Source: Desulforegula conservatrix Mb1Pa (GTDB lineage: Bacteria; Desulfobacterota; Desulfobacteria; Desulfobacterales; Desulforegulaceae). Taken from it: a stretch of 47,224 nucleotides of DNA. A program made the position numbers and the translations under genes. The notes beneath the pieces were generated by a model. The model searched no databases. It was given only the letters and a program-made list of their open reading frames with translations, and was not told the origin of the DNA. Below are positions 1-47,224 of this stretch, piece by piece. Location: NCBI RefSeq assembly GCF_000426225.1, contig NZ_AUEY01000026.1:1-47224 (forward strand), written 5' to 3'. Each line of letters starts with the position of its first letter. Within the stretch, counting starts at the first letter, position 1.

Positions 1-533
1 CCCTTGTCTGTCATCACCTTTGCAAGGTAGCTGTCACCAGCATCAACAAGCATTACATCCAGAGCCGAGTCATCAAATGGCCCTGTTCCGCAGCTTGTGG
101 AAAAATCAAACTGGTCAGGGCTGTTGATCGCAAGGCCTATGAAGGTTGTGCATTCATAAGCCTTTACCCAGTAAGGATCCTGATAATCAGGATTGTTGAA
201 GTTGAGTTCAACAAGTTTGAAAGCCTTGGCGTCGTATGGTCTGATGCCGATTACGGCCTGGGCTGAATAATCCTTTTCAGCCTCTTTCATTATATGATGG
301 CCTTCCACATTTTCGTCCAGATTATAAACCAGCATGGTTTCAGATGCCGGGAAAGCTATGGACTTTGGTGAAAGTCTTGTGTTTTTGTAACCCATGTCGG
401 GCTGTTCGCCAGCTGCAAGCCCTCTGAATACATGGAACTGCTTATCCTTGACCGGGCCCACCAGACGGTATGCACTCCGTGACTTATCCACTCCGGCAGC
501 CCAGGCTGACTTGTCTATCTTTATAATTTTCAT
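1..533 (-). CDS. HydB/AsrA-like iron-sulfur subunit, partial (C-terminus beyond the left edge)
   Basis: The reading frame is open from an ATG at 533 to the left edge, giving 177 residues of the N-terminal part. The residues RLSPKSIAFPASE and AVIGIRPYDAKAFKLVELNF match the family of sulfhydrogenase beta / anaerobic sulfite reductase A-like proteins, whose 4Fe-4S motifs lie further downstream and are not visible here. It starts 60 bases after the FrhB-type gene and is read in the same direction as hdrA and mvhD, so it is probably the fourth gene of that operon. In sulfate reducers such a protein, with an FAD/NAD-binding partner, forms part of the Flox module that links NAD(P)H to HdrA. The partner gene would lie beyond the left edge. 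The family call rests on the N-terminal half only. Confidence 0.75.
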   Translation of the reverse strand, partial: MKIIKIDKSAWAAGVDKSRSAYRLVGPVKDKQFHVFRGLAAGEQPDMGYKNTRLSPKSIAFPASETMLVYNLDENVEGHHIMKEAEKDYSAQAVIGIRPYDAKAFKLVELNFNNPDYQDPYWVKAYECTTFIGLAINSPDQFDFSTSCGTGPFDDSALDVMLVDAGDSYLAKVMTDK

Positions 534-593
534 GGCATGTCCCCTGAAAACGTTGAGTTCTTCTATATGATCAGACCACTATGGCCTGATCTG

Positions 594-1541
594 CTACCGG
601 ATAATGGTTTCTGGATCGTCGATCTTGAATGTATCCATTGGAGGACGCTGATCAAGCGACATTCCCGCTTCCCAACCAAAATTTTCAACACAGCCTTTTT
701 CAAGCTTTTTGGTGAAAAGCCTTACCTTTATATCCATAGGACATGCTGCTTCACATGCTCCGCAATCTGTACAGCGGCCAGCGCAGTGATATGCCCTGAG
801 GAAATGGTAAGTTCTGATATCAACCGGATCCGTGCCTTTTCCTACCCACTGTGGACGGGATTCGTCAACAAAACAGGTCGGGCAGTAGCATAGAGGACAC
901 GCATTCTTGCACGCGTAACATCTTGTGCATGGAGAAAGCAAGTCTTCGAAGAACTTCCACTTGTCATCAACTGACATGGCTTCAATCTTGTTTACAGATG
1001 CAAAACGATCTACAACCTGCTGCTCTTCCACAGGTTCAGCTATCATCTCATCGCAAAGAACAGGATTGCGGCGTATGCATGTTCTACAGTTATCCTGCAA
1101 AATGTCAGCTTTCTTAACTGATTTTTCAGCACCGTCACAAACAAACTTTATATCGTCGCCATTTTCAGTCATAGAAGTAATGTCACCGTCGAACATTGCC
1201 TTCACGGCTGTCTTATCAACCATGCCCTTGCATGGTACGCCGATTATATAAACCTGTTCACGCTTTATCTGGTTTTCAATTATATGTGTAACAAGGTTAC
1301 GGGAATCACAGCCCTTGGCTATGACTGCCATTGTGCCTTTTCTGCCCTTTGCGTAATTGGCAAGGTTAAGGCGGCAGTTGGAATCCCACACCAGTTTATC
1401 AACCGAATCCGCGTCACTCACGAGGCAAGGTTCTGTCATCATGGCAACACTTCCTTTTTTGAAGCCTATGACAACATCCACCTTTTTCTCTGCAAGAACA
1501 CGGCGTGCTGCTTCTTTAATTTTATCTATGTATCCGTTCAT
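594..1541 (-). CDS. FrhB/FdhB-type iron-sulfur flavoprotein with C-terminal ferredoxin-like clusters
   Basis: The product has 315 residues. Residues about 20-190 resemble the beta subunit of F420 hydrogenases and formate dehydrogenases (VAVIAKGCDSR and IIGVPCKGM type segments). The C-terminal third is Cys-rich: CTRCYACKNACPLCYCPTC, then CAGRCTDCGACEAACP, which suggests two 4Fe-4S clusters plus extra cysteines. It follows mvhD with 6 bases between the mvhD stop and this start, so the two are probably translated together. The expected role is cytoplasmic electron transfer in a Flox/Hdr-like complex between a pyridine nucleotide or formate module and MvhD-HdrA. The true electron donor cannot be read from this gene alone. 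F420 use is not implied, since this family has many F420-independent members. Confidence 0.82.
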   Translation of the reverse strand: MNGYIDKIKEAARRVLAEKKVDVVIGFKKGSVAMMTEPCLVSDADSVDKLVWDSNCRLNLANYAKGRKGTMAVIAKGCDSRNLVTHIIENQIKREQVYIIGVPCKGMVDKTAVKAMFDGDITSMTENGDDIKFVCDGAEKSVKKADILQDNCRTCIRRNPVLCDEMIAEPVEEQQVVDRFASVNKIEAMSVDDKWKFFEDLLSPCTRCYACKNACPLCYCPTCFVDESRPQWVGKGTDPVDIRTYHFLRAYHCAGRCTDCGACEAACPMDIKVRLFTKKLEKGCVENFGWEAGMSLDQRPPMDTFKIDDPETIIR

Positions 1542-1547
1542 AGTCTT

Positions 1548-1973
1548 TTACCTTAGCTGGTCTTTTACAAAACGTTTATTGGGTCCAACAGCTTTAACCG
1601 CCTCTGTCACCTGCTTGACTACATCCACAAATTTTGTGGATTCTGCAGAGGAAATCCACGAGTAATGGAGGCGGCCAGGCTCGATGCCCATATATTCAGC
1701 CAGTTCATTAAAGAGTACAAACTTTCTTCTTGCGTAGTAATTACCTTCCAGGTAATGGCAGTCTCCCGGATGTCAGCCAGAGACCCATACCGCGTCGGCG
1801 CCTTCCTTAAGTGCTGAGAGGAAGAACTTAGGACTCATACGGCCAGTACAGGGTATGCGTATTACACGTATGTTTGCCGGATACTGAAACCGGCTAACGC
1901 CTGCAAGGTCAGCTGCACCGTAGCTGCACCAGTTGCAGAGAAAACTGACTATTTTAGGTTCCCAATCACCCAT
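1548..1973 (-). CDS. mvhD: MvhD/FloxD-type hydrogenase iron-sulfur subunit, selenoprotein (UGA at 1773-1775)
   Basis: An ATG at 1973, preceded by AAGGAG, opens a 141-codon frame if the TGA at 1775-1773 is read as selenocysteine (residue 67). Without readthrough the product would stop after 66 residues. Downstream of the TGA the frame continues with [16 protein letters not shown], the family's most conserved block, in which the residue before HPGDCHY is normally Cys. The N-terminus has [12 protein letters not shown] and IPCTGR, also conserved. A 6-bp hairpin with a 5-base loop begins 16 bases after the TGA. The 141-residue length fits MvhD. MvhD carries electrons from a hydrogenase, formate dehydrogenase or NADH module to HdrA. 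The gene lies 46 bases after hdrA. Sec at this site is known for VhuD/FrhD-like proteins of methanogens and some deltaproteobacteria. Confidence 0.93.
1740..1756 (-). promoter_or_regulatory. SECIS-like hairpin of mvhD
   Basis: On the minus strand ATTACC (1756-1751), loop TGGAA (1750-1746) and GGTAAT (1745-1740) form a perfect 6-bp stem. The stem begins 16 bases after the TGA and the loop 22 bases after it. The loop carries G at its second position. This spacing and loop composition match bacterial SECIS elements, which lie inside the coding region just after UGA and bind SelB. The stem also codes for conserved residues, so the pairing could partly be chance. Confidence 0.7.
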
Positions 1974-2019
1974 TATATTATCTCCTTAAAAATAATTCGC
2001 GTCCTTAAATACTGCTCGA

Positions 2020-5000
2020 TTAACCCTGGTTCAAGGCGAAGATCTGGGCAAAAATCTGGTCATTGTCAAAGCCGCTGTGGTGGATGGCACCGGAACGGCA
2101 TGATGAAACGCACAGACCGCAGCCTTTGCAAAGTACCGGATTGATTTTGGCCTTACCTGTATTTGGTCCTTCAGTAATGAAAGAAGGAGCAGAGTAAGGA
2201 CAAACACTCACGCATATTCCGCATGAACTGCAGTAATAAGGATCAACAGAGGCAACCTGACCGCTGGTGAAAATATTTTCTCTTGCAAGAAGAGTTATAG
2301 CTCTTGATGCCGCTGCCTGACCCTGGGCCACTGATTCATCTATAGGCTTAGGATAATGAGCCATACCGCAGAGGAATACGCCGTCTGTAGCAAATTCGGA
2401 AGGTCCGAGTTTTGCGTGACGTTCAACAAAGAAACCGTCCGCATTCATCGGAACTTTGAAGAACTGGGCGAGTTTTTCATCCTTGTAAGGTATTATAGCT
2501 GTGGCAAGGGAAACAAGATCAGCCCTGATGTCAAGTGGCAGACCAAGAACAGGATCGGTGATCAGAATGGATACCTTTCCTTCCTTGATGCTTACCTTTG
2601 GTTTGCTTTCAAGGTCGTAACGGATGAATATGATTCCTGCATCGCGTGCTTCACGGTACAAATACTCACGTTCACCATATGCACGGATATCACGGTATAG
2701 AACATAAACAGTCTTTTCCGGATCTCGGTGCTTCAGTTCAAGGGCGTTGTCTATGCTGTGTGTGCAGCAAAGACGCGAGCAATATGGTCTTTCAGGCTCC
2801 CTTGAGCCAACGCACTGGATAAACACAGCTGTTTCAACGTCATTCAGAGAAGGATCATTTTTAATGAACTTCTCATCAAGCTCCTGGCTTGTGATTATAC
2901 GGGGATCCTTGCCGAACATGTATTCGGTGGGAGCAAGAGGAGCAGCGCCTGTTGCCATGACGGCAACGCCATGGTCAAGCATCTTCTCACCAGAGGCTGA
3001 AACAAGCTTGGTCTTGAAATTTCCGACAAAACCGTCAACATTGTCTATACTGGTATTCAGATGGACGTGTATCTTTGGATTGTCATTTACTTCCTTGACC
3101 ATTGCAGCAAGGTTGGCCTGGATGTCTTCGCCTTTCGGAGTCTTGAACAGACGGAGAGCCTGGCCACCAAGAGTTTCATTTCTTTCAACTATATGAGCTT
3201 CGTAACCTTGAGTAGAAAGAGCTTTTGCAGCTGTCATTCCGGCTATACCACCGCCGATTACAAGAGCCACCTGATTTACCTGGAGCTGGGCTTCTTCAAG
3301 AGGCTGGGAAAGAGCAACCTTGGAAACAGCCATTCTAAGGAGGTCTTTTGCCTTTTCTGTGGCAGCTTCAGGAGTTTCTTTGTGAACCCAGGATCCGTGA
3401 TTACGGATATTGCACATCTCAAAGAGATATTTGTTCAGACCGGCAGCAAGCAGGGTTTCCTGGAAAAGAGGCTCATGTGTCTTAGGAGTACAGGCTGCAA
3501 CAACAACCCTGTTAAGCCCCTGTTCCTTGATAATCTGAGCAATCTTGTCCTGGGAGTCCTGGGAGCATGAGAACATGTTGTTAAAGGAGAACTCGACATA
3601 TGGAAGAGACTTGGCATATTCGGTAAGGGTTGCAACATCTATTACACCCGCAATGTTTGTACCGCAACTGCATACAAATACACCGATTTTAGGTCTGTCG
3701 CCTTTTACATTGACCTGGGGGACAGCATCCTCGGTTTTTGTGAGTGTTCCGCGGGCAGATACAAGCGGTTCTCCGGCAGCAGCTGCTGCGGCACTCGCGT
3801 CGATCATAGCCTGAGGAATATCTTTTGGTCCCTGGAAAGCACCGCAAACAAAAACGCCTGGCTTTGAAGTCGCAACAGGAGTGAAAGAACCTGTAGCAGC
3901 AAATCTGCCCTTGGTAAGTTCAACGCCTAACTTGTTAGCAAGCTCAACAGTCTTGGGATCGGTTTCAAGGCCGATGGAGAGAACAATCATGTTGAATACT
4001 TCGGTCTTGAGTTCTCCGCTTTCAGTTACATAGCGAACTTCAAGATCATCGGTTTCAGGAACAGGATTGATGGTGTGGACACGGCTTCTTACGAAACGGA
4101 CGCCTTTTTTCTCTGCATCATTATAATAACGCTCGAAATCCTTGCCGTGGGTACGCATGTCCATAAAGAAAATCGCGCAGTCAAGATCATCACCATTATG
4201 CTCTTTGGCAATAGCGGCTTCCTTGATGGCGTACATACAGCATACGGATGAGCAATAACCATTATTGCAGCGGTTCATATCGCGGGAACCGATACACTGG
4301 AAAAAGGCTATTTTTTTAGGTTCTTCGTGATCTTTAGATCTTCTGACAAGATGTCCCATGGTGGGGCCAGAAGCAGAAAGAATACGCTCAAATTCCAGAG
4401 AAGTAATTACATTCGGGAATTTTGTGTACTGATACGTATCGAAAACTGAAGGATCAAAAGGCTTGAAGCCAGGAGCAAGAACAACAGAACCTACATTTAT
4501 GACTTCTGTCTTTTCCTTGTCATCATAAAGAATGGCGCCGGTTGGGCAGATCTTTTCGCAAAGACCGCATTTGCCCTTTGTAATCTTGATACACTGAGTG
4601 CCGTCAATAGCATACTTTAATGGCACCGCCTGATCATACTCTACATAAATGGCTTTTCTGGTTTTAAGACCTGCATTATATGTATCAGTTACCTTTTTGG
4701 GGCATTTTTCAGTACATGCTCCGCAGGCGATACATTTGTCAGGATCTACGTATCTTGGTTTCTGGAGAATTTCCACCTGGAAATTCCCTTCTTCACCGGT
4801 TACGTTTACTACTTCACTAAGTGTTTTAAGCTCGATGTTTAAATGCCGGCCGACCTCGACCAGTTTGGGTGAGATAATTCACATCGCGCAGTCGTTGGTT
4901 GGGAAGGTCTTGTCCAGCTGTGACATGACGCCACCGATGGACGGGCCTTTTTCGACCAGGTAAACATAATACCCGGAGTCGGCGAGATCCAGTGCAGTTT

Positions 5001-5058
5001 GCATGCCTGCAATACCACCACCAATGACCATTGCGGATCCGATTACATCCTTTGCCAT
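2020..5058 (-). CDS. hdrA: HdrA-like electron-bifurcating flavoprotein, selenoprotein (UGA at 4879-4881)
   Basis: With the TGA at 4881-4879 read as selenocysteine the protein has 1012 residues, Sec being residue 60. The chosen ATG at 5058 has a strong AGGAGAAGG site upstream; an ATG at 5097 is possible but has a poorer context. The order of domains is: FAD-binding GGGIAGM near residue 15; the block DCAM-Sec-IISPKLVEVGR, where HdrA proteins have Cys; two 4Fe-4S motifs (CIACGACTEKCP, CGLCEKICP); a second complete HdrA module starting at GVFVCSCGTNIAG with its own GGGIAGM; and a C-terminal ferredoxin pair (CSSCGICVSVCP, CKGCGLCVSSC). This is the long double-module form of HdrA seen in sulfate reducers. 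It is expected to accept electrons from MvhD and split them between a low-potential ferredoxin and a high-potential acceptor. No hdrB or hdrC is visible. Automatic annotation would start it at 4776 and lose the first 94 residues. Confidence 0.93.
4846..4863 (-). promoter_or_regulatory. SECIS-like hairpin of hdrA
   Basis: On the minus strand CTGGTC (4863-4858), loop GAGGTC (4857-4852) and GGCCGG (4851-4846) form a 6-bp stem with two G-U pairs. The stem starts 15 bases after the TGA and the loop 21 bases after it. The loop begins with G. The geometry is almost the same as for the mvhD hairpin, which supports both. Confidence 0.7.
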
Positions 5059-5150
5059 GGTTTCCTTCTCCTGTTCAAAACGTTTCACCACCCCCATCAG
5101 GAAGCGGCTTATTAATAAAACTGATACAAATAACTGATTTACAAAACCGA

Positions 5151-5166
5151 GGCGGCTCTAACCGCC
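5151..5166 (-). other. Leader hairpin upstream of hdrA
   Basis: GGCGG and CCGCC pair around a 6-base loop. On the minus strand the stem is followed, after TCGG, by TTTTG, so it has weak attenuator character. It lies about 93 bases before the hdrA start. It could equally be a stray palindrome. Confidence 0.3.
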
Positions 5167-5197
5167 ATATTTCCGAATCTTTTTTATGCAGGTACTT

Positions 5198-5226
5198 TCA
5201 TTAACCAGATAAATTATTATTGTCAA
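5198..5226 (-). promoter_or_regulatory. Possible sigma-70 promoter for the hdrA operon
   Basis: A consensus TTGACA lies at 5226-5221 on the minus strand. The best -10 candidates (GTTAAT, TTAATG) begin 15-16 bases further on and match TATAAT only partly. The site is 140-170 bases before the hdrA ATG, with the leader hairpin in between. Confidence 0.3.
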
Positions 5227-5323
5227 TATATTTGTCCCTCGATATTTAAGGCAAAACGCATTAAATTGTGGTATTTAGAAAGACCTTACACCTTAACTTG
5301 ATTCAAGCCGATAATGGAAACAT

Positions 5324-6262
5324 ATGGAAACTTCCAAATTTACTACCTCGAAGCAAAAAGTAGTCATAATATGTGGTCCGACAGGAGTTGGTAAAACCGC
5401 ATTTGCTATAAAACTCGCACTGAAATTCGGAGCTGAAATCATCAACTCGGATTCCATGCAGATATATAAACACATGGATATTGGCACTGCAAAACCAACA
5501 CCCGAAGAGCTTTCACTGGTCCCCCATTCACTGATAGATATAGTAACCCCTGACCAGCCTTTTGATGCTGCAATGTTTTCAAACAGAGCCGCACAAGAAG
5601 AAGAGAGATTGAGAAATTTAGGGAAAAATGTCTTTATGGTCGGCGGCACAGGACTCTACATAAGAGCTTTCCTAAACGGGCTTTTCAGGTCAGAACCTGC
5701 TGAAGACATAGTACTCGAAAAACTAAGAGCAGAAGCAGAAACCGTTGGTTCTGCAATTCTTCATGAAAGACTTAAAAATATAGATCAGCCAGCATCTGAA
5801 AAAATACATCCCAATGACACGTTCAGGATAATACGAGCACTTGAACATCATGAAAAAACAGGCCGCCCAATTTCTGAATCATGGGAAGACCACGGATTCA
5901 GGGAAAGCAGATACGACTACCTAAAAATTTGCCTCGGAATTGACAGAGCGGACCTTTATGAGAGAATAAACAGGCGCGTAGAGATCATGATTCAGGAAGG
6001 GCTCCCGGATGAAGTGAAAAAACTTCTTGAAATGGGCTATAGAAGAGATCTTAAACCCATGAAATCAATTGGATACAGACATATGTGTGAATTCCTGGCC
6101 GGGGAAGTCGATTTTGATAAAAGTATAGAGATCCTGAAACAGGACACGAGACGTTATGCCAAAAGGCAACTTACGTGGTTCAGACACGAGCCCAACGCAA
6201 TCTGGCTTGCCCCTAAAGAAATTGAAAAGGCATCGGAGCTGATTTCAAAATTTCTCAATTGA
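5324..6262 (+). CDS. miaA: tRNA dimethylallyltransferase
   Basis: The 312-residue protein has the P-loop GPTGVGKT at residues 18-25, then INSDSMQIYKHMDIGTAKPT, the substrate-binding signature of MiaA, GGTGLYIRAF, and the C-terminal RRYAKRQLTWFRHE that contacts the tRNA anticodon stem. It transfers a dimethylallyl group to N6 of A37 in tRNAs reading codons that start with U. Its length is normal for the family. It is divergent from the hdrA operon and has its own leader of about 260 bases shared with it. The Shine-Dalgarno sequence is weak (ATGGAAAC). The role is certain; regulation cannot be read from the sequence. Confidence 0.96.
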   Translation: METSKFTTSKQKVVIICGPTGVGKTAFAIKLALKFGAEIINSDSMQIYKHMDIGTAKPTPEELSLVPHSLIDIVTPDQPFDAAMFSNRAAQEEERLRNLGKNVFMVGGTGLYIRAFLNGLFRSEPAEDIVLEKLRAEAETVGSAILHERLKNIDQPASEKIHPNDTFRIIRALEHHEKTGRPISESWEDHGFRESRYDYLKICLGIDRADLYERINRRVEIMIQEGLPDEVKKLLEMGYRRDLKPMKSIGYRHMCEFLAGEVDFDKSIEILKQDTRRYAKRQLTWFRHEPNAIWLAPKEIEKASELISKFLN

Positions 6263-6357
6263 TTAAATGGCTATGCACTATTTTCAGTATGATTGTCTGG
6301 TCTGAAAAAAGTGATTTACAAAAATATCGAAAGTTTTCCAAGCATCTGACATAATCA

Positions 6358-6412
6358 TAAAGTTTTTGCGGGGCTTTTTACAAAAAGCGACTCGCCGAAG
6401 GCGCTCAAGCTG
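6358..6412 (+). repeat. Short dispersed repeat, AAAGTTTTTGCGGGG type
   Basis: The motif AAAGTTTTTGCGGGGCTTTT followed by CAAAAAGCGACTCGCCG recurs, with changes, at 12703-12740 and 44646-44690 and inverted at 17100-17140 and 34315-34358. In the inverted copies it forms the end of a larger composite repeat. It lies just after miaA. Confidence 0.6.
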
Positions 6413-6440
6413 AAAATAAGACAGAGCCACAATTGATTAT

Positions 6441-6575
6441 TGATGGACTCGCAAAAAGTCAAAAAAAGGCATCGGCGTCATGCCGGACTTAATCCTGCAT
6501 CTTTGTATTTTCAGACACGTCTGGATTCCGGCCTGCGCCGGAATGACGCTAATCAGACTTTTTGCGGCTTTGTCA
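6441..6575 (+). repeat. 135-bp palindromic element, copy 1
   Basis: The left end is TGATGGACTCGCAAAAAGTC. The interior holds a CATGCCGG...CTGCATC hairpin and an ATTCCGG...CCGGAAT hairpin. The right end is an inverted TGACAAAGCCGCAAAAAGTC. It sits between the convergent miaA and phosphofructokinase genes, and its right-end TGA is the stop codon of the latter. Confidence 0.9.
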
Positions 6576-7937
6576 GCATTCAGTATTGTTCAGAAGCATG
6601 CCCTGCCCGGTTGCCTCAAGAACTGTATGCCATAGTTTACCCCTTGGATTGACCTGTTTGCGCTTTCCTGCCGAAAGCTTCATGGGAATATGAACAAAGC
6701 TGCCGTTCCAGTGCCCAACAAGCATTCCGGTTTTTCCGGCCATACCTGCATGAACTGCATCTCTTGCATGAAAACCACAAAAAACGCTGTCGTTTGCGTT
6801 GGCTCTCAGGCTCCTGATTGTATAACTTGGATCTATATATTTCATGGAAATATCTATGCCATCATACTTGAAATAGTCTGTGATTCTGTCTTTTAGGTAG
6901 ATTCCTATGTCTTTCAGTTTAACATTACCTGATTTGTCGAGCTGGCTGTCTCCATCTTCAAGGTATTTCTGCCCTGCTCCTTCGGCCACCACTATTACAG
7001 CATGTCCCCTTGCCTTGAGACGTTCATGAAGCTTTGTCAGGAGTCCGTTTGGTCCTTCAAGATCAAAATCCACTTCAGGAATAAGAACAAAATTCGCGTC
7101 CTGCTGGGCAAGAGCTGCTGTTGCCGCAATAAAGCCTGAATATCTGCCCATTAGCTTAATCAGGCCGATTCCATAAGGAAAACCTGCGGCCTCATTATGT
7201 GCAGCCTGGATAACATGGGTTGCCACATCAACGGCAGTATCAAATCCAAAAGATCGTGAAACCATGAAAATGTCGTTATCAATGGTTTTTGGAATACCTA
7301 TTATACTTATGGGCAGATTGCGTTTTCTTAACTCAGAATCAATGGCAAGGGCAGCCTTGAGAGTTCCGTCTCCACCAGCCATAAAGACTATGTTTATTTT
7401 TTTTTCAATAAGAGTGTCAATTATTGCGTTTATATCCTGGGTTCCCCTTGATGTGCCAAGCACTGAACCGCCAAGGTTAAGAATCCCTGTGACATTTTCA
7501 GGGCTCAGATCAACAATTTTATGACCGTATTTAGGAATAAAACCCTGAAGTCCGTATTTAATACCATAAATCCTTTTGACTCCGTACCTGTAATAAAGCT
7601 CGAGGACTATTGACCTTATGATATCATTTAGGCCAGGACACAGACCTCCGCATGTAACAACAGCACACCCAGTTTCTGTAGGATCAAAAAAAATGTCTTC
7701 TCGAGGACCTGCAAGCTCGAAGGACGGAGGCTGTTCTCCATTTGAAATAACCTCAGCCAGTCTTTTTGCGTCGGTATCTATTAGAATTCTGTCAGAATCG
7801 CTTATAAACCTCGGACAAGGTGATTCCGAAGCCATTTCAGCCAGTGGAGATCTGAAACCTGCTTTTCCAAGAGTCCTGATTTCTGTGTCTGCCGAAGTGA
7901 GGGATATAAAATCTTCCGTATTTTTATGGCTTTCCAT
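6573..7937 (-). CDS. 6-phosphofructokinase, long (trypanosome/plant-like) clade
   Basis: The protein has 454 residues. Motifs are TCGGLCPGLN at 95-104, GGDGT at 188-192, PKTIDND at 216-222 and MGRYSGFIA near 265. It phosphorylates fructose 6-phosphate in glycolysis. Gly in GGDGT together with Lys in PKTIDND is the combination seen in the Trypanosoma brucei/plant clade, where the donor is ATP. PPi-dependent enzymes have GGDD instead. ATP is therefore the likelier donor, by analogy only. The N-terminal extension of about 80 residues before the catalytic core is typical of this clade. The stop codon TGA (6575-6573) is formed by the end of repeat copy 1, so the last residues (NNTEC) abut the element. 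No good Shine-Dalgarno sequence is visible. Confidence 0.9.
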   Translation of the reverse strand: MESHKNTEDFISLTSADTEIRTLGKAGFRSPLAEMASESPCPRFISDSDRILIDTDAKRLAEVISNGEQPPSFELAGPREDIFFDPTETGCAVVTCGGLCPGLNDIIRSIVLELYYRYGVKRIYGIKYGLQGFIPKYGHKIVDLSPENVTGILNLGGSVLGTSRGTQDINAIIDTLIEKKINIVFMAGGDGTLKAALAIDSELRKRNLPISIIGIPKTIDNDIFMVSRSFGFDTAVDVATHVIQAAHNEAAGFPYGIGLIKLMGRYSGFIAATAALAQQDANFVLIPEVDFDLEGPNGLLTKLHERLKARGHAVIVVAEGAGQKYLEDGDSQLDKSGNVKLKDIGIYLKDRITDYFKYDGIDISMKYIDPSYTIRSLRANANDSVFCGFHARDAVHAGMAGKTGMLVGHWNGSFVHIPMKLSAGKRKQVNPRGKLWHTVLEATGQGMLLNNTEC

Positions 7938-7967
7938 TAATTAGTCCAGAATACTGATCATTAAAGA

Positions 7968-8101
7968 GGATGAACTCGCAAAAACACACAAAAAGTCATC
8001 AGCGTCATGCCGGACTTGATCCGGCATCCAGTGTTTTCAGTCATTTCTGGATTCCGGCCTGCGCCGGAATGACGGAAATCGGACTTTTTGCTACGTTGCC
8101 A
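7968..8101 (+). repeat. 135-bp palindromic element, copy 2
   Basis: Both ends are slightly degenerate (GGATGAACTCGC at left, inverted TGGCAACGTAGC at right). Both inner hairpins, ATGCCGGA...TCCGGCAT and ATTCCGG...CCGGAAT, are perfect. It lies between the phosphofructokinase start and the kdsD stop, both on the minus strand. Confidence 0.85.
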
Positions 8102-8128
8102 ATGATAATATGGAAGCATCAAAAAAAA

Positions 8129-9106
8129 TCATGATGCATTGAACTTGAACTCGCCCTTTCCAAGTATATCATGGAGATGAAGGACACCAATGACACGATT
8201 GCCTCCGGAAGTTATCGGAAGAACAGTAATCTGGTATTTTTCCATCATGTTCAGGGCATCATAGCCTGGAGTTTCCTCGTCAAGGGATCTTGGCGACCTT
8301 GTCATTATGTCATCCACCTTGAGTTCACCCATGTTCGGATTCTTGACAATATTATGCCTGATATCCCCATCTGTAATTATTCCGGCAAGATTACACTCGT
8401 CGTCACATACAATTATGGCGCCTATGGCGTATTTGTCCATCTCAAGAAGAGCCTGTTTCATGTCTGTTCCTGGCCTGACTATTGGAACCAGATCGCCTTT
8501 GAGCATGAGGTTCCCGACTTTGCTTGATAGTCTCTGCCCCAGCTGTCCGCCAGGATGAAATTTTTTGAAATCGCTGGGTTTGAAATCCCTCTTGTGAATC
8601 AGGGCTACGGCCAGGGCATCACCCATGGCAAGAAGGGCGGTCGTACTTGCCGTAGGAGCAAGGCCCATAGGACAGGCTTCTTTTGAGACTCCCACATCAA
8701 TAACCATGTCAGAGAGTTTTGCCAATGTAGAATCAGTTCTGCCTGTCATGGCGACAAGCTTGCATCCTATTTTTCTTACACTTGGCATTAGGAGATTAAG
8801 CTCACTCGTTTCTCCGCTGTTTGATAGAGCTATGAATACATCATTTGGTGAAACCATGCCAAGATCACCATGCATTGCTTCCACAGGGTGGAGAAAGAGA
8901 GAATTTGTGCCCGTGCTGCTCATTGTGGCGGCAATTTTTCTACCGACAAGACCGGATTTGCCGATTCCGGATATAATGACTCTTCCGTTTGATTCATAGA
9001 TTGTGTCCACGAGGGTAACAAAATTTGAATCAATCTTGTCTACAAGGCTTAAAATACCCTGGGCTTCGATTTCCAATACTTCTTTTGCGTGTTTGATTAT
9101 TTCCAT
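8129..9106 (-). CDS. kdsD: D-arabinose 5-phosphate isomerase (KpsF/GutQ family)
   Basis: From the ATG at 9106, which follows AGGAAG with good spacing, the protein has 325 residues; a GTG at 9127 is a less likely start. Residues 1-180 form a sugar isomerase (SIS) domain with the signatures GIGKSGLVGRKIAA, HPVEAMHGDLGM and SNSGETSEL. Residues about 200-325 hold two CBS domains. It interconverts ribulose 5-phosphate and arabinose 5-phosphate, the first step of Kdo synthesis for lipopolysaccharide, which fits a Gram-negative host. No kdsC or kdsB is near, so it stands alone, with repeat copies on both sides. Confidence 0.93.
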   Translation of the reverse strand: MEIIKHAKEVLEIEAQGILSLVDKIDSNFVTLVDTIYESNGRVIISGIGKSGLVGRKIAATMSSTGTNSLFLHPVEAMHGDLGMVSPNDVFIALSNSGETSELNLLMPSVRKIGCKLVAMTGRTDSTLAKLSDMVIDVGVSKEACPMGLAPTASTTALLAMGDALAVALIHKRDFKPSDFKKFHPGGQLGQRLSSKVGNLMLKGDLVPIVRPGTDMKQALLEMDKYAIGAIIVCDDECNLAGIITDGDIRHNIVKNPNMGELKVDDIMTRSPRSLDEETPGYDALNMMEKYQITVLPITSGGNRVIGVLHLHDILGKGEFKFNAS

Positions 9107-9241
9107 GTCAGGACTTCCTGAAACCACCCATTGATGATGTAATGACCAGAAAATGGCCGTTAATCATGATTGAACAAAACTGCAGGCTTTCGTTTTGAAA
9201 GAAGGCAAGCAGATCAAAAACATTCCAAAACAAACCATTAT

Positions 9242-9376
9242 TGATGGAGTCGCAAAAAGTCTAAAAATGGCTTAATCGTCATACCTGACTTGATCCGTCA
9301 TCTTTGTAATTTCAGCCACTTCTGGATTCCAGCCTGCGCCGGAATGACGGGAATCGGACTTTTTGAGACCTTGTCA
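9242..9376 (+). repeat. 135-bp palindromic element, copy 3
   Basis: Ends are TGATGGAGTCGCAAAAAGTC and inverted TGACAAGGTCTCAAAAAGTC. The inner hairpins are partly decayed. Its right end directly abuts the TAA of the frameshifted response regulator (9377-9379). Confidence 0.88.
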
Positions 9377-9762
9377 TTAATAAACTGTTTGATTATCGTT
9401 TCTCCTGAAAGAGTGCGCAATCCTACCAAGCAGTTCCTCTGCAGGGCAAGGCTTTATAATATATTCGCTTGCTCCGTTTTCAAGCGCATTTTTTGCAAGA
9501 TCTACCGAAGCATGGCCTGTGAGTATTATTATGATCGGGTCATGTCCGGCTTTTTTATGGCCATCATAAGATCCAGCCCCTTCATATCAGGTAGAATGAT
9601 GTTAAGAACAACAACATCGGCCCTTTTTTCAGAAAGCCGGGAAATAGCGGCCTTTCCAGTGGAGACACCGTCTGCCCGGATTCCTCTTCTTGTCAATCTT
9701 CTTACAAGTGTTGACATCAGGTCTTTTTCATCATCCACAATGAGTATAGATTTTGAAATCAT
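9377..9762 (-). pseudogene. Single-domain response regulator, frameshifted and lacking the phosphoacceptor Asp
   Basis: The frame from ATG 9762 (GGAGG before it) codes for a receiver domain beginning SILIVDDEKDL, with the acidic pair at D10-D11. It ends early at 9529. The rest of the domain continues in the -1 frame: DPIIIILTGHASVDLAKNA, then ASEYIIKPCPAEEL, ending at 9377. That part keeps the conserved Thr and Lys. The shift lies in a run of six A after ATA (9556-9551, minus strand), and one more A would restore a 128-residue receiver. The residue at the phosphorylation site, in VVVLNIILPDMKG, is Asn54 instead of Asp. The gene follows the Cache sensor kinase by 165 bases and was presumably its partner. 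Decay is the simplest reading. The run forms A AAA AAG in frame, so frameshifting during translation, or a sequencing error, cannot be excluded. Confidence 0.82.
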
Positions 9763-9927
9763 GCGGCCTCCATAATTTAATCAGGATCAAAGCGAAAACC
9801 CATGTGAACCCAAACACAAATAAATCTCTTGGACTGGACTAAGCCGCTCTGACCGACGTGCCTGTAATCGTATTAGAATCCATATGCATTCAAGTCCAGA
9901 TAAAAAAGAAAAAGCCTGGGCACAAGA

Positions 9928-11649
9928 CTATTTGTTTTTATAAAAAGGCAAAATTACGTGAAAAATAGTACCTGCACCAGGAACGCTGTTGACCTTGATT
10001 TCTCCTCCAAGATTCGTAACTATACCATAGCATATGGATAGTCCGAGTCCTGTCCCCTTGCCTGCCGGCTTTGTCGTAAAAAAAGGATCATATATCTTAA
10101 ATATATTATCGGAAGAAATACCTTCACCTGTATCAGATATCCTGACGTACCCCATGTCCTTATCTGTTCTGCCTATTTCAATCCCGAGCTGGCCGCCTTT
10201 TATCTCCATGGCGTCCAGAGCATTGTAAATAAGATTCATGAAAACCTGATGAAGTTCTGTGGACGAAGCTGCGATTGGAGGCAGGTCAGGGTCAGGGTTG
10301 AAAGAAATAGTAACTCCTGACTGTAAGGCCTTTGAACCTGTAAGATCAAGCATTTCCCTGATCAGGGCATTAATATCAACAGCTTCGATCTTGTGATCAG
10401 GTTTCCTTGCAAAGGTCAGGAGCTTATGGGTGATATTTCTGCATCTAATGCCCTGGCTCCTTATCTGTGCGACGCTCCTTGAAATTTCCTCAGTATTTGC
10501 GTCTTTTTCGTGAATATCTTCGAGAATATCCTGAATCCAACCTGCTTCCTCAACCATGATTGCCAAAGGATTATTAATTTCATGGGCAATACCTGCGGCC
10601 ATCTCACCAAGGGAGCTCAATTTCCCTGCCTCGATTACCTTGTCGTTCAACTCTTCCTTTTCAGTTTCAAGCCTGTCTATCTGGGTGATAATTTTGCTTG
10701 AAATAAACAAACCTGCAATTACGACAAATGCGCTCACAAGGGCAAGAACCATGAGAAGGGTTCTCCTTGCTGCAATTAAGCTTTCAAGAACTTCATCCCT
10801 TTTCTGCTGAAAAACAAGTATCCAGTCACCTTCTTTAAGTATGGACATGGAATAGATTGTTCTATCAATTTCAAATGTTACTGGTTTTTTGCCCGGGGAT
10901 AAATGCTTTGCATATTTTTCAGCATAAGAGGCAAGCAATTTGCCGTCGCTCAAATCAGCTTTTTCAGGTTTGAACTGGAAGGCTCCGGCTTTGTTTATTA
11001 TGCAGACAGACCCGCTGTTGCCGGTTTTAAGATCATTCACCAGTCCTGAAAGACCTGAAAAATCCACGGAGGATTTTAATATGAAATGTTCCTCACCTGC
11101 ATCCACTTTAATTGCGACGACAAAAAATGGTTCACCACTTGAATTAACGGACACGTCGCTTATATAGGTATCCCTTGTGATTGCGTTTACAAACCAGTCT
11201 TCACCTGATGGCGGGGTTTCTTTTCCGTCTTCTTTAAGTAAAGCGAAATTTCTGTAATTCCCTCTTATGTCAACAATTCCAAGATCAAGATAAATATTGC
11301 CGTAAACATTTCTGAGGGCATCGAGCTGGTGTTTGAGAAAGCTCTTCTCCATCATTTTTTCTGCATTGTTATCAAGAAAAAGCCTGAGCACCGCCAGTCT
11401 TTCAGAAAGAAAACTGTCTATTTTTCTGGTGTCTTTATAAACCATGTCCTCGATCTGGCCATAAGCTACCTTTTTAAATGATGATTCAAGATGATAGCTC
11501 ATCACGCCGAATACTATGATTATAGGCACTATGGACGCAAGTATGATTCCCAGATGGATAGTCCTGTCCAGAGTTCTTCGTACAGTAGTACCACTGGTTA
11601 GAATCAAATTATCTTTCCTGTTACCGCCGCTTGAGTCAGATCCAGCCAT
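9928..11649 (-). CDS. Membrane sensor histidine kinase with periplasmic Cache-type domain
   Basis: The protein has 573 residues. Transmembrane helices are at about 32-50 and 297-318, with a sensor region of 245 residues between them of dCache type (DWFVNAITRDTYISDV, then EPFFVVAIKV). A short coiled coil leads to HisKA with the phosphorylated His356 in GEMAAGIAHEINNPLAIM. The ATPase domain has NLIYNALDAM, DTGEGIS and [15 protein letters not shown]. Such kinases sense small ligands outside the cell; the ligand is not predictable. The partner was probably the response regulator downstream, which is broken here, so the kinase may now act on another regulator or on none. Divergent from the TetR gene. 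Confidence 0.93.
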   Translation of the reverse strand: MAGSDSSGGNRKDNLILTSGTTVRRTLDRTIHLGIILASIVPIIIVFGVMSYHLESSFKKVAYGQIEDMVYKDTRKIDSFLSERLAVLRLFLDNNAEKMMEKSFLKHQLDALRNVYGNIYLDLGIVDIRGNYRNFALLKEDGKETPPSGEDWFVNAITRDTYISDVSVNSSGEPFFVVAIKVDAGEEHFILKSSVDFSGLSGLVNDLKTGNSGSVCIINKAGAFQFKPEKADLSDGKLLASYAEKYAKHLSPGKKPVTFEIDRTIYSMSILKEGDWILVFQQKRDEVLESLIAARRTLLMVLALVSAFVVIAGLFISSKIITQIDRLETEKEELNDKVIEAGKLSSLGEMAAGIAHEINNPLAIMVEEAGWIQDILEDIHEKDANTEEISRSVAQIRSQGIRCRNITHKLLTFARKPDHKIEAVDINALIREMLDLTGSKALQSGVTISFNPDPDLPPIAASSTELHQVFMNLIYNALDAMEIKGGQLGIEIGRTDKDMGYVRISDTGEGISSDNIFKIYDPFFTTKPAGKGTGLGLSICYGIVTNLGGEIKVNSVPGAGTIFHVILPFYKNK

Positions 11650-11803
11650 AATTGCGTCAGAATCTCCTTTTAGATGTTATTATTGAAACACATATTATTA
11701 ACATACTACTTGATTTAATCTAATGTTTTTATTATTAGCGGTATTATTCAATCTCAAAAAACTGAACGGCTATTAATTTTTTTAACCAGGTCGGGTCATA
11801 AAA

Positions 11804-12427
11804 ATGATTTATTTAGAAAAAACCCCTGTAATTACTAAGAAAAATGCTCTTTCCGAAAAAAACAAACTACGTCTTTATCCTGTTGTGCTTGATCTTTTTT
11901 CAAAAAAGGATTTTCATCAGGTGAATATCCGTGAAATCTACAAACTTTCAGGGCTTAGCCCGAGTACCATCTACAGATATTTTACATCAAAAGAAGATCT
12001 GCTGTTCACAATTCTTGACGAAAAAATCATAGAAATCAGGGAACTCATCAAGGAACACATAAGAGGCTTGGACAGCACAAAGGAAATATTCAGAAAGGTT
12101 TTTTGGGTCACGCTAAATTATTACGATAATAATCCAGGAGTTGCCATAACAGCCTTTATTACGGTTCCAATGCGGGCATGGATGAGGGAAGACACCTACA
12201 CGACATCAGAAATACTTGATATTGCAGATAAAATAATTGAACATGGCAAAGCAAAGGGTGAGATCGATCCTGCAATTACCCCCCAGATGACCAGGGATCT
12301 TTACTATATGTTTTCACACAGGCAGATTTATGTCTGGTATTTTCATCAGATGAAATGGAATCTTGTTGATACAATCCCACGATTTTTTGATCAGTTTTGG
12401 AAAATCATGGCTCCTAAAGGCTCGTAA
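11804..12427 (+). CDS. TetR-family transcriptional regulator
   Basis: The protein has 207 residues. The N-terminal DNA-binding domain shows the TetR helix-turn-helix, IREIYKLSGLSPSTIYRYFTSKEDLL, at residues about 46-71. The C-terminal ligand domain is all-helical and Trp/Tyr-rich, with no specific family signature visible. It is divergent from the sensor kinase, with 154 AT-rich bases between them that could hold its operator, but I could not pick out a clear palindrome there. The targets are unknown. A perfect 16-bp inverted repeat follows the gene (12483-12527). The start is the ATG at 11804, with AGG upstream. Confidence 0.93.
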   Translation: MIYLEKTPVITKKNALSEKNKLRLYPVVLDLFSKKDFHQVNIREIYKLSGLSPSTIYRYFTSKEDLLFTILDEKIIEIRELIKEHIRGLDSTKEIFRKVFWVTLNYYDNNPGVAITAFITVPMRAWMREDTYTTSEILDIADKIIEHGKAKGEIDPAITPQMTRDLYYMFSHRQIYVWYFHQMKWNLVDTIPRFFDQFWKIMAPKGS

Positions 12428-12482
12428 AACCAAAGATCAGGGACGTATTGATTCTTAATATATTATTTCAAGCATCTATAAA

Positions 12483-12527
12483 TGAATTCTTTAGCCTGAT
12501 CGTATTCAGACCAGGCTAAAGAATTCA
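12483..12527. other. Perfect 16-bp inverted repeat with 13-base loop
   Basis: TGAATTCTTTAGCCTG and CAGGCTAAAGAATTCA pair perfectly. There is no T-run right after the stem. It begins 56 bases after the TetR stop, so it may stabilise the transcript end or be a protein-binding site. The rest of 12428-12835 holds only a short dispersed repeat near 12703-12740. Confidence 0.6.
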
Positions 12528-12835
12528 ATACCCATTTTTCCTGAAAACAACCCGCACGTTACAAATCATATTGTTCTTTCATTAGATTCCAGCATTGCGT
12601 TTTTATTTATTTTGGTTATTTTAACCCAGGTTTTTAAGAATACTCGAGGAATGCCTCATAAGTATTTTCCTTAGGGAAGTGTTGAATCACATAACAATAA
12701 AATTTTTGCGGAGCTTTAAAAAAAAGCGCCGCAATTAATGCGCATCATAGCTAAAAATAAAACACAACCCCACTATTTATGATGATTTGAGAAGTCATTG
12801 ATTTTGTTTTTACAAAGGCCAATACGGAGGAAGCC

Positions 12836-14689
12836 TTGATAGCAGTAGAAAATTTAAGCAAGAGTTTTGGCGGCCATATTCTATTTGAAAATGCCGGTTT
12901 CCAGATAGGAGACGGAGAAAGAATCGGTCTTGTCGGAAGAAACGGACACGGAAAAACAACATTAATAAAAATAATAAGTGGTGAAGAAGGATATGACAGC
13001 GGTTCCATAACCTGTCCCAAAAATTTTCGAATAGGCTATCTAAAGCAGCACCTTGCCTTCACTGAAAAAAACATTCTGGATGAGTGCTGCCTTGGCCTTC
13101 CAAAAGCTGAAAGAGACAATGTCTGGAAATGCGAAAAAATTCTTGCGGGCCTTGGCTTTTCAAGGGAAGATCTTTCAAGATCTCCTTCCGATTTTTCAGG
13201 CGGTTTTCAGGTAAGACTAAATCTGGCCAAAGTACTTGTATCAGAACCGGACCTGCTGCTTTTAGATGAACCCACCAACTACCTGGATATTACATCAATA
13301 AGATGGATAGAAAAATTCCTTATTTCCTGGAAAGGCGAGCTTATACTCATAACCCATGACAGAAGCTTCATGGACAAGGTTGTTACTCACACACTTGGGA
13401 TTCACAGGGCAAAGATCAGAAAAATCCAGGGCGATACTTCTAAATTTTATAATCAGATCGCACAAGAGGAAGAAATATATGAAAAAACAAGAATCAATGA
13501 TGAAAAGAAAAGAAAGGAAACCGAGGATTTCATCAGGAGATTCAGGGCAAAAGCCAGGCTTGGAAGTCTTGTACAGTCAAGGGTAAAAACTCTTGCAAGA
13601 CAGGATAAAAAAGAAAAGCTTGAAGAGGTGTCTTCGCTTGATTTTGCTTTCAGGTGCGATCCTCTAAAAGCAAAATTCATAATGGAGGCAAACGACATCA
13701 ATTTTGGCTATGAAACAGATAAGCCACTCATCAAAAACTTCAGCATCAATATAACCTCAAACGACAGAATATGTATAATCGGGCAGAACGGCAGGGGCAA
13801 GACCACACTTCTTAAACTCCTTGCAGGTACCTTATCCCCTGACTCGGGCAAAATAACCTATCATGCTTCAGCAAAAACCGGAGTATATGAACAGACCAAT
13901 ATTGCAAGTCTTGATCCTGGCAAAACCGTTGCTGACGAAATTCATTATGCCCATGCTGACGTAACACTTCAGCAGGCGAGAAACATAAGCGGTCTTATGA
14001 TGTTTGAAGGCGACAATGCCCTGAAAAAAGTAAGTGTTCTTTCTGGTGGTGAAAAATGCAGGGTCATGCTCGGAAAACTTCTGGTCACACCCCTCAATTT
14101 GCTGATGCTTGACGAACCCACCAACCACCTTGACATGGACTCATGCGACGCTCTTCTTGGCGCGATAGACAATTTTGACGGTGCGCTTCTGATGGTTACG
14201 CATAATGAAATGTTCCTACATGCCATAGCCACCAAACTTATCGTTTTTCAGAATGATGGGATTGACGTTTTTGAAGGGACATACCAGGATTTCCTTGAAA
14301 AAATCGGGTGGGAAAATGAAGATAAAAAGGCTCCATCCCAGTCCATCAATTCCAATGATACTGACCAGTCAGGAAAAACTGGTAAAAAAGAACTCAGGAA
14401 GCTCAGATCAGAGATAATAACAAGAAAATCGAAAGAGCTAAAACCTCTTGAAGAGTCCATAAAAAAAACGGAAAACAGGATTGAAAAACTTGAGGCCGAA
14501 CTAACGTTTTTTCACCTGGAAATGCAGAAAGCCTCGGAAGATCAGAATGTTGAAAAAATCAGGGATTTATCCATTTCCATCAGCAGCCATGAAAAGGAAA
14601 TTGAGGATCTTTTTGATAAACTTGCTGATTACACAGAACAATATGATGAAAAAAACCGGATTTTCGAAGAAGAATTGAACAATCTGTAA
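12836..14689 (+). CDS. ABC-F family ATPase (ribosome-associated type)
   Basis: The start is a TTG at 12836 with GGAGG six bases before it. The 617-residue protein has two ABC domains in tandem and no membrane segment. Walker A motifs are GRNGHGKT (34-41) and GQNGRGKT, and Walker B motifs are LLLLDEPTNYLD and LLMLDEPTNHLD, the latter typical of ABC-F. Between the domains lies the charged linker around KKRKETEDFIRRFRAKA, and the last 100 residues form a coiled coil, as in Uup. These proteins act on the ribosome to release stalled states or protect it from antibiotics. Which subgroup this is cannot be decided by eye. A terminator hairpin follows at 14724. Confidence 0.93.
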   Translation: MIAVENLSKSFGGHILFENAGFQIGDGERIGLVGRNGHGKTTLIKIISGEEGYDSGSITCPKNFRIGYLKQHLAFTEKNILDECCLGLPKAERDNVWKCEKILAGLGFSREDLSRSPSDFSGGFQVRLNLAKVLVSEPDLLLLDEPTNYLDITSIRWIEKFLISWKGELILITHDRSFMDKVVTHTLGIHRAKIRKIQGDTSKFYNQIAQEEEIYEKTRINDEKKRKETEDFIRRFRAKARLGSLVQSRVKTLARQDKKEKLEEVSSLDFAFRCDPLKAKFIMEANDINFGYETDKPLIKNFSINITSNDRICIIGQNGRGKTTLLKLLAGTLSPDSGKITYHASAKTGVYEQTNIASLDPGKTVADEIHYAHADVTLQQARNISGLMMFEGDNALKKVSVLSGGEKCRVMLGKLLVTPLNLLMLDEPTNHLDMDSCDALLGAIDNFDGALLMVTHNEMFLHAIATKLIVFQNDGIDVFEGTYQDFLEKIGWENEDKKAPSQSINSNDTDQSGKTGKKELRKLRSEIITRKSKELKPLEESIKKTENRIEKLEAELTFFHLEMQKASEDQNVEKIRDLSISISSHEKEIEDLFDKLADYTEQYDEKNRIFEEELNNL

Positions 14690-14723
14690 AACGAAAAAGC
14701 TCTTTTCCTTAAAAACAAATCAC

Positions 14724-14756
14724 GCAGGGAACGGTTTATACCGATTCCCTGCTTTT
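14724..14756 (+). terminator. Rho-independent terminator after the ABC-F gene
   Basis: GCAGGGAACGGT pairs with ACCG-A-TTCCCTGC around TTAT, with one bulged A, and the stem is followed by TTTT. It lies between the convergent ABC-F and cytidylate kinase-like genes and may serve both, although the T-run is only on the plus strand. Confidence 0.75.
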
Positions 14757-14763
14757 GATAATA

Positions 14764-15591
14764 TTATCTGGACATATACATTAACGAACGGGGCGTAATT
14801 TCTTCAGTCACCTGTATGTTCACCGATTTAACCCCTTCGTATGAGCCGACTTTTTTCTCTATTTCAGAAATAATAGCGCTCTTGTTAGGAACGGTCTTGG
14901 GTATCTGAATGTCAACCACGCCTGAATCAGCAGATACTATAGCATCATGATACTTGTCCACAATCAGAGCCTTGGCATTGGCTGAAAGAGTTATGTTATC
15001 AAGTATTCTTCTTGAGTCTTCTGTGGTTGCAAAAGATTTAAGCGAAGCAGTATGACAAATTGCGCTTACACAATCTTCAATGGTTATTTGTTTAAGGTTA
15101 AGAATCAAATCATATAATTCAGGATCATTCTGATCCATTCCATACAGATGCTGAGTCCATTTTTTACCTGCTTCGTCATCATTCAGGAGAAGCTTTCTCG
15201 CGACCGTGGCTGTAACATTCTCACGAACTATCTCTTCTTGCACTCTTGACTCAAAATCTGCAATCGTTCTTACTTTCAAGGCATGCGAAATACCCTGAAG
15301 GAAGAAATGCCCAGCAAGCCCATGATAAACGACATTGTCCTTTTTGATGTAATTCAGCAAAGCAGCTCTAACATAGGCAATATACTTTTCTTTCCCATGG
15401 GTAAGTTTTTCAAAAAAAGATGGCCCGTCATGTATTGCCTTGGCAAGCTGAATTTCTGGAACGTTAAACTGCCCGGAAGCCTCTATCAAAATCTCGCGAG
15501 ATATGCACTCATATCCAAGCCGTTCGGCTACATGCTCAGCAATATACTTACCTCCGCTGCAGGATGCTCTCGAAATACTTATAATTGCCAT
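14764..15591 (-). CDS. Cytidylate kinase-like protein
   Basis: The protein has 275 residues. It begins ISISRASCSGGKYIAEHVAERLGY, a variant P-loop found in the cytidylate kinase-like family, followed by SREIL and VYHGLAGHFFL. Residues about 1-200 belong to this nucleotide kinase fold. The last 75 residues look like a small BON-like domain (VVDIQIPKTVPN...GVKSVNIQVTEE). The true substrate is not established for this family. The name should not be taken as proof of CMP kinase activity. The ATG at 15591 has AGGAG eight bases before it. It is convergent with the ABC-F gene. Confidence 0.85.
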   Translation of the reverse strand: MAIISISRASCSGGKYIAEHVAERLGYECISREILIEASGQFNVPEIQLAKAIHDGPSFFEKLTHGKEKYIAYVRAALLNYIKKDNVVYHGLAGHFFLQGISHALKVRTIADFESRVQEEIVRENVTATVARKLLLNDDEAGKKWTQHLYGMDQNDPELYDLILNLKQITIEDCVSAICHTASLKSFATTEDSRRILDNITLSANAKALIVDKYHDAIVSADSGVVDIQIPKTVPNKSAIISEIEKKVGSYEGVKSVNIQVTEEITPRSLMYMSR

Positions 15592-15686
15592 ATAAAGACT
15601 CCTTTTGATAAGGTTGAACAGAATATTTTCCTAATTGTATTTACTAATAAATTTAGGAAAAATCTTTTTGAGGCTGTAATTAAGAA

Positions 15687-15822
15687 TGATGGACTCGCAA
15701 AAAGTCAGATTTATGTCATTCCGGCGCAGGGGCGGAATCCGGAAGCGTTTGAAAATACAAAGATTCCGTATCAAGTCAGGCATGACGATCAGGGCTTTTT
15801 CTGACTTTTTGCTAACTTGTCA
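15687..15822 (+). repeat. 135-bp palindromic element, copy 4 (interior inverted)
   Basis: Ends are TGATGGACTCGCAAAAAGTC and inverted TGACAAGTTAGCAAAAAGTC. The ATTCCGG hairpin lies next to the TGATGG end, the reverse of the order in the other complete two-type copies. The remaining 15823-16029 is AT-rich with no feature seen. Confidence 0.85.
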
Positions 15823-16029
15823 AGAACAAGGATTTTTAAAAAATAATTATGACAAAAATTTTATCAGAAAAGATAAAATCCAAATAATTCGATTTTAAGA
15901 AAACAAAAAATAATATACTTATATATCCTCCCGGTGACGCATTCTGTCAAACAAATTTTGACAAATAGCAAAGCCATTATTATATCTGTTAACAAAATAA
16001 TCTGGACAAAATATTATCTGGAGACAGCC

Positions 16030-16947
16030 ATGACAGAGATCATAGATACAGCCCCAAATGAAGGCTTTGTGAATATACCCGGCGGAAGAATTCACTTTCT
16101 TGACTGGAGCGGGAGTGGCCCGGAAGCACATCTTCTCCACGCCAATGGTTTCTGCGCCGGGACTTACAACCCATTTGTAAAGCACCTGGCGAGCGATATA
16201 AAAATCACTGCTACGGACATAAGAGGACACGGTGATTCCATAGGCCAAACATTAGGGAAAATCAACCACTGGAAAATTTTTGCGGATGATCTTAAAAATT
16301 TCATAGAAAAAAAAATGAGTCCGCCTGTAATTGGAATCGGCCATTCTCTTGGTGCTGTAACAACTTATATGGCAGCGGCTACATATCCCCATCTTTTTTC
16401 AGGAATCATTCTAATTGATCCTGTAATTCTGCCAAAAAGAATTCTTTATCTTTTTAAAGCTCTCAGACTTACAGGACTGATTGGAAAATTCCATCTTGCA
16501 AGTGGAGCAAGGAGAAGAAAAAGAGTTTTCTCAAGTAAAAATGAAGCATTACAGAGATTTACGTCCGGTCGTGGGATTTTCAAAACTTGGTCTCCTGAAT
16601 TTGTGGATGCATACCTTGAATGCGGACTTCTTGAGGAAGACGAAAATACAGCAATACTTAAATGCGATCCTGAACTCGAAGCGCAGATTTTTGAGTCAGC
16701 ACCAACAGATGCATGGGAATTCGCTTCTAAGATTCTTTGCCCTGTCCTTGCAATAAGAGGTGAAAAATCAGATACATTTTATCCTGACGCTGCGGAAAGC
16801 CTTAAAAAATATATTAAGGACTACACCCTTGTAACAGTTCCAAACACCGGACATTTTGTCCCAATGGAAAAACCAGAAGAATGCGCTTTAATAATAAAGG
16901 ACTTCATTAAATCCAAAATTCTTGGGCAAATTGAGAGCGCCGCATGA
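16030..16947 (+). CDS. Alpha/beta hydrolase
   Basis: The ATG at 16030 with GGAGA upstream gives 305 residues; an upstream in-frame ATG at 15934 would add 32 residues without family similarity. The fold signatures are HANGFCAG (oxyanion side), the nucleophile elbow GIGHSLGA, an acidic residue in the region GEKSDTFYP, and the final His in NTGHFVPMEKPEE. No signal peptide is visible, so it is cytoplasmic. The substrate is unknown; such proteins hydrolyse esters, epoxides or C-C bonds. Single gene with its own leader. Confidence 0.88.
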   Translation: MTEIIDTAPNEGFVNIPGGRIHFLDWSGSGPEAHLLHANGFCAGTYNPFVKHLASDIKITATDIRGHGDSIGQTLGKINHWKIFADDLKNFIEKKMSPPVIGIGHSLGAVTTYMAAATYPHLFSGIILIDPVILPKRILYLFKALRLTGLIGKFHLASGARRRKRVFSSKNEALQRFTSGRGIFKTWSPEFVDAYLECGLLEEDENTAILKCDPELEAQIFESAPTDAWEFASKILCPVLAIRGEKSDTFYPDAAESLKKYIKDYTLVTVPNTGHFVPMEKPEECALIIKDFIKSKILGQIESAA

Positions 16948-16966
16948 TCTTAGGTTTAAAAAGGCC

Positions 16967-17140
16967 AATTCGTAGGTCTGATTAGAGCGTTCTTTGCTCG
17001 TAATCCGACATTGATCCGAATGCAATGTTACCCTTATAAACCAACGAAGATAGGAATAATAAGGATATTCAATGTCACCATTCTTATGGTGAGTGCCTCC
17101 GGCGGGTCGCTTTTTTGAAAAAAAGTTCCTCATTTTTTTC
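16967..17140 (+). repeat. Composite dispersed repeat, copy A
   Basis: It begins TCTGATTAGAG...CTCGTAATCCGACATTGA, a palindromic motif, passes through CCCTTATAAACC and ATAAGGATATTCAAT, and ends GAGTGCCTCCGGCGGGTCGC followed by a run of T and A. The same order of blocks is found at 34089-34358. Small reading frames across it, ending in similar peptides, come from the DNA repeat and are not evidence of genes. Confidence 0.8.
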
Positions 17141-17171
17141 ATTCAGGGATATAAACCAAGGATATAAATAA

Positions 17172-17306
17172 TGATGGGCTTGCAAAAAGTCAGATTTCCG
17201 TCATTCCGGCACAGGCCGGAATCCAGAAGTCACTGAAAATACAATAATGCCGGGTCAAGCCCGGCATGAAGCTAACGGCATTTTTCGACTGTTTGCGAGT
17301 CCATCA
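17172..17306 (+). repeat. 135-bp palindromic element, copy 5
   Basis: Unlike the others, both ends are of the TGATGG type (TGATGGGCTTGCAAAAAGTC and inverted TGATGGACTCGCAAACAGTC). The two inner hairpins are intact. It lies between the convergent hydrolase and hybrid kinase genes. Confidence 0.85.
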
Positions 17307-17360
17307 AAATATGGTTTGTTCGAACATCATTAAAAAGAGCAGGATAATGGCAGAGCCGCG

Positions 17361-20300
17361 CTAATTTTTTTTAATATTAGAAATAACCCTGCTGAGTTCG
17401 GCAAGTTTGTATGGTTTCTGGATGAACTGGAAAGAACCTAAGTCATTCTTGTCCAAAAAATTAATTTCCCGGGTTAATCCCGAAGTAAATACAACTTTTA
17501 CATCCGGATCAATCTGCTTTAAGAGCCTGAAAGCTTCAATACCTGTAATTCCTGGCATAACCATATCAAGAAAAACCGCGGTTATTTCATTTTTTTCTTT
17601 TGTAAAAATCTCCATTGCCTCACGACCGTCACATGCAGTCAATACATTATAACCAATGGATAAAAGAAGTTCGGCAGCCGTACTTCTGACAGCTTCCTCA
17701 TCATCGACAACAAGAATACATCCCCGGCCCATAACTGTCTCTTCATGTTGTTTAGCCCGGAGATATTCACCTGACTTAGCGGAAGGAAGATAAATTCTGA
17801 AAATGGTTCCGGTGCCTATTTCACTATGAACGCTTATTGCCCCATGATGCTCCTTTACAGAGCCATATACAGCCGAGAGTCCGAGACCGGTGCCTTTGCC
17901 TATATCCTTGGTTGTAAAAAAAGGTTCAAAAATCTTGGAGATGATTTCAGGCTGGATTCCAAGTCCAGTATCAGCAATGTCAATCTCAACAAATTTACCA
18001 GGTTCTACGGCATAATTAAGGCTTTTGCAGAATGCGTCATCAAGCGTAATGTCTAAAGTTGTAAAAACTATCCTTCCCCCATCAGGCATTGCGTCCCTTG
18101 CATTTACAGCAAGGTTGATAAAAACATTCTGAAGAAGGTTAATATCTCCGGTCACAATCGGAGAGCAAGACTTAAACTCAGTTTCAATGGTTATCCGCTT
18201 GTCTATGCTTCTTTCAAGCAGAGCAATTGCTGCACGAATCGGCTCGTGTATATCGATGGGTCTTGAAACCATTTGTGTTTTTCGTGAAAAGGCAAGCAGT
18301 TTTTTTGTAAGTCCGGCAGCGATTTCAGCCCCTTTGATAATTGAGACCGCGTATTTTTTTAATGGAGAATCATCCTTAAGATAAATTGCCAGAAGCTCGG
18401 CATTTCCCATAATACCGCTAAGCAGATTATTAAAATCATGGGCAACCCCTCCTGCCAGCTGCCCCATAACCTCCATTTTTTGGGACTGACGAAGCTGTTC
18501 CTCAAGGCGTTTTTCTTCGGTAATATCGACTATCATTGAAAGAATGCTTTTTCTGCCATCTGAGTTAATGGTGACAGAAGAAATAATAGAATGGATCGTC
18601 TCACCATTAACAGTGGTTGCCGTTAATAAATGATTCTCGACAAAACCATCCTTGACGAGACGCTCAAAAAATTTATCCCTGTCATAATTTGATGATAGCA
18701 AACCTATATTTTTGGGCGTCTTGCCAATAATATCCTTTTTTGAATATCCGGTCAGGCGCTCAAAAGCAGGGTTGACGCTACTGTATTTACCATCGTCAAA
18801 ATTTCTTATTGTTATGGCATAAGGGGCTTTTTCAAATATTGCCCTGAAATGTTCTTCCCTTGTTTTCAGCTGTTCATGGAGTGCGTATTCTTCCGTGACA
18901 TCGCGTTTTGCGGCCATAAAACCTATTATTTCACCATTTTTGGCCCTGATAGGAGATATTATGGAATCTTCTATAATCTCATCCCCGGATTTGACTCTAT
19001 TGATTATTACTCCTCTCCATACCTCACCATTCAAAAGCTTGGCCCACATCCTCTTATAAAAGTTGCTGCTATGCTTTCCACTTTTCATTATACTCGGTTT
19101 TTTACCGATAACATCATCCGGGGTATAGCCTGTAATTATTTCAAAAGCCGGATTTACATACTCTATTATACCGTTAATATCCGTGATTATAACTTCTTCT
19201 GCGGCCTGCTCGATAACGGTTGCGAGACGAGCCATTTCTTCTTCATGTTTTTTTCTGGCTGAAATATTTCTTGCGGAACCAAGTATACAGATCTCGTTTT
19301 CTATCAATATTTTTGTCAGAGCGACTTCGCAAACGATCATGGTGCCGTCAAACCTTAGATGCAGCCATTCAAAAGACTGGGGTATATCATTAAGAACCTG
19401 CTCAATAATCTCCTTTGCCTTTTCATCAGATCGCCTTCCATCTGGCTGATAATCAGGAGAAAAATATGCTGGTGTTTTCCCTATTATATTATCCCTGCCT
19501 GCTCCAAACAGGGCTTCGGTTTTTATGTTGCAGTCTATGTATATACCGTCCCTTAAAATAAAAATTGAATCATTTGAAAAATCAAAAAGTTTTCTGTATT
19601 TTGCTTCGTTTTCCTTTAACTGGTTTTCAGCAACTTTCCATGCTGTTATGTCCATGAATGAAGCTATTGACTGCAATGAGTCAGGGATCATTCCAACTTT
19701 CATATATATTGATTTAACCCTGCCGTTACGGTCTGTAATCCTGCATTCGTATTCTGTTGGTATGTCGCCGGACTCTTTTTTTCGTCTCCCTGAATGATAA
19801 AGCCTCATGCGGTCATTATCCTCTTGAACTACGAAATCCGACCACTTCATTATATTTTCAGTTTCTTCTCTTTTGTACCCTGTCATGCCCAGAAATTTGT
19901 CATTGGCATACAATATGGTCATGTCATGATCTATTATAATGGTTCCTGTGCCGGTGTTTTCAAAAACAGACCTGTACATTTTTTCACGAACTGCAAGCTC
20001 TGAAAATTTGTTTTCCTTTTTCCCCCTGTCGCCAAGCAATTCAATTATTCTGCCAAGATAAGAGGCCAGATCCTCAAGTCTGCTGGAAATAACGTCTGTG
20101 ACGAGGAATCCACCTGAAGTATAAAGAGTCAGAACGCCACTTGCATGAGGATTGTTCTTGACTGGCAGCGCGATAACTGAATCAAAACCTTGGGATATGG
20201 CAACACTTGCCCATTTTAAGAAATCATCATCAGATGAGATTCCGCTGATCCTAATAATCCTGTTCTGACGCAAGGCCAGAGATGATGGGGTTTCATTATT

Positions 20301-20534
20301 TGAGCCTTTCTCAAAACCCGAAATATCCGGGAATGCTTTTTCATCAGGATAAACATTTACAGGGATGATTCTACCTGAGTCCAAACACGGCTCTCCATAC
20401 CAGGCGAGATCAAATGGCCCTTCTTCCACGAACGTTCTGCACAGGGATGTAATAATAGTTGCAGGCAGTTCCCCATTAATGATTATCTCTCTGCATTTAT
20501 CAAACCATGCATCTGAAGATGTGAATGTGGTCAT
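17361..20534 (-). CDS. Cytoplasmic hybrid sensor histidine kinase (GAF-PAS4-HisKA-HATPase-receiver)
   Basis: The protein has 1057 residues and no transmembrane helix. In order: a GAF-like domain (about 15-170), four PAS domains (about 185-305, 310-430, 435-560, 565-685), HisKA with His in [25 protein letters not shown], an ATPase domain with [14 protein letters not shown] and [13 protein letters not shown], and a C-terminal receiver beginning [10 protein letters not shown] with the phosphoacceptor in [13 protein letters not shown]. In contrast to the receiver at 9377-9762 all receiver residues are intact. It probably senses redox state or a small molecule in the cytoplasm and phosphorylates its own receiver. 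No separate output gene is near. Confidence 0.93.
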
Positions 20535-20666
20535 GTGGATTTATATAGCCTTTTAGTAGGTTCCCAGTTTTAGATCATTATGTTTTGATAAACATCAGTA
20601 AAACTCATTTTCCATGAAATATAAACCGTTTTTTATTCTCCTGATTTTATAGATTCACTCTGATTT

Positions 20667-20740
20667 TGAAGACCTCGCAAAAAGTCTGAAAAAGGCTTCA
20701 TGATCATGCAAAACTTGATCCGGCACCTTTTTATTTTCAG
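20667..20740 (+). repeat. 135-bp palindromic element, copy 6 (left part only)
   Basis: TGAAGACCTCGCAAAAAGTC is followed by a degraded ATGCCGG hairpin (CATGCAAAACTTGATCCGGCA). The right half is absent. Confidence 0.65.
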
Positions 20741-20820
20741 GTACTAACAGTGGAGAGAAAAGGAGATGCATAGGATAATAAAAAAAGTAACTATACAGTT
20801 AGCTTTTTAAAGGGATAGCC

Positions 20821-20994
20821 TTATTCTTGGAAAACCCTTTTTGTAAAAAGTGCTTTCCAAACCTTTCCCAAAAACTTTTTTATGATATTTTTAAGAAAGT
20901 TATACACAACGGATTCAGGCAACAAATCTAAAACCTGAGGTTTTTTGCCAATCTTTTTTTCAAAAAAGCGTCCTTTTAAAAGGTTGAATTTCAT
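20821..20994 (-). other. Lysine-rich 57-codon open frame, doubtful
   Basis: The stretch 20741-21024 has no clear gene. A frame from ATG 20994 codes for a basic peptide starting MKFNLLKGRFFEKKIGKK and ending in KALFTKRVFQE. No ribosome binding site is visible. Parts of the DNA (GTTTTTGGG...CTTTTTACAAAAAG) resemble the short dispersed repeat seen near 6358 and 44646, so it is more likely repeat-derived sequence than a gene. Confidence 0.25.
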
Positions 20995-21024
20995 ATTTGG
21001 TGAATAGATACAAAAAATCAAAAT

Positions 21025-21100
21025 TGATGGCCTCTCAAAAAAACAGAAAAATGCATCGGCGTCATGCCGGACTTGATCCGGCACCTTTTTTTTCTGGATA
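21025..21100 (+). repeat. 135-bp palindromic element, copy 7 (left part only)
   Basis: TGATGGCCTCTCAAAAAAAC leads into a perfect ATGCCGGA...TCCGGCA hairpin and then stops; the second hairpin and the right end are missing. It lies 20 bases downstream of the rlmD stop. Confidence 0.7.
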
Positions 21101-21120
21101 CGGCTCAACAAGGTTTATCT

Positions 21121-22503
21121 TTAGAGCAGATCGAGTCTTGCCACAGCTTCTATATGGTAAGTATTTGGAAACATATCCACAGGCTGAATTTGATTTACCT
21201 TGTAAAATTTCTTCAATTCCAGAAAATCCCTGGCCATTGTGGCAGGATTGCATGAAACATAAACAATCCTTTTGGGGGCCATTTCAATAACCTGCTTAAC
21301 GACTTCCTTTGACATCCCTGATCTTGGAGGATCGACAATCATGACATCAGGTTTTTCAACATCACTCAGAATATGAGCGACATCTCCCAAGTGGAATGAG
21401 CAATTTTCTATGCCATTGCGCTCTGTGTTTTTCCTTGCATCTATGACAGCACTTTCAACAATCTCGACTCCGGTAACTTTCCTTGCATACTGGGAAAGCC
21501 ATATTCCAATTGTTCCGGCTCCGCAGTATAGATCGACAACATCTTCCGAACCTGTGAGGCCCGCACATTCGGTGACAATAGAATAAAGCTTTTCAGCGCC
21601 TCTTGTGTTGGTCTGGAAAAAAGAATTAGGGGAAATTTCAAACTCAAATTTACCGAGGCGCTCGATTATATAATTATTCCCGTAAACAGGTTTTTCGTAT
21701 TCCCCAAATGCAACGCCTGCCTTACGGGCAGTTATGTTGTTAACAATTGAAGTGATATTATCGAATTTTTTAGTCAGTTTGTCGGCAAGGGAGAAAATCG
21801 TTTTGTCATTTTCTGAGGAAGTAACAAGATTAACCATCCAAGAATCCGAGTAAACAGAATGCCTGAGCGTCACAAATCTCCAGAAGCCTGTGTGAAGTCT
21901 CTGGTTGTAGGCATCAAGTCCTGATTCTAGAGCATGGGATCTTATTTCCTGAAGAATATCGTTACCCTGTTCAGGCATGAGATGACATTTTTTTATATCA
22001 ATTACCCTCTGAAATGATTTTGGGGCATGGAAACCAACTCCTGCCCCTCGTTCCACGCCTTCGACTCCGAGTTCGCCAGGCATGAGCCATCTGTCAGGGG
22101 AAAAGGTGAATTCCATTTTATTTCTGTAAGCAAAATTATTTTCTGAAGATACTGCAGGAAGGACAGTCACATTATCCATCAAGGCAATATGCTCGATGGC
22201 CTCCCGTACATGATTTGTTTTGTAATGAAGCTGTCTTTCATAATTTATAAACTGCATGGAGCATCCGCCGCAAACTCCGCTATAGTCACAGACGGGGTCA
22301 ACCCTGAATTGCGACGGAGTAATTATTTCAAGAACCCTTGCCTCGCCAAAACTTTTCTTGTTTTTTGTAACCCTTGCAAGTACGAGATCACCTTCAACAG
22401 CGCCGTCAACAAATACTGCAAACCCTGAAATTTTTGCGAGCCCACGACCGCCAAACGCCAGATCAGATATTTCCAGGTGAATGTCCTGCCCCTTTTTAAT
22501 CAT
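21121..22503 (-). CDS. rlmD: 23S rRNA (uracil-C5)-methyltransferase, RlmD/RumA family
   Basis: The protein has 460 residues. An N-terminal TRAM domain (1-60) is followed by cysteines 72, 78, 81 (CDYSGVCGGC) and 173 that bind a 4Fe-4S cluster. The S-adenosylmethionine site reads DLYCGAGTIGIWLS. The catalytic part has VDPPRSGM and the nucleophile Cys in YVSCNPATMARDF. It methylates a uridine of 23S rRNA, U1939 in E. coli. Several TrmA-family paralogs share this layout, so the exact site (1939 or 747) is inferred from the cluster motif and length. Start ATG 22503 with AAGG upstream. Confidence 0.92.
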   Translation of the reverse strand: MIKKGQDIHLEISDLAFGGRGLAKISGFAVFVDGAVEGDLVLARVTKNKKSFGEARVLEIITPSQFRVDPVCDYSGVCGGCSMQFINYERQLHYKTNHVREAIEHIALMDNVTVLPAVSSENNFAYRNKMEFTFSPDRWLMPGELGVEGVERGAGVGFHAPKSFQRVIDIKKCHLMPEQGNDILQEIRSHALESGLDAYNQRLHTGFWRFVTLRHSVYSDSWMVNLVTSSENDKTIFSLADKLTKKFDNITSIVNNITARKAGVAFGEYEKPVYGNNYIIERLGKFEFEISPNSFFQTNTRGAEKLYSIVTECAGLTGSEDVVDLYCGAGTIGIWLSQYARKVTGVEIVESAVIDARKNTERNGIENCSFHLGDVAHILSDVEKPDVMIVDPPRSGMSKEVVKQVIEMAPKRIVYVSCNPATMARDFLELKKFYKVNQIQPVDMFPNTYHIEAVARLDLL

Positions 22504-22563
22504 CGAAAACGCCTTTTCCCTTAATCAATAATATTTTCAAATTATTCTTAACTTATGATAGTT

Positions 22564-22719
22564 TAAGGGTGGCCTCTAAAAATTAAAATTTTTGATGTGG
22601 TAGCCAAGGGAATCAGCAGCGTCGCACTAAGAACCGGAGTTTATGCGGTATAAATAAGGCTTAGAGTACGACGCTGACGCTGCTAACGCGCAAAAAGACA
22701 ATTTTTAGAAGTGCCCTTA
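22564..22719 (+). repeat. 156-bp MITE-like palindrome
   Basis: Terminal inverted repeats TAAGGGTGGCCTCTAAAAAT and, on the other strand, TAAGGGCACTTCTAAAAAT are about 20 bases long. A second inverted pair lies inside (AGCAGCGTC...CTAAG and its partner). No coding capacity. It occupies most of the gap between rlmD and the next hydrolase and is unrelated to the 135-bp family. It is probably a non-autonomous insertion. Confidence 0.65.
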
Positions 22720-22817
22720 GAAAGACTTATTAAACTCAAACAGCTCCTTTATCAAGGAATCCTCAAAAAAATAGCATTTTTAATATTTTAGCCCTCTGGA
22801 CGGGGAATTACTAAATC

Positions 22818-23552
22818 ATGAATAAATATAATACTACCATAAAAAACATATCCTTTTATTCGGATGGCCTTAGAATAAACGCGTGGCTCCATCTGCCTGA
22901 ATCCGAAGACAACGGCGATAAAATACCGGCAGTTATTGGATCACATGGTTTTCTGAGTGACGGCACATCGGGCAAGATGATAGCCCTTGCAAAAGGACTG
23001 AATGAAAAAGGAATAGCATTTTTAAGACTGGATCACAGAGGCTGCGGAGAAAGTGAAGGAAACTTCGCGGAAGTGACCTCACTTGATGGAAGATGCCAGG
23101 ATATAATCAGCGGAATAAGCATTCTTAGATCCCATCCGCGCCTTAACGGCAGATTCGGAATTTTTGGAAGCAGCATGGGCGGCTCCACAGCCATTTCTGC
23201 ATTTGGTAAAATCAACGCAAAGGCAATTGTTACACTCGCGGCTCCAGTCAGGGGATCATCCATAATTAGAAGACCAGATGATCCGAATCCTCATAACCTT
23301 ACTGAGGACTTCTATGAAACCGGCCTTAAATTCGAGATCAGCGATAACCTGTCTTCTTTAAGGAACTGCCTCGTATTTCACGGAGAGGAAGACCAGGTGG
23401 TTCCATGCTCAAATGCCGATGAAATAATTATTTCTGCAAATGATCCGAAAAAAATCATCATATTTAAAAGCGGTGATCACAGAATCACAAACGAAGAACA
23501 CCAGAAAATTTTAATAGATGAAGCAATTAAATGGTTTGTTTCGTATCTATAA
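22818..23552 (+). CDS. Alpha/beta hydrolase, serine aminopeptidase/dienelactone-hydrolase-like
   Basis: The protein has 244 residues. It shows HGFLSDG, LRLDHRGCGESEG, the nucleophile elbow GSSMGGS, an acid in FHGEEDQVVPC, and the terminal His in KSGDHRITNEEH. This corresponds to small cytosolic esterases or peptidases. It lacks a signal peptide. The substrate is unknown. It is not closely related to the hydrolase at 16030. Start ATG 22818. Confidence 0.88.
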   Translation: MNKYNTTIKNISFYSDGLRINAWLHLPESEDNGDKIPAVIGSHGFLSDGTSGKMIALAKGLNEKGIAFLRLDHRGCGESEGNFAEVTSLDGRCQDIISGISILRSHPRLNGRFGIFGSSMGGSTAISAFGKINAKAIVTLAAPVRGSSIIRRPDDPNPHNLTEDFYETGLKFEISDNLSSLRNCLVFHGEEDQVVPCSNADEIIISANDPKKIIIFKSGDHRITNEEHQKILIDEAIKWFVSYL

Positions 23553-23580
23553 AAAATGCTTGTTGCCCTTATTTCATTTT

Positions 23581-23716
23581 TGACAATGTCGCAAAAAAGT
23601 CAGATTTCCGTCATTCCGGCGCAGGTCTTAATCCAGAAGTGTCTAAAAAATACAAAGATGCCGGATCAAGTCCGGCATTACGCCGCCGCCCTTATTTGAC
23701 TTTCTGCGAGGCCATC
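23581..23716 (+). repeat. 135-bp palindromic element, copy 8
   Basis: Ends TGACAATGTCGCAAAAAAGT and inverted TGATGGCCTCGCAGAAAGTC. The ATTCCGG hairpin has lost pairing on one side; the ATGCCGGA...TCCGGCAT hairpin is perfect. It lies between convergent genes. Confidence 0.85.
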
Positions 23717-23792
23717 AGTTTTAAATCAAGTGGTCAGATTCGCTCATGGCAATAAATTACCTTAAAAATAGGGAACGACTTAAGAAGCCTTT

Positions 23793-25403
23793 TCATAGAA
23801 AATCCAGTTTATATGCAAATCTCTTGCATAATTCTTCGCATGAAGAATGTTCATAAACGTACCCGTTTTTCTCAATACCCCTTATTTTAAAATCATACAA
23901 AAAGGAGTTTATGAGACTTATCCCGGCACTGACTCTATCTTCAAAGTGTATTGTGCCCATGGCTAATTTTTCAGGCCTCAAAGACTGAATACTCATTTTA
24001 TCGAGGGATTTCATGAAATTCAGTATTCTTCCAAGCCTCATTACTGTCGCTGTTTTGATTCTGTCTTCTGGTTTTGACAAAGGCATGGCGCTTGATCTCA
24101 TCAGGGAAAATGATCCTGGAAGCTGGCCTGAACCTGACAGAAGTGCATAATCCCTGCTGCCAGGTGCGGGGTAATAGACAGAAACTCCAACAAGAGCGTT
24201 TCTTGATGAAAAATAAACCAGATCATCAACACTTGATTCGAGGCTTTGTCCTGGCCCTCCTGCGATGACGTAACAGACACATTCAAGACCAGCTTTTCCC
24301 GCATTTTCAAGGACTTCGTCCAGACAGTCCATTATATCGGGCCTTCCGAATTTTTCAAGCTGCTCCCTTGATGTTGAGCCAACAGATAGATTAAGTGTCC
24401 TGAACCCTGCCATCCTCATTTTCATCATCAGTTCAGGATAGAGCGAAGGAGGGAAAAGGCCATTCATTGCCCTTAGTTCAAGTCCAGGAAATTCATCGAT
24501 TACAGCGTCAAGTATCTCATTGAACCAGACTTTATCAAGGGACAGATTCTCGTCCTCAAAATCAATGAATCTGGCCCCATATATTTCGACTGCTGTCTTT
24601 ATTTCCTCAATAATCTGTTCGGGATTTCTCTTTCTCCACCTTATATTCGCAGACCCAACGCAGCAATAAGAGCATTTTAAAGGACAACCGCGGCTTGAAG
24701 TTATTACAGCGCTTCCGCCATCTTTTCTTGAATAAAAACCATGATCCATGAGATCAAGAGCCGGAATTGGTATTTCAGAAAGATCATGAACAATCGCCCT
24801 CTCATTTTTTATTATCCGTTTATTGTCATCCTTGTAGACAAGCCCGGGAATATCTGTAAGCGGAGAACCGGACAATAAAGCGTTTGAAAGCATGGGCAAA
24901 GCATGTTCACCTTCTCCGGTTATTACAAAATCAACATATGAATTTTCAAGAAGATGTTCAGGAATTGCGGTCGCATGATGTCCGCCCATTACAATATATG
25001 CGTCGGGCATTACGCTTTTTATTGATTTTGCGGTCTGAAGCGCCACTTCACTGTACGCTGTGAAAAGGGATGAAATACCTACAAGAAAAGCTCCGGTTTC
25101 TGCGGCCCTTTTCGCTATATTTTCAAAACCATAGCCAAAATGCTTATATCCATTGAAAAGCGCAAGAGGAGAAATATCTTCTCTACCGTAGAATTCAGCA
25201 AGGTAATTCATTTCCTCAGGAACGGATATTTTCCTTGACCTTGACGTGGCAAGACCGTCTATAAGTGAGACGTCAAATCCGCTTTTCCTTAATGAGGCTG
25301 CAATTGAAAGAAGTCCGTATGGAATCGATCGCTTTGAAGTAAAATAAAAATCCCTTATGGGAGGCTGTACAAGAATAATTTTTCTGTTTTTTATTGAGAC
25401 CAT
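23793..25403 (-). CDS. B12-binding-domain radical SAM protein
   Basis: From ATG 25403 the protein has 536 residues; an upstream start at 25454 lies inside repeat copy 9 and adds 17 residues without similarity. Residues 1-190 form a cobalamin-binding-like domain (RSIPYGLLSIAASLRKSGFDVSLIDG, then YIVMGGHHATAIPE). The radical SAM core has the motif SSRGCPLKCSYCC, C-x3-C-x2-C, for the 4Fe-4S cluster, and the usual DFEDENLSLD segment. This family includes methyltransferases and oxidoreductases; reaction and substrate are not inferable. It stands alone between repeat copies 8 and 9. Confidence 0.88.
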   Translation of the reverse strand: MVSIKNRKIILVQPPIRDFYFTSKRSIPYGLLSIAASLRKSGFDVSLIDGLATSRSRKISVPEEMNYLAEFYGREDISPLALFNGYKHFGYGFENIAKRAAETGAFLVGISSLFTAYSEVALQTAKSIKSVMPDAYIVMGGHHATAIPEHLLENSYVDFVITGEGEHALPMLSNALLSGSPLTDIPGLVYKDDNKRIIKNERAIVHDLSEIPIPALDLMDHGFYSRKDGGSAVITSSRGCPLKCSYCCVGSANIRWRKRNPEQIIEEIKTAVEIYGARFIDFEDENLSLDKVWFNEILDAVIDEFPGLELRAMNGLFPPSLYPELMMKMRMAGFRTLNLSVGSTSREQLEKFGRPDIMDCLDEVLENAGKAGLECVCYVIAGGPGQSLESSVDDLVYFSSRNALVGVSVYYPAPGSRDYALLSGSGQLPGSFSLMRSSAMPLSKPEDRIKTATVMRLGRILNFMKSLDKMSIQSLRPEKLAMGTIHFEDRVSAGISLINSFLYDFKIRGIEKNGYVYEHSSCEELCKRFAYKLDFL

Positions 25404-25440
25404 GTATACTGTCCGGTAAAAAGCAAACTTCGCAAAATAT

Positions 25441-25572
25441 TGACAAAGTCGCAAAAAGTCAGATTACCGTCATTCAGGCGCAGGCCGGAATCCAGAAGTA
25501 TCTGAAATAACTGGATGCCTGATCAAGCCCGGCATGATGCCGACGCTATTTTTGTCTTTTTGCGACTCCATC
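25441..25572 (+). repeat. 135-bp palindromic element, copy 9
   Basis: Ends TGACAAAGTCGCAAAAAGTC and inverted TGATGGAGTCGCAAAAAGAC, with both hairpins present. It lies between the divergent radical SAM and rhomboid genes, so it is part of both leader regions. Confidence 0.88.
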
Positions 25573-25608
25573 AAAATATTAAAGGATTAAAAAATCCAAA
25601 GGTAAAAT

Positions 25609-26358
25609 ATGAGTGAAATGCAAAACAAATCTGTAATTACAGGAAAAATATCAAAAATCACTGAAAAAATTGAATTTGATCCTGAATTTCTAATAAAGGC
25701 AGTAATCACCCAGAATATGATCATGTTCGCAATATCTGTGGTCCTTTCAGGAAGAAGGGTTTTTCTTGATATCAACCCACTGACTTTTCTGCAGGTTACG
25801 TCCGAGAGTCTTATCAGATTGGGAGCATCAGGCTCCGGGCTTGTTTTTGAAAAGCATATGTGGTGGACCCTTCTTTCTGCTGGCTATAACCATGCGAATC
25901 TGCTGCATATTGTTTTCAACATGCTCGCATTTATGAGCCTGGCCAGACTTATTGCTGCTCTTTACGGCAACTCAGTGATGTTCATAATCTACACTGTTTC
26001 AACTACAACCGGCTTCCTGATGTCAGCACTGGCAGGAATTCCTCTGACAGTCGGAGCCTCGGCCGGCATCTGCGGTCTTGTCGGAGCCTCCATAATTTTT
26101 GGCACTGTGTCCAGGGACGCCATTGCAATTGTTGTAAAAAAGCAGACTACAGGCTGGATTGTAAGTCTCATAATGATGGGGCTCATGATAAGAGGAATAA
26201 ACAACTGGGCGCACGGAGGCGGTTTCCTCGGAGGCGCTGTGTATGCTTATTTTGCACTTAAAACAGCTGGAATAAAAGGAATGGGCAAAATACACTTATT
26301 GTTGTCCGGCGCATGCGTGCTTGCAACCGTTCTGGCTTTGGGCACAGCCGTATTCTGA
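25609..26358 (+). CDS. Rhomboid-family intramembrane serine protease
   Basis: The protein has 249 residues with about six transmembrane helices. Catalytic residues are Ser151 in GASAGICGLVGA and His202 in NNWAHGGGFLGGA, and the conserved HANLLHIVFNMLAF stretch lies before them. The enzyme cuts other membrane proteins within the bilayer; its substrates are unknown. The first 30 residues are cytoplasmic and charged. Start ATG 25609 with AAGGTAAAAT before it. Convergent with the HAD gene. Confidence 0.93.
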   Translation: MSEMQNKSVITGKISKITEKIEFDPEFLIKAVITQNMIMFAISVVLSGRRVFLDINPLTFLQVTSESLIRLGASGSGLVFEKHMWWTLLSAGYNHANLLHIVFNMLAFMSLARLIAALYGNSVMFIIYTVSTTTGFLMSALAGIPLTVGASAGICGLVGASIIFGTVSRDAIAIVVKKQTTGWIVSLIMMGLMIRGINNWAHGGGFLGGAVYAYFALKTAGIKGMGKIHLLLSGACVLATVLALGTAVF

Positions 26359-26391
26359 TATTGGATAGATTATTGAAAAGAGTCCATAGCA

Positions 26392-26862
26392 TCAGGTTCT
26401 CAGAGTTGCCTTGAGCCTCAGGGGATTTTCAAACAGCGAAAGAGCATCAATAATACTCGTACAGACAATATCTGATTTCAAAAGTACGGCTGTACAGGCG
26501 CCTTCATTTAAAATCACACAAATCCCAAGTGCTGCATTTTCAATCATAAGCCCGTCATTTTTGCCGTTTCCGATTGCCACGGTTTTTTCTTTTCCAAGCG
26601 AGAGGATATAAGCCAGCTTTGACTTATCCTGGCCACCTTCAGGTATTACATGAATCTTGCAATTAACTCCTGCAAGGCTTTTAATCACACTGCCAAAAGT
26701 ATCTGCAGTAATAACATGGACAGAAATTGATTCGGCAAGCCTGTTAATAAGATCGCCGACAGTAGCTATAAGCTGACCGTCAAAAGCTATGGTACCGTTA
26801 TAATCAAGCACAAGATGCTCTATATCAAGACGGCTATTTCCAGGAATATCTATAGAAAACAT
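26392..26862 (-). CDS. HAD-family protein, soluble P-type-ATPase-like
   Basis: The protein has 156 residues. It has the haloacid dehalogenase motifs DYNGTIA (nucleophile Asp first), ITADT (motif II), a Lys in QDKSKLAY, and GNGKNDGLMI with the final acidic residue. Motif I has Asn where most phosphatases have Asp (DxDGT). The family is described as soluble P-type-ATPase-like and its substrate is not known. It may be a phosphatase with altered catalysis. It follows the rhomboid gene in a tail-to-tail arrangement, and repeat copy 10 lies upstream of it. Confidence 0.85.
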   Translation of the reverse strand: MFSIDIPGNSRLDIEHLVLDYNGTIAFDGQLIATVGDLINRLAESISVHVITADTFGSVIKSLAGVNCKIHVIPEGGQDKSKLAYILSLGKEKTVAIGNGKNDGLMIENAALGICVILNEGACTAVLLKSDIVCTSIIDALSLFENPLRLKATLRT

Positions 26863-26924
26863 AAAAATTTACCTAACAGTAGCTTTTTTCAAACCGGCGG
26901 GGCCTGTCCCTGTGAAAATCTGGA

Positions 26925-27016
26925 GCCGTAATCCAGAAGTATTTAAGAATATAAAGATGCCGGATCGAGCCCGGCATGACGCCCCCGCTCTTTATTGACT
27001 TTTTGCGAGTCCATCA
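26925..27016 (+). repeat. 135-bp palindromic element, copy 10 (partial)
   Basis: The TGATGG end (inverted, 26997-27016) and the CGGATCGAGCCCGGCAT hairpin are intact. The other half is divergent. A second fragment, TGAAAAGGTCGCAAAAATTT, follows at 27021-27040. Confidence 0.75.
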
Positions 27017-27094
27017 GGCTTGAAAAGGTCGCAAAAATTTAGCTTTCAGACTTTCCTGTGTATGCCTGAATCAGAAAATAACTGATAATAATAA

Positions 27095-27742
27095 TCAAGC
27101 CGGCAAATCTGATGGAAGCTCCAGCCCTGTGCGTCTTTTTAGAACTCCTAGGGTCTTTGTTCTTTCCAGCTCTATAAAAAGACCGGTTGATTTGGCCTTT
27201 TCATAAACATACCATGGCGCCTGTCCACCATCTTCGGGTTTTTCGAATATATCGTGAACAACAAGAAATCCATTTGGCATTATATGGGATGACCAACACA
27301 TATAATCAGTATAAGCGGCTTTAAATGTATGCCCGCCATCAATAAAAACCATTGCAAGCGGTGTTGACCAGCGCCTTGAGACAACAGCTGAACTGCTTAC
27401 AATCGGAATAACAGTATCTTCAAGATCAGCCAGTTCAAGGGTTTTTCTGAAAAACCTAAGGGTATTGATTTTTCCTTCCGCATCGTCAAACAGGTCAGGA
27501 TCAAAATAAAGCTGGTCTGGCTGCTGTTCTTCAGAGCCACGATGATGATCTATTGAAAAAAGGACACTGTTATGCTTTTTACACGCAGAGCCAATGTAAA
27601 TACTCGATTTCCCGCAGTAGCTTCCAATTTCAAGGCATGGCCCTATTTTTGCCGCTGCTTCGGAAACTTCATAAAGCCTCTGTCCCTCTTCTTCATCCAT
27701 GAAACCCTTGACGCTTGCTATCAGATTCTTATCGTAATCCAT
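27095..27742 (-). CDS. Class I SAM-dependent methyltransferase
   Basis: The protein has 215 residues. The S-adenosylmethionine site is LEIGSYCGKSSIYIG, followed by LFSIDHHRG, the acidic residue of motif II, and FIDGGHTFKAAYTDY. This corresponds to the Methyltransf_24 group. The substrate is unknown. It lies downstream of ftsK on the same strand with 73 bases between, so it may be read with that operon. Start ATG 27742. Confidence 0.85.
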   Translation of the reverse strand: MDYDKNLIASVKGFMDEEEGQRLYEVSEAAAKIGPCLEIGSYCGKSSIYIGSACKKHNSVLFSIDHHRGSEEQQPDQLYFDPDLFDDAEGKINTLRFFRKTLELADLEDTVIPIVSSSAVVSRRWSTPLAMVFIDGGHTFKAAYTDYMCWSSHIMPNGFLVVHDIFEKPEDGGQAPWYVYEKAKSTGLFIELERTKTLGVLKRRTGLELPSDLPA

Positions 27743-27815
27743 CTTATTCCCGTTTCAAAACATCCGTATTTTTGCGAAATTTTCTAAAAAAATGATCTGA
27801 CTGATAAAATCATTA

Positions 27816-30173
27816 TCATGCGGCGTCTTCATCACCGCCAGGCAAATCATAGCTTTTAATTAATACTTCCCTTGGTTTTGCCCCATCTGCTGGTCCGACA
27901 ACACCGTCCCTCTCCATAATTTCAATAATTCTTGCAGCCCTGTTATAGCCTATTCTCAGATGACGCTGAACCATGGAGATTGAGGCGTGTTTCTGTTTTG
28001 CAACAAGCGCAACGGCCTCATCATATTTTGCGTCATAATCTTCACTGTCAACTTCTGCCTTGCCACCGGTTTCAGCGCCCTGGACAACATCTTCAATATA
28101 TTCCGGCTCCTGCTGCTCTTTCAGAAAATCAATGACCCTTAGCACTTCATCTTCTGAAATATAAGCGCCATGTATTCTCTGTAGCTTGGCAGTACCAGGA
28201 GGAAGGTAAAGCATATCGCCATTTCCGAGGAGCTGTTCTGCGCCATTGGAATCAATAATGGTTCTTGAGTCAATTTTAGATGAAACCTGGAATGACAACC
28301 TGGTCGGAAAGTTAGCCTTGATCATACCGGTGAGAACGTCCACGGAAGGTCTCTGGGTGGCTATCACAAGATGCATGCCCGAAGCCCTCGCCATCTGGGC
28401 AAGCCTTGCTATGGCAACTTCAACTTCTTTTGAAGCCACCATCATGAGATCAGCCAGCTCGTCAATAATAATTACAATATAAGGTAGTTTTTCAAGTTCC
28501 GCATACTGGTCAGGATCTTCACCCCATAGTTTTTCAACTTTTTTATTAAACTGGGAGATGTTTCTGACCTTGTAGTCCGCAAGAAGCTTGTAACGCGCTT
28601 CCATTTCCCTTACAGCCCAATAAAGGGCATTTGTTGCTTTTTTCATGTCAGTAACAACAGGAGTTATCAGATGGGGTATTCCATCATAAACCGAAAGTTC
28701 GATTCTTTTCGGATCTATCATGATCAGCTTAACTTCATCAGGAGTTGCCTTATATAAAAGGCTAGTTATCATGACATTAAGCCCGACACTTTTACCTGCA
28801 CCGGTTGCTCCTGCGATGAGAAGATGTGGCATTTTCTCGAGCTCTACTGAAACAGGATTACCGACAATATCCTTACCAAGACAAACAGTGAGCTTGGATT
28901 TTATCTTCTGAAAATCAGATGAAACGATCATTTCCTTGAAACTGACCATCTCCCTTTTTTCGTTGGGGATTTCTATGCCGATTGCTCCTTTGCCGGGAAT
29001 AGGCGCGACAATTCTTATGCTAAGAGCCCTAAGTGCCAGGGCAAGGTCATCCGCAAGATTGGCCACCTTGCTTATTTTGACCCCAGGCGCTGGCTGATAC
29101 TCAAAAGTAGTGACAACAGGTCCGGGAAGGACTGTAACAACCCTGCCCTGAACCCCGAAATCACCAAGCTTTTCTTCAAGAATTTTGGATTGGGTCCTTA
29201 GGAAATTCTCGTCAATGGAAGTCTGCTCAAACTTGGGATCATCAAGCAGAGAGATTGAAGGTAACTGAAAACCTTCTTTTCTAGCAAATGGCAGTTCGAG
29301 TTCGAATTTTATCTGGTGTGGTATTTTGGAAGGTTTTGGTCTTTCATCCTTAATCGTAATATCAGCTTCAGCAAGACCATCAGTTTTTTCTTCAATTCCG
29401 ACCTGAATCTTTTTTAAAGACTGTTCCGGGACATTTCTTTTCAGAGGCTCAGTCAAGGCCGCTTTAGGGATGCTTTCATCTTTATTTTTTTCCTGAGAAG
29501 ACTGGATTTTTGAGGGTATTTTTACAGCATCTGGTTTGTTTACGGAAACTTCCCTCCGTTTTCTAAATCCTTCGATGAAATCAGCAAAAAAACGAGAAGC
29601 TCTGTAACTAGATAATTTTATTAAGGAAATCATGGCCACAAAAAAGGTCTTTAATGACAGACCTGTATAATAGCCAAGTTTAAGAATAATCCTGAAAATT
29701 GACATTCTTGAAACGAGAATAAAACCTACGAGAAATACGGAAACAAGTATGAGATAACCGCCTGCAGGCTGGGCAAACCTGAAAAGAAGATCCTGTATTG
29801 TTCCTGAAATTATGCTTCCTTCAGAGAATCTGGCACCAAAAATAGAACTCCGGTTAAAAAGTCCTCCGGTTGCTACAACAAGAAGCCCGGCTCCCATAGA
29901 CTGGGGGATCCATTCGTCAGGTTCAAGCTCTTCACCTGAAAGCAGATTTATTCCGATATAAAATAATATAAGGGGAAACCAGAAAGAACCAATGCCGAAC
30001 AGCCCCATCAATATGGAGGATACCCACGCACCTACTATTCCGAAAAGATTGTGAGTCCCGGATGCAGACATGGCCGCCTTAGAAGAAAGATCAGCCTGAT
30101 CAAATGTCAAAAGACTGAAAAAAACAAAAACAACACAAAAGAAAAGCAATATGGAATAAATCTCTTTCCGCAT
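27816..30173 (-). CDS. ftsK: DNA translocase FtsK/SpoIIIE
   Basis: The protein has 785 residues. Four transmembrane helices (about 5-25, 48-78, 93-105, 138-155) anchor it at the division septum. A charged linker (200-300) leads to the motor: Walker A GATGAGKS at 455-462, Walker B VIIIDELADLMM. The C-terminal gamma domain (SISMVQRHLRIGYNRAARIIE) reads the polar KOPS sites. It pumps chromosome DNA during division and helps XerCD at dif. The linker is short compared with E. coli FtsK. The gene starts 10 bases after the RNase J stop, so the two are in one operon. Confidence 0.96.
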   Translation of the reverse strand: MRKEIYSILLFFCVVFVFFSLLTFDQADLSSKAAMSASGTHNLFGIVGAWVSSILMGLFGIGSFWFPLILFYIGINLLSGEELEPDEWIPQSMGAGLLVVATGGLFNRSSIFGARFSEGSIISGTIQDLLFRFAQPAGGYLILVSVFLVGFILVSRMSIFRIILKLGYYTGLSLKTFFVAMISLIKLSSYRASRFFADFIEGFRKRREVSVNKPDAVKIPSKIQSSQEKNKDESIPKAALTEPLKRNVPEQSLKKIQVGIEEKTDGLAEADITIKDERPKPSKIPHQIKFELELPFARKEGFQLPSISLLDDPKFEQTSIDENFLRTQSKILEEKLGDFGVQGRVVTVLPGPVVTTFEYQPAPGVKISKVANLADDLALALRALSIRIVAPIPGKGAIGIEIPNEKREMVSFKEMIVSSDFQKIKSKLTVCLGKDIVGNPVSVELEKMPHLLIAGATGAGKSVGLNVMITSLLYKATPDEVKLIMIDPKRIELSVYDGIPHLITPVVTDMKKATNALYWAVREMEARYKLLADYKVRNISQFNKKVEKLWGEDPDQYAELEKLPYIVIIIDELADLMMVASKEVEVAIARLAQMARASGMHLVIATQRPSVDVLTGMIKANFPTRLSFQVSSKIDSRTIIDSNGAEQLLGNGDMLYLPPGTAKLQRIHGAYISEDEVLRVIDFLKEQQEPEYIEDVVQGAETGGKAEVDSEDYDAKYDEAVALVAKQKHASISMVQRHLRIGYNRAARIIEIMERDGVVGPADGAKPREVLIKSYDLPGGDEDAA

Positions 30174-30183
30174 GATACCTGAT

Positions 30184-31845
30184 TTATACCTCGATTACCT
30201 GGGGAAGAATCACTGGTCGCCTTTCAATGGTAAAATAAAAATACTGACGTAGGGCCTTCTGAAGTCTGTTTTTTATTATATCAGGCCGATCATGCTGGCC
30301 TATTTCCGAATTATTCATCACTTCCTCAACTATTTCAAGGATTACGCATTGGGCATCTTCAACAAGGTGACCGGTTTCCATCCAAAAAACAAATCCGCGG
30401 GACTCTAATTTCGGGCCGTATAAAATCGTTCCGGTTTCTTCATCCAGAATCATGGTTACCACAACGATGCCATCTTCTGAAAGTGCCCTTCTCTCTTTTA
30501 ATACGCTTCGTCCTACATCCCCAACACCCTTGCCGTCAATAAGAACTCTTCCGGTCTGAACGCTTTCGACAATCCTGCCGCCGTTTTCATCAAAGACCAC
30601 AATGTCACCATTTTCGGCTATGAGTATGTTCTCGCCTGGAATTCCAACCTGCTCGGCAAGTCTGCCATGATGAATCAGATGCCTGTACTCGCCATGGACA
30701 GGCATGAAATATTTGGGTTTTGTAAGGCTTATCATGAGCTTCAGCTCTTCCTGGAAAGCGTGTCCGGACACATGGATTTCCGAAATTTTGTCGTATATGA
30801 CATTTGCGCCTTTTCTGTACAGGCTGTTTATAATATTTGTTATAGCCCTTTCATTGCCTGGAATGAATTTTGAAGAAAGCACAACAGTATCATCTTCCTT
30901 TATCCTTATCTGCTTATGAACTCCAGAAGACATTCTTGCGAGTGCGGACATTGGCTCTCCCTGGCTTCCTGTCGTGATGATGAGCACGTCCTTGTCAGAA
31001 AGCAGTCCGAGCTGCCTGATATCCACAATCAAATCGTCCGGAAAATCCATAAATCCCAGAGACTTTGCAACACTAACCGATAGCTCTATGCTTCTGCCAT
31101 TAAAGATTATCTTCCGCTTTCTTTTTATGGCTATATCCACAAGCTGCTGGATTCTCGCAACATTGGATGCAAAAAGGGCAATTATCACCCTGCCCTTGCT
31201 CGACGCGATTATCCGATCAAGGGTATCACCAACAGTCATATCTGAAATTGTATATCCTTCTTTTTCGACATTGGTCGAATCGGACAGAAGCGCGAGAACA
31301 CCTTCTTCCCCGTGGCGGGCAAACCTGTTAACATCTGTCATCATCCCGGCTATCACAGTATTATTAATCTTGAAATCCCCGGTATGAATTATGAGTCCTT
31401 CAGGAGTCTTGATGGCAAGCCCTACTCCATCAACAGTGCTGTGATTGACCCTGATAAATTCGATATTAAACGGACCGATACTAATATTCTCACCGGCCTT
31501 GAGATCATTAAGATTTGCATGAACCGCAACGTCGTGTTCGCTAAGCTTGTTTCTTACTATTCCCATTGTAAAAGGAGTTCCGTAAACCGGCGGATTAACC
31601 TCTTTCAACAGATAAGGCAGAGCCCCAATATGATCTTCATGACTATGAGTCAAAAAAACAGCTGCTATCTGTGAACTTTTTTCCCTAACATATGTAAGAT
31701 CGGGGATGACTATATCTACACCCAGCATATAATCCTCGGGGAACATAAGCCCTGCGTCAACCATGATAATGGTCTCATCATATTCAAAGACCATCATATT
31801 GAGACCGATTTCACCAAGTCCGCCAAGAGGTATTATTTTCAGCAT
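30184..31845 (-). CDS. rnj: Ribonuclease J
   Basis: The protein has 553 residues. The metallo-beta-lactamase signature HSHEDH lies at 67-72 with a further His in HSTVDGVGLAI and Asp in HTGDF; then the beta-CASP domain (ALFASNVARIQQ, TTGSQGEPMSAL) and VSGHAFQEELK, MPVHGEYRH. It degrades and processes RNA from the 5' end and inside. It is cytosolic and usually binds two zinc ions. Its stop is 10 bases before ftsK, and the small gene 31865-32197 lies 19 bases upstream. Confidence 0.95.
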   Translation of the reverse strand: MLKIIPLGGLGEIGLNMMVFEYDETIIMVDAGLMFPEDYMLGVDIVIPDLTYVREKSSQIAAVFLTHSHEDHIGALPYLLKEVNPPVYGTPFTMGIVRNKLSEHDVAVHANLNDLKAGENISIGPFNIEFIRVNHSTVDGVGLAIKTPEGLIIHTGDFKINNTVIAGMMTDVNRFARHGEEGVLALLSDSTNVEKEGYTISDMTVGDTLDRIIASSKGRVIIALFASNVARIQQLVDIAIKRKRKIIFNGRSIELSVSVAKSLGFMDFPDDLIVDIRQLGLLSDKDVLIITTGSQGEPMSALARMSSGVHKQIRIKEDDTVVLSSKFIPGNERAITNIINSLYRKGANVIYDKISEIHVSGHAFQEELKLMISLTKPKYFMPVHGEYRHLIHHGRLAEQVGIPGENILIAENGDIVVFDENGGRIVESVQTGRVLIDGKGVGDVGRSVLKERRALSEDGIVVVTMILDEETGTILYGPKLESRGFVFWMETGHLVEDAQCVILEIVEEVMNNSEIGQHDRPDIIKNRLQKALRQYFYFTIERRPVILPQVIEV

Positions 31846-31864
31846 CTGAGCTTCCTTAAAACAA

Positions 31865-32197
31865 TTAATTGATTATTCCGGTTTCAGACATAAGATGTTC
31901 CACAAAATCGATTATCCATTTGAGCTGGGTTCCGGTGGCAAGTCCCATGCACGGGCAACGCATATTATTTCTGCTTCTGACAAGAAACTCCGCAGAAATT
32001 TTATCCTCATGAAGTTCGACTGCAAAATAATAAGGTTTACAGTCATTATGCGAAGCCTGAACAGGGGTTAATACATCTGCGGCTATTTCAATCCAATATA
32101 TACCGTCAACACCTGAATTTCCATAAGTATTATCAAGTAATGTTTTAAGCTTTTCATGATCAGAATATCTCAAATCATCAACCACATATTGTCTCAT
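31865..32197 (-). CDS. Unknown 110-residue protein, first gene of the rnj-ftsK operon
   Basis: I do not recognise this family. The sequence is soluble and acidic, with no signal peptide. Two cysteines lie close together in MRCPCMGL, and the middle holds the segment YWIEIAADVL. The reading frame has good codon use, a proper start at ATG 32197 and 19 bases to rnj, so it is very probably a real gene transcribed with rnj and ftsK. A link to RNA turnover can only be guessed from its position. Confidence 0.8.
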   Translation of the reverse strand: MRQYVVDDLRYSDHEKLKTLLDNTYGNSGVDGIYWIEIAADVLTPVQASHNDCKPYYFAVELHEDKISAEFLVRSRNNMRCPCMGLATGTQLKWIIDFVEHLMSETGIIN

Positions 32198-32244
32198 AAA
32201 AAAATAAACCTTTGACTGAAAAACATTATAACATCTGTAAAAAT

Positions 32245-32376
32245 TGACAAGGTCACGAAAGTACTATTTCCGTCGTTCCGGCTCAGTCCTAAATCCAGAA
32301 GTAACTGATAATACTATATGCTGGATCAAATCCGGCATGACGCCAACGCCCTTTTTTGACTTTTTGTGAATCCATC
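32245..32376 (+). repeat. 135-bp palindromic element, copy 11
   Basis: Degenerate at the TGACAAGGTC end, better at the inverted TGATGGATTCACAAAAAGTC end. Inner hairpins are weak. It lies between the divergent unknown gene and the OmpA-like gene. The rest of 32377-32570 is AT-rich with no other feature seen. Confidence 0.8.
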
Positions 32377-32570
32377 AAAATTGAGTTTATTTAAATCAAA
32401 TATCTGTTTTTGAAATTACTATCAAGTTAAAGGCAAAAGAAAAGGTCAATTAATCAATTAATTCTTTGAAAAAATGAAATTCTGAAATATATATATGGGA
32501 AAAAAGTGCAGCAAAAAGCAAACTTTATAAAATTTTGCTTTTTTTATTATTCATGAAAAAAGGAGGAAGA

Positions 32571-33731
32571 ATGAAATCACTAAGAGGATTACAATTAATA
32601 CCAGTCATTTTGGTTGCCCTGCTTTTTGCAGGTTGCGCTGCAAAAACAACAAAAGTAACATTACCAGAAGCAAAAAAAATCAGCTCTGAAAAATACACCA
32701 ACAAAGTTGATAACTTCATGGTTCTGATGGATGCTTCATCATCAATGTCTTATTCTTACAAAAATCAGGTAAAATACGACATTGCAAGAAGCATTGCAGA
32801 ATATATGAACCAGACAATGCCTGATATGAAAATAAACGGAGCTATGAAAACCTTCGGACATGCGTCTGAAGTGACAAGCAAAAATGTTATGGATACCTAT
32901 GTAAAGGCTCCGTACACAAAAGCAGCCCTCACTGCTGGCATCGATAAAGTGAAGGTGCCTGGCGGTCTCAGCCCCCTCTCTGAAGCAATTGATTCATCAT
33001 ACGAAGAAATCAAGTCCTACAAAGGCACCACATCCGTTGTTATAATTTCAGATGGCGAAGAAATGACAACAGGAGCAACAACCGACGCCCTTGATAAACT
33101 CAAGAAACTCGGAACAGTATGTGTTTACACAATCCATGTTGGCGACTCTCAGGAAGGAACAAGATTCCTTAAAGAAATATCCGGCAATTATGGCTGCGGC
33201 TTTGTGGTAAATGCTGAAGAACTTGCAAGTCCGGACAAAATGGACCTTTTCGTAAAGAAAGTATTCCTTAAGGACAAAGTTGCTTCCGCTGCTCCAGTAG
33301 CGATGGAAGGCGACAAGGACGGAGACGGAGTAAAAGACTCAAAAGACGAATGCCCTGACACTCCAAAAGGCATAAGAGTAAATGAAAAGGGATGCTGGGT
33401 AATAGGCGATCTTTATTTTGACTCAGGTAAGGCAGATCTCAAACCTGCCGGAATAGCAGCCCTTGACACTGTTATATCAATAATCAAAAATGCCGAGGAT
33501 CTGAAATTTGAAATCCAGGGTCATACAGACACTGACGGAAAAAGAGAATCAAATATGAAGCTCTCAGAAAAACGCGCAAATGCTGTCATGGATTATCTTG
33601 TGAAAAAAGGCGGAATTGCTCCATCCAGATTGACTGCAAAAGGTTATGGCCCTGACAAGCCTATAGCTACAAACAAAACCGCTGCAGGAAAAGCAAAAAA
33701 CAGAAGAGTTCAGCTCGACAGAATTAAATAG
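32571..33731 (+). CDS. VWA and OmpA domain lipoprotein
   Basis: The start is ATG 32571 with AGGAGG four bases before it; a frame start at 32535 is upstream of the ribosome site. The 386-residue product has a lipoprotein signal ending in LLFAGC with the lipidated Cys22. A von Willebrand A domain follows, with the metal site DASSS. A short calcium-binding thrombospondin-3-like stretch (DKDGDGVKDSKDECPDTPKG) connects to an OmpA peptidoglycan-binding domain (LYFDSGKADL, GHTDTDGKRESNMKLSEKRA, GKAKNRRVQL). It is an outer-membrane lipoprotein held to the cell wall, with an exposed adhesion-like domain. Its binding partner is unknown. A terminator follows at 33900, beyond repeat copy 12. Confidence 0.92.
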   Translation: MKSLRGLQLIPVILVALLFAGCAAKTTKVTLPEAKKISSEKYTNKVDNFMVLMDASSSMSYSYKNQVKYDIARSIAEYMNQTMPDMKINGAMKTFGHASEVTSKNVMDTYVKAPYTKAALTAGIDKVKVPGGLSPLSEAIDSSYEEIKSYKGTTSVVIISDGEEMTTGATTDALDKLKKLGTVCVYTIHVGDSQEGTRFLKEISGNYGCGFVVNAEELASPDKMDLFVKKVFLKDKVASAAPVAMEGDKDGDGVKDSKDECPDTPKGIRVNEKGCWVIGDLYFDSGKADLKPAGIAALDTVISIIKNAEDLKFEIQGHTDTDGKRESNMKLSEKRANAVMDYLVKKGGIAPSRLTAKGYGPDKPIATNKTAAGKAKNRRVQLDRIK

Positions 33732-33743
33732 TATTTCAGATTT

Positions 33744-33876
33744 TGACAAGGTCGCAAAAAGTCCGATTATCGTCATTCCGGCGCAGGCCGGAATCCAGAA
33801 GTGGCTAAAATTAATGGATGCAGGATCAAGTCCGGCATGACGATTAAGCGATTTTTGACTTTTTGCGACTCCATCA
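33744..33876 (+). repeat. 135-bp palindromic element, copy 12
   Basis: One of the best copies: TGACAAGGTCGCAAAAAGTC and inverted TGATGGAGTCGCAAAAAGTC. The ATTCCGG hairpin is intact; the other is slightly mismatched. It begins 13 bases after the OmpA-like stop and precedes its terminator. Confidence 0.9.
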
Positions 33877-33899
33877 GATTTTTATAAAAAAGTATAAAA

Positions 33900-33930
33900 G
33901 GCATCTGCCGTCTGGCAGGTGCCTTTTTTA
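33900..33930 (+). terminator. Rho-independent terminator downstream of the OmpA-like gene
   Basis: GGCATCTGCC pairs with GGCAGGTGCC around GTCT, with one G-T pair, followed by TTTTTTA. It lies 170 bases after the stop codon, with repeat copy 12 in between. Confidence 0.88.
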
Positions 33931-34088
33931 TTGATATACTAACCCAGTGGGAAAAAGCATCATATCGTCCAACTTTTTGTCAATCGACCTATCTACTCCA
34001 GGAATCTCAATAAGGTAATTACAATTTTAAATTAAGAGAGCATTGATTTGCAATGCCTTGTATGGTTAAATTGTCGTTAAAAAAATCA

Positions 34089-34358
34089 AATTCATAGGCC
34101 GGATTAGAGGGTCTTTTCCTCGTAATCCGACATTAATCCGAAGCCTTCTGGTAGGCAATATCCCCTTATAAACCTAAGAGAATAGGAATATAATAAGGAT
34201 ATTCAATATCTCCGTTGTTCTGGTGAGTGCCTCCAGGGAAGCAATGTAACCAATCAACCCAAGTCAGACAAAGCTTATTGGTCTGACAGTTAAACAGGTA
34301 ATATGGCGAGTGCCTTGAGCGGGTCGCTTTTTGAAAAAAGCTCCACAAAAAATTTCAT
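34089..34358 (+). repeat. Composite dispersed repeat, copy B with 83-bp insertion
   Basis: It has the same order of blocks as 16967-17140 (GGATTAGAG...CTCGTAATCCGACATTAA, CCTTATAAACC, ATAAGGATATTCAAT, GAGTGCCT, GGGTCGC). In this copy 75 extra bases follow the first GAGTGCCT (34225-34232) and a second GAGTGCCT closes them at 34308-34315. The extra DNA contains GTCAGAC...GTCTGAC. The rest of 33931-34088 and 34359-34468 holds nothing else visible. Confidence 0.75.
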
Positions 34359-34468
34359 AATGGCTTTCAAGAAATCGAATATGAAACACAAATAATGATT
34401 CTTTGATATAAAAATGGAATATAATATCTTTCCTGCCCTCTAATTATTTAGAATGGGGAGTGACAAAT

Positions 34469-35359
34469 ATGACTGAAAAAATCTTATTTATACTCTCAAT
34501 GCTTCTTGTGTCCATAAACGGCCAAGTATATGCAGATGAAACCCACGACGAAAGATTCATGAGGAAATTCGAGGCTTCCCTTGATTACAAAAAGGGAACT
34601 GTTCCAATTTCTGGAAACAGGGTTACGCTCAGATTAATGGAAGGCTACAGATTCCTTGATGAGAGGGACGCAAAAAAAGTCCTTTCAGGTTTATGGGGAC
34701 AAAACATCCCTGAAAACACGGACGGAGCAATACTTCCTCCCGGAACAGGCCCTTTTTCTGATCATAACTGGGCGTATTTAATAACATTTGACCCCATAGG
34801 CCATATTTGTGACACAATTGACATTACCATTGATTCTGAAAAACTCATTTCAAAGCTGAAACAGAATCTGGTAATTGAAAACCTGAAGAGACAGAATGAA
34901 AATCGCCAGACCATGCAGATAGTCGACTGGGAAATAAAACCGGTATATGACAAAACAATTCGCTGCCTTTATTGGGCAATCAAATACTCATTCAGCAACG
35001 AAATTCAAAACGAAATTATCTACAATATAAAAATACTTGGAAGAAATGGAGTCCTGTCAATATATACACAGGTCAATGAAAAACTTGGAGATCAGCCCAG
35101 GAACAATTTTAAAAATATTATTAGATTTGCAAAATTCAATCCAGGACAGGAATACGAAGCCTTTAGCGAAAACACTGGCAATTTTTCAAAGTCAAATCTT
35201 TCGGAACTAATTACAGGTACAGGCATTAAAGAAGAAACAATAAAAGAAAAAATCATAGATATCATCGGTTCCTACAGAAGATTTATGATCCTGATTTTTT
35301 TTGCTTCGGTTTATCTGATCACGAAGCATTTCATAAAAAGTAGGAAAGCCGGATTATGA
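34469..35359 (+). CDS. DUF2167-family secreted or membrane-anchored protein
   Basis: The ATG at 34469 has GGGGAG eight bases before it; the in-frame GTG at 34460 overlaps that site. The 296-residue product has a signal peptide (ILFILSMLLVSINGQVYA), a periplasmic domain with VTLRLMEGYRFLDERDAKKVLSGLWG and HNWAYLITFDPIGHI, characteristic of DUF2167, and a C-terminal transmembrane helix (FMILIFFASVYLITKHFI) followed by a positive tail. Its function is unknown. The TGA stop is formed by the first three bases of repeat copy 13. It is convergent with ychF. Confidence 0.85.
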   Translation: MTEKILFILSMLLVSINGQVYADETHDERFMRKFEASLDYKKGTVPISGNRVTLRLMEGYRFLDERDAKKVLSGLWGQNIPENTDGAILPPGTGPFSDHNWAYLITFDPIGHICDTIDITIDSEKLISKLKQNLVIENLKRQNENRQTMQIVDWEIKPVYDKTIRCLYWAIKYSFSNEIQNEIIYNIKILGRNGVLSIYTQVNEKLGDQPRNNFKNIIRFAKFNPGQEYEAFSENTGNFSKSNLSELITGTGIKEETIKEKIIDIIGSYRRFMILIFFASVYLITKHFIKSRKAGL

Positions 35360-35490
35360 TGGACTCGCAAAAAAGCAGAAAAGGGATTCAGTATCATGCC
35401 GGACTTGATCCGGCATCCAATACTTTCAATTATTTATGGATTCCGGCCTGCGCCGGAATGACGAAAATCTGACTTTTTGCGAGAGTGTCA
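35357..35490 (+). repeat. 135-bp palindromic element, copy 13
   Basis: TGATGGACTCGCAAAAAAGC at left, inverted TGACACTCTCGCAAAAAGTC at right, and both hairpins perfect (ATGCCGGA...TCCGGCAT; ATTCCGG...CCGGAAT). The first TGA is the stop codon of the DUF2167 gene. Confidence 0.9.
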
Positions 35491-35499
35491 TTTATTAAA

Positions 35500-36609
35500 T
35501 CATACATTAAACCTGAAATGAAGAACATCACCATCCCTAACTATGTATTCTTTCCCTTCAACCCTTAATTTGCCGGCTTCTTTTAGCTTTGCTTCGGATT
35601 TGTACTCGAAAAGCTCTTCACAATGATATGCTTCTGCACGGATAAAGCCTTTTTCAAAATCGGAATGAATAACGCCTGCCGCTTGCGGCGCCTTGGCTCC
35701 ATCCGGAAAGGTCCAGGCGCGGACTTCTTTTTCTCCGGCAGTGAAATAGGTTTTAAGCCCGAGCATATTATAGCCTTCCCTGATAAGACAATCGAGCCCA
35801 GACTCATCGAGCCCTGCCGCAGCGAGAAATTCCTCTTTTTCCTCCCTTGACCCCAGCTCAGAAATCTCGGACTCAATCTTGCCGCAGATAACAACTATTC
35901 CTGATCCGTCGGTTTCAGCAAATGTTCTCACAGATTTTACGAAATCATTTTCTTTGCCTATATCCTCTTCACCAACATTGCAGCAGTATAGCTGTGGTTT
36001 CATGGTAATCAGGTGAAGATCTGAAACAAGTTCCTTTTCGTTTTCATCAAGCCCTGCATTTCTGGCAGGAATTCCTTTTTCAAGAGCAGCCCTGATGCGA
36101 TCAAGAACCGGGGCAACGGCTTTTGCTCTGTCCGAGACCTTTTTATCATTTGATTTCATGAATCTTGCCAGGCCGTCGATTCTTTTCTGGACGGTATCGA
36201 GATCCGCAAAAGCAAGCTCAATGGAAATGGTTTCAATATCGCTTAAAGGATTGACCCGACCCTCCACATGAACAACATCATCATCCTCAAAACATCTTAC
36301 CACATGAATAATGGCGCCGGTCTGACGAATATGTCCGAGGAACTGATTACCAAGCCCTTCTCCTTTGGAAGCGCCGCGAACAAGCCCGGCTATGTCAACA
36401 AACTCAACCACTGCAGGGATGACTTTTTTGGGAGATATAAATTCTGTGATTTTTGTCATTCGTTTGTCAGGTACAGCGACAATGCCGACATTGGGCTCAA
36501 TCGTACAAAAAGGATAATTTGCAACTTCAGCGGGAGCTGAAGTCAAAGCTGAAAAAAGGGTGGATTTGCCGACATTTGGCAGACCTACGATGCCACAATT
36601 TAACTGCAT
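35500..36609 (-). CDS. ychF: Redox-regulated ATPase/GTPase YchF
   Basis: The protein has 369 residues. G1 is GLPNVGKS (8-15), G3 is DIAGLVRGASKGEGLGNQFL, and the G4 equivalent reads CCNVGEED. These are followed by a helical domain and a C-terminal TGS domain (LKTYFTAGEKEVRAWTFPDG, GFIRAEAYH). In characterised members ATP is preferred to GTP because G4 is altered, as here. It binds ribosomes and affects stress and oxidant responses. The length is normal. It stands alone with start ATG 36609. Confidence 0.95.
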   Translation of the reverse strand: MQLNCGIVGLPNVGKSTLFSALTSAPAEVANYPFCTIEPNVGIVAVPDKRMTKITEFISPKKVIPAVVEFVDIAGLVRGASKGEGLGNQFLGHIRQTGAIIHVVRCFEDDDVVHVEGRVNPLSDIETISIELAFADLDTVQKRIDGLARFMKSNDKKVSDRAKAVAPVLDRIRAALEKGIPARNAGLDENEKELVSDLHLITMKPQLYCCNVGEEDIGKENDFVKSVRTFAETDGSGIVVICGKIESEISELGSREEKEEFLAAAGLDESGLDCLIREGYNMLGLKTYFTAGEKEVRAWTFPDGAKAPQAAGVIHSDFEKGFIRAEAYHCEELFEYKSEAKLKEAGKLRVEGKEYIVRDGDVLHFRFNV

Positions 36610-36986
36610 GATTTGGTACTTCTCCTAAACTGCATAAAAAGGATGAAACATAGCCATTACAGGCCCCAAAGTGTTATCATCCGCCCATCATAATTAAAAA
36701 ATGCCTTGTCAATATGGCAAGGGAAGAGTCTTTTTACAGCAATTTAAAAATTTTACAAGGGAGTTAGTCAAATAAAGATGAGGTGAAGCTGATCTGGAGG
36801 CCATAATTATCTGAAAGGCATTAATTGTTTTACAAAAAAACAGAAACGGTATTATTTACCATTCACAGCTTAGTGAAGCTACAGCTTATTTTCTGATACA
36901 GAATGGTGGGCATGGTTTTATATTTGATGTTTGCGACAAGTCATAAGAGATTTTAGCAGCGTTTTTTTAAAAAAAGAGGCAATGAA
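36610..36986. other. Intergenic region without recognisable feature
   Basis: This AT-rich stretch lies between the divergent ychF and maf genes. It must hold both promoters, but I could not identify them with confidence. A small AGCTT/AAGCT hairpin near 36869 is too weak to name. No copy of the 135-bp family is present. Confidence 0.4.
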
Positions 36987-37580
36987 ATGACGGTAATAAT
37001 AAAAAAACCAGGCATAATACTGGCTTCAAACTCACCAAGAAGGCGGGAACTGCTTGGAATGGCGGGAATAGAGTTTGAAGTTGTGCCGGCATCTTTTGAT
37101 GAGGAATCGGTGCCTTTTATGGAACCATCTGAATATACAAAATTACTGGCCGAGCAAAAGGCTCTTGAAGTAGCGAGAAAAAACCCCGATCATATGGTCA
37201 TAGGAGCTGACACAATAGTTGTCATTGATGACCAAATCCTGAATAAACCATCGTCTAAGACAGACGCAGTTAAAATGCTGAAGATGCTCTCGGGCAGGAC
37301 CCACAGGGTATTTACGGGAATCTGCCTTGCGTGCCTTTCCGAACACTTGATATATTCAGATTCAATAATTACAGATGTCACATTCAAAAGCTTAACCAAT
37401 GAAGAAATCAACTGGTATACAAATACAGACGAGCCCTATGACAAGGCCGGTGGATATGCGGTTCAAGGAGCCGGCGTCTTTATGATCGAATCAATAAAAG
37501 GCTCATACACAAATGTTATTGGCCTGCCTGTAAGCCATGTGCTTTCCCATCTTCTGGATAATGGATTCATATCATACTAA
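36987..37580 (+). CDS. maf: Maf-family nucleoside triphosphate pyrophosphatase
   Basis: The protein has 197 residues. Signatures are ILASNSPRRRELL (near 10), VIGADTIVV with the catalytic Asp, HRVFTGICL, and EPYDKAGGYAVQG. It hydrolyses non-canonical nucleotides such as dTTP/UTP analogues or m7GTP; the subgroup is not clear, although the SPRRRELL and KAGGY type fits the YhdE-like dTTP/UTP group. First gene of the maf-yggS-queH operon; start ATG with GAGG upstream. Confidence 0.93.
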   Translation: MTVIIKKPGIILASNSPRRRELLGMAGIEFEVVPASFDEESVPFMEPSEYTKLLAEQKALEVARKNPDHMVIGADTIVVIDDQILNKPSSKTDAVKMLKMLSGRTHRVFTGICLACLSEHLIYSDSIITDVTFKSLTNEEINWYTNTDEPYDKAGGYAVQGAGVFMIESIKGSYTNVIGLPVSHVLSHLLDNGFISY

Positions 37581-37601
37581 TAATAAAGCCGGGATTCATA
37601 T

Positions 37602-38294
37602 ATGGACGGACTCAAAGAACGAATTGCATCAATAAAATGCAGAATTGCAACAGCTGCAAAAAAAGCTGGCAGAAATACTTATGATGTCAGACTGATAGCT
37701 GTCAGCAAAAAGAAATCTGCCGAAATGGTAATACAGGCAATCGAAGCGGGCCAGACCATTTTCGGTGAAAATTATATCCAGGAAGCTGCTTCTAAGATAG
37801 AAGAGGTATCAAGACCGGAATCTTCCTGGCATTTTATCGGGCATTTGCAGAAAAACAAGGCAAAGTATGCGGTCAGATATTTTGATCTTATTCATACTGT
37901 TGATTCAGAAGCCCTGGCTTCAGAACTTGGCAAAAACGCCGCAAAAATAAACAAGATCCAGGATATACTGATTCAGGTTAGAATTGGAGATGAGGACTCA
38001 AAATCAGGAGTGGAGCCTTTTAAGGTCGCTGAACTTGTAAAAAACATCTCAAATATTGAAAATATAAGAATAAAGGGACTGATGACAATCCCGCCACCGG
38101 TCGAAAACCCGGAGGAAGCCAGAGCCTTCTTCAGGAAGCTTAAAAATATTTCTGATGAAATCAGGGCTAACAACATTCCCGGAGTATTAATGGATGAACT
38201 GTCCATGGGCATGAGTGATGACTTTGAAGTTGCCATAAGCGAAGGCGCGACTCTTGTCAGGGTCGGAACCGCAATTTTTGGGGGAAGATCTTGA
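37602..38294 (+). CDS. yggS: YggS/PROSC-family pyridoxal-phosphate homeostasis protein
   Basis: The protein has 230 residues. The cofactor lysine lies in LIAVSKKKSAEMVIQAIEAG; then come FGENYIQEA, WHFIGHLQKNKAKY, GLMTIPPP, and LSMGMSDDFEVAI. It binds pyridoxal 5'-phosphate without a known catalytic step and keeps its pool balanced. It starts 21 bases after maf and its stop codon overlaps the start of queH. Confidence 0.95.
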   Translation: MDGLKERIASIKCRIATAAKKAGRNTYDVRLIAVSKKKSAEMVIQAIEAGQTIFGENYIQEAASKIEEVSRPESSWHFIGHLQKNKAKYAVRYFDLIHTVDSEALASELGKNAAKINKIQDILIQVRIGDEDSKSGVEPFKVAELVKNISNIENIRIKGLMTIPPPVENPEEARAFFRKLKNISDEIRANNIPGVLMDELSMGMSDDFEVAISEGATLVRVGTAIFGGRS

Positions 38295-38839
38295 AAATAC
38301 TTCTTCACACATGCTGCGGCCCATGCACTATTTACCCTCTTGATGTCCTAAGAGAAAAAGATTTCCAAGTTACAGGCTTTTATTACAGACATAACATTCA
38401 TCCTTATACTGAATGCAAAAAAAGGGAAGAGACGCTCCTTTCATTTGCCGAAGAATCAAATCTGAAAGTAATCGTTCAGAAAGGATATGAGCTTGAGGAG
38501 TTCCTGAGGAAGATGGTTTACAGGGAAAAGGAAAGGTGCAGATTCTGCTACCATGAGAGATTGAGCACCACGGCCCTGATGGCCAAAAGCGGCAGATTCG
38601 ACGGCTTCTCGAGCACGCTTTTGTACAGCAGATTCCAGAATCATGAACTTATTCGTGAAACAGGAGAAGCTGTTTCAAAGAACCTGGACATACCTTTTAT
38701 ATATGTGGACTTCCGCGAAGGCTGGAAAAAGGGCATAGAAGTATCAAAGGAAAAAGGAATGTACAGACAGAATTACTGCGGATGCATATACAGCGAAAAA
38801 GACAGGTTTTTCAGGGAGTCCGGCAAAAAGGGGCAATAG
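38291..38839 (+). CDS. queH: Epoxyqueuosine reductase QueH
   Basis: The start is a TTG at 38291 (GGGGA before it) that overlaps the yggS stop by three bases, giving translational coupling. The 182-residue protein has HTCCGPC at the N-terminus, RCRFCYHERL, and QNYCGCIYS. These cysteines hold the iron-sulfur cluster and an additional metal in this non-orthologous replacement of QueG. It reduces epoxyqueuosine to queuosine in tRNA, the last step of the pathway. Other que genes are not in the window. Confidence 0.93.
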   Translation: MKILLHTCCGPCTIYPLDVLREKDFQVTGFYYRHNIHPYTECKKREETLLSFAEESNLKVIVQKGYELEEFLRKMVYREKERCRFCYHERLSTTALMAKSGRFDGFSSTLLYSRFQNHELIRETGEAVSKNLDIPFIYVDFREGWKKGIEVSKEKGMYRQNYCGCIYSEKDRFFRESGKKGQ

Positions 38840-39005
38840 GCCTGATTTTTGATGGCAAATTGACCATACAAGGACTCCCTTTCACAACTGTGTCTTTAAG
38901 TGTCCTAAGGTACATTCCTCCCCGAGGTCGCTTTTTTATTAAAAGTATCAGCTTTTTATTGGGGAAAAAATATTCGGCACTAAATGGGAACAGAGCCTTT
39001 AAAAC

Positions 39006-39100
39006 TGATGGAGTCTCAAAGGGCTTAAGCGTCACCTGACTTGATAGGGCGTCCATTAATTTCAGCCACTTATTGATTCAGGTCTTCGCCGGAATGGCTG
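39006..39100 (+). repeat. 135-bp palindromic element, copy 14 (degenerate)
   Basis: TGATGGAGTCTCAAA is followed by GTCACCTGACTTGATAGGGCGTCC, then GATTCAGGTCTTCGCCGGAATG. Both hairpins have lost pairing. The right end is not recognisable. It lies between queH and nhaA. Confidence 0.6.
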
Positions 39101-39170
39101 AAAAACGAGGCAGTTCTTCATAATCAATATTTTCCTGTTTCGTTGCCAATTTCTTTAATAAGGATAAACA

Positions 39171-40316
39171 ATGCGCAGAACAATTAATTTATTGAGGGAA
39201 TTTTCAATACCTCTCATATCAGGAGTAATAATAGGACTAATCTGGGCCAACCTATCTCCAGATACCTACCATCACCTTAACGAGGCAAAATGGTTTAAAA
39301 ACATAGATTTTCATTTTTTTGTAAATGATGTTTTCATGGTGTTTTTCTTTGCCATTGCTGCCGTTGAAATAACAAAAAGTTTTCATCCGGGTGGAAATCT
39401 AAACCCGATAAAAAAAGCTATCAATCCGATCATTGCAACTCTTGGAGGAGTCACCGGCCCTATTGTTGTCTATATAACAATGAACCATTTCATAGGCTCA
39501 CCAGAATTTGCAAACGGATGGGGAATACCCACAGCAACCGACATTGCCCTTGCATGGCTGCTGGCCAGATTTGTATTCGGTTCCGATCACCCGGCAGTAT
39601 CGTTTCTTCTTCTGCTTGCAATCGCTGACGATGCCATTGGACTTGTGATAATAGCCATATTTTATCCTGATCTTAATAACCCTGTTAACCCTGCCTGGTT
39701 TTTACTTGTTTTTGCAGCCATGATAGCAGCGTATCTGCTGAGAAAATATAATACGAAAAACTACTGGCCATATCTTATTCTTGGAGGCATACCATCATGG
39801 ACAGGACTCTTTCTCGCACACATGCACCCTGCCCTTGCGTTAATTTTCATAGTCCCTTTTATGCCATGTACCGAAGTTTCAAAAGGCGAACTCTACGAGG
39901 ATGATCCTTCTGATCAGACCCCACTCGCAAAATTCGAGCACGAATGGAAAGTCATAGTAGACTTCGGACTGCTTATGTTCGGAATTTCAAATGCAGGCGT
40001 TGAGTTTTCAGAAATATCAACCGCAACCTGGCTCGTATTTTGTTCCCTTCTTTTTGGAAAAACCATTGGAGTCTTCGTTTTTGGCAGGATAGGAATGGCC
40101 ATGGGATTCCCACTGCCTGACAGAATGGACAGCAAGACCCTTTTTGTGGCAGGCAACGTGGCTGGACTTGGCCTTACAGTAGCGCTTTTTGTCGCAGGCC
40201 AGGCTTTTACAGGGGAAGTCCAAGGAGCAGCAAAAATGGGGGCCCTGTTCAGCGCAGTTATTTCCTTAAGTGCAGTTGTGCTTTCGAAATTACTGAAAAT
40301 AAAAAAGATAGATTAA
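39171..40316 (+). CDS. nhaA: NhaA-family Na+/H+ antiporter
   Basis: The protein has 381 residues and about 11-12 transmembrane helices. Family motifs are ATDIALAWLLARFVFG and the ion-binding pair in AIADDAIGLVIIAIF, corresponding to Asp163-Asp164 of E. coli NhaA. It exports sodium in exchange for protons across the inner membrane. The N-terminus (RTINLLREFSIPLISGV) is typical. The cytosolic loop PCTEVSKGELYEDDPSDQTPLAKFEHEWK is also conserved. Isolated gene with start ATG 39171 after AAGGAT. Confidence 0.94.
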   Translation: MRRTINLLREFSIPLISGVIIGLIWANLSPDTYHHLNEAKWFKNIDFHFFVNDVFMVFFFAIAAVEITKSFHPGGNLNPIKKAINPIIATLGGVTGPIVVYITMNHFIGSPEFANGWGIPTATDIALAWLLARFVFGSDHPAVSFLLLLAIADDAIGLVIIAIFYPDLNNPVNPAWFLLVFAAMIAAYLLRKYNTKNYWPYLILGGIPSWTGLFLAHMHPALALIFIVPFMPCTEVSKGELYEDDPSDQTPLAKFEHEWKVIVDFGLLMFGISNAGVEFSEISTATWLVFCSLLFGKTIGVFVFGRIGMAMGFPLPDRMDSKTLFVAGNVAGLGLTVALFVAGQAFTGEVQGAAKMGALFSAVISLSAVVLSKLLKIKKID

Positions 40317-40460
40317 TGAAAACCAAAGAATCAATGGGGTTTTTGAAAAAAATACCCATGAAAAAAACTGTTCATTTTACGGCAATAATCCATGTTAACT
40401 TGATTTAAACTTAGGATAATATTCAGAGCGGATTTTTATGAAATTTTATGGCAGGAATAA

Positions 40461-40496
40461 ATAAAAAACCGGTTTCCCTCATTGGAGAGAAACCGG
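40461..40496 (-). terminator. Rho-independent terminator of the ferredoxin gene
   Basis: On the minus strand CCGGTTTCTCTC and GAGGGAAACCGG pair (12 bp, one G-T) around CAAT and are followed by TTTTTTAT. It lies 15 bases after the ferredoxin stop. Confidence 0.93.
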
Positions 40497-40511
40497 AATA
40501 AAAGCTTTAAA

Positions 40512-40700
40512 TTAGCTTTCCTCGATGGTGATTGCGCCTGGCTCACATACTTCAACGCAGCTTTCACAACCAAGACATTCTTCTGCATTAACTGGAACTG
40601 ATTTTCCATCCTGCATTTCAAATACGTTTACTGGACATACATCTACGCATTCTTCACAGCCCTGGCATTTTGCTTCATCAACTATTGGATTGAAACCCAT
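40512..40700 (-). CDS. 2[4Fe-4S] ferredoxin
   Basis: The protein has 62 residues. Two complete motifs, CQGCEECVDVCP and CLGCESCVEVCEPG, each supply three cysteines to one cluster and one to the other. It is strongly acidic and of normal size. In this organism it is a likely low-potential electron carrier, and a plausible partner of the HdrA complex at 1-5058, though the distance in the genome gives no proof. The start ATG 40700 has AAGGAGG, the best ribosome site in the window, which fits a highly expressed protein. It has its own strong terminator. Confidence 0.95.
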   Translation of the reverse strand: MGFNPIVDEAKCQGCEECVDVCPVNVFEMQDGKSVPVNAEECLGCESCVEVCEPGAITIEES

Positions 40701-41007
40701 GATTAATTCCCTCCTTAAGGATCTTTTTAATTATACTTTATGGAACCCCATATTATATGCCGGTATTTTTTTGTAAAGCATGAAATTCATATTTTCATGA
40801 AAAAAAATAACGAAAAACATCAACTAAACATCTATAAAAAAAGAGAGTGGCTGAAGGCATAAAACAAAAAGTGAAGGTTATTCAAAACCATAAGACACAG
40901 TTTATTTTAAAGCTCCAGATGTGCTTTTTTAATGAAACGCCAATTTTATATTTTGTTTGATTTGGCATGTCAACCTTGTGAAATAAAAAAAAACAGGCGG
41001 ACAAGTT
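40701..41007. other. Intergenic region without recognisable feature
   Basis: AT-rich upstream region of the ferredoxin gene, ending at the stop of the unknown gene 41008-41973. It must hold the ferredoxin promoter. I saw no clear motif, repeat copy or RNA gene here. Confidence 0.4.
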
Positions 41008-41973
41008 TTAAGCAACAAAACAGACAACAGGAAAGATACAATTATCTGATAATAAAGAATATCCAGCAAAAGCATCTAATTTTAACCCAAGCGCTCCTGC
41101 CAGTGCTTTCCTAAAGTCTGAAGGATCAGAAGCAGCAAAAAACAAGTTGCCAGGATTTTCCACAATCTGCTCCCCGTTTTCCAGAAGCTCAAAAAAATTT
41201 GGATCAAATTTATGATTCTCACTAACATGCCATGCGAGCTTCAATAAATCTGAGTTAGCAATCCCATCTTTTCCTTTTTTGGCTTTATAGAACTTTATTT
41301 CACCATTCTTAAAAAATTCACTGAAGGCTATAAAGGCTTCCTTCTCGTCCGTAAATATCATTCTGCTTTGGCCAGACAAAAAAAAGAATGCCGCCAGCCA
41401 CGAAACCACCCTCGACTTCATATTATCAAGCCTGAAACCGGACAGATCAAAAGAAGCATTATCCTCAAAATCATTATTCTTCTTTTCAGGATCAATAAAA
41501 AGCCTTTTATGGTTCTGTGAAATACGCCTGAGCGCACTATTAATATCATATTCCTGACGGTCAAGAAGCTGAATCAGAAAAAGAGTTATTTCCTGTCTTA
41601 AGAGCAGTTCATCAAACGATTGATGGTCGTCTTCAGGATCTTTATCGATTCCATCCATGCTGCCCATTATATCAACTGACTCATTAAACGGATCAATATG
41701 GTTGAAGAAAGCTGCAACAGCTTTAAGATCAATAGACTCCATGTTTTTTGACCAGTCCAGAAATCCATGAGCTATTTTTACGGATTTATCCGATGACAGT
41801 CTGAATAGTTCGCATATTATTTTCCCATCCGCCTCTAATTTAGAAATCTCATCTGATACGTTTCTTTCAAAAACCCTGTATGCCTTAAACTGGCCCATAA
41901 AACTAAAAAGTTTTTCGACCCTTTCCGGTTCCATAAAAGTAAAAGGGAAATAAACAGGAACATCAGTAATCAT
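41008..41973 (-). CDS. Unknown 321-residue protein, coupled to cysteine synthase-CysRS
   Basis: I do not recognise this family. The protein has no signal peptide and no clear transmembrane helix; the segment SWLAAFFFLSG at about 190-200 is the most hydrophobic stretch. It is rich in acidic and aromatic residues, and mainly helical by eye. Its ATG (41973) follows directly on the TAA of the fusion gene (41976-41974), with GAGAGG as ribosome site, so the two are translated together. This suggests a role near cysteine metabolism or charging, as inference. The C-terminus ends CIFPVVCFVA. Confidence 0.82.
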   Translation of the reverse strand: MITDVPVYFPFTFMEPERVEKLFSFMGQFKAYRVFERNVSDEISKLEADGKIICELFRLSSDKSVKIAHGFLDWSKNMESIDLKAVAAFFNHIDPFNESVDIMGSMDGIDKDPEDDHQSFDELLLRQEITLFLIQLLDRQEYDINSALRRISQNHKRLFIDPEKKNNDFEDNASFDLSGFRLDNMKSRVVSWLAAFFFLSGQSRMIFTDEKEAFIAFSEFFKNGEIKFYKAKKGKDGIANSDLLKLAWHVSENHKFDPNFFELLENGEQIVENPGNLFFAASDPSDFRKALAGALGLKLDAFAGYSLLSDNCIFPVVCFVA

Positions 41974-44253
41974 TTATGACCTCTCATCCTGGACAACAAC
42001 GCCAAGCGCTATCAGCCTGTCTCTTATTCTATCTGACCTTTCCCAATCCTTATTGGATCTGGCAAGATTTCTTTCTTCTATAAGGGCATTAATTTCAGGA
42101 CTTTCAGCTGTAACTGAAAAAACCATTACCCCAAGAACCCCATCTATTTTCCTGAAAGCATCAAGAATTTTAACTGCATCTTCTGATGAAATTCTCTTTT
42201 CAAGCACAAGGGAATTAACCTTTTTCACAGCCTTGAAAAGAGCAGCCATGACTTCAGAAATATTCATATCGTCATCCATGGCATCATTGAATTCCTTCCT
42301 GATATCATAGACAAACTGATCAATATCATGATGAGGAGTTCCGCCCTGGTATCCGAGAATGGAGCTAATACATAAATCTATTCTTGAAAGACTCTTTGAA
42401 GCGGCCTCAAGACTCGAATCACTATAAGTCAAAGGCTTTCTGTAGTGAGTGGACAAGAACCAGAATCTGATAACCCTTGAATTCCAACCCTTCTCGATAA
42501 GATCTCTGAGAGTAAGCCTGAATCCTTTGTCATCAACAATCCTGCCTTCGGAAATAACCCTTTCACAATGTGCCCATGAATTTGCAAGCGGTTTGCCTGT
42601 GAGTGCCATGGCAATTGCCATTTCATTCTCGTGGTGAGGAAAAAGAAGATGAATGCTGCTTGTATGTATATCAAATGTTCCGCCAAGATATTTCATGGAC
42701 ATTGCCGCACACTGAATATGCCATGAAGGCCTGACATTCCCCCACTTGGTCTTGATATAGATTCCGCGTTTAAGCTCTGAAAGCCTTATTCTTCTAAATA
42801 AAGTAAAATCCCTGGGATTTTCCTTTTCATATTCATCAAGATCAACAGTGGCACCGAGCCTTATTTTTTCAAGATCAACGCCTGAAAGCCCGCCGTATTC
42901 GGAAATTTTTGAAATATCGAAATAAATGGAATGGTATTTTTCGTAAGCCACACCCTTTTCGACAAGCTTTTCTGTCATTTCCACCATATCTCCAAGATGT
43001 TCTGACACTTTTGGATATTTTTTTGCTGGAATGATATTCAGAAAATCACAATCATCTTTAAAAAGCTTTATATAGTGCTCTGTAAAATCAGCAAGGCTCT
43101 GCCCTGTCTTTTCAGACTTTTCTATGGTTTTGTCATCCATGTCCGTAATATTAATGACATGGTTGACTTCAAACCCATGATAAGCAAGATATCTGTAGAT
43201 AAGATCAGCAAAGACAAATCTGCGGCATTCACCAAGATGCATGACATCATGGGCAGTAGGGCCGCATGAATACATATTTATCTTTCCTGGAAGAATTGGC
43301 TCGATAACTTCCTTGCGCCTTGTGAGTGTATTAAAGAGTTTGAAATCAAGAGGAGTCTGCACTGTAAAAAGAGAGGTGCTGAGGTAGCGTTCTCCGCTGT
43401 CAGGAAAAATTACGACGATAATACCCTCTTCCAGTTCTTTTGCTTTTCTGACAGCCATTGCCATGGCCGCGCCACTGCTCATTCCGACAAAAAGGCCTTC
43501 TTCTTTAGAAAGTCTTCTTGCCATTTCATACGCTTCTTCGTCTTCGATATTAAGTTTTTCATCAAGACGTTTTTTATCGAATATTTCAGGAACATAGGCT
43601 TCACGAAGATTTTTGAGGCCCTGGATCTTGTGACCAAGATATGGCTCAACGCCTATTATTCTGATTTCAGGATTGAACTCCTTAAGTCTTCTTGAACACC
43701 CCATAAGAGTGCCTGTGGTTCCCATAGTCGCAATGAAATGGGTGATTCTGCCATCTGTCTGATTCCATATTTCTTCGGCAGTTCCACGGTAATGAGCCAT
43801 CCAGTTAGCTTCATTATTGAACTGGTCAGTAACAAAATATAAAGATGGATTCTCTCTGCCAAGGCGATAAGCCTCTTCAATTGCTCCGTCAGTACCCATC
43901 TGGCCGGGAGTAAGCAGTATTTCAGCGCCTCTTGCCCTTAAAATCTTCTGCCGCTCCACACTTGCGGCCTCTGACATCGTCAGAAGAAGCCTGTATCCTT
44001 TAACTGCACAAACCAGGGCAAGTCCTATTCCTGTGTTGCCGCTTGTCGCTTCCACGACGATCTTGTCATGGGTCAGGTCCCCTGATTTTTCAGCCTCGTT
44101 TATCAGATAAAGAGCTGCCCTGTCCTTTATGGATCCGCCCGGATTCATATATTCAAGCTTGGCAAAGATCTTTACCTTCGAAGGATTAGGATTAAGTCTA
44201 CTGATTTCAATAAGTGGGGTATTGCCGATAAAATCAAGAATTGAGTGGGTCAT
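41974..44253 (-). CDS. Fusion of cysteine synthase and cysteinyl-tRNA synthetase-like domains
   Basis: The protein has 759 residues. Residues 1-300 are a PLP-dependent cysteine synthase: Lys43 in GSIKDRAA, TSGNTGIG at 70-77, GTTGTLMG, and PDSGERYLS. Residues 305-759 are CysRS-like: LFNTLTRRKE, MYSCGPTAHD, NITDMDDK, WHIQC, FPHHENE and the C-terminal DALR-like and KDWERSDRIRDRLIALGV segments. Zinc ligands match E. coli (Cys330, Cys515, His540, Glu544). Other signatures are altered: HIGH reads HLGE (339-342), GGG in the DIHGGG motif is TSS (531-533), and KMSKS is missing (residues 571-578 read RIVDDKGF). The protein could make cysteine and pass it to the second active site. Whether the second part still charges tRNA is uncertain. 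The start ATG 44253 opens the operon with the unknown gene. Confidence 0.9.
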   Translation of the reverse strand: MTHSILDFIGNTPLIEISRLNPNPSKVKIFAKLEYMNPGGSIKDRAALYLINEAEKSGDLTHDKIVVEATSGNTGIGLALVCAVKGYRLLLTMSEAASVERQKILRARGAEILLTPGQMGTDGAIEEAYRLGRENPSLYFVTDQFNNEANWMAHYRGTAEEIWNQTDGRITHFIATMGTTGTLMGCSRRLKEFNPEIRIIGVEPYLGHKIQGLKNLREAYVPEIFDKKRLDEKLNIEDEEAYEMARRLSKEEGLFVGMSSGAAMAMAVRKAKELEEGIIVVIFPDSGERYLSTSLFTVQTPLDFKLFNTLTRRKEVIEPILPGKINMYSCGPTAHDVMHLGECRRFVFADLIYRYLAYHGFEVNHVINITDMDDKTIEKSEKTGQSLADFTEHYIKLFKDDCDFLNIIPAKKYPKVSEHLGDMVEMTEKLVEKGVAYEKYHSIYFDISKISEYGGLSGVDLEKIRLGATVDLDEYEKENPRDFTLFRRIRLSELKRGIYIKTKWGNVRPSWHIQCAAMSMKYLGGTFDIHTSSIHLLFPHHENEMAIAMALTGKPLANSWAHCERVISEGRIVDDKGFRLTLRDLIEKGWNSRVIRFWFLSTHYRKPLTYSDSSLEAASKSLSRIDLCISSILGYQGGTPHHDIDQFVYDIRKEFNDAMDDDMNISEVMAALFKAVKKVNSLVLEKRISSEDAVKILDAFRKIDGVLGVMVFSVTAESPEINALIEERNLARSNKDWERSDRIRDRLIALGVVVQDERS

Positions 44254-44499
44254 CCCAATGATTCCGATTCTGCAGGTTTGTGAAAAAAAGCAAGGAAATC
44301 AAATATAATATGACCCCTTGCAGCTAGAAATAATAAGGCTGTAAAAACGGTGAACTTATAAAATCCAGCCGTGTATATAAAGGGATGTAGCCTTGTTATA
44401 AGGCTATGTCAACAGACTATTTCCGGCATCGATTAAAGTGCCTGACGATCAATTTGGAAACACTCCGGGGCCTCTGCTGGTTTAAAGCCAAATAATAAT

Positions 44500-44622
44500 T
44501 GGCAAGGCCGCAAAAAGTCCGATTTCAGTCATACCGGCATCTATAAATATCTGAAAATACAAAGATGCCGGTCAAGTCAGGCATAACGTTGAAGGCCTTT
44601 ATTGACTTTTTCGAGACCATCA
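44500..44622 (+). repeat. 135-bp palindromic element, copy 15
   Basis: TGGCAAGGCCGCAAAAAGTC at left and inverted TGATGGTCTCGAAAAAGTC at right. It is shorter than the others, with one hairpin reduced. It lies between the MBL gene and the fusion gene, followed at 44646-44690 by a short AAAGTTTTTGCCGGG repeat. The rest of 44254-44499 shows nothing. Confidence 0.82.
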
Positions 44623-44746
44623 TAATGAATTTATTTACATTGCTGAAAAGTTTTTGCCGGGCTTTTTCCAAAAAACGGCCAGCCGGAGCAGGAATATCCA
44701 TATATAAAGACGACATAAAAGAAAGTTTTTGAAACGGCACAAAAAA

Positions 44747-45553
44747 TCATGGCTTTCTGTGGGCTTCTCCGTTTATTCCCTCAAAATGAGTCAAAGGCTT
44801 CAGATGCTTTGGAATTCCTCTGCATATCTGCTTCGCAATGGCTTCTGTAATGGTTGTAAGCTTGCGCGGAGTAAGAAACCCTCCGTGGGCCAGAAGAACC
44901 TTTTCAGATCTCAATGACTCAATTTTTTTCAGGGATTTTTTCATTACTTCTGGGTAGCTTACTGGAAAAGGAGGAATAAATTTACCGTTCACCATAAGAC
45001 ACAGATCGCCAACATAAAGAATTTTTTCCTTTCTGTTATGGACAACTATGTCATGGCTTGTGTGGCCAGGTGTTTCATAGACTGTCCAGTCAGAAAAAAA
45101 AGGAAGTCTGATACCATCTCTAAGCTTAAAATCAAGCTCATAGCTCCTGCCATAAAACATATCCTCGAATTTTCTGTTATAAACCTTTGCAACCCAGTAT
45201 CCGAGCGCAGTATCAACCTTGTGCTGGATATAGCCGCCAAACCCTGAATACCAGTCATTCAGATTATGAGGGCCTGCAACCGGAATTCCATATCTTTTTC
45301 TGAAATATTGGATGCCACCTGCGTGATCAGGATGGGTATGGCTTGATATCACAAGCTTAAGGTCTGATATCGGCCTATTTAAGCCATGTTTTATAAAATC
45401 CACGACTCTTTTGACATCGCATTTGCAACCTGCATCAAGAAGAAGAAGAGCATTTTCATATTCAGCAAGAAAAATAGTGGATATATAGGCTGGAATCGAA
45501 TGAATCCCAAGAAATCGGCCTGTTTTTAGTGGAGTATTTCTGCTATTTGGCAT
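44747..45553 (-). CDS. MBL-fold metallo-hydrolase
   Basis: The protein has 268 residues. The metal motif is SSHTHPDHAGG (HxHxDH), with a later His in ETPGHTSHDIV, Asp in LYVGDLCLM and His in LLAHGGFL. No signal peptide is visible. Members include glyoxalase II, lactonases and many unassigned hydrolases; the substrate is not inferable. Single gene, divergent from the VOC gene. Confidence 0.9.
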   Translation of the reverse strand: MPNSRNTPLKTGRFLGIHSIPAYISTIFLAEYENALLLLDAGCKCDVKRVVDFIKHGLNRPISDLKLVISSHTHPDHAGGIQYFRKRYGIPVAGPHNLNDWYSGFGGYIQHKVDTALGYWVAKVYNRKFEDMFYGRSYELDFKLRDGIRLPFFSDWTVYETPGHTSHDIVVHNRKEKILYVGDLCLMVNGKFIPPFPVSYPEVMKKSLKKIESLRSEKVLLAHGGFLTPRKLTTITEAIAKQICRGIPKHLKPLTHFEGINGEAHRKP

Positions 45554-45670
45554 AATTAATTTCCAGTCTGCTGGATCGCAGAATCAGCATTATAAATTTT
45601 GATTACCATTCATTGTTAAAGTTTACTCTAGCTTTATGCCATATCATTCTTGTCTTGAAAAGGATAAAAT

Positions 45671-46132
45671 ATGCTGAACAATGTTGACCATATAAATATT
45701 GTGGTGTCTGACCTTGAAAAATCGGTTGAATTTTACACCCAGGTATTAGGATTCAAGGAAATTAGAAGGGGTCATCTTGAGGGCGAATGGATTGAAAAAG
45801 TAACCGGCCTCAAAAGTATATTAGCAGATGTGGTTTTTATAAGTATGGATTCAGGCCCCAGAATCGAGCTTCTCTGCTATAAAACCCCTGAAGGAAAATG
45901 CTTTGGGCCTAATTCTATGCCAAACACCATTGGCCTAAGACATATTGCTTTCCAAGTGGATGATATGGAGGCTGCGGTAAAAAAAATAAGGGCGGCTGGT
46001 GTTAAAATTGTGGGAGGCCCGGCAACTGTTCCTGAATACATAATCGCCCATGATTCAGGCAGAAAAACCCTGTGTTATTTCTTAGACCCAGACGGAACGC
46101 TTCTTGAGCTTGCCCATTACTCCAAAGCCTGA
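45671..46132 (+). CDS. VOC-family protein (glyoxalase I/bleomycin-resistance fold)
   Basis: The protein has 153 residues with two beta-alpha-beta-beta-beta repeats. It begins VDHINIVVSDLEKSVEFYTQVLGFKE; metal ligands are likely His7, Glu in PRIELLCY, His in LRHIAFQVDD and Glu in GTLLELAHY. Glyoxalase I, methylmalonyl-CoA epimerase and dioxygenases all share this fold. The neighbour MBL protein could act with it in aldehyde detoxification, as glyoxalase II with I, but this is speculation. Start ATG 45671 with AAGGAT upstream. Confidence 0.88.
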   Translation: MLNNVDHINIVVSDLEKSVEFYTQVLGFKEIRRGHLEGEWIEKVTGLKSILADVVFISMDSGPRIELLCYKTPEGKCFGPNSMPNTIGLRHIAFQVDDMEAAVKKIRAAGVKIVGGPATVPEYIIAHDSGRKTLCYFLDPDGTLLELAHYSKA

Positions 46133-46175
46133 TGATTTCGCCATAGAGGAGCCTACAGTCGTCCAAGTTAGGAAT

Positions 46176-46517
46176 CTACAATAAATCAAGGTGCGTACGC
46201 AGGGTCTTGTCAACATTAGACATGATCGATTTTGGCAAAAAGGCTATCCGCTCTCCTATCACTCTGGTTTTGTTAATGGTCAAGATTATGTGGGAACTTA
46301 TCTTTGCATCTTTTCCAAGACCATTTGATACGGCGGGAAGAAATGTCTCGAACTCGTAGATCTTGTCAAGGCTTGAAAATATAAGCGGAGCAACAGTAAG
46401 CACAGGTGAAAATCCGTTGCTGATATTATTGCTGATAACAAGACAAGGAGAAACAGATGAATTTTCTTCCCAGCACTGCGAAAGGCTCACCTGATATATT
46501 CCACAACGTTTATACAT
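46176..46517 (-). CDS. MazF/PemK-like toxin
   Basis: The protein has 113 residues. It has the fold signatures of MazF endoribonucleases: IYQVSL, PCLVISNNISN, LTVAPL and the final INKTRVIGERIAFLPKSIMSNVDKTLRTHL. The usual RGD/RGE start reads RCGIY here, and the loop carries CWEENSSVSP. These changes may weaken activity. Its start overlaps the antitoxin stop by eight bases, the usual arrangement of a type II toxin-antitoxin operon with the antitoxin first. In this family the toxin cuts mRNA at short sites; the site is not predictable. Confidence 0.8.
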   Translation of the reverse strand: MYKRCGIYQVSLSQCWEENSSVSPCLVISNNISNGFSPVLTVAPLIFSSLDKIYEFETFLPAVSNGLGKDAKISSHIILTINKTRVIGERIAFLPKSIMSNVDKTLRTHLDLL

Positions 46518-46746
46518 CAGGTTTCTCAGTATATGCAGACTCGAATTTTTTAAGAACTTCCACAGTTTCGGACGCAGTGGCCTGATATCCCTCGATGAGT
46601 CCCTGATAAGCTTGTTTTTTTATTTCAAGGAGTTTCTCGTTAGCAGCGTCAGCAAGGAACTGGCTCAGGCCGCGTTGCCCGTAGAGTTCCTTGATGTCAT
46701 CCACAATATGATTTGGAAGGGTAATATTAAGTCTTATATTGACCAT
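46510..46746 (-). CDS. Ribbon-helix-helix antitoxin
   Basis: From ATG 46746 the protein has 78 residues; an upstream start at 46800 adds 18 residues without RHH character. Residues 1-40 (MVNIRLNITLPNHIVDDIKE, then LSQFLADAANEKL) form an RHH DNA-binding domain. The helical C-terminal tail probably binds and blocks the toxin. It would repress its own promoter. No clear operator palindrome was seen upstream (46747-46943). Confidence 0.82.
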   Translation of the reverse strand: MVNIRLNITLPNHIVDDIKELYGQRGLSQFLADAANEKLLEIKKQAYQGLIEGYQATASETVEVLKKFESAYTEKPDV

Positions 46747-46943
46747 ACAAATTCTCTGGGCCTCATCATTCCTGTCTACATTCAAAAGGCAGGTGAACAC
46801 AAGGAAAGAACGTGCGCCTTGCGAACATTCATGCTACCAACTTGCTGACTGCTGCCAGTTTGAATACAAATGAAACAATATTATTATAGAATTGATCGGT
46901 AGCTATAACATGCCATGAGAATATATGTCATTAATAATTCTGA

Positions 46944-47224
46944 TTACCACTCTGCTTCAGCCATAGAAAGCATGGTTGATGGCATGGGTGGAGTCCTAAG
47001 AGCAACATAAATCAGTCTGTGAATCATGGACGGCAGATCATATCGGCGATTGAATCTGTACTGAAATTCTGCCAGGTACCGCGGAACATGCTTGCGATTA
47101 ATTGCATGATAAGTACCTTTGAGCGCATTTTTTAAGTTACCAAGTATTATATTGACCCATTTGAAGGATGGATGCTCTACAGCTGCTTTACCACCTCCAG
47201 TAACATGGGGTTCGTGCTGGAAAC
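46944..47224 (-). mobile_element. IS1595-type transposase, C-terminal part (5' end beyond the right edge)
   Basis: The frame is open from the right edge to TAA at 46946-46944, giving 92 residues. It shows FKWVNIILGNLKNALKGTYH, then RYLAEFQYRFNRR, the signature end of ISXO2/IS1595 transposases (DDE type). The rest is off the window. The inverted repeat of the element should lie within about 46860-46940, but it cannot be defined without the other end. It may have brought or flanked the toxin-antitoxin pair. Confidence 0.85.

Follow-up and report, generated by a model that had tools for sequence, protein, structure and literature searches.

A very probable selenocysteine in a fused double-module HdrA of Desulforegula conservatrix, and its neighbouring selenoprotein MvhD

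Introduction

HdrA proteins with selenocysteine (Sec) are already known: the family, its CxxU motif and its occurrence in the bacterial group considered here have been on record since 2006-2009. Sec-HdrA was recorded in 2006 in Syntrophobacter, Syntrophus, Desulfotalea and several Firmicutes (PMC1794560), was described in 2009 together with Sec-containing mvhD in Desulfobacterium autotrophicum (PMC2702500), and has also been recorded in Desulfococcus (PMC5109826). The motif tabulated for HdrA is CxxU (PMC13188914, PMC9312934). An earlier, sequence-only reading of the locus described here took Sec-HdrA to be known from methanogens and a few bacteria, but these records show that such proteins are not rare in this group (PMC1794560, PMC2702500, PMC5109826).

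We analysed a stretch of 47,224 nucleotides (the window) from D. conservatrix, whose genome assembly comprises 4.47 Mb in 178 contigs and is 96% complete. The first base of the window is also the first base of its contig (C26). Several described systems resemble the hdrA locus in this window. Desulfobacterium autotrophicum HRM2 is a sulfate reducer in which the Sec-hdrA genes (HdrA1/HdrA2 and HdrL1/HdrL3) are each followed by mvhD, four mvhD genes contain Sec and non-Sec paralogs are present in the same genome. At the level of gene comparison, its HdrA1 clusters with hydrogenase genes, whereas the genes in our window are FlxC- and FlxB-like and are followed by the contig end (PMC2702500). Syntrophobacter and other Deltaproteobacteria have the same selenoprotein family, and the Syntrophobacter operon includes a Sec-containing FrhD/MvhD subunit, but that operon also holds glpC, frhG and frhA (PMC1794560). 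In Desulfococcus multivorans, hdrA and mvhD both contain UGA plus a SECIS element, although the locus tags of the UGA-hdrA and the UGA-mvhD lie at separate places in the genome (PMC5109826). Methanococcus maripaludis has both a Sec-containing HdrA (HdrAU) and a Cys isoform in one genome, with Sec-VhuD in the same operon; however, the Sec pathway and SECIS are archaeal in this case, and the isoforms are switched by selenium supply (PMC11097638).

The domain arrangement recalls a further set of proteins, namely the fused or tandem HdrA of ANME and Moorella and the type II HdrA, in which each chain has two modules and the N-domain and Cys197 are complementary (PMC9012536, PMC12054007). There are three differences from our protein. 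In the ANME fusions HdrA3 and HdrA4 the half with the N-domain comes first, whereas here it is the half with residue 197. The published account speaks of Cys at position 197, where our protein has a probable Sec. Finally, type II archaeal HdrA reportedly retain the two bifurcation residues in each of their modules, whereas module 2 of our protein has mostly lost them (PMC9012536, PMC12054007).

Results

An in-frame TGA at a position otherwise occupied by Cys

The hdrA gene runs from 5058 to 2020 on the minus strand (1012 codons), and its sole in-frame stop is a TGA at 4881-4879, which is codon 60. This TGA is also the one stop that is read through in the frame from stop to stop (2020-5157, 1045 codons). 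The start is probably the ATG at 5058, which is preceded by the purine-rich ribosome site AGGAGAAGGAAACC, and the product would then have 1012 amino acids. The features of the gene are as follows.

2020..5058, minus strand: hdrA, fused double-module, 1012 aa, probable Sec at residue 60 (matches to 5odc and NCBIfam HdrA2)
4879..4881, minus strand: in-frame TGA, very probably read as selenocysteine, residue 60 (73 orthologous sites; alignment to Cys197 of 5odc HdrA)
4846..4863, minus strand: SECIS hairpin CUGGUCG-AGGU-CGGCCGG (identity among TGA orthologs; fold)

The residues around the TGA, DKTFPTNDCAM[U]IISPKLVEVGR, are in the same frame on both flanks, as the sequence-only reading had stated, and the CxxU motif of the product is CAMU. 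Under translation table 11, on the other hand, the listed hdrA frame opens only at 4776, downstream of the TGA, and 4776-2020 gives 918 aa.

To define orthologous sites, genome contigs were scanned and the best 80 of 131 loci were used, which come mostly from Desulfobacterales and other deltaproteobacteria. Together with the window's gene and its paralog, these loci yielded 73 sites of at least 145 bits; 12 of the 80 loci had no such site (L053, L059, L061, L062, L066, L079, L091, L097, L098, L100, L102 and L108), and three loci had two. Weaker matches, i.e., second modules, ferredoxin domains and more distant flavoproteins, were left out of the 73. One distant flavoprotein outside this count, on contig C17 of the same genome (L004/L005), has Cys at the site.

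The codon is TGA at 61 of the 73 sites and encodes Cys at the other 12 (10 TGC and 2 TGT), with no other codon observed. Loci with the TGA gene include L031 of Desulfoluna butyratoxydans and L078 of Desulfoluna spongiiphila. The in-frame UGA thus aligns with Cys of homologs, a hallmark of selenoprotein genes, which supports the original proposal of Sec at a conserved Cys of HdrA; the alignment that had been suggested as a check turned up no site without Cys or Sec among these 73. Of the 61 TGA genes, 31 have 945-970 open codons after the TGA and four (the HdrL type) have 1423; the remaining 26, mostly split forms and otherwise fragments, have fewer. In the split or short form (L055, L057, L067, L069, L104 and similar loci), the open frame with the Sec site stops 66-72 codons beyond the TGA, and some 3 kb further on there is another, large open frame that does not contain the site. 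The protein alignment and tree were built from 41 of the 73 genes, those (31 Sec, 10 Cys) in which 900-1000 codons stay open beyond the site, excluding five longer HdrL-type genes and 27 split or short ones, and the tree of these full-length proteins requires at least three changes between Sec and Cys. Window positions 1-6300 had no match in a plasmid collection.

A hairpin conserved at the RNA level

A hairpin with a 7-bp stem and an AGGU loop begins exactly 15 bases 3′ of the TGA (4863-4846), which is where a hairpin of SECIS geometry had been predicted, and a stem-loop with a G-containing loop immediately 3′ of the UGA is typical of selenoprotein genes. Rfam detected no RNA family in the window at gathering scores, so the case for a SECIS element is argued from codon invariance. 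Folded by itself, the 71-base stretch has an energy of -18.1 kcal/mol (z -1.8, with 9 of 200 shuffles as low), a moderate stability that we judged too weak to serve as SECIS evidence by itself.

The 18-mer hairpin is the same, even at synonymous positions, in 59 of the 61 TGA orthologs, whereas none of the 12 Cys orthologs has it. In the 60th TGA ortholog a single stem base is changed, which converts a U-G into a U-A pair at the cost of a Gly-to-Asp replacement, and in the remaining, distant TGA copy the hairpin is shifted by five bases and has GGUC in its loop. Among the 61 TGA genes, the six hairpin codons have a mean synonymous diversity of 0.01, compared with 0.49 for 23 flanking codons, the latter being codons with conserved amino acids. 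The corresponding values in the 12 Cys genes are 0.50 and 0.41, and these genes have 12 different 18-mers. Judged by codon diversity, selection acts on the RNA at the hairpin, and is seen only where the codon is TGA.

Selenocysteine machinery and other readings of the TGA

The sequence-only reading had made its proposal depend on selA, selB, selC and selD, and all four are present in the genome. SelA is on contig C13 (528 bits, cut-off 22.8), SelB on C97 (381 bits, cut-off 242), SelD on C8 (366 bits, cut-off 125) and tRNA-Sec (selC) on C31 (77.6 bits, gathering score 47), with anticodon TCA according to ARAGORN. The selD gene itself (C8:28714-29640) carries its own in-frame TGA, and SelD of this organism is probably also a selenoprotein. 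By the standard bacterial SelA/SelB/SelC/SelD route, the hdrA TGA would be decoded as Sec under the direction of the SECIS element within the coding sequence.

Two other readings of the codon have to be weighed against this. The TGA could be a true stop arising from a nonsense mutation, a pseudogene or a sequencing error, and table 11 does break the frame and leave the 918-aa downstream part only; but the TGA recurs at the same codon in most orthologs together with a frozen hairpin, long open frames follow it in the 31 and four genes mentioned above, and the remaining sites have Cys, the expected replacement for Sec, all of which makes a true stop very improbable. Equally improbable is that another amino acid is inserted, either under a changed genetic code or by a near-cognate Trp or Cys tRNA that reads through the codon. 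An intact protein would indeed result from read-through whatever the residue, but the neighbouring miaA gene ends with TGA (6260-6262), so TGA is also an ordinary stop in this genome and the code is not changed. Moreover, the genome encodes every Sec factor and a tRNA-Sec whose anticodon is TCA, relatives have Cys and not Trp, and the hairpin is fixed at synonymous sites. We regard decoding of the hdrA TGA as Sec as close to certain, and Sec decoding in a fused HdrA, the core of the best explanation, as highly probable.

Two complementary modules in one chain

The hdrA product matches the solved HdrA 5odc in three stretches (whole-sequence E 2.3e-184), its best NCBIfam match is HdrA2 (E 1.3e-282), and both its sequence family and the CxxU/CxxC motif are those of HdrA. 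Its scores are below the whole-protein cut-offs of the NCBIfam HdrA models, which are 762-777 positions long (NF040770, 939.6 versus 1100 bits; NF041778, 712.3 versus 1400; NF041891, 672.3 versus 1300), and we therefore file the protein as a fused HdrA relative and not as HdrA2 itself. The module matches agree with its earlier description as the long double-module bacterial form.

3754..5037, minus strand: module 1, FAD module with residue 60, without N-terminal HdrA domain, E224 and K279 kept; limits approximate (profile matches; E and K in 41/41)
4546..4734, minus strand: two-cluster ferredoxin domain inserted in module 1, Cys109 to Cys171 (domain match, alignment)
3235..3699, minus strand: internal HdrA N-terminal domain, invariant Cys463, Cys465, Cys498 and Cys523 (matches 5odc residues 2-156; four Cys in 41/41)
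2269..3276, minus strand: module 2, FAD module lacking both a Cys197 equivalent and the E/K pair; approximate limits (41-protein alignment)
2083..2247, minus strand: C-terminal two-cluster ferredoxin domain (5odc and domain matches, alignment)

The internal N-domain (residues about 454-608) precedes module 2. No such domain lies upstream of module 1: of the 41 full-length genes, 39 have no more than 122 open codons ahead of the site, too few for an N-domain, and in the other two the frame runs off the contig. Module 1 has Cys or Sec at residue 60 and an invariant Cys57 in all 41 proteins, whereas module 2 lacks Cys at the equivalent of residue 60 in all 41, this position being placed by eye from the GG motif. 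The bifurcation residues E356 and K409 correspond to E224 and K279 of module 1 (41/41; equivalence counted by eye on the 5odc alignment). At the equivalent positions, again assigned by eye, module 2 has Asp728 in 38/41 and the variable residue 770, which is Lys in 4/41. All three module 2 equivalents (of residue 60, E356 and K409) were located from neighbouring motifs, where automatic alignments were often gapped. E356 and K409 have been tied to flavin bifurcation (PMC12054007), and since only module 1 keeps the equivalents of both, it is likely to be the bifurcating module. An AlphaFold2 model of the product (29-sequence alignment, pLDDT 83, pTM 0.86), used as a fold check only, has HdrA chains as its best fold matches; it is least certain at the site (segment 49-57 with pLDDT below 50, block 51-60 with a mean of 45).

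Residue 60 as a candidate cluster ligand

Residue 60 aligns with Cys197 of HdrA in the solved complex 5odc (Methanothermococcus thermolithotrophicus), an assignment counted on the ungapped part of the 5odc alignment (22=145 in P0001 numbering, in which the site is 74). According to PMC9012536, where the source organism is given as M. wolfeii, Cys197 coordinates the N-terminal [4Fe-4S] cluster in the other HdrA subunit, this cluster lies on the route to ferredoxin (the low-potential branch), and in tandem or fused HdrA the N-domain and Cys197 are complementary between the halves. The ligand role proposed here is based on the alignment to Cys197 and on this one paper's reading of the structure.

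Since module 1 has Sec without an N-domain and module 2 follows an N-domain without having the Cys, Sec60 is a probable ligand. In dimeric HdrA, Cys197 of one subunit completes the N-domain [4Fe-4S] cluster of its partner; in the fusion, Sec60 of module 1 would complete the cluster of the internal N-domain before module 2, such that one chain would form its own heterodimer. On balance, we favour Sec60 as a [4Fe-4S] cluster ligand across this internal pseudo-dimer over a role as a flavin residue. Its likely partners around one cluster are Cys463, Cys465, Cys498 and Cys523; the N-domain has four invariant Cys, not three, so that the count does not settle which of them pair with residue 60. The earlier suggestion was that Sec, lying beside the FAD and cluster region, could alter the redox tuning of the flavin; a direct effect on the flavin is less likely than one on the cluster, given that the aligned Cys197 is a cluster ligand (PMC9012536). 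As the cluster is on the ferredoxin branch in the published scheme, selenium would tune this cluster, i.e., its potential, electron transfer or resistance to damage.

Sec60 might instead be a redox-active selenol, for example in a CxxU selenenylsulfide with Cys57 near the flavin as in thioredoxin reductases. The invariant Cys57 does provide a CxxU pair, module 1 also matches the folds of pyridine nucleotide-disulfide oxidoreductases and thioredoxin reductase, and a review places Sec in the active sites of selenoproteins (PMC13188914). However, in the solved complex the Cys197 with which residue 60 aligns coordinates a cluster (PMC9012536). Sec or Cys is missing from precisely the module that comes after the N-domain, a complementarity expected of a shared ligand. 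We consider the selenol reading unlikely, though clearly less so than the two alternative readings of the codon. With respect to the preferred role as a ligand, we know of no structure of a natural protein that shows Sec bound to an iron-sulfur cluster. A literature search for Sec-HdrA tied to the Cys197 cross-subunit ligand found no such statement, although the 2017 structure paper, outside the scope of the search, may contain one; in PMC9012536, the sole mention of selenocysteine concerns FdhA.

A second selenoprotein gene, mvhD

Downstream of hdrA is a second gene with an in-frame TGA.

1548..1973, minus strand: mvhD (flxD-like), probable second selenoprotein, 141 aa, WVSGUHPGDC (Pfam FlpD 169.8 bits, cut-off 22.3; NCBIfam VhuD 136.2 bits, below the cut-off of 215)
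1773..1775, minus strand: in-frame TGA of mvhD, Sec67 (frame reading, locus comparison)
1740..1757, minus strand: probable SECIS of mvhD, CATTACCTGGAAGGTAAT (near-total codon invariance)

The mvhD copies across loci comprise 58 with TGA and 19 with Cys; at codons +6 to +11 the TGA copies show almost no variation, but the Cys copies are variable. This invariance is the only evidence used, since some copies, among them that of the window, have a minimum-energy fold other than the hairpin. Pairing was counted in the 46 hdrA genes whose frame continues for 900 codons or more past the site; the 27 shorter genes had no mvhD in reach. Where mvhD was found, Sec-hdrA is followed by Sec-mvhD in 30 of 31 cases and Cys-hdrA by Cys-mvhD in 7 of 7, and for four more genes of either kind no mvhD was found. 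The exception, L099, combines a Sec-HdrA with a distant Cys-MvhD. Joint switching between Sec and Cys could be followed in three independent contrasts, of which 2.5 agree on average and none is opposed (sign test p 0.25); with only three contrasts, we claim no significance. The separate locus tags in Desulfococcus multivorans count against strict pairing, since its UGA-mvhD is far from the UGA-hdrA, which adjoins another mvhD (PMC5109826). The D. conservatrix genome itself has a Cys hdrA-mvhD pair on contig C89 besides the Sec pair on C26, and the two pairs are 64% (hdrA) and 68% (mvhD) identical.

Genes downstream of mvhD

Two further genes lie between mvhD and the contig end; their Flx names, given by order and domains, are our assumption.

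594..1541, minus strand: 4Fe-4S protein, FlxC-like by position (domain match; 61% identical to the Desulfoluna counterpart)
3..533, minus strand: sulfhydrogenase-beta-like protein, FlxB-like, cut by the contig end (NCBIfam ShyB, E 9.2e-10, 38 bits, far below the cut-off of 690; fragment)

The window therefore has flxD-, flxC- and partial flxB-like genes beside hdrA, and any flxA-like gene would lie past the contig end. In Desulfoluna butyratoxydans (L031), the shared gene order continues with a FAD/NAD-binding protein and then a DsrC-family protein (11564-11884 in that locus). Downstream genes were compared in 32 of the 41 full-length loci, those with at least 3.5 kb of downstream sequence. 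A FAD/NAD-binding (flxA-like) gene is present in 23 of them, two of the 23 having Cys-hdrA, and a DsrC gene in 15, which are L031 (a query) and 14 other loci of the Sec-hdrA cluster, all with Sec-hdrA. This neighbourhood suggests DsrC as a sulfur-carrier partner for this HdrA. No HdrB or HdrC is among the proteins scanned beside hdrA in the window, whose contig ends at base 1, or in L031. The setting is likely to be an NADH-linked HdrA complex, possibly serving DsrC.

The divergent miaA gene and an interspersed repeat

On the other side of hdrA, miaA (5324-6262, plus strand) lies head-to-head with it, its start approximately 265 bases upstream of the Sec-hdrA gene, and a genome search found only this one miaA. 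MiaA is the tRNA A37 dimethylallyltransferase, which acts on UNN-reading tRNAs, perhaps including tRNA-Sec. In loci whose sequence reaches 1 kb or more upstream (which leaves out 15 Sec genes), and without correction for shared descent, a divergent miaA is upstream of 20 of 46 Sec-hdrA genes, within 600 bases in 16, versus none of 12 Cys-hdrA genes. In a search that started from miaA and covered 117 genomes, a divergent hdrA lies within about 1.5 kb in 7 of the 30 best loci (our own included), with a stop at the Sec position in 7/7; the two sets may share species. It is possible that tRNA-Sec modification is linked to UGA recoding.

An interspersed repeat close to GTCATGCCGGACTTGATCCGGCATC occurs at 12 places in the window, from 6477 to 35417 (e.g., 8004-8028 and 33817-33841). 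These 12 matches have at most three mismatches, compared with none in 100 shuffles, and the first two copies sit between listed genes.

Discussion

The fused HdrA, probably electron-bifurcating, would work with MvhD, the second selenoprotein, and the two may belong to an NADH-linked Flx-HdrA complex in a sulfate reducer. Complexes of this kind can escape annotation under table 11, which cuts 59 residues from the start of the hdrA product and interrupts mvhD; the same point has been made for methanogen hdrA (PMC12054007). The matched Sec and Cys hdrA-mvhD modules in one genome make a direct test of the role of Sec possible.

The new detail is that the Sec probably holds an iron-sulfur cluster between two protein halves. 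More tentatively, we propose the combination of two ideas: that Sec60 is a natural selenolate [4Fe-4S] ligand across the pseudo-dimer of a fused HdrA, and that HdrA and the MvhD that feeds it electrons tend either both to use selenium or both to do without it. If this is true, the ferredoxin branch of bifurcation would be tuned by selenium in a genome that also keeps a Cys module.
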